Below, one piece after another: positions 1 through 64,000 of a DNA stretch of 64,000 nucleotides. Every line of letters starts with the position of its first letter. Within the stretch, counting starts at the first letter, position 1. The notes under the pieces were generated by a model, which made no database searches, was not told the DNA's origin, and was given only the letters and a program-made list of their open reading frames with translations. The stretch comes from Eubacteriales bacterium (GTDB lineage: Bacteria; Bacillota; Clostridia; Peptostreptococcales; Anaerovoracaceae): contig JAQYMQ010000021.1 in assembly GCA_028872475.1 (NCBI GenBank), positions 1 to 64,000 of the forward strand. Reading direction: 5' to 3'. The position numbers and the translations under genes are program-made.

Positions 1-81
1 TATTATTTTTATAATTTCCACTATTTATATCCTCCACAAATTCTAATTTATCTCTCAATATTCGCATATATTATACCATTT

Positions 82-1752
82 TTAAGCCATTTTTTCTATA
101 TCTACTTTCTGTGGTACTTGACAGTTTCCTATAAAGTTAAAATACACATCAACTTGTTGTTTTCTGTCTTTGCCTTTTCTTCCCCCTGTGGCTTCATGGA
201 CTACAACTTTTTCTATATACTCATTTATCATTGGTACTGTCAGTTCCTCAATGTCGGTATATTTCTCTATCATCTTCAGGAATTTATCGGTATCAACTTT
301 TCTCTGATGATAGCTTTCTATTTCATTTTCAAAATACTGTATTTGTTTTTCTAAGTCTTGTTGCTCTGTATCATAGGTGTTAAATAATCTATCAAAGTGT
401 TTTACAGGAATTTTTCCAAGTGCATGGTCTTCATATAGCTTTGTAATAAGGGTTGTTAGTTCTTCATTTCTTGATGACAGTTTTTCTAACTTTTCTTTAT
501 CCTCTTGATATTTTTCTTCTCTTTTTTCATCAGATAACTTGTTCATCACTTTTAGAAATTCTTGCTTTTCTTCTTTTGCAAAATTGGTTATTTCTTTGAT
601 GGATTTTAGGAGAATTTCATTCACTGTTTTTACTTTGATGTAGTGCATACTGCAACTTCCTTTTCTGTGTCTGTAATGTTGACATACAAAACAATAATCG
701 CAATCGTATTTCTTTTCTTTGTGTTCTGCCGGCTCTCTGTAACTTAACTTACCTCCACAATCTGAGCAGATTAAAAGTCCTGTAAATGGGTGTGAGGTTG
801 TCCCGTACTTCGGACTTCTTCTTACTGTCTTTCTTAACCTTTGGGCGTTATTCCATGTTTCTTCATCTATGATAACTTCATGGGTATTTTTGAATATAAT
901 GAGTTCATCTTCTTTCGCCTTTCTGCGTTTCTTGGTTTTGTAATCAAGGCATATTGTTTTACCAAGTACAGTATGTCCCATATATTCTCTTTTTTCTAAG
1001 ATATAACCTACTGTGGTCGGTGTCCAAAAATATGGGTCTTCTATTCCTCTTTTCTTGGAACTGTGGTTATTTTCGGGGTAATGTATTTCTGCATAGGCTG
1101 ATGGGATAAGGACTTTATCTTTGGTTAGTATATCTGCTATCTGTGTTACTCCATATCCCTCTATTACAAGATTGTAAATGCGTTTTACGACCTTTGCACT
1201 CTCTTTATCGACAAGTAGCTCCTGTTTGTTCTTTGGGTTTCTAAAATAGCCGTATGGAACGCTTGGAGATACTCTTTTGCCTTCTTCCATTCTTGCTCTG
1301 AAGATAGACTGTATTTTTCTTGATGTATCTCTTGCATACCATTCGTTCATGATATTTAGAAATGGGGTAAAGTCGCTTTCTGCTTGTTTCTCACTATCTA
1401 TTCCGTTATTGATGACGATAAATCTTACTCCCTTTTCTTTGAAAAGTATTTCGGTGTAAAAGCCTACTTTGAGATAATCTCTGCCAAACCTACTCATATC
1501 TTTTACTATCACAGTAGATACTTTGTTTTCTTCTACTGCTTTTATCATCTTTTGAAATCCCTCTCTATCAAAGGTTGTTCCGCTTACTCCATCATCGGTA
1601 TAGTGATAGATATTTGCAAAGCCGTTTCTTTTGGCATAACTTTCAAGTAGTTGCTTTTGATTGATGATGGAATTACTTTCTCCTTGCATTTCATCATCTC
1701 TGCTTAAACGCTCATAAAGAGCTGTTTGTCCTGTTCTTTTCGTATTTGACAT
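82..1752 (-). CDS. Large serine recombinase, TndX/TnpX-like (resolvase N-terminus, recombinase domain, zinc ribbon, DUF4368-like C-terminus)
   Basis: N-terminal YERLSRDDE catalytic-serine motif, DGVSGTTFDREGF, VKDMSRFGRDYL, zinc ribbon CSDCGGKLSYR..CDYCFVCQHYR, coiled-coil C-terminal half; SD aaaggagg upstream of ATG. Confidence 0.93.
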   Translation of the reverse strand: MSNTKRTGQTALYERLSRDDEMQGESNSIINQKQLLESYAKRNGFANIYHYTDDGVSGTTFDREGFQKMIKAVEENKVSTVIVKDMSRFGRDYLKVGFYTEILFKEKGVRFIVINNGIDSEKQAESDFTPFLNIMNEWYARDTSRKIQSIFRARMEEGKRVSPSVPYGYFRNPKNKQELLVDKESAKVVKRIYNLVIEGYGVTQIADILTKDKVLIPSAYAEIHYPENNHSSKKRGIEDPYFWTPTTVGYILEKREYMGHTVLGKTICLDYKTKKRRKAKEDELIIFKNTHEVIIDEETWNNAQRLRKTVRRSPKYGTTSHPFTGLLICSDCGGKLSYREPAEHKEKKYDCDYCFVCQHYRHRKGSCSMHYIKVKTVNEILLKSIKEITNFAKEEKQEFLKVMNKLSDEKREEKYQEDKEKLEKLSSRNEELTTLITKLYEDHALGKIPVKHFDRLFNTYDTEQQDLEKQIQYFENEIESYHQRKVDTDKFLKMIEKYTDIEELTVPMINEYIEKVVVHEATGGRKGKDRKQQVDVYFNFIGNCQVPQKVDIEKMA

Positions 1753-1794
1753 GAGAATTACCTCCTTTCCAAGTTTTTATTATTTTCTCTGTCC

Positions 1795-2664
1795 CTAAGA
1801 GGTTAATCCTTTAGGAACAGCATCAACTACAGGTGGTACAGATGGTACAGTTTCTACTTCCGATTCTGGTTTTGGTTTTACTATTGGTTGAGCTTTTTGT
1901 AGCTTAATTAGTTTAATTGGCTTACCCTTTACAATAAGATTTGTTTTAACAACAGCTTCTGTTTTATCTGGATATTTCACAATAATTTCAACAGGATATA
2001 TTGCCACCTTTGATGTGTCTGGCTTACCATTTTTAAAAATAAATGTAGTTTCACCAGGTAGTTCGTCCTTATTTGATATACCACTTTCTGCTTCCGGGGT
2101 TTCATCAACATTTACAATAATATCCATTGGTTTAGGGTTATGTAACGTAGATTGTGGCACATCCTTTGTAATCGTAAGGGGATTAATAGATTCATCAAAC
2201 GTTCCATCTTCATATGTTGTCCTTACCTTTATCTTATAAACACCCTTTTTAACAGGAAGTTTAGTATTATCCATAGCCTGATTAGCTTCATTTTTAATTT
2301 CTACAATTTCCTGCTTATAAGTTTTTGTTACATCCGCAACGCCTATACTGAAGTCCACTGTCTTTGGGGCTACCACTTTAGCAGTATCATCTAATGAATT
2401 TGGATCTGTAATATTGCCATTTGCTACTTCTAACAACGTAGTATCTAAAATATAACCTTCCATAACGTTAGTTTTCCAACCATATAATATTCCGCTATAA
2501 CTGTTTAATGAAGTGATATATTCCAAACCTTTTTCTCTAGCTTGCTTAACTTCATTTGTAAGGTTTCCATCGCGATCAACGTCAACTAGTTTTGTCTTAA
2601 AGTTAAATGTACCATAAATAGCTTTAGGAGAATGCCATCTTGCTCCCCAGTCATTACTAAATAC
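1795..2664 (-). pseudogene. Surface protein fragment with Rib/alpha-like domain, apparently truncated at both ends
   Basis: Rib-like repeat 'VEIIVKYPDKTEAVVKTNLIVKG'; no signal peptide at the N-terminus and no LPXTG at the C-terminus; ORF ends 42 bp from the recombinase start. The supplied ORF (1795-2751) begins inside a FabT-like box, so an internal start is used here. Confidence 0.6.
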
Positions 2665-2716
2665 CATTATAACTAACTGCATAATTGTATATAAATAAAA
2701 TTTATAATTAACGCAG

Positions 2717-2735
2717 TTTTGATAGTTTATCAAAA
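2717..2735. promoter_or_regulatory. Inverted repeat TTTTGATA-gtt-TATCAAAA upstream of the fab operon (possible regulator site)
   Basis: Perfect 8-bp arms, 3-nt spacer. Confidence 0.45.
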
Positions 2736-2738
2736 ATG

Positions 2739-2753
2739 ATTTGAAAGTCAAAA
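2739..2753. promoter_or_regulatory. FabT-like operator (ATTTGAaagTCAAAA)
   Basis: TTTGA-N3-TCAAA dyad upstream of the -35; a FabT-type MarR regulator is encoded in the operon. Confidence 0.7.
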
Positions 2754-2761
2754 TATTTTTC

Positions 2762-2790
2762 TTGACATTATGCTATTTCATCCATATAAT
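2762..2790 (+). promoter_or_regulatory. Sigma-A promoter of the FASII operon (TTGACA-17-TATAAT)
   Basis: TTGACA 2762-2767, 17-bp spacer, TATAAT 2785-2790. Confidence 0.85.
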
Positions 2791-2802
2791 AGGCGTAAAA
2801 TA

Positions 2803-2818
2803 GTTTGAATATCAAAGT
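2803..2818. promoter_or_regulatory. FabT-like operator (GTTTGAataTCAAAGT) overlapping the start of transcription
   Basis: TTTGA-N3-TCAAA dyad just downstream of the -10. Confidence 0.75.
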
Positions 2819-2858
2819 ATTTTAAACCAATAAAAAATTTTTTAATCGAGGGAACAAA

Positions 2859-3332
2859 ATGGATATTAATTTAATAAAAGAACTTGCAAATGTATTAAAT
2901 GATAAAGCTTTAAATGAGCTTGACTATTCTATAGATAATTGTCGAATAGTTTTGAAAAAAAATAATAATGTAAATTCAAATATAATTTTAGCTCAAAACG
3001 CTGATACAGAAGTCAGCATTACACCTTCAAATACTCCTAGTACACAAAATGCAGACAACTCAAAAAATGCAAATGCAGAAGACAATATTGATGACGAAAA
3101 AATAACTGCTAGTATAATCGGCACATTTTATGATAAACCTGCACCTGATGAAGAAAGCTTTGTAACTATAGGAACAAAAGTCAAAAAAGGTGATGTACTT
3201 TGTATCATTGAATCTATGAAATTAATGAATGAAATAAAAGCTCCTTTTGACTGTGTAATTACTTCAATATATGTGGACAACGAAGAAGTTGTTGAATTTG
3301 GACAAGAATTATTTGGCGTAAAGGTGATGTAA
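2859..3332 (+). CDS. accB: Acetyl-CoA carboxylase biotin carboxyl carrier protein
   Basis: C-terminal biotinyl motif ESMKLMNEIKA. Confidence 0.95.
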   Translation: MDINLIKELANVLNDKALNELDYSIDNCRIVLKKNNNVNSNIILAQNADTEVSITPSNTPSTQNADNSKNANAEDNIDDEKITASIIGTFYDKPAPDEESFVTIGTKVKKGDVLCIIESMKLMNEIKAPFDCVITSIYVDNEEVVEFGQELFGVKVM

Positions 3333-4693
3333 TGACTAAAAGTTTTAATAAAGTACTAGTAGCAAATCGTGGAGAAATCGCAGTTCGTATAATAAGGACT
3401 CTCAAAGATATGGGAATAAAAAGTGTAGCTATTTTCTCCGATGTCGACAAGGACTGCTTACACACAAAATTAGCTGACGAATCTATCTGTATAGGTCCTA
3501 AAAATGCTAAAGAAAGCTATCTTAATAAAATACAGATAATAAACGCAGCATTAATAACCGGTGCAGATGCAATACATCCCGGCTTCGGTTTTTTATCTGA
3601 AAACCCTAGCTTTGCTAAGATGTGCGAGATTTATAATATAAAATTTATAGGTCCATCTAGCAAGGTCATTGAAATGATGGGCAATAAAAATGTATCCAAG
3701 AATATGATGAAAGAAGCCGGCATACCTGTTGTTCCTGGTTCAGATGGAATAATTGAAGATATGAATACTGCTAAATCCACAGCCAAAAATATCGGTTATC
3801 CTGTAATTATAAAAGCAAGATCCGGTGGTGGTGGTAAAGGAATGCGAATAGTTAACAATCAAAAAGACTTAGAGCTTGCATTCCTATCTGCCAAAAAAGA
3901 AGCTGAAAACGCTTTCGGAGATGGGGCTTTATACATGGAAAAATTTATACAAGATCCTAGACATATAGAAGTTCAAATTATGGCAGACGAACTAGGCAAT
4001 GTTATTCATCTTTCAGGAAGGGATTGTTCACTTCAATTAAACCATCAAAAAGTTATTGAAGAAGCTCCCCCTACTGCTATTTCACCTGAAATAATGGAAA
4101 AACTCTACGAAACATCAATAAAAGCTACTAAACACGTTGGCTATACCAATGTTGGCACAATCGAATATCTTGTAGACAAAAACGATGATTTTTATTTCAT
4201 GGAAATGAATACAAGAATTCAAGTTGAACATCCTGTTACTGAAATGATTACAGGTATTGATATCGTGAAGGAACAAATCAATATTGCCCTTGAAAACAAG
4301 CTATCATATAAACAAGACGATATTAATGTAAAAGGACATGCCATAGAATGCAGGGTTAACGCCTACGAATACACTGATTCCGGCTTTATCCCAAGTTCAG
4401 GAAAAATAGAAGCCCTTAACTTACCTGGAGGCCCTGGCGTAAGAATTGACAATTCAATATATCAAGGATACGAAATATTGCCATTTTACGATTCCATGCT
4501 AGCCAAAATCATAACATATGCTAGTAATAGAACTGATGCAATAAAAATTATGGACAGAGCACTTAGTGAATTTGAAGTTAATGGAGTTAACACCAATGTT
4601 TCTTTCAACAAAAAAATAATGAACGATCAAAACTTTATTGACAACGCTTTTTCAACATCATACTTACAAGAGAAATTAAACAAAAAATCTTAA
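3332..4693 (+). CDS. accC: Acetyl-CoA carboxylase, biotin carboxylase subunit
   Basis: KVLVANRGEIAVRIIRT, GGGGKGMR, FMEMNTRIQVEHPVTE. Confidence 0.97.
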   Translation: MTKSFNKVLVANRGEIAVRIIRTLKDMGIKSVAIFSDVDKDCLHTKLADESICIGPKNAKESYLNKIQIINAALITGADAIHPGFGFLSENPSFAKMCEIYNIKFIGPSSKVIEMMGNKNVSKNMMKEAGIPVVPGSDGIIEDMNTAKSTAKNIGYPVIIKARSGGGGKGMRIVNNQKDLELAFLSAKKEAENAFGDGALYMEKFIQDPRHIEVQIMADELGNVIHLSGRDCSLQLNHQKVIEEAPPTAISPEIMEKLYETSIKATKHVGYTNVGTIEYLVDKNDDFYFMEMNTRIQVEHPVTEMITGIDIVKEQINIALENKLSYKQDDINVKGHAIECRVNAYEYTDSGFIPSSGKIEALNLPGGPGVRIDNSIYQGYEILPFYDSMLAKIITYASNRTDAIKIMDRALSEFEVNGVNTNVSFNKKIMNDQNFIDNAFSTSYLQEKLNKKS

Positions 4694-4717
4694 TTTAAAT
4701 TAAATCTGGAGAATTAT

Positions 4718-5569
4718 ATGATATTAGATCATTTTAGAAGAAAAAAATATAAAGCTGTAAAGAATCTAAATATACAGCCCGACATACTAATTCAATGTCC
4801 TGAATGTTCTGCTATGATTCTTAAAAGCGAAATGTTTGATAATCATAAAGTCTGTCCAAGTTGTGGTGGCTATATGAAGATGAATGCACGTGAAAGAATC
4901 AATCTCATTGTCGATAAAGATACATTCATCGAATATTTTCGAGATAAGCATCTAAGGGATCCGTTAAAATTTCCAAAATATAAAGAAAAACAGTTAGAAC
5001 TTAGAAAAAAACTTAATCAAGATGAAGCTGTAATTTGTGGCATTGGAAAGATTAACGATCACAAAGCAGTAATTGCCGTAATGGACACCCAATTTATGAT
5101 GGGCAGTATGGGCACTATCGTCGGCGAAAAAATCACTAAATCAATAGAATTATCTATAAAAAAGAAACTGCCACTGATTATATTCACTGCATCCGGTGGA
5201 GCAAGAATGCAAGAAGGAATGTTTTCTTTGATGCAAATGGCAAAAACTTCACAGGCAATCGCAAAGCATAATGAAAAAAAACTATTATATATATCAGTAC
5301 TCACAGATCCAACTACTGGTGGTGTAAGCGCTAGTTTCGCTAACTTAGGTGATATAATCATTGCCGAAAAAAATGCACTTATAGGCTTTGCAGGACAGCG
5401 CGTAATTAAGCAAGTTACTGGCACGACATTGCCAGAAGGATTTCAAAGAGCTGAATTTTTACTTAACCACGGCTTAATTGATATTATTGTAGAGAGACAC
5501 AACCTTAAGAAAACTCTTACCGATATTCTTTTAATCCATAACCATATACAAAACACAAAGAAGGGATAA
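4718..5569 (+). CDS. accD: Acetyl-CoA carboxylase carboxyltransferase subunit beta
   Basis: Zinc ribbon CPECSAMI..CPSCGGYM; ASGGARMQEGMFSLMQM. Confidence 0.96.
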   Translation: MILDHFRRKKYKAVKNLNIQPDILIQCPECSAMILKSEMFDNHKVCPSCGGYMKMNARERINLIVDKDTFIEYFRDKHLRDPLKFPKYKEKQLELRKKLNQDEAVICGIGKINDHKAVIAVMDTQFMMGSMGTIVGEKITKSIELSIKKKLPLIIFTASGGARMQEGMFSLMQMAKTSQAIAKHNEKKLLYISVLTDPTTGGVSASFANLGDIIIAEKNALIGFAGQRVIKQVTGTTLPEGFQRAEFLLNHGLIDIIVERHNLKKTLTDILLIHNHIQNTKKG

Positions 5570-5573
5570 CTCT

Positions 5574-6314
5574 ATGAAAGCTATAGATATTGTAAAAATT
5601 TCACGTAGCCCTGAAAGACTTAAGGCACTGGATTACATCAATTATATGTGCAAACCTTTCATAGAATTTCACGGCGACAGATTATTTGCTGACGATCCCG
5701 CAGTCATAGGTGGTATCGGACAAATTGATAAACACTCTGTTATGATAATAGCTCAGCAAAAAGACCGAAATTATGGAATGCCAAATCCGGAGGGCTATCG
5801 CAAAGTTGTAAGGCTGGCAAAATATGCTGAAAAATTTAAACTCCCTCTCATAACATTAATAGATACACCAGGAGCTGGCTGTGGTATAGAAGCTGAAGAA
5901 AGAGGACAATCAACTGCAATTGCAAATTGTCTGTTGGAGTTCTCTAGACTAAAGATACCTACTCTCTCAATAATTATTGGCGAAGGTGGTAGCGGAGGCG
6001 CCCTCGCACTGAGCGTTACCGACGAAATCTGGATGCTAGAAAACAGTGTATACTCAATATTATCTCCCGAAGGCTTTGCAAGTATTTTATGGAAGGATAC
6101 AAATCGCAAAGATCAAGCTGCAGAATTAATGAGAATGACCAGTTATCATCTTATGGCAGACGGATTTATTAATAAAATAATCCCTGAAGATGGCGGAGAA
6201 TTGTATCATGTAAAAAATGAAATCTTGAGTTTTTTAGAAAAAGTGTTACCATATACTGCAGAAAAAAATTTAAAAAAGAGATATGAAAAATATAGAAAGG
6301 TTTTAGGGAGATAG
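5574..6314 (+). CDS. accA: Acetyl-CoA carboxylase carboxyltransferase subunit alpha
   Basis: FHGDRLFADDPAVIGGI, GEGGSGGALAL, position after accD. Confidence 0.95.
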   Translation: MKAIDIVKISRSPERLKALDYINYMCKPFIEFHGDRLFADDPAVIGGIGQIDKHSVMIIAQQKDRNYGMPNPEGYRKVVRLAKYAEKFKLPLITLIDTPGAGCGIEAEERGQSTAIANCLLEFSRLKIPTLSIIIGEGGSGGALALSVTDEIWMLENSVYSILSPEGFASILWKDTNRKDQAAELMRMTSYHLMADGFINKIIPEDGGELYHVKNEILSFLEKVLPYTAEKNLKKRYEKYRKVLGR

Positions 6315-6316
6315 TT

Positions 6317-6802
6317 ATGGCAGATCAAATTGGAAAAAACAAAGATTATAACGAAAGCAGACAACTTATAAACGAAATTATAGTCGAACTCTTTAACAAT
6401 ATTTTAATGATAGAAGAGCGTTCCTTAATCAAAAAGGGAATTTCGCTATCTATGACAGAAGTTCACACTATAGAAGCCATTGGTATCGGAAATAAAAGAA
6501 CCATGTCAGATATAGCAGAAGACCTTGAAATCACCATGGGTACATTAACAACAATGATTACAAAGCTTGAAAGAAAAGGTTATGTACAAAGAGAAAGAGC
6601 TTCTAAAGATAGAAGAGTAGTATTGGCTAGCCTTACTGAAAAAGGCGAAGAAATCGAACAGACACATCGAGATTTTCACGATGAAATGATTGATCACCTA
6701 ATGGCAGATTTAAAGCTTGATGAAGATAGAGCTCTAATACTAGCACTAAAAAACATAAATGACTTTTTCATTCGTGAATATGGAGGCAATAATGGGCATT
6801 AA
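6317..6802 (+). CDS. fabT: MarR-family transcriptional regulator, FabT-like
   Basis: MarR wHTH (TMGTLTTMITKLERKGYVQRERASKDRRVVLASLTEKG) inside the fab operon, with FabT-like operators upstream. Confidence 0.82.
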   Translation: MADQIGKNKDYNESRQLINEIIVELFNNILMIEERSLIKKGISLSMTEVHTIEAIGIGNKRTMSDIAEDLEITMGTLTTMITKLERKGYVQRERASKDRRVVLASLTEKGEEIEQTHRDFHDEMIDHLMADLKLDEDRALILALKNINDFFIREYGGNNGH

Positions 6803-7787
6803 TATAATCTCAACAGGAAGCTTTACGTCCAACGAAATACTAGACAATATTCAACTTTCTGAAATGGTGGATACAAGTGAAGAATGGATAATAGAAAGAA
6901 CCGGGATCAAAACAAGACATATTGCGAGCGATTTCACAACAGAAGATCTCGCTGCCAACGCATGTGATAATGCAATTAAAAATGCCAACTTAAATAAAGA
7001 TGATATACAGCTAATAATAGTAGCATCTGTCACCTCTGACACAGTAGTTCCCTCTTCATCATTTTTAGTATCAGAAAAGTTAGATATAAAAAACTGTACC
7101 TGCTTTGACATCAACGTGGCATGTAGCGGTTTTATATATTCTATAACCGTTGCAAAAGCACTAATGGCATCTTTAAATATAAAATATGCCGCCGTAATTG
7201 GCGCTGAAAAGCTTAGCAAAGTCGTAGATTGGGGTGATAGGGCTAGTTGTGTACTCTTTGGGGATGGTGCAGGATGTGTAATCTTAGAAAATACGGATAT
7301 TACCAATACGGCAAAAAATTCTAAATTTAATTGTCAACTAGAGATTGTAGCTAACACTATCGGTGGCAACTTCGATTATAAAAAATATCTCACAATTGCT
7401 AGAAAAGATAAAATAGATGACCAAGTCAATCCATTCATAAAAATGAACGGTAGACAGATATATAAATTTGCTACTGAAATAGGTATTGAAGTAATAGATG
7501 AGTTGCTCAAAAAAAGTAATATTAACAAGGATGAACTAGCATTGATTGTACCGCATCAAGCCAACAGTCGTATTGTAGACACTCTTGCTGAAAAAAGCGG
7601 TATTGATAAGAAAAAATGGTTCATTAATATAGATAAATATGGCAATACATCATCAGCAAGTGTACCTATAGCTATGGATGAAGCCCTTGATTCTTTCGAT
7701 TTTGAAAGCAATCGCGGTAAATATATCATTTCACTAGCTTTTGGAGGTGGCTTAAGCTTTGGCGGTATACTTGTAAAAATAATTTAA
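6792..7787 (+). CDS. fabH: 3-oxoacyl-ACP synthase III
   Basis: ACSGFIYSI active-site Cys, PHQANSRI, FGGGLSFGG; ATG at 6792 preferred over the ORF-track start. Confidence 0.95.
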   Translation: MGINIISTGSFTSNEILDNIQLSEMVDTSEEWIIERTGIKTRHIASDFTTEDLAANACDNAIKNANLNKDDIQLIIVASVTSDTVVPSSSFLVSEKLDIKNCTCFDINVACSGFIYSITVAKALMASLNIKYAAVIGAEKLSKVVDWGDRASCVLFGDGAGCVILENTDITNTAKNSKFNCQLEIVANTIGGNFDYKKYLTIARKDKIDDQVNPFIKMNGRQIYKFATEIGIEVIDELLKKSNINKDELALIVPHQANSRIVDTLAEKSGIDKKKWFINIDKYGNTSSASVPIAMDEALDSFDFESNRGKYIISLAFGGGLSFGGILVKII

Positions 7788-7918
7788 GATAATACATTTA
7801 TTATTTAATAAGTAAATTAGTAAATTAGTACATCAATAAATAAACACAATAAGATATTTACTTGCCCAGCAAGTTTATATATAAAATTTAAAATTGTAAA
7901 AATGAAAGGTAAAGAAAA

Positions 7919-8143
7919 ATGATAGAAAAAATTAAAGAAATACTAGCAAACCAATTAGATGTAGAAATTGAAGAAATAACAGCAGAAAGCGATATACAAA
8001 AAGACTTAAAAGCTGACTCACTAGACGTAATGGATATAGTAGCTGAAATAGAAGATGAATTTGACATTGAAATTGATGACGAAGAAATCGAAAAATTTGT
8101 TACTCCACAGGACATAGTAGACTATATAGAAAAGGTAAAATAA
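7919..8143 (+). CDS. acpP: Acyl carrier protein
   Basis: DLKADSLDVMDIV phosphopantetheine site. Confidence 0.96.
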   Translation: MIEKIKEILANQLDVEIEEITAESDIQKDLKADSLDVMDIVAEIEDEFDIEIDDEEIEKFVTPQDIVDYIEKVK

Positions 8144-8145
8144 AA

Positions 8146-9078
8146 ATGAAAGCTGATATTTGTAAAATATTAGACATTAAATATCCAATAATTCAAGGTG
8201 GCATGGCTTGGATTGCTGACGCTGATTTAGCTGCTGCAGTTTCTAATGCTGGTGGACTAGGAGTCCTAGCTGCTGGTAATGCCCCTAAAGAATGGTTGGT
8301 AGATCAGATAAGAAAAACTAAGGCTCAAACAGACAATATTTTTGCTGTCAATATTATGCTTTTAAGCCCTTTTGTAGACGACGTAATAGATGCTGTCATT
8401 GAGGAAGGTGTAAAAGTTGTTATTACGGGAGCAGGAAACCCTGGACTTTATTTCAAAAAATTAAACGAACATGGCATAAAAATAATTCCTGTTGTACCAA
8501 CTGTTGCACAAGCTACCAGAATGGTTAGAAACGATGGCGTTATAGCCTTGATAGCAGAAGGTGCTGAAGCCGGTGGTCATATTGGTGTAACAAATACAAT
8601 GTCTTTAGTTCCTCAGGTAGTTGATGCCGTAAATATTCCTGTAATAGCTGCAGGTGGAATCGCTGACGGTAGAGGAATGGCAGCCGCTTTTTGTCTAGGA
8701 GCATCCGGTGTACAGATAGGAACTAGATTCTTAGTCGCTAATGAATGTAATGTATCAATGCCATATAAAGAAAAAGTCTTAAAGGCGAAGGATACTTCTA
8801 CAACCATTACTGGTAACTCCACAGGTCATCCTGTTAGAGTTATAAAAAATAAATTCGCAAAAAAATTAAAGCAGCTGGAATCTGAAGGTGCAAGTACAGA
8901 AGAATTAGAAAGTTTTGGAGCTGGTAGTCTTAAATTGGCGGCTGTTGACGGCGATATGGACAACGGTTCAATTATGGCAGGTCAAATAGCTGGATTAGTC
9001 AATAAAGAAGAAAGTTGTAGTGATATAATAACTGACTTAATGAGTCACTATAAACAAGTTATCCAAACCAGTTTTTAA
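8146..9078 (+). CDS. fabK: Enoyl-ACP reductase II
   Basis: NPD-type fold: YPIIQGGMAWIADADLAAAVSNAGGLG, EGAEAGGHIG; in the FASII operon. Confidence 0.93.
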   Translation: MKADICKILDIKYPIIQGGMAWIADADLAAAVSNAGGLGVLAAGNAPKEWLVDQIRKTKAQTDNIFAVNIMLLSPFVDDVIDAVIEEGVKVVITGAGNPGLYFKKLNEHGIKIIPVVPTVAQATRMVRNDGVIALIAEGAEAGGHIGVTNTMSLVPQVVDAVNIPVIAAGGIADGRGMAAAFCLGASGVQIGTRFLVANECNVSMPYKEKVLKAKDTSTTITGNSTGHPVRVIKNKFAKKLKQLESEGASTEELESFGAGSLKLAAVDGDMDNGSIMAGQIAGLVNKEESCSDIITDLMSHYKQVIQTSF

Positions 9079-9091
9079 TTAAGGTATATAA

Positions 9092-10054
9092 ATGAACGAA
9101 AAATATGCAATTCTCTTCCCTGGACAAGGTAGTCAATACGAGGATATGGGAAAAGATATTATTAACTCAAATCTTTATGGTAGTAATATTTATAAAAAAT
9201 TAAATACTTTAGTATCTAAAGAAACAGCAGAAATTATTATTAATGCTCAAAAAGAGGATATTTCTAAAACCCGATATGCTCAACTTGCTATATTTCTAAA
9301 TAGTGTCCTGCTTTTTGAAGAGGTCAAAAAACTAGATATTGATATTGTTGCTTCCGCCGGACTAAGTTTAGGAGAATATTCTGCTATATGTGCATCCGAA
9401 ATGATTGATATAGAAGAAGCCATAAAACTTGTAGATATCAGGGGTCAGATAATGGCTGACGGCGTTGCAGGCAAAGGAAGTATGATTGCTGTTATGAGAA
9501 GTGATATTGATACTATTGATGCAATTATCGCTGATATAAAAAAGAATACCAATAATACAGATATTCTTCTCGAAATTTGTAATCTAAATTCGCCCGCACA
9601 AATAGTTGTTGGTGGAGATTTTGATGCACTAGATATATTTGAACAAAAATGCAAAGAAAGCGGAATTAAAAGGACTATCAGACTTGATGTGGAAGGTCCT
9701 TTCCATACTTCAATATTAAAGTCGTCTGCAAATGTATTTGGTAAAACACTCAATCAGTTGACATTTAGTAAACCAAAGTTTGATGTATATTCAAATGTAG
9801 ACGCTATATCTTACAAAAATGAAGGCATTACAAATAATACTGTAGTCGAAAAGTTAAAAACACAAATGTTCTCTACTGTAAGATTTGAAGATTGTATAAG
9901 AAAAATTATTAATCAAGGGTGTAATAACTTCATAGAGATTGGACCAGGAAAAGCTTTATCTGCCTTTGTCAATAAAATTGACAAAAATTGTACTGTTCAC
10001 AATGTACAAACTTTACAAGATTTAGAAGAATTAAAAATGACTTTAAAAAAATAA
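9092..10054 (+). CDS. fabD: Malonyl-CoA-ACP S-malonyltransferase
   Basis: LFPGQGSQYEDMGKD, AGLSLGEYSA. Confidence 0.95.
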   Translation: MNEKYAILFPGQGSQYEDMGKDIINSNLYGSNIYKKLNTLVSKETAEIIINAQKEDISKTRYAQLAIFLNSVLLFEEVKKLDIDIVASAGLSLGEYSAICASEMIDIEEAIKLVDIRGQIMADGVAGKGSMIAVMRSDIDTIDAIIADIKKNTNNTDILLEICNLNSPAQIVVGGDFDALDIFEQKCKESGIKRTIRLDVEGPFHTSILKSSANVFGKTLNQLTFSKPKFDVYSNVDAISYKNEGITNNTVVEKLKTQMFSTVRFEDCIRKIINQGCNNFIEIGPGKALSAFVNKIDKNCTVHNVQTLQDLEELKMTLKK

Positions 10055-10072
10055 TTTGCTTAGGAGATTAAT

Positions 10073-10825
10073 ATGGATAAAAATAACAATAAAAAAATAG
10101 CTTTTGTGACAGGAGGTTCAAGAGGTATAGGTAAAGCCATCGTTGAAAAACTTGGAAAAGAAAACTACTTAGTCGGATTTAATTACGTAAACTCTGAAAA
10201 AAAAGCTAATACCTTTATAAATGAGCTAAAAGCTAACGGTATAGAAGCATTTTGCAAAAAATTTGATGTAAGTGATTATAATCAGACAGCAGAAGCTATC
10301 GAACAGATTCAAGAAGAATATGGAAATATCGATATACTTGTTAATAATGCTGGGATTACAAAAGATAAATTATTTTCAAGAATGAAAGAAGCAGATTTTG
10401 ACAATGTGATAAATACAAACTTAAAAGGAGTCTTCAACTGTACAAAACAAGTTACTAATAAAATGATGCGACAAAAATTTGGAAGAATTATCAATCTTTC
10501 TTCTATTGCAGGCATTATTGGAAATATAGGTCAAGCGAGTTATTCTGCTTCTAAAGCAGGGGTTATTGGCTTTACCAGAACTCTAGCAGCTGAATTAGGC
10601 GGACACGGTATTACAGTAAATGCTATTGCTCCCGGATTTATAAAAACAGACATGACAGATGTATTATCTGAAACTGTAAAAGAGAATATTTTAAATCTTA
10701 TTCCTTTAAAGGATATAGGCCAGCCGGACGATATTGCAAATATGGTTGCTTATCTAGCTGGTGATAGTGGACGATATATCACAGGACAAGTAATAAGTAT
10801 AGATGGCGGATTATCTGCTATATAG
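10073..10825 (+). CDS. fabG: 3-oxoacyl-ACP reductase
   Basis: SDR: TGGSRGIGKAI, NNAGITKD, YSASKAG. Confidence 0.95.
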   Translation: MDKNNNKKIAFVTGGSRGIGKAIVEKLGKENYLVGFNYVNSEKKANTFINELKANGIEAFCKKFDVSDYNQTAEAIEQIQEEYGNIDILVNNAGITKDKLFSRMKEADFDNVINTNLKGVFNCTKQVTNKMMRQKFGRIINLSSIAGIIGNIGQASYSASKAGVIGFTRTLAAELGGHGITVNAIAPGFIKTDMTDVLSETVKENILNLIPLKDIGQPDDIANMVAYLAGDSGRYITGQVISIDGGLSAI

Positions 10826-10835
10826 TGAGGTGTTT

Positions 10836-12065
10836 ATGAGTAGAAGAGTTGTAATTACCGGAGTTGGAGTCATCAGCCCTATCGGTAACAACGTAAATGA
10901 ATTTATTTCTAATATTAAAGCTGGAAAAAACGGAATTGATGAAATTACATTGATGGATACATCTTCAATAAAGACGAAGCTAGCTGCAGAAGTTAAAGAT
11001 TTCGATCCTAAAGCTTTAGGCATCGAAGGCTATAAGAAAAAAGATAGATTTACACAATTTGCTATAGCTGCTGCAAAAGAAGCTATCAAAAATAGTGGTT
11101 ACACGATAACTGACGAAAATAAATTTAGAACAGGTGTTGTTGTTGGCAGTGGAATAGGTGGTCTTCCAACTATTCAAGAAGAATACAATAAACTATTAAA
11201 TAGAGGGCCTCGCCGAATTTCATCTCATTTCATACCAAAAGTAATTGTAAATATGGCATCTGGCAATGTTTCAATAGAACTCGGAACAAGAGGCGTTTGC
11301 GTTTCTGATGTAACTGCCTGCGCTACTGGTACAGATGCTATAGGTCATGCTTTTAGACTGGTAAAAGACGGCTATCAAGATGCTATATTTGCTGGCGGAT
11401 GTGAAGCTACAATTTGCGATCTTGGAATCATTGGATTCGAAGCGATGAATGCAACTAGTTTTTCAACTGACAAAAATAGAGCTTCTATACCTTTCGATAA
11501 GGAACGTAATGGCTTTGTAATGGGTGAAGGCGCCGCCATACTTCTTCTAGAAGATTTAGAATCAGCACAAAAAAGAGGAGCTAACATAATTTGTGAGATT
11601 GTCGGCTTTGGTCAGACAAGTGATGCATACCACATTACAGCTCCTAATCCGGACGGCGAAGGTGCAATGTATGCAATGAAGGCCGCAATTGATGAGGCTA
11701 ACATCGACACTTCTGATGTTGACTACATAAACGCACATGGTACCAGCACGCCATTAAATGATGAAGCTGAAACTACAGCAATAAAGAAATTATTCGGCGA
11801 TTATGCTAAGCAATTACAGATATCGTCGACTAAAAGCATGACCGGACACATGTTAGGTGCTACAGGAGCAATAGAAGCCACAGTTTGTGCTTACGCATTA
11901 AAAGATGAATTTATACCAGCAACAATTAATTACAAGGTAGCCGACGAAAATTGTGATTTAGACTATGTTACGGACGGCACAAGAAATCAAAAAATCAATT
12001 TTGCATTATCTAATTCTCTAGGATTTGGCGGTCATAATTCATGCTTACTATTCAAAAAATACTAG
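10836..12065 (+). CDS. fabF: Beta-ketoacyl-ACP synthase II
   Basis: RRVVITGVGVISPIGN, CATGTDAIG, NAHGTSTPLND, SLGFGGHNS; ATG at 10836. Confidence 0.96.
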   Translation: MSRRVVITGVGVISPIGNNVNEFISNIKAGKNGIDEITLMDTSSIKTKLAAEVKDFDPKALGIEGYKKKDRFTQFAIAAAKEAIKNSGYTITDENKFRTGVVVGSGIGGLPTIQEEYNKLLNRGPRRISSHFIPKVIVNMASGNVSIELGTRGVCVSDVTACATGTDAIGHAFRLVKDGYQDAIFAGGCEATICDLGIIGFEAMNATSFSTDKNRASIPFDKERNGFVMGEGAAILLLEDLESAQKRGANIICEIVGFGQTSDAYHITAPNPDGEGAMYAMKAAIDEANIDTSDVDYINAHGTSTPLNDEAETTAIKKLFGDYAKQLQISSTKSMTGHMLGATGAIEATVCAYALKDEFIPATINYKVADENCDLDYVTDGTRNQKINFALSNSLGFGGHNSCLLFKKY

Positions 12066-12084
12066 AAACTTTTAAGGAGAACTT

Positions 12085-12507
12085 ATGCTCAATATTGAAG
12101 AAATAAAAGCGATAATTCCACATAGATATCCTTTCCTACTTATTGATAAGGTAATAGATGTAGAAGTTGGAAAAAAAGTCCATGCTATCAAAAATGTAAC
12201 TGCAGGAGAACCTTGGTTCCAAGGGCATTTTCCAGATTACAACGTTATGCCCGGTGTGCTATTGGTAGAAGCAATGGCACAGGCAGGAGCTATAGCAATT
12301 TTATCTATGAAGGAACACAAAGGAAAAATAGCTTTCTTTTCTGGTATAAAAGAAGCTAAATTTCGCAAGGAAGTAAGACCTGGAGACACTTTAGATATTA
12401 ACGTTGAAATAATTAAAATGAGAAAAAACTATGGTGTAGGCAAAGGCACTATTACCTGTGACAAAGCTTTATGCGTTGAAGCTGAAATTAGCTTTTTTAT
12501 AGGATAA
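12085..12507 (+). CDS. fabZ: 3-hydroxyacyl-ACP dehydratase
   Basis: [32 protein letters not shown]. Confidence 0.95.
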
Positions 12508-12523
12508 TTTATATTACTAATAG

Positions 12524-12556
12524 AGATATTTGTAAAAAATTACAAATATCTTTTTT
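12524..12556 (+). terminator. Intrinsic terminator of the fab operon
   Basis: AGATATTTGTA/TACAAATATCT followed by TTTTT. Confidence 0.85.
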
Positions 12557-12597
12557 ATTTGATTTGATTTTATTGTATGTTCATATTTTTTAGTCAC

Positions 12598-12625
12598 TTG
12601 ACAAATAATATATAAGTAGTAGAAT
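12598..12625 (+). promoter_or_regulatory. groESL promoter (TTGACA-16-TAGAAT)
   Basis: -35/-10-like hexamers just upstream of CIRCE. Confidence 0.65.
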
Positions 12626-12629
12626 AATA

Positions 12630-12656
12630 TTATCACTCGACAAGTTAGAGTGCTAA
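12630..12656. promoter_or_regulatory. CIRCE element (HrcA operator)
   Basis: TTATCACTC-N9-GAGTGCTAA; one mismatch to TTAGCACTC-N9-GAGTGCTAA. Confidence 0.93.
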
Positions 12657-12681
12657 TATCTAATAATTTTGGAGGTAAAAT

Positions 12682-12960
12682 ATGAGTTTTGGAATTAAGC
12701 CATTAGGCGATAAAATCGTAATACAGAGATTAGAAGCAGAAACAAAGACATCTAGCGGAATTATTCTTACATCACAGACAAAAGAAAAGCCACAGATTGC
12801 CGAAGTAGTTGCTATAGGACCTGGAACAGACGAAATAAAAATAGAAGTTGCTGTAGGAGATAATGTTATTTTCACAAATTATGCTGGCACAAATATCAAA
12901 TATGAAGGCGAAGAATATATCATTCTAAGTCAAAAAGATATTCTGGCAATTGTTCAATAA
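12682..12960 (+). CDS. groES: Co-chaperonin GroES
   Basis: IKPLGDKIVIQRLEAETKTSSGI. Confidence 0.97.
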   Translation: MSFGIKPLGDKIVIQRLEAETKTSSGIILTSQTKEKPQIAEVVAIGPGTDEIKIEVAVGDNVIFTNYAGTNIKYEGEEYIILSQKDILAIVQ

Positions 12961-12992
12961 CCACTACAAAATAATTTATAAGGAGAATATAA

Positions 12993-14627
<1,635 letters not shown>

Positions 14628-14658
14628 TCCATTAACATCTACAAATATTATAGACATA

Positions 14659-14700
14659 AAAACACCTGGCAATTTGTTTAACATATTTACCAGGTGTTTT
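14659..14700 (+). terminator. Intrinsic terminator after groEL
   Basis: AAAACACCTGG/CCAGGTGTTTT inverted repeat. Confidence 0.8.
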
Positions 14701-14770
14701 AAAATATTAAAAATTATTGTATACAATTTTCTTCTATAAGCTGCAATTTCTATTTTGGCATAATACACGC

Positions 14771-14989
14771 TTATTTTTTATCACAACTATTTTTATAAAA
14801 TAGTCCAAAAAGAAATAACATTACTGCCATCACAATAACACAAGTGGTCTTTATAAACATAATTGAATATACTCGTAAAAAGTCACCATCTTGTAAGAAA
14901 AACAATGGATTACAAAACACAAAAATAATAAATACAACTGCTAAAATTATTGCAATAAACTTTATTGTCGTCAAAAACTTTTTATCCAT
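14771..14989 (-). CDS. Small two-TM membrane protein, uncharacterised
   Basis: 72 aa, two hydrophobic segments, upstream GAGG-type SD. Confidence 0.5.
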   Translation of the reverse strand: MDKKFLTTIKFIAIILAVVFIIFVFCNPLFFLQDGDFLRVYSIMFIKTTCVIVMAVMLFLFGLFYKNSCDKK

Positions 14990-15064
14990 TCTAAATTACC
15001 TCACTAAATTTTTTACACAAAAACTGTTGTTAAAATTATAACATAGTTGTAGTCAAAAAAAAGT

Positions 15065-16336
15065 CTAATAAACCACCCTATCCAATATTCCTGCCAGCTT
15101 TGCTATTGTAATTCCATAATTAGTCATCGGAATATTTAATTTATCAGTCAACTTCAATCTGTTCATCATATATTTCGAATTAAACATACACCCACCACAG
15201 TGAATAATTAAATCATAGTTACTGTCTTCATCAACGAAGTCTACCCCTCTAACAAAGTCTATGTGCATATCACCATATTTTTTCTTTAGTAGAGCTGGTA
15301 TTTTAACTCTTCCGATATCTTCTTCACTTGGAGCATGAGCACAAGCTTCAGCAATCAAGACCCTTGAATTTTTATTTAAACTATCAATAGCCTTTGCACC
15401 CTCAATAAAAGCACCAATATCTCCTTTATATCCGGCGAATAAAACTGAAAAAGATGTTAATCTGACTTCCTTTGGTAAAATTTCATCAACAATCTTAAAA
15501 GCTTGAGAATCTGTAATAACCAAATCGACGTTTTTAATATTATTTAAAGCATCCCTAAAACTGTCTGTAGTAACACAACTTACAATGCATCCTCTATCAA
15601 GAAGTTCTCTTATAGTCTGAACCTGCGGCAATATCAGTCTTCCCTTTGGAGCTTGAATATCCTGTGGCATTACTAATAATACACTATCTCCCCTTTTAAC
15701 TAGGTTCCTTGTAATAAATACTTCTTCTTCCTTTAGTAAAACACTCAGTTTCTGCAATAAGGCATCAATACCAGCACCTGTCTTAGCATTTACAGCAATT
15801 ATATCATCAGCAAAAATTGCACTCTTAAATTTTTTAATTTCATTATCAAATGAAAAAGTGCTTACTTCAGAGAATTTTTCCAATTTAGAGCTTTTATTTT
15901 GCTCAATCTTCTCATATTCTGCAATTTCCCTTAAATTATAAACCGGTATAATAGGCGTCTCATACTCTGATAACTCGAAATATAGTTTAGAGCTTTCTTC
16001 TAAATTATCTTCTAAAACTAATAAAATAACATCTGCTTTTTTCAGTGCTTCCCTAGTCGCCATCAATCTCTTTTCACCAAGTTTAGTATCATCGCCAAAC
16101 CCTGCTGTATCAACCAATGTAACGGCTCCAACACCACGAAGTTCAATATTTTTATATACGGGATCAGTAGTTGTTCCTTTAATATTTGAAATCAAAGCTA
16201 CTTCTTGGTCACAAAGGGCATTTAATAAAGTAGATTTTCCTGAGTTCGTATTACCTGCTATTACAATATGTTTTCTTATTGCACGAGGTGTTTGCTCCAA
16301 TGTAGATTTTTTAGAATCTAAAATCTCTTTTTCCAT
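15065..16336 (-). CDS. hydF: [FeFe]-hydrogenase H-cluster maturation GTPase HydF
   Basis: P-loop AGNTNSGKSTLLNAL, DTAGFGD, C-terminal CAHAP...HCGGCMFN; adjacent to hydG/hydE. Confidence 0.95.
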   Translation of the reverse strand: MEKEILDSKKSTLEQTPRAIRKHIVIAGNTNSGKSTLLNALCDQEVALISNIKGTTTDPVYKNIELRGVGAVTLVDTAGFGDDTKLGEKRLMATREALKKADVILLVLEDNLEESSKLYFELSEYETPIIPVYNLREIAEYEKIEQNKSSKLEKFSEVSTFSFDNEIKKFKSAIFADDIIAVNAKTGAGIDALLQKLSVLLKEEEVFITRNLVKRGDSVLLVMPQDIQAPKGRLILPQVQTIRELLDRGCIVSCVTTDSFRDALNNIKNVDLVITDSQAFKIVDEILPKEVRLTSFSVLFAGYKGDIGAFIEGAKAIDSLNKNSRVLIAEACAHAPSEEDIGRVKIPALLKKKYGDMHIDFVRGVDFVDEDSNYDLIIHCGGCMFNSKYMMNRLKLTDKLNIPMTNYGITIAKLAGILDRVVY

Positions 16337-17741
16337 CTTTTATTCCCTTTATATATTCTCTTGCCTTTTCCTTAACCTTAGGCTGCTTAATATGCTCAAG
16401 TTCTTCCATTATCTTTTGTTCTCCTAGAGCCTTCGTCTCTTCACTTGCATAATCCTCCAGATATTCATTTAATGTCATTAGTGCATTTGGTAGACAGACA
16501 TTGCAAATCTGCTTGCTCTTACATAGAGACATAAATCTATCTCCAGTCCTTCCTTCACGATAACAAGCTGTACAGAAACTTGGCATATGCCCCTGTTCCA
16601 AAAGCCATTTAACAATGTCGTCCAGCGTTCTCTTATCTGAAATGTCAAATTGTACAGACTCTTCATAAGCAAAGTCATCCTCAACATCACAAGCATATCC
16701 ACCTACACTTGTCTTAGAACCGCCACTGATTTGACTAATACCATACTGTAAAGCTTTTTCTCTACTCTTTTGAGATTCCCTCGTCGAAACAATTAGCCCT
16801 GTATATGGCACTGCAATTCTAAGAAGAGCGACAATCTTTAAGAATAACTCATCACTAAGAGAATTTTCAAATTCTTCCGGATTTATGTCATCAGCAGGAC
16901 AAATTCTCGGGATACTTATTGTATGTGGTCCCACGCCAAATCTAGCTTCAAGATGTTCTGCATGCATAATAATTCCAATAAAATCGTATATGTAATTATT
17001 TAGTCCAAACAACACACCACAGCCTACATCATCAATGCCACCTTCCATTGCTCTATCCATAGCTTCTGTATGCCATGCATAATCGCTCTTTGGTCCGGTA
17101 GGATGTAATTTTTCATAATTTTCTTTATGATATGTCTCCTGGAACAATATGTATGTGCCTATTCCGGCATCTCTAAGCTTAGTATAATTTTCGACAGTAG
17201 TCGCTGCAATATTGACATTAACTCTGCGAATCTCTCCGTTTTTATGCTTTATATCGTATATCGTCTTTATACTATCTAGCAGATATTCCATAGTGTTTAC
17301 GGTATCGTCTTCCCCCATCTCAAGAGCAAGTCGCTTATGTCCCATATCCATTAATGCAATCGCTTCCCTCTTTATTTCTTCCTGAGTAAGCTTCTTTCTT
17401 GGAATCGTTGTATTAGTTGCATGATATGGGCAGTATACACATCCATTGATGCAATAGTTTGATAAATACAACGGTGCAAATAATACAATTCTTGAGCCAT
17501 AATAATCTTCTTTAATCTGTTTAGCTAATTTAAAAATTTCCTGCCAAACTTCTTCATATTTACAATGCAATAAATATGCTACTTCCATATGGCTAAGACC
17601 TTTTTCTTCCCTGGCTTTATCTACAATAGCCATATAGAAATCAATCCCTTTGTCCGCTTCTGCTTCTTTGATACATTTTATTATGTGTTCGTGATTAATA
17701 AATTCTTCAGCCTTTGAACTTTTAATATCATATTTATACAT
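16311..17741 (-). CDS. hydG: [FeFe]-hydrogenase H-cluster radical SAM tyrosine lyase HydG
   Basis: CINGCVYCPYHATN radical-SAM motif, C-terminal CTACYREGRTGDRFM; start MYKYD at 17741. Confidence 0.95.
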   Translation of the reverse strand: MYKYDIKSSKAEEFINHEHIIKCIKEAEADKGIDFYMAIVDKAREEKGLSHMEVAYLLHCKYEEVWQEIFKLAKQIKEDYYGSRIVLFAPLYLSNYCINGCVYCPYHATNTTIPRKKLTQEEIKREAIALMDMGHKRLALEMGEDDTVNTMEYLLDSIKTIYDIKHKNGEIRRVNVNIAATTVENYTKLRDAGIGTYILFQETYHKENYEKLHPTGPKSDYAWHTEAMDRAMEGGIDDVGCGVLFGLNNYIYDFIGIIMHAEHLEARFGVGPHTISIPRICPADDINPEEFENSLSDELFLKIVALLRIAVPYTGLIVSTRESQKSREKALQYGISQISGGSKTSVGGYACDVEDDFAYEESVQFDISDKRTLDDIVKWLLEQGHMPSFCTACYREGRTGDRFMSLCKSKQICNVCLPNALMTLNEYLEDYASEETKALGEQKIMEELEHIKQPKVKEKAREYIKGIKDGKRDFRF

Positions 17742-18786
17742 ACAAATCCTCCTTATAATTTCCAATTTGCATATCAGGTATAAAACCAACTTTCCTAATT
17801 CTTTCCTTTAATTTTTCTAAATTATTTTCTTGTGTAACTTTATAATCTTTTTTGTCATTATAAATAGCATATTTTTTTCGCTTCTCTTCAGGAGATATAT
17901 TCGGCATAATTACATTTCCACCAGCTTGCAAGCCTCTTTCTAAAGCATATTCATCAAGCGTAGATAACGCTGTTGTAATTGGCAACAATACATTGTGATT
18001 AACCAGCCTGACTAAACTTAGTACATAATAAGTAAAATCCGGCTTACCATTGCTGAAATTTGCAAAAGGTGTATCCCGATGATGTATGAATGGACCAAGC
18101 CCTACCATCTGAGGTTTCAATTCCTGTATAAACATTAAATCGCTAGCTATATTTTCAATTGTTTGATACGGAGAACCTATCATCATACCTGCACCGACTT
18201 GATATCCCAGTTCTTTTAATGTGTAAATACATTTTTTTCGGTCATTACCACTCATCGAGTTGGGATGTAGTTTTTCATAATGATTAAGATCTGCCGTCTC
18301 ATGGCGTAATAAATATCTATCCGCACCTGCCTCTCTCATTTTTTTATAACTTTCATAAGATTTTTCTCCAAGAGAAAGAGTCACAGCTATATCGTTATAT
18401 TGCGATTTAATTGTATTTACAACATCTATAACGAAATCATCACACTGAATCGGATCTTCACCACCTTGCATAACAATAGTTCTAAAACCTAAATAATATG
18501 CTTGGTTTACAGAATCCAATATTTCTTCTTTATTCAATCGATACCTTTGAGCCTTATTATTAGAAACACGTAATCCACAATAATAGCAATCTCTTCTACA
18601 GTAGGAACTTATCTCAATTAAAGCACGAAAATATACGCTCCTTGCATAGATTTCCTCCCGTTTTTTTAAAGCATAGAAAAAGGCTTCTTCTTCATACTTT
18701 TCTTTACTACTTAGAAGTTCTATAAAAGAATCTTTATCTAGCTGCTGTCCTTCATATAATTGTTTAATCAGATTTTTGTCCTGCAA
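17734..18786 (-). CDS. hydE: [FeFe]-hydrogenase H-cluster radical SAM maturase HydE
   Basis: SSYCRRDCYYCGLR, EDPIQCDD; overlaps hydG start. Confidence 0.94.
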   Translation of the reverse strand: MQDKNLIKQLYEGQQLDKDSFIELLSSKEKYEEEAFFYALKKREEIYARSVYFRALIEISSYCRRDCYYCGLRVSNNKAQRYRLNKEEILDSVNQAYYLGFRTIVMQGGEDPIQCDDFVIDVVNTIKSQYNDIAVTLSLGEKSYESYKKMREAGADRYLLRHETADLNHYEKLHPNSMSGNDRKKCIYTLKELGYQVGAGMMIGSPYQTIENIASDLMFIQELKPQMVGLGPFIHHRDTPFANFSNGKPDFTYYVLSLVRLVNHNVLLPITTALSTLDEYALERGLQAGGNVIMPNISPEEKRKKYAIYNDKKDYKVTQENNLEKLKERIRKVGFIPDMQIGNYKEDLYV

Positions 18787-18844
18787 ACATATCTCCTTAG
18801 ATAATCATTTCACTAAATAATAGCTCTACTAATTAATCAAACCC

Positions 18845-19330
18845 TTAGATAATCGAGCCGCTTACAACCGGTATAATTTTTACAAGGTTATCAAAACTTA
18901 TCTCTACCTGATAACCAATTTTCCCGGCGCTACAAATTACTGTTTTAAAACTTTTATGGCTTTCATCGATAAATGTTCGATATACCTTCTTCATACCAAT
19001 CGGTGAACATCCCCCATGAATATATCCTGTCAAAGGAAGCAATTCCCTAGATTTAATCATTTCAACATTTTTAACTCCAGCTAAAACTGCTGCCTTTTTT
19101 AAGTTCAATTCACTTGCGCTGGGCACCATAAATACAAGAATTTCTCCCGTATTAGCTCTTACAACTAACGTCTTAAATACTTGCATTGGATCTTGATTCA
19201 TTACCTCAGCAACTTCAATTCCGCTGATTGCATCCGTATCAACGTATGAATGCTCCGTATAATTTATTTTAGCAGCATCAAGAATTCGCATAACATTAGT
19301 CTTTTCAATCTTATTATTTTTCTTTGCCAT
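18845..19330 (-). CDS. ybaK: YbaK/EbsC-family Cys-tRNA(Pro) deacylase
   Basis: KTLVVR, GYIHGGCSPIGMKK. Confidence 0.9.
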   Translation of the reverse strand: MAKKNNKIEKTNVMRILDAAKINYTEHSYVDTDAISGIEVAEVMNQDPMQVFKTLVVRANTGEILVFMVPSASELNLKKAAVLAGVKNVEMIKSRELLPLTGYIHGGCSPIGMKKVYRTFIDESHKSFKTVICSAGKIGYQVEISFDNLVKIIPVVSGSII

Positions 19331-19400
19331 ACTGTTTTCTCTCCATTTTTCTATCACAAAATGTTATAATTAAATGATTTATAACAGGAGTAAATTGAAA

Positions 19401-20138
19401 ATGTATAATATAAAAATTAATCAATTTGAAGGTCCTTTTGATCTTCTAGTATATCTAATCGAGCAAGCTCGTATGAATATCTACGATATAAGTATATCCG
19501 AAATTACGGAACAATACATTGATAAAATCAAAAAATTACAAGAACTTGATATTGAAATAACGTCAGATTTCATAGTTTTAGCATCTAATCTAATTCAGAT
19601 TAAATCAAAGATGCTACTTCCAAGATTATCTCCTGATGAATCTGAATTTTTATATGAAGATCCACGTAAAGATCTTGTAGAACGGCTAATTGAATATAAG
19701 ACTTTCAAAAATGCCACAGCACATTTGTCCGACTTAGAAAATGAATCACTAAAGATTCACAAAAAACCAAAATCTGACATTTCTACATACACAAATAATC
19801 CTGACGAAACTTTAAACCTAAGTATAGAAGAATTTATATCTGCTTTTTATAAATTTATTACTAAAAAAGAAAAAACAAAAGAAATAAAGGATCGCTATGA
19901 ACATATACCACGAAATCGAATTAGCGACTCACAACGACTCGAACAAATTAAAGATTTATTTAAAGAAATAGGTTTTGAAAAATTGCCTTTTAGTAAGACA
20001 ATTTTTGATAAAGAAGATAATTACGACATTGCTCTTTCATTTGTTACTATCTTAGAATTGGTAAAACAAAACAAGCTAACAGCAGAGCAACAAAGCCTTT
20101 TTGACGAGATATTTCTTCAACAAAAGAAGGAGGTATAA
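19401..20138 (+). CDS. scpA: Segregation and condensation protein A
   Basis: FEGPFDLLVYLIEQARMNIYDISISEITEQY. Confidence 0.94.
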   Translation: MYNIKINQFEGPFDLLVYLIEQARMNIYDISISEITEQYIDKIKKLQELDIEITSDFIVLASNLIQIKSKMLLPRLSPDESEFLYEDPRKDLVERLIEYKTFKNATAHLSDLENESLKIHKKPKSDISTYTNNPDETLNLSIEEFISAFYKFITKKEKTKEIKDRYEHIPRNRISDSQRLEQIKDLFKEIGFEKLPFSKTIFDKEDNYDIALSFVTILELVKQNKLTAEQQSLFDEIFLQQKKEV

Positions 20139-20141
20139 ATA

Positions 20142-20732
20142 ATGTTATCGAACAGAGAAATAAAATCAGCAATTGAATCACTACTCTTTATTTGGGGTGA
20201 GCCTCTTGCAATAAAAATGATTAGCGAAACATTAGATATCAACAAAGAAGATTTAGAAGTAATTATCAGTGAGATGATTGAAGAATATAAGGAATCAAAT
20301 GGTGGCTTAAAAATTAGACGTGTTGATAAAATGCTTCAAATGGTTACATCTAAAGAAAATGATATCTATATCAAAAAATTATGCACTCCAATTAAAACTA
20401 CAAAACTATCACAGGCTGCTTTGGAAGTTCTTACAATCATTACATACAAACAACCTATAACACGTGTAGAAATTGAGAATATAAGAGGCATTAAATGCGA
20501 GAGGGTTTTAGAAGGTTTAATGAAAAAAAATCTCATTTGTGAAAAAGGACGTAGTGACGCTCTTGGAAGACCTATACTATATGGCACTACTACAGCATTC
20601 CTTGAATATATGAATATTAAATCTTTAAAAGATTTACCACCACTAAAAGAATTTGAACGTGATAGCGAAATTCTCGACTATAACGACAATGATGGTCAAA
20701 TCTCTTTTATGACAGATAATAAAGAAAGGTAA
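20142..20732 (+). CDS. scpB: Segregation and condensation protein B
   Basis: IESLLFIWGEPL, EVLTIITYKQPITRVEIENIRG. Confidence 0.94.
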   Translation: MLSNREIKSAIESLLFIWGEPLAIKMISETLDINKEDLEVIISEMIEEYKESNGGLKIRRVDKMLQMVTSKENDIYIKKLCTPIKTTKLSQAALEVLTIITYKQPITRVEIENIRGIKCERVLEGLMKKNLICEKGRSDALGRPILYGTTTAFLEYMNIKSLKDLPPLKEFERDSEILDYNDNDGQISFMTDNKER

Positions 20733-20743
20733 TATAACAAATT

Positions 20744-21466
20744 ATGGTTATTGAAAACTTTAGGCTAAATAAATATATCGCTTCTAGCGGACTGTGTAGC
20801 AGGAGGAAGGCTGATGACTTCATTAAAAATGGAAATGTTAAAGTTAATGGTGTTGTCACTAAAGACTTCAGCTTACAGATATCGACTTTAGACAAGGTTG
20901 AAGTAAACGGTAAACCTATTATTCCTGAAGTTGAAAAATTATACTATGCTTTAAATAAACCTGTTGGCTTTATAACATCAATGGATGATCAATTTGATAG
21001 ACCAACGGTAGCTGAACTCGTTAAAAATATTCCTGCCAGACTTTTTCCGGTAGGTAGACTCGACAATGACACTTCCGGCTTAATTATAATGACTAATGAC
21101 GGGGAATTATCGCAACAACTTGCTCATCCAAAACATAAAACTAACAAAACCTATCTAGCCGTGATTAATGGTGTAATATCTGACAAAAAACTGCGCACAC
21201 TAAAAAACGGCGTGGATATTGGGGGATTTGTAACATCTCCTTGTGAAGCAGAAATCACTAAACAAACAAAAACTTATTCCATTATAAAAATTACTATACA
21301 CGAAGGGAAAAACAGACAAGTTCGAAAGATGTTTACTGCCATTGGTTTTAAAGTTCTTGAACTAAAAAGAATATCTATAGGCAATCTTCCACTTGGACGA
21401 CTTAAGGAAGGCCATTTAAGAAAGTTAGATAAAACAGACCTGGAATTATTAAAAGGTAATATGTAA
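20744..21466 (+). CDS. rluB: 23S rRNA pseudouridine synthase (RluB/RsuA family)
   Basis: S4 domain then VGRLDNDTSGLIIMTNDGEL. Confidence 0.92.
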   Translation: MVIENFRLNKYIASSGLCSRRKADDFIKNGNVKVNGVVTKDFSLQISTLDKVEVNGKPIIPEVEKLYYALNKPVGFITSMDDQFDRPTVAELVKNIPARLFPVGRLDNDTSGLIIMTNDGELSQQLAHPKHKTNKTYLAVINGVISDKKLRTLKNGVDIGGFVTSPCEAEITKQTKTYSIIKITIHEGKNRQVRKMFTAIGFKVLELKRISIGNLPLGRLKEGHLRKLDKTDLELLKGNM

Positions 21467-21478
21467 ATAGGAGAATTT

Positions 21479-22438
21479 ATGCAAAAAATAAAAAATGTTA
21501 TTTATTCAATATTAGCAATAGTATTTTTAGTACTCTTCTTTGTCTTTGCTACACCTATACTGAAAGGTATTATAAATGTTGGAATTGTCATTCCAGCTAT
21601 AATTTCAATAGTTATAGCAGTGTATTCATTATTGTCGCTTAAACATCCTATTTCAAATATACCTAACGACAATGAGATTACTGAAGAAATGCTATCTCAA
21701 AGAGAAGAAGCAAAGCACTTCATACAAAATAGACCTGCAAAACTCAGATCTACTGTTTTATTTGGAGCAAAAAAAGAAAAACTTGAAGAATTCAATAATA
21801 ATTATGAGTATTATAATGTTCCTGGACTTATTTTCTCTAAAAAGACAAGAAAAAAACTTGATAAAATATTTTTCACTTTTGTAGCATTATTATTAATAGT
21901 TGCTACTATCACGAGTTATATATTGTTCTTTGGTTACGATCGTTTTGATATTAATACTTCAAGCAACAGTAATAAAACCGTTCTTGTTCTTGGTTGCAAA
22001 GTAAATGGAAATATACCTTCCAGAACACTAAAAAACCGTTTAAACGCTTCTATTGAAGTTTTAAATGCAAACCCTACTATGAAATGTATTGTATCTGGAG
22101 GCAAAGGAAAAAACGAAAATATTACAGAAGCATATGCGATGCAACAATATCTAATTGATAAAGGAATTGCACAAGACAGAATATTTTTAGAAGAAAATTC
22201 ATTCTCGACTAAAGAAAATATACAAAATAGCTATGAAATAGCAAACAAAAACAACTTACCAAACGAATTTATAATTGTTACTGATGCATATCACCAACAT
22301 CGAGCTAATAGATATGCAAAAGAAAATAATGTTAAAGCTGTAGGCTATCCTGCACACACAGAATGGTATCTTCTTGCACCATATACAGCAAGGGAATCTT
22401 TAGGCTTAATATATGAATCAATTTTTGGTAGCAAGTAA
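21479..22438 (+). CDS. YdcF/ElyC-type DUF218 membrane protein
   Basis: N-terminal TMs; VLVLGCKVNGNIPSRTLKNRL..ENSFSTKENI. Confidence 0.85.
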   Translation: MQKIKNVIYSILAIVFLVLFFVFATPILKGIINVGIVIPAIISIVIAVYSLLSLKHPISNIPNDNEITEEMLSQREEAKHFIQNRPAKLRSTVLFGAKKEKLEEFNNNYEYYNVPGLIFSKKTRKKLDKIFFTFVALLLIVATITSYILFFGYDRFDINTSSNSNKTVLVLGCKVNGNIPSRTLKNRLNASIEVLNANPTMKCIVSGGKGKNENITEAYAMQQYLIDKGIAQDRIFLEENSFSTKENIQNSYEIANKNNLPNEFIIVTDAYHQHRANRYAKENNVKAVGYPAHTEWYLLAPYTARESLGLIYESIFGSK

Positions 22439-22456
22439 TTCACATATATCGCAAAT

Positions 22457-22481
22457 AAAATTTATTGAATCAATAAATTTT
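22457..22481. terminator. AT-rich inverted repeat, possible weak terminator
   Basis: AAAATTTATTG-aat-CAATAAATTTT, perfect 11-bp arms. Confidence 0.4.
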
Positions 22482-22568
22482 AAGTTAATAAAAATTAAAA
22501 ACATATATTATTAATTTATTTAAAGGTTTATTTAAGAAAGGAGATTGTATATTTTATACAAAAATGTT

Positions 22569-23846
22569 ATGGAAAAAAACAAAAGAATTATTCAAGTCGA
22601 CGAGCGTGTACCTCTAGCCAAAGGAATCCCATTAAGTATACAGCACACATTTGCAATGTTTAGTGCCTCTGTACTCGTTCCATACTTACTAGGCATTAAC
22701 GCTTCTATAGTTTTATTAATGAATGGTATTGGAACTCTTATATTCATCTTTATGACAAAAGGTAAGGCTCCTGCATACTTAGGTTCAAGTTTTGCATTTA
22801 TTTCACCAGCATTGCTTATTATCGCAAATCCAAATATGGGCTATGAATACGCAATAGGCGGATTTGTTGTTACTGGTATTGTAATGACATTGATCGCTAT
22901 TATAATCAAATTTGTAGGAACTAAATGGATTGGAATTCTATTACCTCCTGCAGCTATGGGTCCAATAATCGCACTAATTGGTCTTGAACTCGCAGGCACA
23001 GCAGCACAAAGTGGAGGCTTAATTCTTACAGATACATACACTTCTATAAATGTTGACTTTGTAATAGTATTCCTAGTAACAATAACTGTCGCAGTATTTG
23101 GACAGGTTTTATTTAGAGGTTTTGCTGCCGCAATTGCGATTCTTATAGCAATCGTTGTTGGCTACCTAACAGCATCATCACTAGGAATTGTTGATTTTTC
23201 TGTAGTATCAAATGCTCCTATGTTCGAAGTTCCTAATTTCTTAATGCCTAAATTTAGCGTCGAAGCAATTCTAATTACTGTTCCTGCAGCACTTGTTGTT
23301 ATATCTGAACACATAGGCCACCAGGTTGTAACTAGCGAAATAGTTGGCAGAGATCTTATAAAAGACCCTGGCTTACATCGTTCATTAGCCGCTGATGGTA
23401 TATCAACTACACTTTCAGGTTTCTGTGGTTCAGTTCCAACAACTACATACGGAGAAAATATCGGTGTAATGGCAATTACAAAGGTTTACAGTGTTTGGGT
23501 AATTGGTGGAGCTGCTGTATTTTCTATAATCCTTGCATGGATTGGAAAAGCTTCTGCTCTTATAAACACAATTCCTGCTCCTGTAATGGGTGGTATAAGC
23601 TTCTTGCTTTACGGAATGATTGCCGCTTCAGGATTAAGACTTCTAGTTGATGAAAAGGTTGACTACAGTAAAGCCAGAAATTTAGCTCTTTCCTCTGTTG
23701 TATTTGTAACCGGACTATCCGGTGCCTTCATACAAATTGGAAGTGTACAACTAAAAGGTATGGCTCTTGCAACAATTGTTGGTATAGCACTTGGTCTTAT
23801 ATTCTTTATAATAGATAAATTCGGTTTAGCTAACGATAAAGAATAA
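22569..23846 (+). CDS. Uracil/xanthine permease (NCS2 family)
   Basis: IPLSIQHTFAMFSASVLVPYLLGIN, SEHIGHQVVTSEIVGRDL, NCS2 topology. Confidence 0.93.
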   Translation: MEKNKRIIQVDERVPLAKGIPLSIQHTFAMFSASVLVPYLLGINASIVLLMNGIGTLIFIFMTKGKAPAYLGSSFAFISPALLIIANPNMGYEYAIGGFVVTGIVMTLIAIIIKFVGTKWIGILLPPAAMGPIIALIGLELAGTAAQSGGLILTDTYTSINVDFVIVFLVTITVAVFGQVLFRGFAAAIAILIAIVVGYLTASSLGIVDFSVVSNAPMFEVPNFLMPKFSVEAILITVPAALVVISEHIGHQVVTSEIVGRDLIKDPGLHRSLAADGISTTLSGFCGSVPTTTYGENIGVMAITKVYSVWVIGGAAVFSIILAWIGKASALINTIPAPVMGGISFLLYGMIAASGLRLLVDEKVDYSKARNLALSSVVFVTGLSGAFIQIGSVQLKGMALATIVGIALGLIFFIIDKFGLANDKE

Positions 23847-23870
23847 AATAAACATTAAAACATAAATAAT

Positions 23871-23906
23871 AAAAAACAGAATCCTTTTATTAGGGTTCTG
23901 TTTTTT
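23871..23906. terminator. Bidirectional intrinsic terminator between convergent genes
   Basis: AAAAAACAGAA...TTCTGTTTTTT. Confidence 0.88.
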
Positions 23907-23927
23907 ATTATTTATTCATATAGCAAT

Positions 23928-25304
23928 TTACAAGTTTTTTAATAATCCTTGAAAAGTCTTTATTATATCATCAACATCCTTATTATATGACAATCTTGCA
24001 AATTTTACGTTTCCACCGCCCTTACCTAATCCGTCTAATACCATAGCCTTTACTATTCCACCAGCATTAATTTTCTCATCCAAGCTCCAAAGCATTGCTA
24101 CACTATCTTTTTCTGTTATCAGTACTAATGCTTCATTTTTATAATTATCCTGCCTTAGTACTCCAGCAACATTATTGCCTATTTCGATAAGATCACTGGC
24201 GTCTACATCATCATAACTAAATATATCACACCAAACCGAATCATCTTTTGTCTGAATTGCATTAATTATCTCATTTACGTAAATCCTTTGAAGTTTTTTC
24301 TTAAGATTAAATAAATTATCTCGTTCTTCTTCAATCTGTTCCTTCTTTTTTCTTAAAGCCTCTTCAAGGCTATCTCTATCAGCCGAATATTCTTCACACA
24401 GCTTTGTTACGATATTATGCTTTTGCCTATAATCTTCATACGCATCATATCCACAATCTAAATACAATCGCCACATATCTTTGTTTTTTTCAAGTTTAAA
24501 AATTTTAATAATACCTATCTCACCTGTCTTGTTAGGATGAGTACCACAGCACGCAACACAATCTATCGGCGATAAGGTATTCCCAATAGTAACGACACTA
24601 ATCTCTCCGTCATCAATATTAATATCTTTTCTGACATCCCTAATACTAGCTTCAGCTTTATTTTCAAATATATCTGTAGCTATATCTACATTATCCCAAA
24701 TAGTCTTATTTGCTAAATATTCAATCTTCTTAACCATATCCCATGTTATCACTGGAAATTCTTGGCTTTTTAAGTCAATGGTCACATAATGGTCTCCCAT
24801 ATGAAAGCCTTTATTAGCTGCTTTATAATATTTCCAAAATAATCCTGAAACTATATGTTCTCCACTGTGCCTTTGCATATTTCTTCTTCGATTATTCCAG
24901 TTTAGAAATAATATTACACTATCACCTTCTCTAATATCCATTTCTTCTATTTTATCTAATTTATGAAAAATTAAATCTTCATACTCATAAAAGCTATTAA
25001 TCTTACTTATTTCGTAGCTATCACAACTCAGCAAACCGCTTATTGCATCAAGAAAATTATAAAAATCTTTATCTTCATATATATCTATATTATTGTACTT
25101 TTCTTTTACAGAATCCAATACACTGGTTGGTATCTGATAATTATTTTTAAGCAATAATACAAATCCCTTATCTTCTGGCTGTCCGCCTCCGCCAGGAAAG
25201 AAAATCGTTTTATCAAAAACAACACCTTCATCTCCTACATATCCTACTTTTGTAGTATAAATCTTTAAATATTTATTTTTTATGTATAATTTTTCATTTT
25301 CCAT
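23928..25304 (-). CDS. Alanyl-tRNA editing protein (AlaX-L type, DHHA1 C-terminus)
   Basis: QRHSGEHIVSGLF, DCVACCGTHPNKTGEIG, GLGKGGGNVKFARL. Confidence 0.9.
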   Translation of the reverse strand: MENEKLYIKNKYLKIYTTKVGYVGDEGVVFDKTIFFPGGGGQPEDKGFVLLLKNNYQIPTSVLDSVKEKYNNIDIYEDKDFYNFLDAISGLLSCDSYEISKINSFYEYEDLIFHKLDKIEEMDIREGDSVILFLNWNNRRRNMQRHSGEHIVSGLFWKYYKAANKGFHMGDHYVTIDLKSQEFPVITWDMVKKIEYLANKTIWDNVDIATDIFENKAEASIRDVRKDINIDDGEISVVTIGNTLSPIDCVACCGTHPNKTGEIGIIKIFKLEKNKDMWRLYLDCGYDAYEDYRQKHNIVTKLCEEYSADRDSLEEALRKKKEQIEEERDNLFNLKKKLQRIYVNEIINAIQTKDDSVWCDIFSYDDVDASDLIEIGNNVAGVLRQDNYKNEALVLITEKDSVAMLWSLDEKINAGGIVKAMVLDGLGKGGGNVKFARLSYNKDVDDIIKTFQGLLKNL

Positions 25305-25381
25305 AAATTTACAACCTTTTTTAATAAATAATACTTCCCTTTTTCCCCTAAAATTTAATAATTTTTAATTTCTTACAACCT

Positions 25382-25544
25382 TTATTCACTTTATAATAAT
25401 TATTATTAATTCTTGTTGATAACTTTTTGCATTTTTTTACAAATTTATATGTATATACTGTATTTCCTACATTTATAGCTCTTACATTTATCCACACATC
25501 ACATGTTCCTTTATTGTATACAATTCGCAACATCTTGTGAATAA
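25382..25544. promoter_or_regulatory. Cluster of DnaA-box-like 9-mers in a 330-bp intergenic region
   Basis: TTATTCACT 25382, TGTTGATAA within CTTGTTGATAACTTT 25412-25426, TTATCCACA 25488-25496 (perfect), TGTGAATAA 25536-25544. Confidence 0.6.
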
Positions 25545-25634
25545 CTATACAAATCCCATTATTTCAACATTATAGCTTTATAATAACTGTTCTTTTTCTC
25601 AGAACGTCGGTTTACATAATTTTTTCAAGAATAT

Positions 25635-26819
25635 TTATTCATTGTGAGACCCAATATTTTCCAAGAATTGGTCAAAACTAATTTGTTCACTATTCGCAAA
25701 CTCTAGTAAAACCGCCTGTTTAAAGTAATACCTACCCACCATATTAAATCTCGTGCTATTATCAGAGTTAACATTTTTTAAAAACCATTCTTCTAATAAA
25801 ATTGCATTTTTCTCATTATTTGCAACAAGAATAATCTCTCCATATATAGTGACAAAGCATACACCATAAATATCATCGTTTAAATTAAATTTACTTTTCA
25901 TTACGTGATCGTTATTTTTCTTAAAAATCATATACATGCAACCATTAGGGTATATCCTTGACGTTAACGGTAGATCAAAATGTATACTTTCAACGATTAT
26001 ATTATCTTCTAATAAACCTTTCATCCTATAAAATGTTATATACTCATTACGATTAAGTTTCATCGCCACTTCCTGATTAGTTAATCTAAAAATCCTATAT
26101 ATATCTATATATACAACCTTTTTTCCTTCAACTTCAACACGACTAAGCATCGCATAATAACCATCAGAACTACCAATTATTGTTTCACAAAGATAATACC
26201 CTTTCTTTGGGACTATCTCATTCAAATACATCGTATTATTACCTTTGATTACAAATTGGTCTGCCGCTACTAACTTTGCCTCTTTTGTATATAACAAATC
26301 CATCCCCACTTGATCGTAACAAACTAATCTCATTAAAGCATAATTAATTAGTTCATTATCATTTCTAGGGGATGTAATTATTTTTCTAACCACACCCTTA
26401 GCAACTTTATCAGAATTGCTTATCTTTTTTGATAATATGAAATCATTTTCTCTAAGCTCTTCTTTAGTAACATCTTTCTTTTTAGCAAGTTTTTCATAGT
26501 ATTCTTGTACAATATATATGGATTCATCTTCTGTCATTGCTACTTTGTTTCCACCCAAACAACCAAAAGTTGCTATATCCAATATCTTCCTTCTTCTCTC
26601 ATCATTACCCCATATTCGTTCATATCTTGAAAGTTCCGGTTCCTCATCTTCAATATAATAAAATTGATGCAAATCTTCATCTTCTACACAATTTAAAACT
26701 TTCCAATGAATATATAATCCGTATACACCCATAAGCCTTGTGTTTATTGCATATGCTTTAACGAATTGCTTCTCTGCATTATCTTTGTCTTTTAATCCAC
26801 CGTCAATAATTGTTAACAT
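25635..26819 (-). CDS. Uncharacterised protein, 394 aa
   Basis: Long ORF with native-looking composition, directly downstream of the cyclodeaminase-like gene; no family recognised. Confidence 0.75.
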   Translation of the reverse strand: MLTIIDGGLKDKDNAEKQFVKAYAINTRLMGVYGLYIHWKVLNCVEDEDLHQFYYIEDEEPELSRYERIWGNDERRRKILDIATFGCLGGNKVAMTEDESIYIVQEYYEKLAKKKDVTKEELRENDFILSKKISNSDKVAKGVVRKIITSPRNDNELINYALMRLVCYDQVGMDLLYTKEAKLVAADQFVIKGNNTMYLNEIVPKKGYYLCETIIGSSDGYYAMLSRVEVEGKKVVYIDIYRIFRLTNQEVAMKLNRNEYITFYRMKGLLEDNIIVESIHFDLPLTSRIYPNGCMYMIFKKNNDHVMKSKFNLNDDIYGVCFVTIYGEIILVANNEKNAILLEEWFLKNVNSDNSTRFNMVGRYYFKQAVLLEFANSEQISFDQFLENIGSHNE

Positions 26820-26825
26820 TATCCC

Positions 26826-27452
26826 TTATATTCTTCCTTCAACATCAACATACATTTCATTAGCAACATTTTCAATAGATTTAACTAGCTGCATTCCATC
26901 CACTAAAAATTTTTGAGCAATATTTGCTTCTCTAATATATGCTGCATTTATTTTAATATTAAGCCATGCACTTCTTGCTGCAGAAATAAGTTCCTGTGCT
27001 GCAACTCCAATATCGCTTATTGCCAACTTGCTTGTCTTTCCAATAAGCGTCTTTCCAACCCGAACTGCATCATTTATTAGTATCAGTACTGACATTGGCA
27101 CACTCGCTGCATCAATTGAACAATCGCTTAAAACATTCTCTTTCTTTTCTCTATCTTCGTCTGTTATATTAGGTAAACTATATGCTTTTGATAATTCTAG
27201 AAAAACACTTCTATCTTCTTCAGCTTTAAGTAATAATTTCTCAAAAATCTCACTTAATTTCTCTTGGGCTATAAGATTCTCTTCTTCCCATTCCATATAC
27301 GTTTTTTTCCCTATTGACAAATCTAACACCATTAATAATAATGCCACGCCCTGACTTGCTGATAATCCGCACACAGCACCTCCACCTGGTGCTGGTTCCC
27401 TAGTCTTTAATAATCTTAGATAGTGTTCTATTGTCATATTCTGTATCTGCAT
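26826..27452 (-). CDS. Cyclodeaminase/cyclohydrolase (FtcD C-terminal domain-like) family protein
   Basis: APGGGAVCGLSASQGVALLLMVLDL. Confidence 0.85.
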   Translation of the reverse strand: MQIQNMTIEHYLRLLKTREPAPGGGAVCGLSASQGVALLLMVLDLSIGKKTYMEWEEENLIAQEKLSEIFEKLLLKAEEDRSVFLELSKAYSLPNITDEDREKKENVLSDCSIDAASVPMSVLILINDAVRVGKTLIGKTSKLAISDIGVAAQELISAARSAWLNIKINAAYIREANIAQKFLVDGMQLVKSIENVANEMYVDVEGRI

Positions 27453-27479
27453 AATTTATCCTCCTACCATATATTAAAA

Positions 27480-27505
27480 AGAAATGTTTCACGTGAAACA
27501 TTTCT
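27480..27505. promoter_or_regulatory. parS site (ParB-binding) within a 26-bp perfect palindrome
   Basis: AGAAATGTTTCACGTGAAACATTTCT; core TGTTTCACGTGAAACA 27485-27500. Confidence 0.97.
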
Positions 27506-27521
27506 CAAGATTTTAATGATG

Positions 27522-28400
27522 CTATAAATTTTGTAATATTTCTATTATACGCTCTAGTTCTTCTCTGCCATAACACTCTATTGCTACAATATTCTTTTTT
27601 GCACCCATATCTATACTAACTTTTGTTCCTAACGTCTTTTTCAATTCTGCTTCTATTGCCAAAACTTGAGAATTCTTCTTTAATTTTTTCTTATTCCCGC
27701 TATTAACAGCCCTTTTTTCTCTTACATACTTTTCTAACTCTCTTACACTTAAATCCTTTTCACAAATTAATGTAAGGTAATCTTTTTGCTTTTGCTCATT
27801 CATTCCCACAAGAACACGAGCATGGCCTACAGTAATTTTCCCATTTGTAACATATTCTTTTGTCTTGTCGTCTAGAGTTAAAATTCTTAACAAATTAGAT
27901 ACATAAGGTCGGCTCTTTCCTATACTTTTAGCTACCTCTTCTTGTGTTAAAGAAAATTTATCAATAAGTTTTTGCACACCTTCCGCTTCTTCTATTGGAT
28001 TTAAATCTTCTCGCTGCATATTCTCAATAATAGCAAAAATCATATTCTGTTCATCATCAATCTCTTTATATATGCACGGAACCTCTTTCAACCCAGCTAT
28101 CTTTGCTGCTCTCCATCTTCTCTCACCAGCAACAATTTCTGAGCCTTTATCGGTTTTTCTAAGAACAATCGGTTGTATTATGCCATTCATCTTTATAGAA
28201 TCAGCTAACTCCGCTATTTTATCTTTATCAAAAGTTTTTCTTGGTTGATTTTTATTAGGTATTATCTCTCCAATCTCAACCATCTGCAATCCAGGAAGGT
28301 TCTCTTTGTTTTTCAAATTATCAAAATCATTTAAATCGATGTCTGTATTTATTATTAATGAATCTAAACCTCTACCTAATCCTCGATTTTTATCTCGCAT
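27522..28400 (-). CDS. parB: Chromosome partitioning protein ParB/Spo0J
   Basis: AGERRWRAAKIAGLKEVPCI, ENMQREDLNPIEEAEG. Confidence 0.97.
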   Translation of the reverse strand: MRDKNRGLGRGLDSLIINTDIDLNDFDNLKNKENLPGLQMVEIGEIIPNKNQPRKTFDKDKIAELADSIKMNGIIQPIVLRKTDKGSEIVAGERRWRAAKIAGLKEVPCIYKEIDDEQNMIFAIIENMQREDLNPIEEAEGVQKLIDKFSLTQEEVAKSIGKSRPYVSNLLRILTLDDKTKEYVTNGKITVGHARVLVGMNEQKQKDYLTLICEKDLSVRELEKYVREKRAVNSGNKKKLKKNSQVLAIEAELKKTLGTKVSIDMGAKKNIVAIECYGREELERIIEILQNL

Positions 28401-29174
28401 TTATAATTCTCCCTCTACTTCCAAAAATTCCTCAGCAAAATCTCTATACGCTTCTGCTCCTTTCGATTTCGGATCATATTCTGCAATACTCATTCCATAA
28501 CTTGGCGCTTCTGCAAGTCTGATATTTCTTGGAATAATAGTCTTATAAACTTTTTTTCCAAAATATTTTTTAACTTCCTCAACAACCTGTGCAGAAAGAT
28601 TTGTTCTTCCATCAAACATACTTAAAATAACACCTTGAATCTTTAAATCTGCATTTAAATTCTTTTTAACGATACTTATCGTACTTATAAGTTGCGCTAC
28701 ACCTTCTAACGCATAAAACTCACATTGTATAGGTATCAATACCGCATCAACCGCTGTCAATGAATTAATCGTCAACAATCCAAGCGATGGCGGACAGTCA
28801 ATAAATATATAATCATACTTATCTTTAACCTTAGCTATCGCTTTTTTTAATATCTTTTCTCTTCCTTTTACGTTGACAAGTTCTACTTCTGCGCCTGCTA
28901 ATGCAGTACTCGCAGGAATTAAATCTAAATTCTTTGTTCTAGTTTTTTGAATTGCATCTTTAATATTAAAGTTAGGCGTTGCCAATATATCATATGTCGA
29001 TGTCTGCATAGCCCTTTTATCAACACCTAATCCGCTTGTTGTATTACCTTGTGGATCTATGTCTAAAACAAGAACTTTCTTTCCTTTTAATGCTAGGCAT
29101 GCTGCCAAGTTTATATTTGTTGTCGTCTTTCCTACGCCACCTTTTTGATTAAATATAGCTATAGTTTTTCCCAT
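28401..29174 (-). CDS. parA: Chromosome partitioning ATPase ParA/Soj
   Basis: FNQKGGVGKTTTNINLAACLA. Confidence 0.97.
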   Translation of the reverse strand: MGKTIAIFNQKGGVGKTTTNINLAACLALKGKKVLVLDIDPQGNTTSGLGVDKRAMQTSTYDILATPNFNIKDAIQKTRTKNLDLIPASTALAGAEVELVNVKGREKILKKAIAKVKDKYDYIFIDCPPSLGLLTINSLTAVDAVLIPIQCEFYALEGVAQLISTISIVKKNLNADLKIQGVILSMFDGRTNLSAQVVEEVKKYFGKKVYKTIIPRNIRLAEAPSYGMSIAEYDPKSKGAEAYRDFAEEFLEVEGEL

Positions 29175-29351
29175 ATCTGCCTTCCTTTCCTTCTATTACT
29201 GTATAAGTATATTACATTTGCACTATATAATCTACATAATTTACAAAGTATATATTAGTTGATTAAATTTATAGACAACATATAATTAAAAAAGCAGGCA
29301 TAAATGTTGTACTTCATTTATATCTACTATTTAATTTATAAGACAATAAAA

Positions 29352-29381
29352 ATCTCTATGTTTCACGTGAAACATAGAGAT
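29352..29381. promoter_or_regulatory. parS site within a 30-bp perfect palindrome
   Basis: ATCTCTATGTTTCACGTGAAACATAGAGAT; core 29359-29374. Confidence 0.97.
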
Positions 29382-29388
29382 AAATATA

Positions 29389-30132
29389 TTATTTTATAGG
29401 CTCTTTTTTAGGCGTTCCAGGCTTTCGTGGATATTTTTTCTTTGTAGATGAAATCTTCTTAAATATAAGCAAGCTATGATTTAATTCATTATCTTCGATA
29501 TCATTACCTACCACTACTCTCTCAAGCTTTGCGCCCAACTCTTTTATTGCCTTCTTCGCTTCATCAAGTTCTACTTTATAATTATTTCCCTTATAAGCTA
29601 TAAAGTGTCCTCCAACTTTACAAAACGGCAAACATAATTCCAAAAGAATATTTAGCGGAGCTACAGCTCTCGACAAACATAAATCGTAAGAATCTCTATG
29701 TTCCGACAACCTTGCAATCTCTTCTGCTCTACCATGAATCGTTTCAACATTCTTTATACCCATTTCATCTGTAATATCAGTTATTACCTTTAATCTCTTT
29801 TTTAACGAATCTAACAAAACAACTTTTTTATCGGGAAACGTTATAGCCAAAGGTATTCCTGGAAAGCCTCCACCTGTTCCAATATCAATAAAATTAGTTG
29901 CTTTCTTCATCTCGCTTGTTAACAAAACTGATAAAGAATCTTCATAGTGAAGCTTAATAAATTCGTTTTCTTTTGTAATACTTGTAAGGTTAATAAATTC
30001 ATTCTTTTTAAGAATTTCGTTTTTGTATATTTCTAATTTTTCAATTATATTTTCTATTTCGTCTTCGGTTTTATTAATCTTTAAATCAGATAAGATTGCT
30101 CTAACACCATCATATTTGTCTTTCATAATCAT
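29389..30132 (-). CDS. rsmG: 16S rRNA (guanine527-N7)-methyltransferase
   Basis: DIGTGGGFPGIPLAI, LSRAVAPL; upstream of parA as in other Firmicutes. Confidence 0.96.
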   Translation of the reverse strand: MIMKDKYDGVRAILSDLKINKTEDEIENIIEKLEIYKNEILKKNEFINLTSITKENEFIKLHYEDSLSVLLTSEMKKATNFIDIGTGGGFPGIPLAITFPDKKVVLLDSLKKRLKVITDITDEMGIKNVETIHGRAEEIARLSEHRDSYDLCLSRAVAPLNILLELCLPFCKVGGHFIAYKGNNYKVELDEAKKAIKELGAKLERVVVGNDIEDNELNHSLLIFKKISSTKKKYPRKPGTPKKEPIK

Positions 30133-30135
30133 TCT

Positions 30136-32064
30136 TTATCCTTGCCTTCTTTTTCTTTCAAGATAAATTAATAAAACATTTATATCTGCAGGTGAAACTC
30201 CTGAAATTCTTGATGCTTGTCCTATAGAACGAGGCTTAATTTTAGTTAGCTTTTCCTGAGCTTCAATTCTTAGTCCATCTATATCATAATAATTTATATC
30301 TTGTGATAATTTCTTTTCTTCTAACTTTTTATATTTCTCTATTTGTGCCAACTGTTTTTTTATATATCCCTCATATTTAATTTCTACCTCAAGAAAATTC
30401 GCCGCATGTCCTCTTAATCTTTTCTCTATATCAATTTTGTCAATTTTTGACATATTGTCATATGTAACTTCCGGTCTCTTAAGCAACTCTGCTAACGAAG
30501 CGCTTCTCTTCATCTCAGGCATACCAAGGCTTTCAAGGAATTCTTTACTATCTTCAGGCTTGATCATAGTCTCGTTTAATCTTACCTTTTCTGCTTCAAC
30601 CAGCGCCTTTTTTTCTTTAAATTTTGCAAACCTCTTCTCACTCACTAAACCGATATCATATGCCTTCTGTGTCAATCTTATATCCGCATTGTCCTGTCTT
30701 AGTACAAGTCTATATTCAGCCCTACTTGTCATAATACGATACGGCTCATTTGTACCTTTGGTAATTAAATCATCAATCAAAACTCCGATATATGCTTCAT
30801 CCCTATTTAAAATGAATGGCTCTAATTCATCAATTTTCAGTGCTGCATTTATACCTGCCATCAATCCCTGTGCCGCAGCTTCTTCATATCCTGAACTACC
30901 ATTTAGCTGACCTGCACAAAACAGGTTTTCAGTATGTCTCGTTTCGAGATTCAATTTAAGAGATAACGAATTAATAGAATCATATTCTATTGCATACGCA
31001 GGTCTTACAATTTTCGCATTCTCTAACCCTGGAATTGTCTTATAGAATTCCTCTTGTACGTCTTCTGGAAGAGATGTACTCATTCCCTGGATATACATTT
31101 CTTCCGTATCTAAACCTTCTGGTTCAACGAATGTCTGATGTCTTTCCTTATCGGAAAATCTATTTATCTTATCTTCAATAGAGGGGCAATATCTTGGACC
31201 AATTCCCTCTATATTACCTGAAAATAATGCTGAACGATGGAAATTATCCCTAATCACCTTATGAGTCTTTTCATTTGTGTATGTTAACCAACAAGAAATT
31301 TGATCCCTCTGTACATCCTCATTCAAAAAAGAAAATGGCACAATTTTTTTATCGCCACACTCCTCACGCATTTTATCATATGAAATACTACTAGCTAAAA
31401 TTCTTGCAGGAGTTCCCGTTTTAAATCTCCTCATATCAAAGTTCATTTCTCTTAACTGCTCAGCAAGACTCATTGATGGTGCCATTCCATTTGGTCCACT
31501 AAATACAGCACTCTCACCTATTAATATCTTACCTCTTAAAAACGTTCCTGTAGCGAGAATAACTGCCTTTGCTTTATAATGTGCCCCTGTAGCTGTAATA
31601 ACACCTGTAACACGATTGTTAAAACCATTGTTATCTAAACCAATATCTTTATCGCAAAGGTCATCAAAAACTAAAGAAACTATCTCTGCCTGTTTGATAT
31701 CTAAATTTTCCTCTTTTTCAAGAGTCTTCTTCATTTCTATATGATATTTATTTTTATCTGCTTGACATCTTAAAGAATGAACCGCCGGACCTTTTCTTGT
31801 ATTTAGCATTTTACTTTGAATAAAAGCCTTATCAATATTTACACCCATCTCTCCGCCAAGAGCATCAATCTCTCGTACAAGGTGCCCTTTTCCCGTACCT
31901 CCAATAGAGGGATTACATGGCATCATTGCAATTGATTCCAATGTAATAGCAAACATACAGGTCTTCTTACCCATTCTTGCAGAAGCCAAAGCAGCCTCAC
32001 AACCTGCGTGACCTGCACCAACAACAATTATGTCATATTCTCCCATTAAATAATTTTTTTCCAC
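30136..32064 (-). CDS. mnmG: tRNA uridine-5-carboxymethylaminomethyl modification enzyme MnmG
   Basis: [42 protein letters not shown]. Confidence 0.98.
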
Positions 32065-32182
32065 TTATATATTCCTTTTTAAAAATTCTACGTTACATTC
32101 TAATCTATATAATAAACAGCTTTTTGTTTCACTTTTTACAAATTTATACTTTTGTAATTATTATATTATCAGTGAATATTTT

Positions 32183-33541
32183 TTATTTTCCTAAACAAAA
32201 TCTCTTAAATACTTCATCTATAACATCTGCACTTGCAACATTACCTGTAATTTCACCAATATTATCATAAGCATTTCTAATATCTAACTCTATAAAATCT
32301 AATGCGTCTCTATTTTTTACAAGCATTATTGCATCATTCAAACTGGAATATGAAGATATTAGTTTCTCATAATGCCTAGAATTTGTAATTATATTGCTTT
32401 TTTCTTGGCGATATTCTCCTAAATGAATATTTTCTATAATTGTTTTCTTTATATCATCTATTCCTTGTACTGTTTCTGTAGATGTTTCAATATACACACC
32501 ATTTACAACTAAATTTTTAATTTCAGTTACATCTGCAACTATATCCAGATCTGTCTTATTAAGTAAAACTATAGCTTTTCTATCAGCTATATTTTCTGCG
32601 ATTTCCAAATCTTCCTTTGTTATAGGTCTAGACATATCTATAACAAAAATTATTATATCCGCCTCATTGAAACTTGCCTTACTTTTTTCAATACCTATTT
32701 GCTCAATCTTATCAGCTGTATCTCTAATTCCTGCTGTATCAACTAATATCAAAGAAATCCCATCAATACTTATTTCTTCTTCAATAATATCTCTTGTTGT
32801 ACCTTCAATATCCGTTACTATAGCTCGCTCTCTTTTAAGTAACTTATTCAAAAGACTGCTTTTTCCAACATTTGGCTTACCTATAATAGCTGTCTTAATA
32901 CCTTCTTTTATAATTTTGCCTTCTTTAAAAGAGTCTGCCATATCCTTTATTTTTTCTTGAATATTTAATATATCTTTTTCTAATTGTTCATATACAACTT
33001 CTTCTATATCTTCGTCCGGATAATCAATATTAACTGCAATACTAACCAGTATTTCCATAATTTGTGAAGATATTTCATTCAAACTCTTTGAGAGTTGACC
33101 ATCAAGCTGAGATATTGCAATATCAAAACTCTTATTATTTTTTGCATTTATTAAATCAATAACCGCCTCTGCTTGCGCTAAATCTAATCTACCGTTTAAA
33201 AAAGCTCTCTTTGTAAATTCTCCTCTTTCTGCCGCCCTTGCACCTTTTTCTATTATTAATTCCATTATTTTTTTCAAAGACACAATACTTCCATGACAAT
33301 GTATTTCAACAACATCTTCCCTCGTATAAGTACTAGGAGCCCTCATATATACAGCCATTACCTCATCAATAACTTTACTTTTATCAACAATATGACCATA
33401 AGTCAATTTTCGATTTTGTATAGTATTTTTTGAAACAAAAATATCATCTAGAATATCTTTCGACTTCTCTCCGCTGATTCTAATTATTCCAATACTACCT
33501 TCACCAAAAGCTGTAGCTATCGCAACTATTGTATCTTCCAT
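32183..33541 (-). CDS. mnmE: tRNA modification GTPase MnmE
   Basis: GKPNVGKSSLLNKLLKRERAIVTDIEGTTRD, C-terminal FCLGK; start MEDT at 33541. Confidence 0.97.
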   Translation of the reverse strand: MEDTIVAIATAFGEGSIGIIRISGEKSKDILDDIFVSKNTIQNRKLTYGHIVDKSKVIDEVMAVYMRAPSTYTREDVVEIHCHGSIVSLKKIMELIIEKGARAAERGEFTKRAFLNGRLDLAQAEAVIDLINAKNNKSFDIAISQLDGQLSKSLNEISSQIMEILVSIAVNIDYPDEDIEEVVYEQLEKDILNIQEKIKDMADSFKEGKIIKEGIKTAIIGKPNVGKSSLLNKLLKRERAIVTDIEGTTRDIIEEEISIDGISLILVDTAGIRDTADKIEQIGIEKSKASFNEADIIIFVIDMSRPITKEDLEIAENIADRKAIVLLNKTDLDIVADVTEIKNLVVNGVYIETSTETVQGIDDIKKTIIENIHLGEYRQEKSNIITNSRHYEKLISSYSSLNDAIMLVKNRDALDFIELDIRNAYDNIGEITGNVASADVIDEVFKRFCLGK

Positions 33542-33604
33542 ATCATTACCTATTCTTTTAAAAAACACGATTATCTCTTAATTATTCTATTTTATCAAAA
33601 AATA

Positions 33605-33651
33605 ATAAAAAACTGACTATATATAAGAGTATTTCTAATATATAATCAGTT
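33605..33651 (-). terminator. Terminator downstream of jag (minus strand)
   Basis: AACTGAyTATATAT/ATATATAATCAGTT then T-run on the minus strand. Confidence 0.75.
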
Positions 33652-33682
33652 AAAATTTTCCGTTTATGCTATAATACCAAAT

Positions 33683-34384
33683 TTATTTAGCCTCTATAAC
33701 TACTCTTCTATACGGTTCTTCACCTTCACTCTTTGTAACAATATTGCTATCGTCAGATAATCTTGAGTGAATTATCATTCTCTCGTACGGATTCATTGGC
33801 TCTAATTTTATTGTTCTGCCAATTTTAACTACTTTTCTTGCCGTCTTATCTGCTAAATTTTCTAGAGTCTTCTTTCTCTTTTCTCTATAGTTTTCAACAT
33901 CTAAAACAACTCTCTTGTAATTTTCTTTATCTTTATTCACAACTAAACTTGTAAGATACTGTACCGCATCTAAAGTCTGTCCTCTTTTGCCAATTATATG
34001 TGAAGCATCTTTTCCTGTAATAGATATAAACAGATTTTCTTCATTTGCTTTTTCAGTAAATGACAAATCAAATCCCATTTTATCTGTTAATTCCTTTAAG
34101 AAAATAACACCCCCGCTATCTTCTTCCAGTACTTCCAGTTCCAACTTTTCTTCACAATTTTCTATTAATTGTTCTTCTTTTATAACTTCTTCTGGCTGTT
34201 TTTCTTCTATTTTTTCTTTTTTTGTTACTCTTACCTTAGCAAGTTTTGAACCTATTCCTAAAAAACCTTTACTAGGCTCCTCTAAAACTTCAACTTCAAC
34301 TTCATCAATAGTACAGTTTAAATAATCAAGTGCAAGATTTGTAGCTTCTTCTATGTCTTTTCCCCATTTTTCTGAAAAATTCAT
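33683..34384 (-). CDS. jag: Jag/KhpB RNA-binding protein
   Basis: Jag-N domain, KH GKDASHIIGKRGQTLDAVQYL, R3H domain. Confidence 0.95.
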   Translation of the reverse strand: MNFSEKWGKDIEEATNLALDYLNCTIDEVEVEVLEEPSKGFLGIGSKLAKVRVTKKEKIEEKQPEEVIKEEQLIENCEEKLELEVLEEDSGGVIFLKELTDKMGFDLSFTEKANEENLFISITGKDASHIIGKRGQTLDAVQYLTSLVVNKDKENYKRVVLDVENYREKRKKTLENLADKTARKVVKIGRTIKLEPMNPYERMIIHSRLSDDSNIVTKSEGEEPYRRVVIEAK

Positions 34385-35082
34385 TATTTTTTGCCACCTC
34401 TCTTCTTGTTTGCAGTCATATTTTTCTTAATTTTATTTATATGTAAATTAAAGAAAATCTGCAAGAACTGTCCAAAAAACCAATAAATAGCCAAACCTGC
34501 TGGGAAACTTCTACCCATAAGTACAATCATTAAAGGGAAGAAGTATTTCATCATCTTCATCATACCGCCCATATCTGGGTTTGCTGTCATCGTCTGCTGA
34601 GATATACTAAATGAAATATAAGTAGCAGCACCAGCTAATATTGGAAGAATCCATTTATCTGGTTGAGACAAGTTAGGTATCCATAAGAATGATTCGTGTA
34701 CTGCAAATAATATTTTATCATCATTTACAAACGACATTGGATCTCTAAGTAATGCAAATAAAGCAAATACTATAAACATTTGAATTATTGCCGGAAGACA
34801 TCCGCCTGCTGGGCTAAAACCTTCCTCTTTATAAAGTTCACTTACTTTTTGATTAAATAAAGCCTTGTCGTTACCATACTTACTCTTAAGTATATTAACT
34901 TTCTTTTGTATTTCTGAAGAAGATGCTGTTGATTTCATTTGCTTTACATACAAAGGATAAAGCAATATCTTAACTACTGCTGTTACGATAATAATTGCAA
35001 TACCGTAATTATTTACAATGTTATAGATATAAAACAACAGATATCCGATTGGTTTTGCTAAAAAACCTATAAGTGCTGTCAT
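34384..35082 (-). CDS. yidC: Membrane protein insertase YidC/OxaA
   Basis: YidC core: PLYVKQMKST, PAIIQMFIVFALFALLR, FPAGLAIYWFFGQ. Confidence 0.95.
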   Translation of the reverse strand: MTALIGFLAKPIGYLLFYIYNIVNNYGIAIIIVTAVVKILLYPLYVKQMKSTASSSEIQKKVNILKSKYGNDKALFNQKVSELYKEEGFSPAGGCLPAIIQMFIVFALFALLRDPMSFVNDDKILFAVHESFLWIPNLSQPDKWILPILAGAATYISFSISQQTMTANPDMGGMMKMMKYFFPLMIVLMGRSFPAGLAIYWFFGQFLQIFFNLHINKIKKNMTANKKRGGKK

Positions 35083-35097
35083 ATTTTTTCTCCAACT

Positions 35098-35307
35098 TTA
35101 TGGAAGAGGATCATATCCACCTTTAAATAATGGATTACATTTTAATATCCTCTTTATTCCTAAAAATGTTCCTTTTAATACTCCATATCTTTCTAAAGCT
35201 TGTATAAAATATTGTGAACAAGTAGGATAATATCTACAATTTTTAGGAAGCATTGGGGATATAAACTTTTGATATCCTCTAATAATAAAAATTAAAACTC
35301 TTTTCAT
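35098..35307 (-). CDS. yidD: Membrane protein insertion efficiency factor YidD
   Basis: [26 protein letters not shown]; start MKRV at 35307. Confidence 0.95.
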
Positions 35308-35651
35308 ATTTTCTTTTTTCCTATATTTTTTTCTATCCTTCTTATTAAATTTTCTATACATAATTTAACAGAAAACATATCTTGATCTACTATGCTTTTT
35401 CTTGCAATAAATATAAAATCATAACCTTCTATATTTATATTAGATAACCTTACGGCTTCCCTCATAAGTCTTCTAGATCTGTTTCTCTGTACAGCATTAC
35501 CTACTTTTTTACTCGCTACGAAAGATATTCTATTCTTACCTGTAAAATTTTTATTATAAAAAACTACAACATGTCTGTAAGCGTAAGACTGACCTTTGTT
35601 ATAAACTCTATCAAACTCTCTTTGTCCACTTAACACATTATCTTTTTTCAT
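35304..35651 (-). CDS. rnpA: Ribonuclease P protein component
   Basis: [24 protein letters not shown]. Confidence 0.95.
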
Positions 35652-35655
35652 ATAT

Positions 35656-35790
35656 CTACGCAGTAAGAGATTTTCTTCCTCTTAGTCTTCTTCTCTTAAT
35701 AATGTTTCTACCACTCTTAGTCTTCATTCTCTGTCTAAATCCGTGTACCTTTTTTCTCTGTCTTGTCTTTGGTTGAAATGTCATTTTCAT
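35656..35790 (-). CDS. rpmH: 50S ribosomal protein L34 (absent from the ORF track because it is short)
   Basis: Translated manually: [44 protein letters not shown]. Confidence 0.97.
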
Positions 35791-35799
35791 AATATTTTC

Positions 35800-36151
35800 C
35801 TCCTAAATTTCTAATAATCTCACCCTAAATTTCAATGTGAGTAAACATATCTTTAAAGTATATAAAATAATTCTTTTTTAGTCAAATTTAAATTGATAAA
35901 AAATAAAAATTTTCCACTATTATTTTTGTTATAATTTTTATACGTTAATAAAAAAAATAAAAATTTTTAACTCTTTATTTTTATATAATTTCTATATCTT
36001 GTATGTATGTTAATAATATTAATAAAGTTATCAACAACTTGTTGATAACTTTAGTGCATAACTTTAATAATCAAAAATTTTTCGATTATTGATTGTGGAT
36101 AACTTTGTTGATATTATTATTTTAAACTAAAAAATTATGTAGGAGAGAAAA
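35800..36151. other. oriC: Predicted replication origin (oriC), dnaA-upstream part
   Basis: AT-rich rpmH-dnaA intergenic region with divergent flanking genes; DnaA boxes TTATCAACA 36028-36036, TGTTGATAA 36040-36048, AGTGCATAA 36053-36061, perfect TGTGGATAA 36094-36102. Confidence 0.92.
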
Positions 36152-37504
36152 ATGATAGATATTAACAGTAAATGGAATAAAGTTGTTGAACTTTTAAGAG
36201 AACTTATTAATGAAGTTGCCTTTGAAAGTTGGATTTTACCACTAAGAATTGATTTTGTAGACGAAACTCATAAAAAAATCAATATATTGTGTAATACAGA
36301 CTTTACTATTGAAAGTATAAAAAATAGATATCTACATCTTATAGTAGGGTGTTGTGAACAAATTTTCGGAGAAAAATATGACATAACTCTATCTCTTGTT
36401 TCTGAAAAAGAAAAATTGATAAAAAAAGAAAAAGAGCTTAAATCAACAACATCTACCTCTACAACTTTTTTTGATGAAGAAAAAATAATAAATCCTAAAT
36501 ATACTTTTGAAAATTTTATAGTTGGACCTAATAGTGAATATGCTTATACTGCAGCTCTTGCAACTGCAGAAAATCCTTCTTCATCATTTAATCCTTTATA
36601 TATATATGGAGAACCAGGTCTTGGAAAAACGCATTTAATGTACGCTATTAGTAATTTTGTGCTTCAAAATCATACTGGTAAAAAAGTTCTTTATGTAAGT
36701 GGTGAAATGTTCACAAATGAAGTCATTGAATCTATAAGAAATAATAAAATGATGGAGTTTAAAGAAAAATACAGAAGTATTGATATTTTATTAATAGATG
36801 ATGTTCAATTTTTCAAAGGAAAAAAACAAACTCAAGAAGAATTATTCAATACATTCAATACACTTTATGATAATAATAAACAAATAGTTTTATCAAGTGA
36901 TAGACATCCTTCAAAACTAGAAATCCACGAAAGATTAAAGCAAAGATTTGGATGGAATATTGTAGCCGATATACAAAAACCTCTTTACGAAACAAGAGTA
37001 GCAATCTTAGAAAGTAAATTAGAACAAGAGGGTATAGAAATAACAGATGAAATGAAATCTATAATAAGTATAATCGCATCTTATGTAAAAAACAGTGTTA
37101 GAGAATTAGAAGGCACATTGTTAAATATAGTAAGCCTTTCTAAATTTACTAATAAAACATTAACAACTAATTTTGTTAAAGAATATTTATCAGCTAATTT
37201 TAACGATATTGAAAGTGATGTAGATATAGATCTAATAAAAAAGATTGTTTGTAAATATTTCGATATAACCACTAAAGATTTAATTAGTAAAAAAAGATCT
37301 AGAGAAATAGCTTATCCTAGACAAATAGCTATGTATCTTTCTAGAAATATGACAGATATGTCTCTACCAAAAATAGGAAAAGCATTTGGAAATAGAGACC
37401 ATACAACTGTATTACATGCATTTGAAAAAATAAGTAAAGAAATGAAAGATAACGAAAGTACAAAAAATTGTATAAAAACTCTAGAGAAAAAAATAAGTCT
37501 GTAA
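36152..37504 (+). CDS. dnaA: Chromosomal replication initiator protein DnaA
   Basis: GEPGLGKTHLMYAI, FGNRDHTTVLHA. Confidence 0.98.
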   Translation: MIDINSKWNKVVELLRELINEVAFESWILPLRIDFVDETHKKINILCNTDFTIESIKNRYLHLIVGCCEQIFGEKYDITLSLVSEKEKLIKKEKELKSTTSTSTTFFDEEKIINPKYTFENFIVGPNSEYAYTAALATAENPSSSFNPLYIYGEPGLGKTHLMYAISNFVLQNHTGKKVLYVSGEMFTNEVIESIRNNKMMEFKEKYRSIDILLIDDVQFFKGKKQTQEELFNTFNTLYDNNKQIVLSSDRHPSKLEIHERLKQRFGWNIVADIQKPLYETRVAILESKLEQEGIEITDEMKSIISIIASYVKNSVRELEGTLLNIVSLSKFTNKTLTTNFVKEYLSANFNDIESDVDIDLIKKIVCKYFDITTKDLISKKRSREIAYPRQIAMYLSRNMTDMSLPKIGKAFGNRDHTTVLHAFEKISKEMKDNESTKNCIKTLEKKISL

Positions 37505-37519
37505 ATTTTAATAACATAC

Positions 37520-37560
37520 TGTAGATAACTTTTTAAATTAATAAACATATTTATCAACAA
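37520..37560. other. Second oriC sub-region: DnaA-box-like sites in the dnaA-dnaN gap
   Basis: TGTAGATAACTTT 37520-37532 and TTATCAACA 37551-37559. Confidence 0.5.
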
Positions 37561-37676
37561 AAAAATTATATTACAAATAATAAATTTTCAATGTTTTAAC
37601 TAGATATACACATATACACAATACACTACTACTATTACTACTATAAAATATATAAATAATAAATAAGGAGTACATA

Positions 37677-38777
37677 ATGAATTTTTCTTGTAATCAACAA
37701 CAATTATCAAAAATATTAAATACTGTTTCTAAAGCAGTTTCTATAAGAACAACAACACCTATATTAAAAGGTATATATATTTCTGTAAATAAAGATAATG
37801 TTACTTTTTGTGGATCTGATGGAAATATTATAATAGAAGAAAAATTAGATGCATATATTAAAGAAGAAGGATCTGTTGTTGTAAGCGCTAATCTATTTAA
37901 AGAAACAGTAAGAAGGTTTTCTTCAGGAAATATTAATATTTATAAAGAAGATAATAAAATTGTTATAAAAAATGAAAAAAGTGAACATAAAATAGGTTGG
38001 TTGCCAGCAGATGAATTTCCTTTAATAGAGGAAATGAAAGAAAAGGAAATATTAAATTTTGATAAAGAAATTTTAAAAGATATGATTGCAAAAACAAAAT
38101 TTGCAGCAAGTACAGACGAACTTAAAGGAATAATGAGAGGTGTTTTATTTGAAATAAAAAAAGATAGTTTTAATATGATAGCTATTGATGGATATAAGAT
38201 GGCTATTGTAAAAGAACCTATGAATAATTTAAAAGAACTATCTTTTGTTATTGAAGCAAATATATTAAATGAAATATTAAATATTTTAAAAGATAATTCT
38301 TTAGATAAAGAAATTAATGTTGATTTTGATGGTAAAAGAGCAATATTCCAAATAGGTTCAACAAAAGTTTCAACTAGAATATTAGAAGGTAAGTTTATTG
38401 ATTATGAAAGAATACTTCCAAGAAATAATGAAAGTAAAATAATAATTAATAGGAGAGAATTAGTAGATGCAACAGAAAGAGCTAGTATTTTAGCAAGAGA
38501 AGGTAATAATAATTTAATAAAGTTATGTATTGATGAAAATCTACTTACAATAACAACAAGAACAGATATGGGATATGTAAAAGAAGAAGTAGATATAGAA
38601 AAAAAAGGTGAAAATTTAGAGATAGGATTTGATTCAAAATTAATATTAGATCCTTTAAAAGTTATAGATGATGAGAATATTGTTATAGAATTTAGAGGAC
38701 CTTTAGATGGAGCATTTATAACATCTTGTGAAAATGGAAACTACTCATATTTAGTTTTACCGGTGAGATTAAAATAA
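37677..38777 (+). CDS. dnaN: DNA polymerase III sliding clamp
   Basis: Clamp fold; C-terminal GNYSYLVLPVRLK. Confidence 0.96.
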   Translation: MNFSCNQQQLSKILNTVSKAVSIRTTTPILKGIYISVNKDNVTFCGSDGNIIIEEKLDAYIKEEGSVVVSANLFKETVRRFSSGNINIYKEDNKIVIKNEKSEHKIGWLPADEFPLIEEMKEKEILNFDKEILKDMIAKTKFAASTDELKGIMRGVLFEIKKDSFNMIAIDGYKMAIVKEPMNNLKELSFVIEANILNEILNILKDNSLDKEINVDFDGKRAIFQIGSTKVSTRILEGKFIDYERILPRNNESKIIINRRELVDATERASILAREGNNNLIKLCIDENLLTITTRTDMGYVKEEVDIEKKGENLEIGFDSKLILDPLKVIDDENIVIEFRGPLDGAFITSCENGNYSYLVLPVRLK

Positions 38778-38778
38778 A

Positions 38779-39825
38779 ATGTATGTAAAAAAAATTGAAT
38801 TAAGAAATTTTAGAAATCATATAGAAAAAAAAATAGAATTTGATAAAAAAATAAACCTTATTCTTGGAGAAAATGCAAAGGGAAAAACAAATATTGTAGA
38901 AGCTATAAATATTTGCTCTTATGGAAAATCATTTAGAAATGCAAAAGATTTAGAATTAATAAATTTAGATAATGAAAATTCTAATATTAAAATGTCATAT
39001 GTTTATGATGAAATTTATGATGTAGAAAAAATTATAGATATAGAAATTTACAAAAATCAAAAAAATATTATAAAAATTGATAATAAAAAAATTAAAAATT
39101 ATGTACAATTAATGGAAAATTTTTATTCTGTTGTTTTTGCACCTGAAGATTTAAAAATTATAAAAGAAGATCCTATTAAAAGAAGAACTTTTATAGATAA
39201 GGAATTATGCCAAATTGATAAAAAATATTTTTTAAATCTTAGAGAATATAGAAAAATATTGAAAAATAGAAATAATATTTTAAAAAATGAAAAAATAGAT
39301 AGTAATTTTTTAGATATACTTGATGAACAAATTGCAAAAAGAGCTGAAATAATAATAAAAAAAAGAGAAGAATATATAAAATTATTAAATAATGTTTCAA
39401 AGGATATCCATTACAAAATTAGCGGAGAAAAAGAAAAAATATATATAGAATATCAAAAAAATATAAATGGAGATTATTTAAATTCGTTAAAAAATAATAG
39501 AAATAATGATATTAAATATAAAACAACAGGTTTAGGTATTCACAAAGATGATATAAAGATAATTATTAATGGAAAAGATAGTAGAAAATATGCTTCACAA
39601 GGACAGCAAAGAAGTATAATTTTGTCTTTAAAAATTGCTCAAATAAATATAATAACAAAATTAAAAGAAGAAAAACCTGTATTTATATTAGATGATGTAT
39701 TTAGTGAACTTGATAACAATAGAAAAAAAGCTCTTGTAGATATATTGCAAGATATTCAGATATTTATTACTACAACACAACAGGAAGAATTTTTTGATAA
39801 ATCACATATTATTGAAATAGAATAG
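38779..39825 (+). CDS. recF: DNA replication and repair protein RecF
   Basis: ILGENAKGKTNIVEAI, SQGQQRSIILSLK, LDDVFSELD. Confidence 0.96.
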   Translation: MYVKKIELRNFRNHIEKKIEFDKKINLILGENAKGKTNIVEAINICSYGKSFRNAKDLELINLDNENSNIKMSYVYDEIYDVEKIIDIEIYKNQKNIIKIDNKKIKNYVQLMENFYSVVFAPEDLKIIKEDPIKRRTFIDKELCQIDKKYFLNLREYRKILKNRNNILKNEKIDSNFLDILDEQIAKRAEIIIKKREEYIKLLNNVSKDIHYKISGEKEKIYIEYQKNINGDYLNSLKNNRNNDIKYKTTGLGIHKDDIKIIINGKDSRKYASQGQQRSIILSLKIAQINIITKLKEEKPVFILDDVFSELDNNRKKALVDILQDIQIFITTTQQEEFFDKSHIIEIE

Positions 39826-39839
39826 ATTTTGGAGGTTTA

Positions 39840-40151
39840 ATGAAGTACTATTTATTAATAATTTTAGCTTATGTTATAGGTTTGTTTATTTACTATATTA
39901 AAGTTATAAAAAAGAATAATGATTTTAGTATTGAAAAATATCCAATTTTTAGTGAATTTGTATTAAATATAATTATTATAGGAATAATCCCTTTGTGTTA
40001 TTTAATTTTTATTGAAGATGATATTTATAGTATGAAATTTCGTACAATACTTATAATATTAATAATAATGTCTTTTATAGTGTTTAGGATTGTTAATTTT
40101 ATTGTGAAAAGAAAAGTAAAAAATTTTAATTTCAATAAAGAGAATAAATAA
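39840..40151 (+). CDS. Small membrane protein, uncharacterised, between recF and gyrB
   Basis: 103 aa with about three TM segments; SD tggagg upstream. Confidence 0.65.
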   Translation: MKYYLLIILAYVIGLFIYYIKVIKKNNDFSIEKYPIFSEFVLNIIIIGIIPLCYLIFIEDDIYSMKFRTILIILIIMSFIVFRIVNFIVKRKVKNFNFNKENK

Positions 40152-40260
40152 AAAATTAATATATGGGAAGTTTCTATTTTATAAAAATAGATTTAAATAA
40201 ATAATCAATTAATAGTATAGTAATTAATTATAAAAGTGATAATTTTGTAATAAAAAATAA

Positions 40261-40296
40261 GGCGTCTTAATTTGAAAAATTAAGGCGTTTTATTGT
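40261..40296 (+). terminator. Intrinsic terminator upstream of gyrB
   Basis: CTTAATTT-gaaa-AAATTAAG within ggcg..gcgtttt. Confidence 0.7.
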
Positions 40297-40328
40297 ATAA
40301 TAAAGCGTGAATTTTTATTATAAAGTAA

Positions 40329-42272
<1,944 letters not shown>

Positions 42273-42285
42273 GAAAGGAGGGCAT

Positions 42286-44757
42286 ATGAAAGATTTATCA
42301 AGATTTAATGAAGACCAGAAAATGATAGAGCATGAGATTAATAGAGAGATGAAGAAATCTTATATTGATTATGCTATGAGTGTTATTGTTGGAAGAGCTC
42401 TCCCTGATGTAAGAGATGGTTTAAAACCAGTACATAGAAGAATTCTTTTTGGAATGAGTCAGCTTGGCATTACTCCAGATAAGCCACATAAAAAATCGGC
42501 ACGTATTGTCGGTGACGTAATGGGTAAATATCATCCTCATGGCGACTCAGCTATTTATGATGCTATGGTAAGAATGGCACAGGATTTTTCAACAAGATAT
42601 ATGCTTATTGATGGTCATGGTAACTTCGGTTCTATCGATGGCGATGGCGCAGCTGCAATGCGTTATACGGAAGCTAGAATGACGCCATTTGCTCTACAAT
42701 TACTTCGTGATATAGAAAAAGAAACGGTTGATTTCGTTCCTAACTTTGACGAAGAGGAAGAAGAACCGTCAGTTTTACCGGCAAAAATTCCAAACCTACT
42801 TATTAATGGTTCAAATGGTATTGCCGTAGGTATGGCTACATCTATTCCACCGCATAATTTGTCAGAAGTTATAGATGCAGCTTGTTATATGATAAATAAC
42901 GACAATATTGAAGAAGATAAATTATTAGATATAGTTAAAGGTCCTGATTTTCCTACAGGTGCTCAAATCTTAGGCAAAGCAGGTTTAAGAGAAGCTTATA
43001 GAACAGGTCAAGGTAAGGTAACAGTAAGATCTAAGACAGAGATCGAAGAAACTGCAAGAGGAAAAATGCAGATTGTTGTTACAGAGATTCCTTATCAGGT
43101 TAATAAGTCAAGATTGATTGAAAAGATTGCTAGCCTCGTTAGAGAAAAGAAGATAGATGGTATTTCTGCTATCAGAGACGAATCTAATAGACAGGGAATG
43201 AGAATAGTAATTGAATTAAAGAGAGATGCTAATCCACAGATTACTTTGAATAGACTTTATAAAAATACTCAGTTGCAAGATACTTACAGTATGATTATGC
43301 TTGCATTAGTAAATTCTCAACCAAAGATATTGAGATTACAGGATATATTAAGCGAGTTCTTGAAACACCAAAAAGATGTTATGACAAGAAGAACTCAATT
43401 TGATTTAAAGAAAGCTGAAGCAAGAGCACATATTTTAGATGGCTTAAGGATTGCTTTAGATAATATTGATGAAATAATTAAAATTATTAGATCTTCTTAC
43501 AGTAATGCTAAAGAAAAATTAATTGAAGTATTTAATTTAAGTGAGATTCAGGCACAGGCAATTTTAGATATGAGATTGGCAAGATTGCAAGGTCTTGAAA
43601 GAGAAAAGATTGAAAAAGAATTTAATGAGCTTATGGAAAAAATAGCTTACTATAATTCTCTTCTTGCTGACGAAACTCTTTTAATGGACACAGTGAAAAA
43701 GGAAATGCTTGAAATTAAAGAGAAGTATGGAGATGAAAGAAGAACTCAGATTGTTCCAGCAGTAAATGAGTTTAGTGAAGAAGATTTAATAGATGAAGAA
43801 AATTCAACTATTACACTAACTCACCTTGGATATTTAAAGAGAGTTCCAACAGATACATACAGGACACAAAAAAGAGGTGGTAAAGGTATTGCTGGTCTTA
43901 CAACTAGAGAAAATGACTTTGTTAAGTCGTTGATAATGACATCGACACACGATACATTATTATTCTTTACGAATTTAGGTAAGGCACATAAGATTAAGGC
44001 TTATGAAATTCCAGAGGCAAATAGGACAGCAAAAGGAACGCCAGCAGTAAACTTCTTAAACCTATTCCAGCAGGAAAGAATTAGTGCTATTATTCCAATT
44101 AAGAAATTTGAAGAAGATAAATATATTGTTCAAATTACTAAAAAGGGAACGATTAAAAAGACAAGTTTGGCACAGTTTGAAAAGATAAGAAAGAATGGAA
44201 TTATTGCTATAAACCTTGTGGATGGCGATGAACTTATAGAAATAAATGAGACTTCAGGCAATGACGATATAATAATTGTTACTAAAAAAGGTCAGAGCAT
44301 TAGATTTAACGAGAAGGACGTTAGACCTATGGGAAGAAGTTCTATGGGTGTCAGAGCTATAAAGCTAGATGGAGATGATGAAGTTGTTTCTATGTCACTT
44401 GCTAAAGAGGAAGATACTTTATTAGTTGTTACAGAAAAGGGATATGGTAAGAGAACACCTATCAAGGAATATACTAAGCAGACAAGAGGCGGTAAAGGTA
44501 ATCTTACATATGACAAAAAGAAATTTAATAAGACAGGAAATGTTATTGGTTCTGTAATTGTTGAGGAAGAAGATGAATTATTACTAATCAATTCACAGGG
44601 AACTATTATTAGAATAAAGGCTACAGATGTTTCTGTTACAGGAAGAACTACGCAAGGTGTTAAGATTATGCGTATGAAAGATCAGGAAGCTATAATATCT
44701 ATGGCAAAGGTTCTTAAAGAAGATGAAAATGATAGTGAAGAAGAAGGGAAGGAATAA
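42286..44757 (+). CDS. gyrA: DNA gyrase subunit A
   Basis: [34 protein letters not shown] GyrA box. Confidence 0.98.
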
Positions 44758-44759
44758 AA

Positions 44760-44785
44760 ATTTTTATAAATTAATTTATAAAAAT
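44760..44785. repeat. Perfect 26-bp AT-only palindrome between gyrA and the anti-sigma gene
   Basis: ATTTTTATAAATTAATTTATAAAAAT. Confidence 0.8.
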
Positions 44786-44796
44786 GGTGATAATTG

Positions 44797-45195
44797 ATGA
44801 ATAAGGAAATTTTTGTAAAAGTACCTGGAGATCACGAGTTTATGAAGATTTGCAGAAGTGTTGCAACAGCCGCTGCTGCCGTGGCAGGTTTTGATATAGA
44901 GGCTACAGATGATATTGGATTAGCGGTTTTTGAAGGTACAAAAGTATTGGTTTGTCATAGACATGATAAATTACCTGAAAGTTATAATATGACAATAAAT
45001 ATTACAGATGAAAAATTTGTGGTTAAACTGAGTGTAAATACCGAGTTTGTCCAGGAAAAACATAGAACTATTTGTTTAGATTGTCCTTGTGAAGGTGAAA
45101 TTGGACGAGAAGTTGCAAATAGCTTAATGGATGAAACAAGATTAGAAGAAGGAACTGAAGAAGGCGATATTTTTATATTGACAAAGTACTTATGA
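44797..45195 (+). CDS. RsbW/SpoIIAB-like ATP-binding protein (putative anti-sigma kinase)
   Basis: GHKL-like N-box region (DDIGLAVFEGTKVLV) and 4-bp overlap with a sigma factor gene. Confidence 0.75.
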   Translation: MNKEIFVKVPGDHEFMKICRSVATAAAAVAGFDIEATDDIGLAVFEGTKVLVCHRHDKLPESYNMTINITDEKFVVKLSVNTEFVQEKHRTICLDCPCEGEIGREVANSLMDETRLEEGTEEGDIFILTKYL

Positions 45196-45938
45196 TTAAA
45201 AACGAAGAACAATTTATAAAGTATTATCAAAATAAAGATCCAAATTTAAGAAACCAAATTGTAGAACAACATCTATATATGGTCGATATTTTGGTTAAAA
45301 AATATTTGGGTAAGGGTATAGAATATGATGATCTATATCAAGTAGGAGCAATGGCTCTTATATCTGCAGTTGAAAGGTTTGATCCTACAAAAGGATTTGA
45401 ATTTAGTAGTTTTGCTACACCAACTATTTTGGGTGAGATAAAGAAATACTTTAGAGATAAAGGTTGGAGTATTAAAGTACCAAGAAATATGAAGGAAATA
45501 GCAAGCTCTATACCAAGTTTTAAAGAAAAATTGATTGATAAGCTTGGAAGAAATCCAACAGTTGAAGAATTAGCACAGGAGATGGAAGTTTCAGAAGATA
45601 TTATTCTCAAAGCTATGGAAAGCAGTGCCGCATATTCAACATTATCAATTAATCAGATGATGCCGACATTTGGTGATAATAGTGATATGGATCCTTTTGA
45701 AAAATTTACTGCACAAGATGAAAAAGGATATTCAGATATAGAAGATTACGATATAATATACAAGGTGCTAAAGAAGTTAGATGGTACTAACCAGTATATA
45801 TTTAAAAAGAGATTTGTAGAAGGTCAGTCACAGAGTGATATTGCAAAGAATCTTGGGGTGTCTCAGATGACTATATCAAGAGCAGAAAAACGAATCATTG
45901 ATCATTTTATACAAGAGAGAGATGGACAATACGCGTAG
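45192..45938 (+). CDS. RNA polymerase sigma factor, SigB/SigF/SigG family
   Basis: DDLYQVGAMALISAVERFDPTKGFEFSSFATPTILGEIKKYFRDKGWSIKVPR; region 4 SQSDIAKNLGVSQMTISRAEKRI. Confidence 0.94.
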   Translation: MIKNEEQFIKYYQNKDPNLRNQIVEQHLYMVDILVKKYLGKGIEYDDLYQVGAMALISAVERFDPTKGFEFSSFATPTILGEIKKYFRDKGWSIKVPRNMKEIASSIPSFKEKLIDKLGRNPTVEELAQEMEVSEDIILKAMESSAAYSTLSINQMMPTFGDNSDMDPFEKFTAQDEKGYSDIEDYDIIYKVLKKLDGTNQYIFKKRFVEGQSQSDIAKNLGVSQMTISRAEKRIIDHFIQERDGQYA

Positions 45939-45976
45939 GAAGGAGAAGATAGTACTATTACTATCACAAATTTAGA

Positions 45977-46957
45977 ATGGGAAGAGTATTTTCAGGAGTA
46001 CAACCAACAGGAAATATACATTTAGGTAATTATCTTGGAGCTATAAAACAGTTTGTTGATTTGCAAGATGAAAATGACTGTATTTATTGTATTGTAGATC
46101 TACATGCAATCACAGTTGAGCAAGATCCAAAAGAACTTAGAGAACATATTTTAGATGTTGCGGCTCTATATTTAGCTGTAGGTATAGACCCTAAAAAAAG
46201 CATAGTTTTTGTTCAATCAAAGGTACCTCAGCACGCGGAATTAGGGTGGTTGCTAACATGTTATTCATATACAGGTGAGCTTTCAAGAATGACACAATTT
46301 AAGGATAAAGGTAAGGGAAGAGAATCCGTACCGACAGGGTTATTTATGTATCCTACATTGATGGCAGCTGATATATTACTTTATGACACAGAGATAGTAC
46401 CAGTTGGAATAGATCAAAAACAGCATATTGAAATAACGAGAGATCTATGTAATAGAATAAATAACAAATATGGAGAAGTATTTGTTGAGCCTGATGGTAG
46501 ATTTCTAAAGGAAGGTGCAAAAATTATGGCGCTTGATGATCCTACTAAAAAGATGAGCAAGAGTGCAGCAAATGAATTGAGTAAGATTGGTCTTCTGGAT
46601 GATGATGCGAAGATTAAAAAGGCTATAATGAAGGCGACAACAGACTCTGAAGGTATTGTTAAATACGATATGGATAATAAACCTGGTATTTCAAATTTAA
46701 TTAATATTTATACTGCATTTTCTGATTTATCAGTTGAAGAAATTGAAAAGAAGTATGATGGTGTAGGATATGGTCAATTTAAAAAAGACTTGGTTGAAGT
46801 TTTAATTAATGGATTGAAACCTATTAGAGAAAAGTTTCATGAAATTAGAAACTCTGATGAGTTAATAAGTGTGTTGGATGACGGTGCAAAGAGAGCAGAG
46901 GCTATTGCGACAGAAGTTCTTAAGAGAGCATATAACAAAATTGGACTTGGATATTAA
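45977..46957 (+). CDS. trpS: Tryptophanyl-tRNA synthetase
   Basis: SGVQPTGNIHLGNYLGA, KMSKS. Confidence 0.97.
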   Translation: MGRVFSGVQPTGNIHLGNYLGAIKQFVDLQDENDCIYCIVDLHAITVEQDPKELREHILDVAALYLAVGIDPKKSIVFVQSKVPQHAELGWLLTCYSYTGELSRMTQFKDKGKGRESVPTGLFMYPTLMAADILLYDTEIVPVGIDQKQHIEITRDLCNRINNKYGEVFVEPDGRFLKEGAKIMALDDPTKKMSKSAANELSKIGLLDDDAKIKKAIMKATTDSEGIVKYDMDNKPGISNLINIYTAFSDLSVEEIEKKYDGVGYGQFKKDLVEVLINGLKPIREKFHEIRNSDELISVLDDGAKRAEAIATEVLKRAYNKIGLGY

Positions 46958-46981
46958 TATATTTGCTGAAAGGGAAGGATA

Positions 46982-47917
46982 ATGAGAGCTGATAGATATC
47001 AAAACAAGAAAAAAATTTCTCCTAAAAAAGTAACTGGTATGCAAAAGAATAAAGTTGCAAAGATAGGTGCAGGTGCCATTATTTTGGTTATTATTGTTGT
47101 AGTTGCATTACAGTTTATTGGTGGCAGAGATAAAGTTGAGGATAAGGATGCAGTATATGCAGGAACTAGTGGATGGGCAAATGGTAATGTAAGAGTTTTA
47201 CTTTCAGATGAATATATGCCAAATACATCACATTGTTATTCTGCGTTAAAGTATGTATACAAAACAAAAGATGTTAATGAATGGATGCAGAAGAATTCTG
47301 ATTATTCAGGGAAAAAATTAGCATTTTTGACATTTGATGATGGCCCATCACCTAAACATACGGAGACGGTTTTAGATACTTTAAAGAAGAATAATGTACA
47401 TGGAACATTCTTTTTAGTAGGTAATACTGTAGAAAGTTATGGAAAAAAAGCCTTGATGGAAAGATATATCAAGGAAGGACATGCTGTAGGTTTGCATTCA
47501 CAAACACATGACTATAAGAATCTTTATCCAGGTAGAGTTGCTAGTCCAACGTTAATACAAAAAGAAATGAAGCAGTGTAATGAAGCAATTCAAAAGACTC
47601 TTGGCAAGGATTTTAAAACACCTACAATGCGTTATCCTGGCGGTAGAATGTCATGGAAATCAATGGACGGTGCAGATGAGCTATTAAACTCAGAAGATAA
47701 TTTATATGGTATAGATTGGAATATTTCATCAGGGGACGCTACAAATGATGCTAGTCATTCTTCTATATCACAGATTAAAGGAGAAATTGAGGGTTCTGGA
47801 ACTCCAGATGTTGTAGTTATCTTAATGCATGATATTAGACCGTATAGCGTCAGAGATTTACAGGCAATTATTGATTATCTGAAATCTAAAGGATATGAAT
47901 TTGGTATATTATCTTAA
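46982..47917 (+). CDS. Polysaccharide deacetylase (NodB domain), membrane anchored
   Basis: LTFDDGPSPKHTETVLDTL, HSQTHDYKNLY, LMHDI. Confidence 0.93.
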   Translation: MRADRYQNKKKISPKKVTGMQKNKVAKIGAGAIILVIIVVVALQFIGGRDKVEDKDAVYAGTSGWANGNVRVLLSDEYMPNTSHCYSALKYVYKTKDVNEWMQKNSDYSGKKLAFLTFDDGPSPKHTETVLDTLKKNNVHGTFFLVGNTVESYGKKALMERYIKEGHAVGLHSQTHDYKNLYPGRVASPTLIQKEMKQCNEAIQKTLGKDFKTPTMRYPGGRMSWKSMDGADELLNSEDNLYGIDWNISSGDATNDASHSSISQIKGEIEGSGTPDVVVILMHDIRPYSVRDLQAIIDYLKSKGYEFGILS

Positions 47918-47954
47918 TAGGATGAATAGATTATAAATCGTAAATAATAAATAT

Positions 47955-48003
47955 AAGCGCATAGCTAAAAGATTAGTGAGTTTTCTCAGCTATGTGCTTT
48001 TTT
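47955..48003 (+). terminator. Intrinsic terminator
   Basis: AAGCGCATAGCT ... AGCTATGTGCTTTTTT. Confidence 0.85.
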
Positions 48004-48158
48004 ATTGCTAAGATTTATAGTTGGAAAATGATATAATTGTGGTGATATGGGATGAACGAAAAATATATAGTGTTTATTAGGATTGTTAGTAAATTAATGA
48101 AAATGTTATTTAGAAGATGTGATTTAGAGAAAGCAATTTTAAATATGAGGTAAAAGAA

Positions 48159-49187
48159 ATGAAGATTAAGAATGGTAGCTTTGGATATAATAAATTTGAA
48201 TTTATAAAGGAAGAAACACCAATTCATAAACTTGAAAATATTTCTAAAGATTTAGATGTTAATTTATTTATTAAAAGAGATGATTTAACTTCTTATGGAG
48301 TAGGCGGAAATAAGCTTAGAAAATTAGAATATCTAATGTTTGAAGCAATTCAGACAGGAGCTGATGTAATAGTTACAACAGGTGGAGCTCAGACTAATCA
48401 TGGTAGACTTACGGCTGCTGTATCAAATCTTTTGGAAAAGAAATGTGTGATTGTTACGACTGATGAGAAACCAAAAGAAATTAGTGCTAACTTGCTTCTT
48501 GATGGGATTATGGGTTGCGATGTGTGTTTTAAACCGAATAGAAGTTTAGAAGAGGCAATTGATGAAGTTTTTCAAGATATAGAGGCAAGAGGTGAAAAAC
48601 CATATTTTATTCCGATGGGAGGGTCTAATGAGCTTGGATTACTTGGATATTATGACTGTTCTATTGAAATAGATAGACAAATTAAAGAAAATGAAGAGTT
48701 AAATAATGGTAGTAAATTAAAAACCTTTGTAACTGTTGGAAGTTGTGGTACGTATTTAGGCATGAAGATGGCAGTTGAAAATGAAAATTTAAATATAGAT
48801 TTGGAAGGAATACAAATTTTACCCTATGAAGAAGGTGTACAAAACTATCTAGCTGAATATTATAAAAAGGCTAAGGAAAAATTTAATTTAAAACATGAAC
48901 TGAAACCTGATGATTTTAGAGTCGATGGAGAATATTTTTTTGGAGCATATAATAATCCAGTGAAGGAAGTCAGAGAGGCAATTTACTATATGGCAAGAAG
49001 AGAAGCGATAATTCTAGATCCTTGCTATACAGGGAAGACCTTTAATGCTATATTACGAAAGATTAAAAAGGGAGAAATAAAAAAAGACTCAAATGTATTG
49101 TTTATGCATACAGGAGGACTACCAGGAATTTATACAACACAGCATAGAGTTGAGTTTGAAAAAGATTTAGAATCGTATTTTTATTAA
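48159..49187 (+). CDS. PLP-dependent D-cysteine desulfhydrase/ACC deaminase family
   Basis: IKRDDLTSYGVGGNKLRKLEYLM, TTGGAQTNHGR, FMHTGGLPGIY. Confidence 0.88.
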   Translation: MKIKNGSFGYNKFEFIKEETPIHKLENISKDLDVNLFIKRDDLTSYGVGGNKLRKLEYLMFEAIQTGADVIVTTGGAQTNHGRLTAAVSNLLEKKCVIVTTDEKPKEISANLLLDGIMGCDVCFKPNRSLEEAIDEVFQDIEARGEKPYFIPMGGSNELGLLGYYDCSIEIDRQIKENEELNNGSKLKTFVTVGSCGTYLGMKMAVENENLNIDLEGIQILPYEEGVQNYLAEYYKKAKEKFNLKHELKPDDFRVDGEYFFGAYNNPVKEVREAIYYMARREAIILDPCYTGKTFNAILRKIKKGEIKKDSNVLFMHTGGLPGIYTTQHRVEFEKDLESYFY

Positions 49188-49231
49188 TATTAATTATTAT
49201 TGAGCATATAAATTTATGCAATGTAATGCCA

Positions 49232-49278
49232 TAAAAATAACCATAAGGTAGAGATATCTACATTATGGTTGTTTTTAT
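49232..49278. terminator. Bidirectional terminator between convergent genes
   Basis: AAAAATAACCATAA ... TTATGGTTGTTTTTATT. Confidence 0.8.
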
Positions 49279-49290
49279 TTGAGTATATAA

Positions 49291-50037
49291 CTATTGTATC
49301 GGATATAGTTCGTTTAGCTCTCTTACTCCGTCAGCTACAATTTGTTCAACTATAGAAGGGAGACTTCTAGATTCTTCTTTAGTCATATCCACAGTGTTGA
49401 TAGGGGGATGAATCTTTACAAAGACTTCACCTGGTACAATTTTCCCATGTTCTTCAAACAATTTAAATGTTCCGTTTATTGAAAATGGTATTATAGGGGC
49501 TTTAGTTTTAGTAGCTATTTTGAATGCTCCAGATTTCATTGTTCCCATTTCAGTCGATTGACTTCTTGTCCCCTCAGGGAAGACCAATACAGAGAATTTA
49601 TCGTTTATTAACTCAATTGCGGTAGTTATGGATTTTAGTGAAGCGCGTGGATTCCCTCTATCAAGGAAAATGCAATTGATTCTCTCCATCCATTTATTAT
49701 ATTTAGGAACTTTAAGTATTTCTTTTTTTGCAATTGAGCCAAAAGGAACTGTGTCTATAGCGTTATACATTATTAGAGGATCTAAATTTCCTTGGTGGTT
49801 ACCTACAAATAACACACCCCCCTCAGTGGGAAGGTTTTCTTTTCCGATAACAGTTACCTTAATTCCAAACTTTTTTATTAAGCTATCACTCCAAACTTGT
49901 GTAGCCTTTAAAATTGCTTCATATTCAGCTTCCTTATTACCAGAGGCTTTGGCATCATCAATGATTTTTTGATAAGGTTTTAGCTCTGATAGGCAAGAGT
50001 AAAGTTTTGATACATCTGTTATAAATTTTAATTTCAT
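49291..50037 (-). CDS. plsC: 1-acyl-sn-glycerol-3-phosphate acyltransferase
   Basis: GNHQGNLDPLIMY, FPEGTRSQS; start MKLKF at 50037. Confidence 0.92.
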   Translation of the reverse strand: MKLKFITDVSKLYSCLSELKPYQKIIDDAKASGNKEAEYEAILKATQVWSDSLIKKFGIKVTVIGKENLPTEGGVLFVGNHQGNLDPLIMYNAIDTVPFGSIAKKEILKVPKYNKWMERINCIFLDRGNPRASLKSITTAIELINDKFSVLVFPEGTRSQSTEMGTMKSGAFKIATKTKAPIIPFSINGTFKLFEEHGKIVPGEVFVKIHPPINTVDMTKEESRSLPSIVEQIVADGVRELNELYPIQ

Positions 50038-50053
50038 TAGTGAACCTACCTTT

Positions 50054-51850
50054 TTAATAAATATCATTTAACCACATTTGCATAGAAACATCGCTAGGCA
50101 TTTTCCATGTTTTTGATGATAAATCTACGCTACCAACCTGCACACCTTCAGGAGCGGTGGTTCTTTTGAATTGTTGTGTGAAAAATCTCTTGTAGAATAC
50201 AATAAGATATTTTTTGATAAAATTATGATCGTATTCCCCCTCAAAAGCAAGATCTGCTAGGTATTGAATTTTCGATGGTCTAAATCCATAACGGATATGA
50301 TAGTACAAGAAGAAATCTACAAGTTCGTAGGGACCAACCGTATCTTCTGTTTTTTGTTCCAATTGTCCGTCATTATTTGTAGGAAGAAGCTCTGGTGAAA
50401 TTGGTGTATCTACGACATCTTTTAGGGAATGAGCAAGGGTTTTATAATCTTTTATGAAGTTGTCATTTTGTAAAAACTCATCGATAAACCATCTGATTAC
50501 TTCCTTGATGACAGTTTTTGGAATGCCAGCATTTGCTCCAAACATTGACATATGATCTCCGTTGTATGTGCACCAACCAAGAGCAATTTCGCTAAGGTCA
50601 CCTGTTCCTATTACAATTCCCCCATATTTATTTGAAAGATCCATAAGTATTTGAGTTCTCTCTCTTGCTTGCGAATTTTCATAAGTGGAGTCCTTTATTT
50701 TTGGATCATGAGAAATATCTTCAAAATGAGATAAAACTGCTTTTTTGATTGGTATTTCTAAAGAAGTAGTTCCAAGGGATTCCATCATTGTAAGGGCATT
50801 TTCGTATGTTCTATCTGTAGTACCAAATCCAGGCATTGTAATAGTGATAATATCTTCTGTAGATAGTCCGATTTTTTTGTGTGCAACTGCTGTAGCAAGT
50901 AAGGCTAATGTAGAATCAAGACCTCCAGAGATTCCAATTACCGATTTTTTAGCATGACTGGAAATTAAGCGACTTGCTATTTCTTGAGTCTGAATTGCAA
51001 AAATTTCTAAGCATTGATTGTATTTTTCACTATCTAATGGCATAAATGGTGACTTTGGAACAAGTCTCTTTAACATTTTGTCATCTGAGATTCGTAGTTT
51101 AGGAATTGCAAAGTACTTATTAAAAGTTAATTCTCTTCTGTCGACTTTAGCTACAGAACGTTCATGTTTTATAATTTGTAAATCAACATCACAAGATATG
51201 CTCTCCATATTACCAAAAGGTGAAGATTCTTCTAAAATTACTCCATTTTCAGCGATGATTTTTGTTCCATTTGTATCACAAAATACTATAATATTTTTAT
51301 TCTTAGCACTTAGTGATGATATATATTTTTTGTAATAGTCATATTTACCAATAAGTGTTTTAGAAGAAGATAGAATAAACTGAATATCGTGATCGTCAGA
51401 AAATCCTAAAGTTATATCAGTGTGAGTATCAAATATTGTTAGATATTTATCCTCGTTATCTATAAAAAATACTTCATTATTTAATTCAGTACGTCTTGTT
51501 GGTATTCCAGCAACAAGATTTCCGTTTTTTATAAAGCTTAGCATTTCTACTAAATTTGACTTATATATAGTTTGGTGACTGAAGACAATAAGGATTTCCA
51601 TTTCGCTTGTAAAAGAAATTAGTGAATTTAAGAATTCCTCTTGAGTTGATAGGATGAGTTCCTGTGTAAATATATCTCCGCAATCATATCCTGTCAAAAC
51701 AAGTGGTGGAAGAACCAAAATTGCTGTTCCATCTTTCTCTGCTTGCTGAATTAATGTTTTTATTGTTGCTAGATTGGCATTTAAATCACCTTTTATTATA
51801 TAAGGTGTAGCGCAATTTATTCTTATAAAGTTAAAGTTAGTTTTTTTCAT
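50054..51850 (-). CDS. nadE: Glutamine-dependent NAD+ synthetase
   Basis: N-terminal nitrilase domain; IGISGGLDSTLALLA, GTGDLSEIALGW. Confidence 0.93.
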   Translation of the reverse strand: MKKTNFNFIRINCATPYIIKGDLNANLATIKTLIQQAEKDGTAILVLPPLVLTGYDCGDIFTQELILSTQEEFLNSLISFTSEMEILIVFSHQTIYKSNLVEMLSFIKNGNLVAGIPTRRTELNNEVFFIDNEDKYLTIFDTHTDITLGFSDDHDIQFILSSSKTLIGKYDYYKKYISSLSAKNKNIIVFCDTNGTKIIAENGVILEESSPFGNMESISCDVDLQIIKHERSVAKVDRRELTFNKYFAIPKLRISDDKMLKRLVPKSPFMPLDSEKYNQCLEIFAIQTQEIASRLISSHAKKSVIGISGGLDSTLALLATAVAHKKIGLSTEDIITITMPGFGTTDRTYENALTMMESLGTTSLEIPIKKAVLSHFEDISHDPKIKDSTYENSQARERTQILMDLSNKYGGIVIGTGDLSEIALGWCTYNGDHMSMFGANAGIPKTVIKEVIRWFIDEFLQNDNFIKDYKTLAHSLKDVVDTPISPELLPTNNDGQLEQKTEDTVGPYELVDFFLYYHIRYGFRPSKIQYLADLAFEGEYDHNFIKKYLIVFYKRFFTQQFKRTTAPEGVQVGSVDLSSKTWKMPSDVSMQMWLNDIY

Positions 51851-51980
51851 AATTGCTCCCAAATTTTTCCAAATTATATAGTTCTAATATAATACTTTAT
51901 TATAGCATGTGATATAATAAAAATAAATAAATGGGGTATTTGAAGAAATTTGATATATAGATAAAGTAAAGAGGTATACG

Positions 51981-52949
51981 ATGAAAGAAAGATTTGTAAA
52001 AGATTTTTATGAGGCTGAAGTAGGAAAGAATCTACGAGCTTTTTTAATGGTTAAAAGTAGTGAAATAAAGCTAGCAAGTAACGGTAAAAAGTATTGGGAT
52101 GCAACACTTGTTGATAATACTGGAGAGCTAAATTGCAAGAAATGGGATGTTACAGAGGATTGGCAAGAACTTTCTATGTTAAAGCCTACTGATATTATTA
52201 AAATAGGTGGAGAAGTTAGAGAGTATAAAGGCAGAGTGCAGATTAGCATTACAAGATGGAGGATATCGCAGTCGAATGACAATTTAAATCTGGGAGATTT
52301 TATTCAGGCGGCTCCAGAGCCAGCGATTGATATGTATGAGTATATTGTAGGTATAGCGAAGAATTTAAATGATAAACAGCTAAGCAACCTTTGTTTAGAT
52401 ATTCTTGAAGAAGAAAAGGAAAGAATCATGTATTATCCGGCGGCAATGACGCATCATCATGCAATTCAAGCAGGTCTTCTATATCATATTAAAAGGATGC
52501 TTGATGCAGGCAAGGCATTGTGCAGTGTTTATACAACGCTAAATTACGATTTAATTGCAACTGGAGTGATTGTTCACGATATTCAGAAATTGAATGAAAT
52601 GATGGCAAATGAAATGGGAGTTGTTTCTGACTATACCTTTGAAGGAAAACTTTTAGGTCATATAGTTATGGGAATTAGGGATTTAGATAGAAGGATGGAA
52701 AGGCTTGGATTTGATAATGAGAAATCGACAATGATTCAGCATATGGTTCTTTCTCATCATTTAGAGCCAGAGTTTGGTTCTCCCAAAAAACCAATGTTTC
52801 CGGAAGCGCAGATATTGCATTACTTAGACGTTATGGATGCGAATATGTTTGATATGGAAAGAAAGCTTATTGATGCTGTACCTGGAACTTTTACTGAAAA
52901 GATTTTTACGGTAAATAATGTTCAGATGTATAAGCCAAAGGAAGATTAA
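51981..52949 (+). CDS. yhaM: 3'-5' exoribonuclease YhaM family (OB + HD domains)
   Basis: N-terminal OB fold, HHHAIQAGLLYH, VHDIQKL, LSHHLEPEFGSPKKP. Confidence 0.9.
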   Translation: MKERFVKDFYEAEVGKNLRAFLMVKSSEIKLASNGKKYWDATLVDNTGELNCKKWDVTEDWQELSMLKPTDIIKIGGEVREYKGRVQISITRWRISQSNDNLNLGDFIQAAPEPAIDMYEYIVGIAKNLNDKQLSNLCLDILEEEKERIMYYPAAMTHHHAIQAGLLYHIKRMLDAGKALCSVYTTLNYDLIATGVIVHDIQKLNEMMANEMGVVSDYTFEGKLLGHIVMGIRDLDRRMERLGFDNEKSTMIQHMVLSHHLEPEFGSPKKPMFPEAQILHYLDVMDANMFDMERKLIDAVPGTFTEKIFTVNNVQMYKPKED

Positions 52950-52968
52950 TATAAAGAATGAGGCGACG

Positions 52969-55182
52969 GTGGATAAATACAGGGGAAGTTTTTCAAAAAT
53001 AATATTTCACAATGAGAGTAACGGATATACAGTTGCTATTTTTGAGACCGACGAAGAATATTTTACTGCTGTTGGCACTCTTTATAATATTGCAGAGGGA
53101 GATAATTATATTATTTCAGGGACGTTTATTCAGAATAAACAGTATGGTGAACAGTTTAAAATTGATGAAATTGAGGAATGTTTGCCGACGACTGTTGATG
53201 AAATTGAACGATTTTTAGCGTCAGGAATAATTAAAGGTATTGGAGCTAAAAAAGCTAAAGATATTGTTAAGATGTTTGCCGAGAGATCTCTCGAGGTTAT
53301 AGAAAATATACCGGAAGCTCTTATTCAAATTCCAGGAATAGGAGAAAAAACAGCAATTAGCATATCAGAGAGTTACAGAGAGAAGAGGGTTATTAAAAAT
53401 CTAGTTGTTTTTTTACAAAATTATGGAATTGAAGCTAGATATGCTGGTCGTATTTATGACATATACGAAGAGGATGCTGAAAAAATAATTGCAGAAAATC
53501 CGTATCAGCTTATGAGAGATATTGCAAGTTTTGGATTTAAAAAAGCAGATAGTATTGCGATGAAGCTTGGCATTGAACGAGACAGTAGTTTTAGGGTTAA
53601 AAGTGCTATAGAATATATATTGAGCAAGTCTTTTAACGAAGGACATTGTTATGTATTAGAAGAAGAACTAATTTTGCAGACAATAGATTTAATTGAAGCG
53701 GATAGAGAAGCGATAGATGATGCGATATTAGATTTGATTGTTGAAGGAATTATTTTCGTTGATAAGATTAATAATCAAAGATGTGTGTATTTGTCATATG
53801 TATTTGATGCAGAGGTAAGAATATCAAAGAGTCTTTGGCAGATAAATAATATAGCAATTAAACCGTTAGGATATAAAATAGAAAATCTTATAAAACAGAT
53901 AGAAGTTAACGGTAGTATAAGCTATTCGCAGGAGCAAAAAAATGCAATTATGCATACTTTGCAGAATAAAGTATCTGTTATAACGGGTGGTCCAGGAACA
54001 GGGAAAACGACAATACTAAAAGCTATATTAGATATTTTGGATATTGAAGAAGTTCCATATGATATTGCAGCACCTACGGGAAGGGCGGCAAAGAGAATTG
54101 CAGAGACGACTGGTAGACAGGCAGTTACAATACATAGATTGTTGAATTATCATAGATCTATGGATGATGGAAAGATGCATTTTGGCAAGAATGAGAATGA
54201 GCAACTAGAATCGGACGTAATTATTGTTGATGAGGCATCTATGATAGATATTATTCTCATGGATGCATTGCTTAAGGCAATTCCTATTGAGGCAAGACTT
54301 ATAATGGTTGGCGACGTGGAGCAACTTCCACCTGTGAGTGCTGGGAATATTCTTATGGATATTATAGAGAGTGAAACGGTCAATGTGCAAAAATTGACAG
54401 AAATATTTAGACAAGCTTCTGAAAGCAATATTGTTGTAAATGCACACCGAATAAATAATGGAGAGATGCCTACAAAAAACGTTGTAGATGGGAACTTTTT
54501 CTTTATGGAAAAAACTTCGGACTCAATAACATCTACTATTATTGATCTATGTAATAAAAGATTGCCTCAACATTATGGGCTAGAAAGCCCTTTAACCGAT
54601 ATACAAATCTTGTCGCCAATGAAGAAACGAACAGCGGGAACGATTGAACTGAACCAAAGACTGCAAGAAATACTGAATCCAACTGAAGAATATAAAGCGG
54701 AAAAAAAGATAGGCAGTAAGGTTTATAGAGAAGGCGATAAGATTATTCAGACGAGAAACAACTATAGTATTACATGGATTGATATCAATACTTTGGAATC
54801 GGGAGATGGAGTTTTTAACGGCGAAATTGGTTTCGTTGACGGCTTTGATGAAGATGGTAATATGATTGTTATCTTCGATGAGAGTAGAAGAGTTATCTTT
54901 TCTGATGTAGACCTAGATGATCTGGAGCTTGCTTATGCGATTACAGTACATAAGGCACAGGGTAGTGAGTTTAATGTCGTGATTATAGCGTTGAAAAAAG
55001 GGATACCAGATATACTTGCAAATAGAAATTTACTCTATACAGCGGTAACACGAGGTAAGAATTTAGTTGTTGTGGTTGGGGATAGGCAACAACTGGAGGT
55101 TATGATAAAAAATAAAAATATGGTGAAAAGAAATTCCGCGTTAGCTATTCGTTTAAAGAGATTTATTGAAAACACAAACTAA
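52969..55182 (+). CDS. recD2: ATP-dependent RecD-like helicase RecD2
   Basis: HhH region, GGPGTGKTTILKAIL, VDEASMID, AYAITVHKAQGSEF; GTG start at 52969. Confidence 0.94.
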   Translation: MDKYRGSFSKIIFHNESNGYTVAIFETDEEYFTAVGTLYNIAEGDNYIISGTFIQNKQYGEQFKIDEIEECLPTTVDEIERFLASGIIKGIGAKKAKDIVKMFAERSLEVIENIPEALIQIPGIGEKTAISISESYREKRVIKNLVVFLQNYGIEARYAGRIYDIYEEDAEKIIAENPYQLMRDIASFGFKKADSIAMKLGIERDSSFRVKSAIEYILSKSFNEGHCYVLEEELILQTIDLIEADREAIDDAILDLIVEGIIFVDKINNQRCVYLSYVFDAEVRISKSLWQINNIAIKPLGYKIENLIKQIEVNGSISYSQEQKNAIMHTLQNKVSVITGGPGTGKTTILKAILDILDIEEVPYDIAAPTGRAAKRIAETTGRQAVTIHRLLNYHRSMDDGKMHFGKNENEQLESDVIIVDEASMIDIILMDALLKAIPIEARLIMVGDVEQLPPVSAGNILMDIIESETVNVQKLTEIFRQASESNIVVNAHRINNGEMPTKNVVDGNFFFMEKTSDSITSTIIDLCNKRLPQHYGLESPLTDIQILSPMKKRTAGTIELNQRLQEILNPTEEYKAEKKIGSKVYREGDKIIQTRNNYSITWIDINTLESGDGVFNGEIGFVDGFDEDGNMIVIFDESRRVIFSDVDLDDLELAYAITVHKAQGSEFNVVIIALKKGIPDILANRNLLYTAVTRGKNLVVVVGDRQQLEVMIKNKNMVKRNSALAIRLKRFIENTN

Positions 55183-55996
55183 AATATCAAAAAACAAATA
55201 TAAAAATATTAATAATATTAAGAAAATAGTTAAAGCAACAGTAATAAAAATAATAAATTTAATATATCCAAAAGATGATTACTGTATTTGTTGCGACAGC
55301 TTTATCAATAGCGAAAGCAAATATCATATATGCGACAGTTGTATAAGGAAGCTTCAGTGGATAAATAATGTGTTATGTGAAAAATGTGGGAAAATGCTCG
55401 ACGATGAGATAACTGGGGAGATACTTTGTTACGACTGTCAAGAAAATATGAGAAGTTTTGATAAAGCGTATACATGTACGAGATATGGTCTTTACGAAAG
55501 AATCTTAATTAGTAGATTTAAAGAACATAAAAAGTCGTATATTGCCGAAAGTTTGGCTACAATAATGTATGACCGAATTTGTTTAGAATACAGTAGTTCC
55601 GACAGCACAAAGAAAGCTTATGATGTAGTAATACCAATACCTATACATAAAAATAAATATAAAAAAAGAGGATTTAATCAATCTGAAAATATTGCTAAAG
55701 TTTTAGCTGAAAAATTAGGGGTTTTATATGATAAAAACTTACTAAAGAGAGAGATTGAAACTCGTTCAATGAAAAGCCTTTCGAGTGAAGAACGCAAAAG
55801 GAATATTAAAAATGCTTTTATTATAGAAACCTATAATAAAAATTTGATAAAATATAATAAAGTTTTATTAGTTGATGATATTTACACGACGGGCGCAACG
55901 TTAAATGAAGCGAGCAGAGTGTTAAAAGAAGCTGGCGTAAGAGAGGTGTATGCAATTACATTTTCGGCAGGAGCTAATAGAATTCCTATAAATTAG
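55166..55996 (+). CDS. comFC: ComF family phosphoribosyltransferase-like protein
   Basis: Zinc-finger CICCDSFI..CDSCIRKL..CEKCGKML..CYDCQ; KRGFNQSENIAK; VLLVDDIYTTGATL. Confidence 0.92.
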   Translation: MKTQTKISKNKYKNINNIKKIVKATVIKIINLIYPKDDYCICCDSFINSESKYHICDSCIRKLQWINNVLCEKCGKMLDDEITGEILCYDCQENMRSFDKAYTCTRYGLYERILISRFKEHKKSYIAESLATIMYDRICLEYSSSDSTKKAYDVVIPIPIHKNKYKKRGFNQSENIAKVLAEKLGVLYDKNLLKREIETRSMKSLSSEERKRNIKNAFIIETYNKNLIKYNKVLLVDDIYTTGATLNEASRVLKEAGVREVYAITFSAGANRIPIN

Positions 55997-56003
55997 TTTA
56001 CAT

Positions 56004-56160
56004 GGTTGTTTGAGTCTGTGGTTGCAAGGCCAAGCCAGTTGCGGGCAAAGGGTCCCACGTAAGTCAGCATTGCTGATGATCATGGCGTAGCTTAGAAGTA
56101 AGTCCTTAGATGAAGAGTCAAGGCGGGTGTGGGGGCAAAGACCAGGTCAGTCAAACAACT
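56004..56160 (+). ncRNA. raiA-motif structured RNA (candidate)
   Basis: GC-richer block in an AT-rich intergenic region between comF and raiA/hpf; closing stem GTTGTTTGA 56005-56013 / TCAAACAAC 56151-56159; internal hairpin TCAGCAttGCTGA 56064-56076; CCCAC 56054-56058 / GTGGG 56129-56133. Confidence 0.8.
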
Positions 56161-56237
56161 ATTGTATATAGTTACAGCTAACTGTTATAATATGGTTATA
56201 ATAGCTATAGTTCTATGATCGACAAGGAGGTAGCGGT

Positions 56238-56771
56238 ATGAAAGTTATTATTAGTAGCAAGAATGTTAAAACTAATGATTATCTAAAGGATATTATCGAG
56301 AAGAAGTTAGAGAAACTTGATAAGTATTTTTCAGATGATATTACAGCTAAGGTTATGCTTTCTGCCGAGAGTAAGGCTGAAAAAATGGAAGTTACTATTA
56401 GAGTAACAGGTCACGTATTTAGAGCAGAAGGTAAGGCAGACAAAATTTATAACTGTGTAGATAAGGTTGTAGATAAGTTGGCTATACAAATGTCAAAATT
56501 TAAAAATAAATTGACAAATAAAAAGGGTGGCGATGCAATTAAGTTTGAAGAATGGCCAGAATTACCATTAGCAAAAGATGAATCTTACGAATTAAAGATT
56601 GTTAAAGATAAACAATTCCACTTAGATCCATTAACAATTGAAGATGCAATTATTAAGATGGAACTTGTGGATCACAATTTCTATATATTCTTAAATAGTG
56701 ATACAAAAGATGTAAACGTAGTTTATAAAAGAGACGACGGAGATTATGGTCTCATAGAAACAAAATATTAA
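56238..56771 (+). CDS. hpf: Ribosome hibernation promoting factor (long HPF/RaiA)
   Basis: VIISSKNVKTNDYLKDIIEKKLEKLDKYF; C-terminal domain DAIIKMELVDHNFYIFLNSDT. Confidence 0.96.
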   Translation: MKVIISSKNVKTNDYLKDIIEKKLEKLDKYFSDDITAKVMLSAESKAEKMEVTIRVTGHVFRAEGKADKIYNCVDKVVDKLAIQMSKFKNKLTNKKGGDAIKFEEWPELPLAKDESYELKIVKDKQFHLDPLTIEDAIIKMELVDHNFYIFLNSDTKDVNVVYKRDDGDYGLIETKY

Positions 56772-56781
56772 ATAATTTAAG

Positions 56782-56858
56782 CACCTATTTTGTTGCAAAG
56801 AGATTTGAATAATGGATAAAATGCATTGAAAGTATTTGAATCGGCAATAAAATAGGTG
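56782..56858 (+). other. Long-stem leader structure upstream of cdaA (candidate regulatory RNA)
   Basis: CACCTATTTTGTTGC / GCAATAAAATAGGTG, 15-bp stem with one G-U, 47-nt loop containing two ATTTGAAT repeats. Confidence 0.5.
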
Positions 56859-56891
56859 TGTTGGTTTTATTTCTAGAAAGAAATGGTGTAA

Positions 56892-57743
56892 ATGAAAGAT
56901 TTTTTTGCAAATATACTTTCGGACATCGGGCTTAATGACTTAGTTGATATACTTGTTGTTGCCTTCCTAGTTTATAAGATAATGGGATTTATACAACAGA
57001 GTAGGGCAGAGCAACTAGTTAAAGGTTTGATTGCAATTTTAATTGTTACAGGTTTAGCTGACATTTTAAACCTGTATACTTTGAGTTGGATTTTAAAAAG
57101 CAGTTTAGCGCTAGGAGTTGTTGCTTTGGTAATTGTTTTCCAGCCAGAGTTAAGAAGAGGACTTGAAACGATTGGTAGAAGTAATTTGTTAAAGAGGAAT
57201 TTTGCTCAAGTTGTGAGTGATAAACAAGAAGAATTTGCTTCAACAATAGCTTTGAGTTTGACAAGTTTAGCGAAAACAAAAACGGGTGCATTGGTCGTTA
57301 TAGAGAAAAATACAGCCCTCAGTGATATATGTCAGACCGGAGTTTATATAGATGCGGTAATTACACCTGAGTTGTTAGGAAATATATTTTATGAAAAATC
57401 ACCATTACATGATGGAGCTATTATAATCAGAAATGAAAGAATTCATAGTGCGGGTTGTGTGCTTCCATTGACATCAAATATGGATTTACCAAAAGAGCTT
57501 GGAACAAGACATAGAGCAGGTATTGGGATTACGGAATATTCTGATGCAATTACATTTATAGTTTCAGAAGAAACTGGAATTATTTCGTGTGCTAAAAATG
57601 GTTTCTTGACAAGAAATGTGACAGGTAAGGATATTGAACAGGTTATTGTGGATACATTTGATAATAATAAATCAAAAGGCTTCCTGGGAGGACTGACTTC
57701 TAATTTTAAAAAGAATGGAGGCGCGGCAAATGTGGACAAATAA
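56892..57743 (+). CDS. cdaA: Diadenylate cyclase CdaA
   Basis: DAC motifs LHDGAIIIRNERIHSAGCVLPL, LGTRHRAGIGITE; N-terminal TMs. Confidence 0.96.
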   Translation: MKDFFANILSDIGLNDLVDILVVAFLVYKIMGFIQQSRAEQLVKGLIAILIVTGLADILNLYTLSWILKSSLALGVVALVIVFQPELRRGLETIGRSNLLKRNFAQVVSDKQEEFASTIALSLTSLAKTKTGALVVIEKNTALSDICQTGVYIDAVITPELLGNIFYEKSPLHDGAIIIRNERIHSAGCVLPLTSNMDLPKELGTRHRAGIGITEYSDAITFIVSEETGIISCAKNGFLTRNVTGKDIEQVIVDTFDNNKSKGFLGGLTSNFKKNGGAANVDK

Positions 57744-58710
57744 GAAAGTGAGAATGCTTGTAGCGTTTATTGTTGCTATTAGCGTATGGATTTATGTTAA
57801 GGGTTTGGTAGATCCAGCTATAAGTAAAAACATTGATAATGTGGATATTAACATAAAAAATCAAACTTCGCTTATGGAAAGAAATCTCGGGATAGATTCT
57901 GTTGATATTAAGACAATTAATGTAAGGGTAAGTGGAACAAGATCAAATATTAGTGACTTGCAACCAGACGAAGTAAAGGCGACGGCAGATGTTGCATCAG
58001 CAGTTAGAGGAGAGAATTCTATATATGTAGAGGTAAAGGCGCCAAATAACGTAAACGTTAGAGAACAATCAGTGAAAAGGATTAATGTGAACGTAGCCCG
58101 CCTGCAAAAGAAAGAAATGAAATTTAGTGTTAGCGGAAAAAAACCACTGGAAAAAAATACAACTATTATTGCAGAGGGTGAAGGCAAAAATGTTGTTTTA
58201 CTGGGAACTGCGAATAATCTTGCTAAAGTAAAGAGAGTGGAAGCTAGGGTAGATAACTCAAAATTGACAGAAAAGAGTAAGGTGTTACAAGCAGATTTGG
58301 TTGCAATAGATGAAAATGGTAAAATAGTTGATTATGTATATTTTGAAGAAAATACAGTCGAGATATTAGCTAAGATTGTTTCTGAGAAGAAGGTAGAGGT
58401 GCATGTTCCAACAACAGGAAAAGTAGCAGAAGGATATAAAATTGAATCTATAGAAATCCCTAAGGATGTAGTAATAGTTGGTAATGCAAAAGTTTTGGAA
58501 AAGATAGTGTCTATAGAGGCAAAAGAGATAAATATAGATAATTTAAACGCTACTACGACAATAAAGATAGAAATTAAATTGCCACAAGATGTTGAATTAA
58601 AATATAATACATTGTTGACAGTTAAGGTAAATATTGTTAAGGATATACCGAAGATAGTTCAGGAAGAAAATACTAACGAAAAAGAAAATAAAGAACAGAA
58701 AGAGAATTAA
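57715..58710 (+). CDS. cdaR: CdaR/YbbR-domain protein
   Basis: N-terminal TM, YbbR-like repeats, between cdaA and glmM. Confidence 0.92.
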   Translation: MEARQMWTNKKVRMLVAFIVAISVWIYVKGLVDPAISKNIDNVDINIKNQTSLMERNLGIDSVDIKTINVRVSGTRSNISDLQPDEVKATADVASAVRGENSIYVEVKAPNNVNVREQSVKRINVNVARLQKKEMKFSVSGKKPLEKNTTIIAEGEGKNVVLLGTANNLAKVKRVEARVDNSKLTEKSKVLQADLVAIDENGKIVDYVYFEENTVEILAKIVSEKKVEVHVPTTGKVAEGYKIESIEIPKDVVIVGNAKVLEKIVSIEAKEINIDNLNATTTIKIEIKLPQDVELKYNTLLTVKVNIVKDIPKIVQEENTNEKENKEQKEN

Positions 58711-58711
58711 T

Positions 58712-60067
58712 ATGGGTAGATTATTTGGCACAGATGGAGTGCGTGGTGTTGCAAATAGTGAATTAACAGCAGCTTTAGCATATAGGCTTGGTCAGGCAGG
58801 AGCTCATGTTTTATCACAAAATAAAAAAGAAAGGCCGAGATTTTTAATCGGAATGGATACACGTATTTCTGGAGATATGCTTGAAAACTCTATAGCTTCA
58901 GGCATATTGTCGGTTGGGGGTGATGTTGTAAAGGTTGGGGTGTTGCCAACACCGGCTATTGCATTTTTGGTTAAACATTATAATGCAGATGCTGGAGTAG
59001 TAATATCAGCGTCACATAATCCATATGAATATAATGGCATAAAGTTTTTTAATGGAGATGGTTTTAAATTAGATGATACAATTGAGGAACAAATTGAAGA
59101 TATAATCTTGATGCATCAAGATGTTCATAGTGAAGTTACGCACGACAAGATTGGAAAATGCCTTGAGGCAGATGATAATGCTTTAGAGATGTATGTAGAT
59201 TTTTTAGCATCTACAGTGGATTATGATTTAAAAGGTCGTAAAATAGTTCTAGATTGTGCCAATGGAGCCGCTTATAAGGTTGCAGAAAAAGTTTATGAGA
59301 GACTAGGCGCGAATGTAGTTATTATTGGTAACCAGCCAAATGGCATCAATATAAACGATGGATGTGGTTCTACAGATACTAAAAAGTTACAGGAAACTGT
59401 TGTAAGTGAAGGAGCTTTTGTTGGATTAGCCTTTGATGGTGATGCAGATAGACTTATTGCGGTGGATGAGCTGGGGAGAATAATAGATGGCGATAAAATA
59501 ATGTGTATCTGTGCTAAAATGCTTAAAGAAGAAGGCGAATTAGGAAACGATATTGTTACAGGAACAGTAATGAGTAATATTGGGTTCCATAAGTATTTAG
59601 AGAATATTGGTTGTACAACGAGGGCGACTAATGTTGGAGATAGATATGTTTTAGAGGATATGTTACAGACAGGTAGTGTGCTTGGTGGTGAACAGTCAGG
59701 TCATATGATTTTCTTGAATCATACAACTACAGGTGATGGTGTGCTTTCATCTTTACAGGTGGTTAGAGCTATTATTAGATCTGGCGAAAAAGCTTCTGTA
59801 ATGTCAGATAGCATAAAGATTTATCCTCAGGTATTAAAAAATGCTCTTGTAAAAAATGAAAATAAGAAGACATATATGAATAATGAGGAAGTTGCAAAGG
59901 AAATTGAAAAACTGGAACTAATACTTGAGGAAAAAGGTGGGAGACTGCTGATTAGACCTTCTGGAACAGAACCTCTTGTTAGAGTTATGATCGAAGGTGA
60001 AGATATAGAAGATATTACAAGGCTGGCAGAAGAGATGGCTGTAATTCTTACAAAAAAATTAGGTTAG
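58712..60067 (+). CDS. glmM: Phosphoglucosamine mutase
   Basis: GRLFGTDGVRGVAN, VISASHNPYEYNGIKFF. Confidence 0.97.
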   Translation: MGRLFGTDGVRGVANSELTAALAYRLGQAGAHVLSQNKKERPRFLIGMDTRISGDMLENSIASGILSVGGDVVKVGVLPTPAIAFLVKHYNADAGVVISASHNPYEYNGIKFFNGDGFKLDDTIEEQIEDIILMHQDVHSEVTHDKIGKCLEADDNALEMYVDFLASTVDYDLKGRKIVLDCANGAAYKVAEKVYERLGANVVIIGNQPNGININDGCGSTDTKKLQETVVSEGAFVGLAFDGDADRLIAVDELGRIIDGDKIMCICAKMLKEEGELGNDIVTGTVMSNIGFHKYLENIGCTTRATNVGDRYVLEDMLQTGSVLGGEQSGHMIFLNHTTTGDGVLSSLQVVRAIIRSGEKASVMSDSIKIYPQVLKNALVKNENKKTYMNNEEVAKEIEKLELILEEKGGRLLIRPSGTEPLVRVMIEGEDIEDITRLAEEMAVILTKKLG

Positions 60068-60077
60068 GAGATTTACT

Positions 60078-61907
60078 ATGTGTGGAATCGTAGGATATGT
60101 TGGCAGCAAAAATGCTAAAGAAAAAATAATATCAGGGTTAAAAAGTCTTGAATATAGAGGCTATGACTCTGCCGGTATAGCAATTCCTATTAATGGTAGT
60201 GTAGATGTAAGAAAGTGTGTTGGTGGAATTGATAATTTAGAGAAGATTATTGATGATATAAATTATGATGGTGCAGTAGGTATCGGACATACTAGATGGG
60301 CAACTCATGGAGCGCCATCTGTTATTAATGCACATCCACATATCAATGCAAGTGGTGATATTGCTGTAGTACACAATGGCATAATTGAAAATTATACAGA
60401 GATTAAAGAATGGCTTGTTGATAGCTATGGTATTGAATTTAAATCTGAAACAGATACAGAAGTAATTGCACATTTGATAGGCGTTTATTATGATGGAGAT
60501 TTACATGAAGCTGTAAATAGAGCAGTAAAGAAGATGCGTGGTGCCTATGCAATAGCAGCAATAGCAGCAAATGAACCAGATAAGATCGTTGCAGTAAGAA
60601 AGGATGCGCCTCTAGTTGCAGGGCTTGGAAAAGGCTTTAATTTTGTAGCTTCTGATATTCCGGCAGTACTTAAATATGTTAGGGAAATCTATCTGATTGA
60701 AAATAATGAAACCTTAGTAATTACTAAGGATGACGTTAAGATATTTGATAAAGACGGTAAAACGGTAAAAAGAGATGTTTTCCATGTAACATGGGATGTT
60801 GATGCAGCTGAAAAGGGTGGATATGAACATTTTATGATTAAGGAAATTCATGAACAGCCAGATGGAATAAAGGATACGTTGAATAAAAGGGTTGATAAAG
60901 ACGGCAACATTATGCTAGATGATATAAAACTAACTGCGGAAGATGTTGCTGGATTTAATAGAGTATATATTGTAGCTTGTGGAACTGCTTATCATGCAGG
61001 ATTGATTGGTAAATATACTATAGAAAAGTTTGCGGGTATTCCAGTAGAAGTTGATGTGGCATCAGAGTTTAGATATAGGGATCCTTTTGTGGACGATAAG
61101 ACCTTATTTATTGCCATTAGTCAATCGGGAGAAACTTTAGATACACTTGCAGCTTTAAGAGAAGCTAAATCAAAGGGTGCTAGAATTTTATCAGTAGTAA
61201 ATGTTGTGGGAAGCTCCGTTGCTAGAGAATCAGATGATGTATTTTATACTTGGGCAGGTCCGGAAATTTCTGTGGCATCTACAAAGGCTTATACGACTCA
61301 GCTAGCTTGTATGTATTTACTAAGTCTATATATTGGGAAATTGAATGGTCATATCAGTGATAATTATTATAATGAGATAATCGATGCGCTAAGAGATATT
61401 CCAGAGAAGGTTCAAGAGATACTAGATAGAAAGAGTGTTGTTGAAAAGCTAGCAAATACTTTTTACAAGAAAGAAAAAATATTTTTCGTAGGAAGAGGTA
61501 CTGATACAGTAGCATCAAAAGAAGGTTCTTTGAAATTAAAAGAAATTTCGTATATAAATTCTTTTGCTATTGCGGCAGGAGAATTGAAGCATGGAACTAT
61601 TGCATTGATTGACGAGGAAACTTTACTCTTCGCACTTGCTACACAGGATAGACTTTTTGAGAAGATGGTGTCTAATGTAGAAGAAATTAAGGCTAGGGGA
61701 GCTAGGGTTATAGCTATTGCTAAGGAAGGCAATGAACAGATTGCAGAAAAGTCAGATGAGGTAATATTTATACCTCAAGCTATTGACGAAGTAATGCCAC
61801 TTCTCGCAATTGTTCCTTTACAGTTATTTGCATATTATGTTTCAAAAAATAGAGGTTGTAATGTAGATAAGCCAAAAAACTTAGCAAAGTCTGTTACGGT
61901 GGAGTAG
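60078..61907 (+). CDS. glmS: Glutamine-fructose-6-phosphate aminotransferase
   Basis: MCGIVGYVG, HTRWATHGAPS, C-terminal KPKNLAKSVTVE. Confidence 0.97.
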   Translation: MCGIVGYVGSKNAKEKIISGLKSLEYRGYDSAGIAIPINGSVDVRKCVGGIDNLEKIIDDINYDGAVGIGHTRWATHGAPSVINAHPHINASGDIAVVHNGIIENYTEIKEWLVDSYGIEFKSETDTEVIAHLIGVYYDGDLHEAVNRAVKKMRGAYAIAAIAANEPDKIVAVRKDAPLVAGLGKGFNFVASDIPAVLKYVREIYLIENNETLVITKDDVKIFDKDGKTVKRDVFHVTWDVDAAEKGGYEHFMIKEIHEQPDGIKDTLNKRVDKDGNIMLDDIKLTAEDVAGFNRVYIVACGTAYHAGLIGKYTIEKFAGIPVEVDVASEFRYRDPFVDDKTLFIAISQSGETLDTLAALREAKSKGARILSVVNVVGSSVARESDDVFYTWAGPEISVASTKAYTTQLACMYLLSLYIGKLNGHISDNYYNEIIDALRDIPEKVQEILDRKSVVEKLANTFYKKEKIFFVGRGTDTVASKEGSLKLKEISYINSFAIAAGELKHGTIALIDEETLLFALATQDRLFEKMVSNVEEIKARGARVIAIAKEGNEQIAEKSDEVIFIPQAIDEVMPLLAIVPLQLFAYYVSKNRGCNVDKPKNLAKSVTVE

Positions 61908-61977
61908 GTGTTCTTCACAGAAATACATATTTGTTGATAAAAAATTTTAAAAAATATAAAATGAAATAATTAATTTT

Positions 61978-62012
61978 AAAATCGAGTAATAATAAAGTTG
62001 TGCTCGATTTTT
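61978..62012 (+). terminator. Intrinsic terminator after glmS
   Basis: AAAATCGAG ... CTCGATTTTT. Confidence 0.85.
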
Positions 62013-62060
62013 AATTTGAAAAAATATGAATTATTGCAGATTTAACATTTGAGTTTTGTG

Positions 62061-62106
62061 AAAACCAATGTATACATGTATACCTGTATGTATACATTGG
62101 TTTTTT
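62061..62106. terminator. Second strong hairpin/terminator with GTATAC-rich stem
   Basis: AAAACCAATGTATACAT / ATGTATACATTGGTTTT, perfect 17-bp arms, then T-run. Confidence 0.8.
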
Positions 62107-62223
62107 GCGTACAAAAACATAGACAGAATATGTTAAATTATGATAAAATTTGCACGGTATATAAAATGATATTCAGTATACAAGTATTATTATTCAAGAG
62201 TTGTTATTAAAGAGGAGGAAGAG

Positions 62224-63654
62224 ATGTTAGACGGTATTCACAGTATAATCGTTTGGATTGTTGATTTAATTTACCAACCATGGTGTGTGCCACTATTATT
62301 GATTGCAGGTGGATTATATTTCACAATTAGAATGGGATTCATGCAGGTTAGACACTTCGGTGGAGCATGTAAGGTAATTATGGAAAAACCAACTCAAGAA
62401 GGCGGTATTTCTTCATTTGGTGCTTTGATGGTTTCAACAGCATCAAGAGTAGGTACAGGTAATATCATTGGTGTATCTACAGCTATAATTTTAGGTGGAG
62501 AAGGTGCTATCTTCTGGATGTGGATTACAGCGTTTATTGGTGGCGCGAGTGCATTCGTAGAATCTACATTAGCGCAGATATATAAAAAGAAAAATGCTGA
62601 TGGCACAAGTTACGGTGGTCCAGCTTATTATATGAGAGATGTACTTAACGCAAGATGGTTAGGAGTAATATTCTCAATTTTAGTAATATTCACTTATGCG
62701 GTTGGCTATAATATGCTTGCAGCTTACAATTTGCAGTCAACATTTAAGGTGTTTAGTTTCTACGGCAGTTCAACATCAGCTGTTATTGGAATAATTCTAA
62801 CAGTTCTTTTCGGAATCATTATCTTTGGTGGAGCAAAGAAAATCGTAAAGGTTACTGGAGTTATGGTACCTATTATGGGTCTTCTATATGTTGTTGTAGC
62901 TCTTGTTGTTCTAGGACTTAATGCAGGAAATATTCCAACAATGTTTGGTAGAATTTTTAACAGTGCATTTGACTTCCAGGCAATTTTTGGAGGATTTACT
63001 GGTTCTTGTATCATGTGGGGACTAAAGAGAGGTCTTTACTCTAACGAAGCTGGTATGGGTTCTGCTCCAAATGCAGCAGCGACAGCAGACGTATCTCACC
63101 CAGTAAAACAGGGGTTGGTACAGATGTTATCTGTATTCATTGATACATTGCTAATTTGTACAGCAACAGCATTTATGTGTTTAAGTACAAATGTAATTCC
63201 TGCATCATTTAAGGCGGCAGACGGTAGCGCTATGGCAGCAGAATATGTGCAGACTTCTTTAGGAGAAACACTAGGAAGTTTCGGACCTATCTTTATCGCA
63301 ACAGCAATGTCACTATTTGCGTTTACTACTCTGATTGGAAACTATTCTTACTGTGAAGGTTGCTTGAAATTTATCTTAAAACGTGAAGTTGGTAAGGTTG
63401 GTATTACAATTTTCAGAGCATGTGCTACACTATTAATTTTCGTTGGTGCAGTAGCTAGTGCAGGTCTTGTTTGGGATACTGCAGATATGGCTCAGGGCTT
63501 AATGGTATTATGTAACGTGCCAACAATTCTAATTATTGGTGGAGTTGCATTTAAGGCTCTTAAAGATTATGAAAAGCAGAATAAGGCTGGAAAGAATCCT
63601 GAGTTTAAAGCTAAAGATATTGGCATTACAAAGGAATTAGATTTCTGGAAATAA
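62224..63654 (+). CDS. Alanine/glycine:cation symporter (AGCS family)
   Basis: GGISSFGALMVSTASRVGTGNIIGVSTAI, GLYSNEAGMGSAPNAAATA. Confidence 0.95.
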   Translation: MLDGIHSIIVWIVDLIYQPWCVPLLLIAGGLYFTIRMGFMQVRHFGGACKVIMEKPTQEGGISSFGALMVSTASRVGTGNIIGVSTAIILGGEGAIFWMWITAFIGGASAFVESTLAQIYKKKNADGTSYGGPAYYMRDVLNARWLGVIFSILVIFTYAVGYNMLAAYNLQSTFKVFSFYGSSTSAVIGIILTVLFGIIIFGGAKKIVKVTGVMVPIMGLLYVVVALVVLGLNAGNIPTMFGRIFNSAFDFQAIFGGFTGSCIMWGLKRGLYSNEAGMGSAPNAAATADVSHPVKQGLVQMLSVFIDTLLICTATAFMCLSTNVIPASFKAADGSAMAAEYVQTSLGETLGSFGPIFIATAMSLFAFTTLIGNYSYCEGCLKFILKREVGKVGITIFRACATLLIFVGAVASAGLVWDTADMAQGLMVLCNVPTILIIGGVAFKALKDYEKQNKAGKNPEFKAKDIGITKELDFWK

Positions 63655-63685
63655 TTTTAAAACACAATAATACATTGAATATTAG

Positions 63686-63720
63686 AAACTCGAGAGCAAT
63701 GAATGTTGCCTCGAGTTTTT
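63686..63720 (+). terminator. Intrinsic terminator after the symporter
   Basis: AAACTCGAG ... CTCGAGTTTTT. Confidence 0.88.
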
Positions 63721-63820
63721 GGTTATAGGTTATCTTATTGTATAGTCTATGCTATTGCTTGAAAGTTAGTGATGGATAATAGTATAATTAAGTATTAATA
63801 AAGTTGATATGGAGAAAAAT

Positions 63821-64000
63821 ATGACAAAGATTTTACTAGTGGAAGACGATAAAAATATAATTGATAATCTAAGTGAACTTTTGACTAGCGAAGGGTTTGC
63901 GGTTTCTACCGCAGGTGGTCAAAAAGAAGCACTTAGAGCTATTGATGAGAACAAGTATGATTTAATAATATTGGATATTTCATTGCCAGATGGTAGTGGA
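63821..64000 (+). CDS. Response regulator receiver-domain protein, cut by window end
   Basis: Translated manually: MTKILLVEDDKNIIDNLSELLTSEGFAVSTAGGQKEALRAIDENKYDLIILDISLPDGSG; SD ggag upstream. Confidence 0.9.
   Translation, partial: MTKILLVEDDKNIIDNLSELLTSEGFAVSTAGGQKEALRAIDENKYDLIILDISLPDGSG

Follow-up and report, generated by a model that had tools for sequence, protein, structure and literature searches.

The 155-nt element between comF and hpf in the window, which is the whole 64-kb stretch of DNA analysed, is a genuine and ordinary member of the raiA (ModT) family of noncoding RNAs, in a short form that has already been published. It is best read, on comparison with related genomes, as a separate trans-acting RNA and not as a leader of hpf. 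The complete reading is a compact and independent variant 1 RNA that would act in trans and have its core function outside Spo0A and c-di-GMP, and we give it a probability of roughly 0.78. More than 2,500 species are reported to carry raiA RNA.

The main addition of this analysis is a constraint on the function of raiA RNA, namely a host genus that appears to be free of both spores and c-di-GMP. Its conservation in small and nearly complete genomes without detectable GGDEF, EAL, Spo0A or SpoIVA sets the core role apart from those pathways. With only 155 nt and neither P7 nor P8, the RNA also provides a minimal molecule in a minimal host for the search for its partners.

Identity and fold of the RNA

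A cmscan comparison of the entire window with Rfam 15 gave RF03072 as the only match at gathering level, with 130.6 bits (cut-off 101.3 bits, E = 7e-32) over the full model (1-209). A preliminary description had proposed a raiA-motif RNA at this place and had named the Rfam model and compensatory changes in the stems of homologues as checks; the first of these upholds the proposal. No open reading frame of at least 60 amino acids overlaps the RNA. The block is richer in GC, as had been described, with 0.516 versus 0.288 in comF, 0.294 in hpf and 0.321 in the window, and only 0.014% of 155-nt segments across the 64 kb reach its value. The RNA has a single copy in the host genome (1.29 Mb, 23 contigs, 99% complete) and is present in 51 of 61 genomes (the host genome and 60 relatives). 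One relative has a second, partial match beside its intact copy (G027:C90:2515-2603; 37.6 bits, model positions 31-177).

The minimum free energy of the block is not significant (z = -0.83), as it takes no account of pseudoknots or non-canonical pairs, and was dropped as evidence. The evidence for the RNA is the covariance-model match together with covariation; folding energy alone gives no separation.

The cryo-EM topology in PMC11751092 was moved onto the window RNA by sequence, with P1a, P1b, P1c, P3a, P3b, P4, P5, P6 and the pseudoknots pk-1 and pk-2:

56005-56159, + strand: raiA-motif (ModT) noncoding RNA, variant 1, 155 nt (RF03072)
56005-56013, + strand: closing stem P1a, 5' arm GTTGTTTGA, pairs with 56151-56159; two-sided changes at 9 of 9 pairs in 30 relatives
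56016-56022, + strand: 5' arm of P1b/P1c, pairs with 56148-56150 and 56141-56144
56028-56031, + strand: 5' arm of P3a, pairs with 56051-56054; 100% paired in 30 relatives, two-sided change at 2 pairs
56034-56046, + strand: P3b hairpin, stem 56034-36/56044-46; 100% paired
56037-56043, + strand: pk-1, 5' half AGUUGCG, 7 pairs with 56086-56092, of which 5 covary
56055-56058, + strand: 5' arm of P4, pairs with 56129-56132
56063-56077, + strand: P5 hairpin; four basal pairs counted, 3 with two-sided changes, 93.3% paired
56083-56084, + strand: pk-2, 5' half UG, partner of the CA at 56136-56137; a single two-sided change, pairing kept in 98.3%
56086-56092, + strand: pk-1, 3' half CGUAGCU, in the pk-loop
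56104-56123, + strand: P6 stem-loop, 20 nt, replacing the P6-P7-P8 domain; predicted stem, model domain skipped in the Rfam alignment
56129-56132, + strand: 3' arm of P4, partner of 56055-56058
56136-56137, + strand: pk-2, 3' half CA, in J4-1c
56141-56150, + strand: 3' arms of P1c and P1b, with a bulge at 56145-56147
56151-56159, + strand: closing stem P1a, 3' arm TCAAACAAC; covariation of P1a in 30 relatives

Among 30 sequences of the host's family, 96.7% of the cells at these 43 pairs, both pseudoknots included, hold standard pairs. The compensatory changes looked for in homologues were found, with changes on both sides at 24 of the 43 pairs. The covariation score is 0.413 versus 0.174 after shuffling (reached in 0 of 500 shuffles) and at most 0.095 when partners are slid; sliding by 1-3 columns lowers pairing to 31-44%. 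A mixed set that includes full-length RNAs is paired to 99.3%. Pairing within P1, P3, P4 and P5 is 93-100% per helix and covariation is seen in P1, P3a and P5, while P4 is uninformative in this respect because it is invariant in the 30 sequences. The second pair of P3a is G-U in the window and U-A in most relatives. All nine pairs of pk-1 (7) and pk-2 (2) form in the window RNA. The block of the preliminary description is real and its closing stem lies at 56005-56013/56151-56159; each of the two ends given for the block (56004 and 56160) was off by one. The RNA folds into a P1/P3/P4-P5 core held by pk-1 and pk-2, as shown by the comparison made here and, for a full-length relative, by cryo-EM.

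The raiA RNA of Clostridium acetobutylicum (RF03072; PDB 9CXF, 9ELY) has P1a-c, P3a/b, P4, P5, the seven pairs of pk-1 and the two of pk-2 in common with the window RNA. Also shared are the discontinuous GNRA turn (numbered G20-C21-A22-A134 in the window RNA), the extruded A57-A58 and the position between comF and hpf. The window RNA differs in having a 20-nt hairpin instead of the P6-P7-P8 domain, and the contact of the P8 E-loop on pk-1 is therefore missing. The core and pseudoknots are likewise the same in the RNAs from other families of the order (L012, L013, L017-L030).

Position between comF and hpf

The domain content of both neighbours confirms the described location between comF and hpf, and the distance of 78 nt from the end of the RNA to the hpf ATG was also correct. 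The features around the RNA are:

55166-55996, + strand: comF/comFC (PF18912, DZR_2; PF00156, Pribosyltran)
55986-55991, + strand: TATAAA, a weak -10-like match within the end of comF that may be the promoter of the RNA; only 6 of 8 positions, not above chance in the window (p 0.66)
56183-56191, + strand: extended -10 TGTTATAAT, predicted separate promoter of hpf; 8 of 8 positions
56224-56230, + strand: AAGGAGG, Shine-Dalgarno of hpf, read from the sequence
56238-56771, + strand: hpf, long form, 177 aa (PF02482 and PF16321, S30AE N- and C-terminal domains)

The window has the usual context of raiA RNA, with comFC upstream and hpf downstream, for which PMC11706538 cites general frequencies of 74% (comFC) and 66% (raiA/hpf). 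The host's family widely retains the order RecD2-ComF-RNA-Hpf-CdaA-YbbR-GlmM. Downstream of hpf the window carries cdaA (c-di-AMP cyclase), ybbR, glmM and glmS (56892-61907), and the order RNA-hpf-cdaA-ybbR-glmM in many relatives places the RNA beside genes of c-di-AMP synthesis.

The gap between RNA and hpf varies from 27 to 749 nt across relatives, and 24 of 36 such gaps hold an extended -10 that matches TGnTATAAT at 7 or 8 of 8 positions, versus 8.3 expected by shuffling. Several genomes have the RNA without an adjacent hpf, and G020, G035 and G039 have hpf on another contig. The long-Hpf domain is present in 57 of the 61 genomes, some of them with no detected raiA RNA, and no raiA RNA was found near hpf in ten more distant Hpf relatives. 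The preliminary description had left open whether the element is a separate RNA or a leader; the predicted hpf promoter, the variable gap and the unlinked copies favour a separate RNA, and it would be a gene distinct from hpf.

In the host genus the RNA might be processed from a comF-RNA-hpf transcript without a promoter of its own and still act in trans. Such processing is possible because the promoter in the window is unconvincing and no intrinsic terminator follows the RNA in the genus, and the RNA starts only 9 nt after the comF stop. Against it, -10 elements lie just upstream of the RNA in 18 of 50 relatives versus 4.7 expected, and a P1 extension with a U-run terminator directly follows the RNA in several relatives (L031, L041, L061). 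We consider processing unlikely, though it is the best placed of the alternatives.

The sequence directly 3' of the RNA, TATTGTATATA (56160-56170), is near-identical in the four members of the genus (CTATT-TATATA is invariant) while the rest of the gap has diverged. Its counterpart in L042 could pair with an upstream TATAATA as an extension of P1, a pairing that is lost in the window. In L042, L043 and L044 a TATAAT-like box abuts the start of the RNA; if this box is a promoter, transcription would start inside P1a, which makes either P1a or the promoter assignment questionable in these genomes.

The raiA RNA of C. acetobutylicum reportedly acts in trans. According to PMC11706538, ModT of Clostridioides difficile is abundant and stable and works in trans, mutants are restored by complementation in trans, and deletion delays the growth transition and raises the levels of tRNA and 5S RNA. 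By analogy, the window RNA may time the exit from growth through action in trans, probably as part of a protein complex.

An RNA of this kind might also process precursors of tRNA or rRNA as a trans-acting ribozyme, a role raised in PMC11751092 and offered as speculation in PMC11706538. A rigid and highly conserved fold and the tRNA and 5S changes in the deletion mutant would suit such an enzyme, but neither PMC11751092 nor the available part of PMC11706538 reports catalytic activity, and we find it improbable. Still weaker is a cis-regulatory leader or riboswitch that senses a ligand and controls hpf. The RNA does share the strand of hpf and precede it by 78 nt, the two adjoin in most of the host's family and the Rfam type of RF03072 is Cis-reg; riboswitch. 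This reading was rejected because no expression platform was found, the stretch of the window from the RNA to hpf having no terminator-like hairpin, and because of the separate predicted promoter, the variable spacing, the RNAs unlinked to hpf and the rescue in trans of mutants elsewhere (PMC11706538); we regard it as very improbable.

Sporulation, c-di-GMP and possible function

All four genomes of the host genus (98-99% complete) carry raiA RNA, and Spo0A, SpoIVA, GGDEF, EAL and the c-di-GMP-I riboswitch were detected in none of the four. Each search gave matches in other relatives and thus works, and as the genomes are draft assemblies the absence of the genes is strong but not absolute. 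C. difficile, in contrast, sporulates and makes c-di-GMP, and deletion of ModT reduces sporulation there via the diguanylate cyclase DccA and c-di-GMP (PMC11706538). These published effects cannot be the core function of the RNA in the host genus. Because the genus keeps the RNA without the detectable genes, the core function would either precede both pathways or be separate from them, and action in the host would not proceed via Spo0A or c-di-GMP synthesis.

A wider comparison covered 192 genomes of the class that are at least 95% complete. The RNA is carried by 43 of them, of which 13 lack Spo0A, 9 lack GGDEF and 7 lack both. Spo0A was found in 30/43 RNA-bearing versus 128/149 other genomes (Fisher p 0.02, a negative association) and GGDEF in 34/43 versus 118/149 (p 1.0), p values that are descriptive only because species are not independent. 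Sporulation and c-di-GMP were rejected as positive partners of raiA RNA on this cross-tabulation. Its presence in non-sporulating bacteria has been noted before (PMC11706538), while hosts free of c-di-GMP were not seen discussed in the available part of that paper.

Our preferred guess, a tentative one, is that raiA RNA might control translation capacity or the turnover of stable RNA (tRNA and 5S) during growth arrest, which would fit both the neighbouring hpf and the higher tRNA and 5S RNA levels reported in the C. difficile deletion mutant. It is possible, with similar reserve, that such tuning is the core function and that effects on sporulation, toxin and c-di-GMP are downstream consequences in particular hosts.

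The short form and its distribution

The window RNA belongs to variant 1, in which P6 is a small hairpin and P7 and P8 are missing. The P6-P8 region of the Rfam model has no counterpart in its alignment to the window RNA, and alignment with full-length RNAs leaves one block absent from the window RNA at the same place. ModT of C. difficile is of the same family and its action in trans is known, but it has about 51 nt of P7/P8 that the window RNA lacks and is not adjoined by hpf (PMC11706538). The short form is a known one because PMC11751092 already defines variant 1, which makes up 32% of raiA sequences versus 68% for variant 2 with P6-P7-P8. The preliminary description, sound on the family, passed over the short P6 variant and did not cover the absence of detectable c-di-GMP and sporulation genes in the host.

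Short or intermediate RNAs are found in 32 of 35 RNA-bearing genomes of the host's family, with 155-185 nt in all but one that is cut by a contig end. Long RNAs of 201-218 nt are found in the remaining G018, G019 and G032 and in all those detected in other families of the order, where L012, L013 and L017-L030 have the full P6-P8 and score 168-190 bits, versus about 110-144 bits in most of the host's family. On the Hpf tree the long form needs a single label change, with modest branch support (89/60), and this is consistent with one switch between the forms. That the short RNA is a decaying remnant of the full-length form, as 155 nt versus 205 nt in a small genome might suggest, is hardly credible, since the core nucleotides, both pseudoknots and the compensatory pairs are kept throughout the host's family, where the short form is the major one, and it accounts for almost a third of published raiA RNAs.

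Length also varies in the other direction. In one other family (f44) the raiA RNAs span 339-348 nt, about 135 nt above the usual length (G092:C1:1787174-1787512, G135:C39:37909-38256, G187:C74:5181-5525 and G219:C49:7450-7792), and the extra length is probably an enlarged variable domain.
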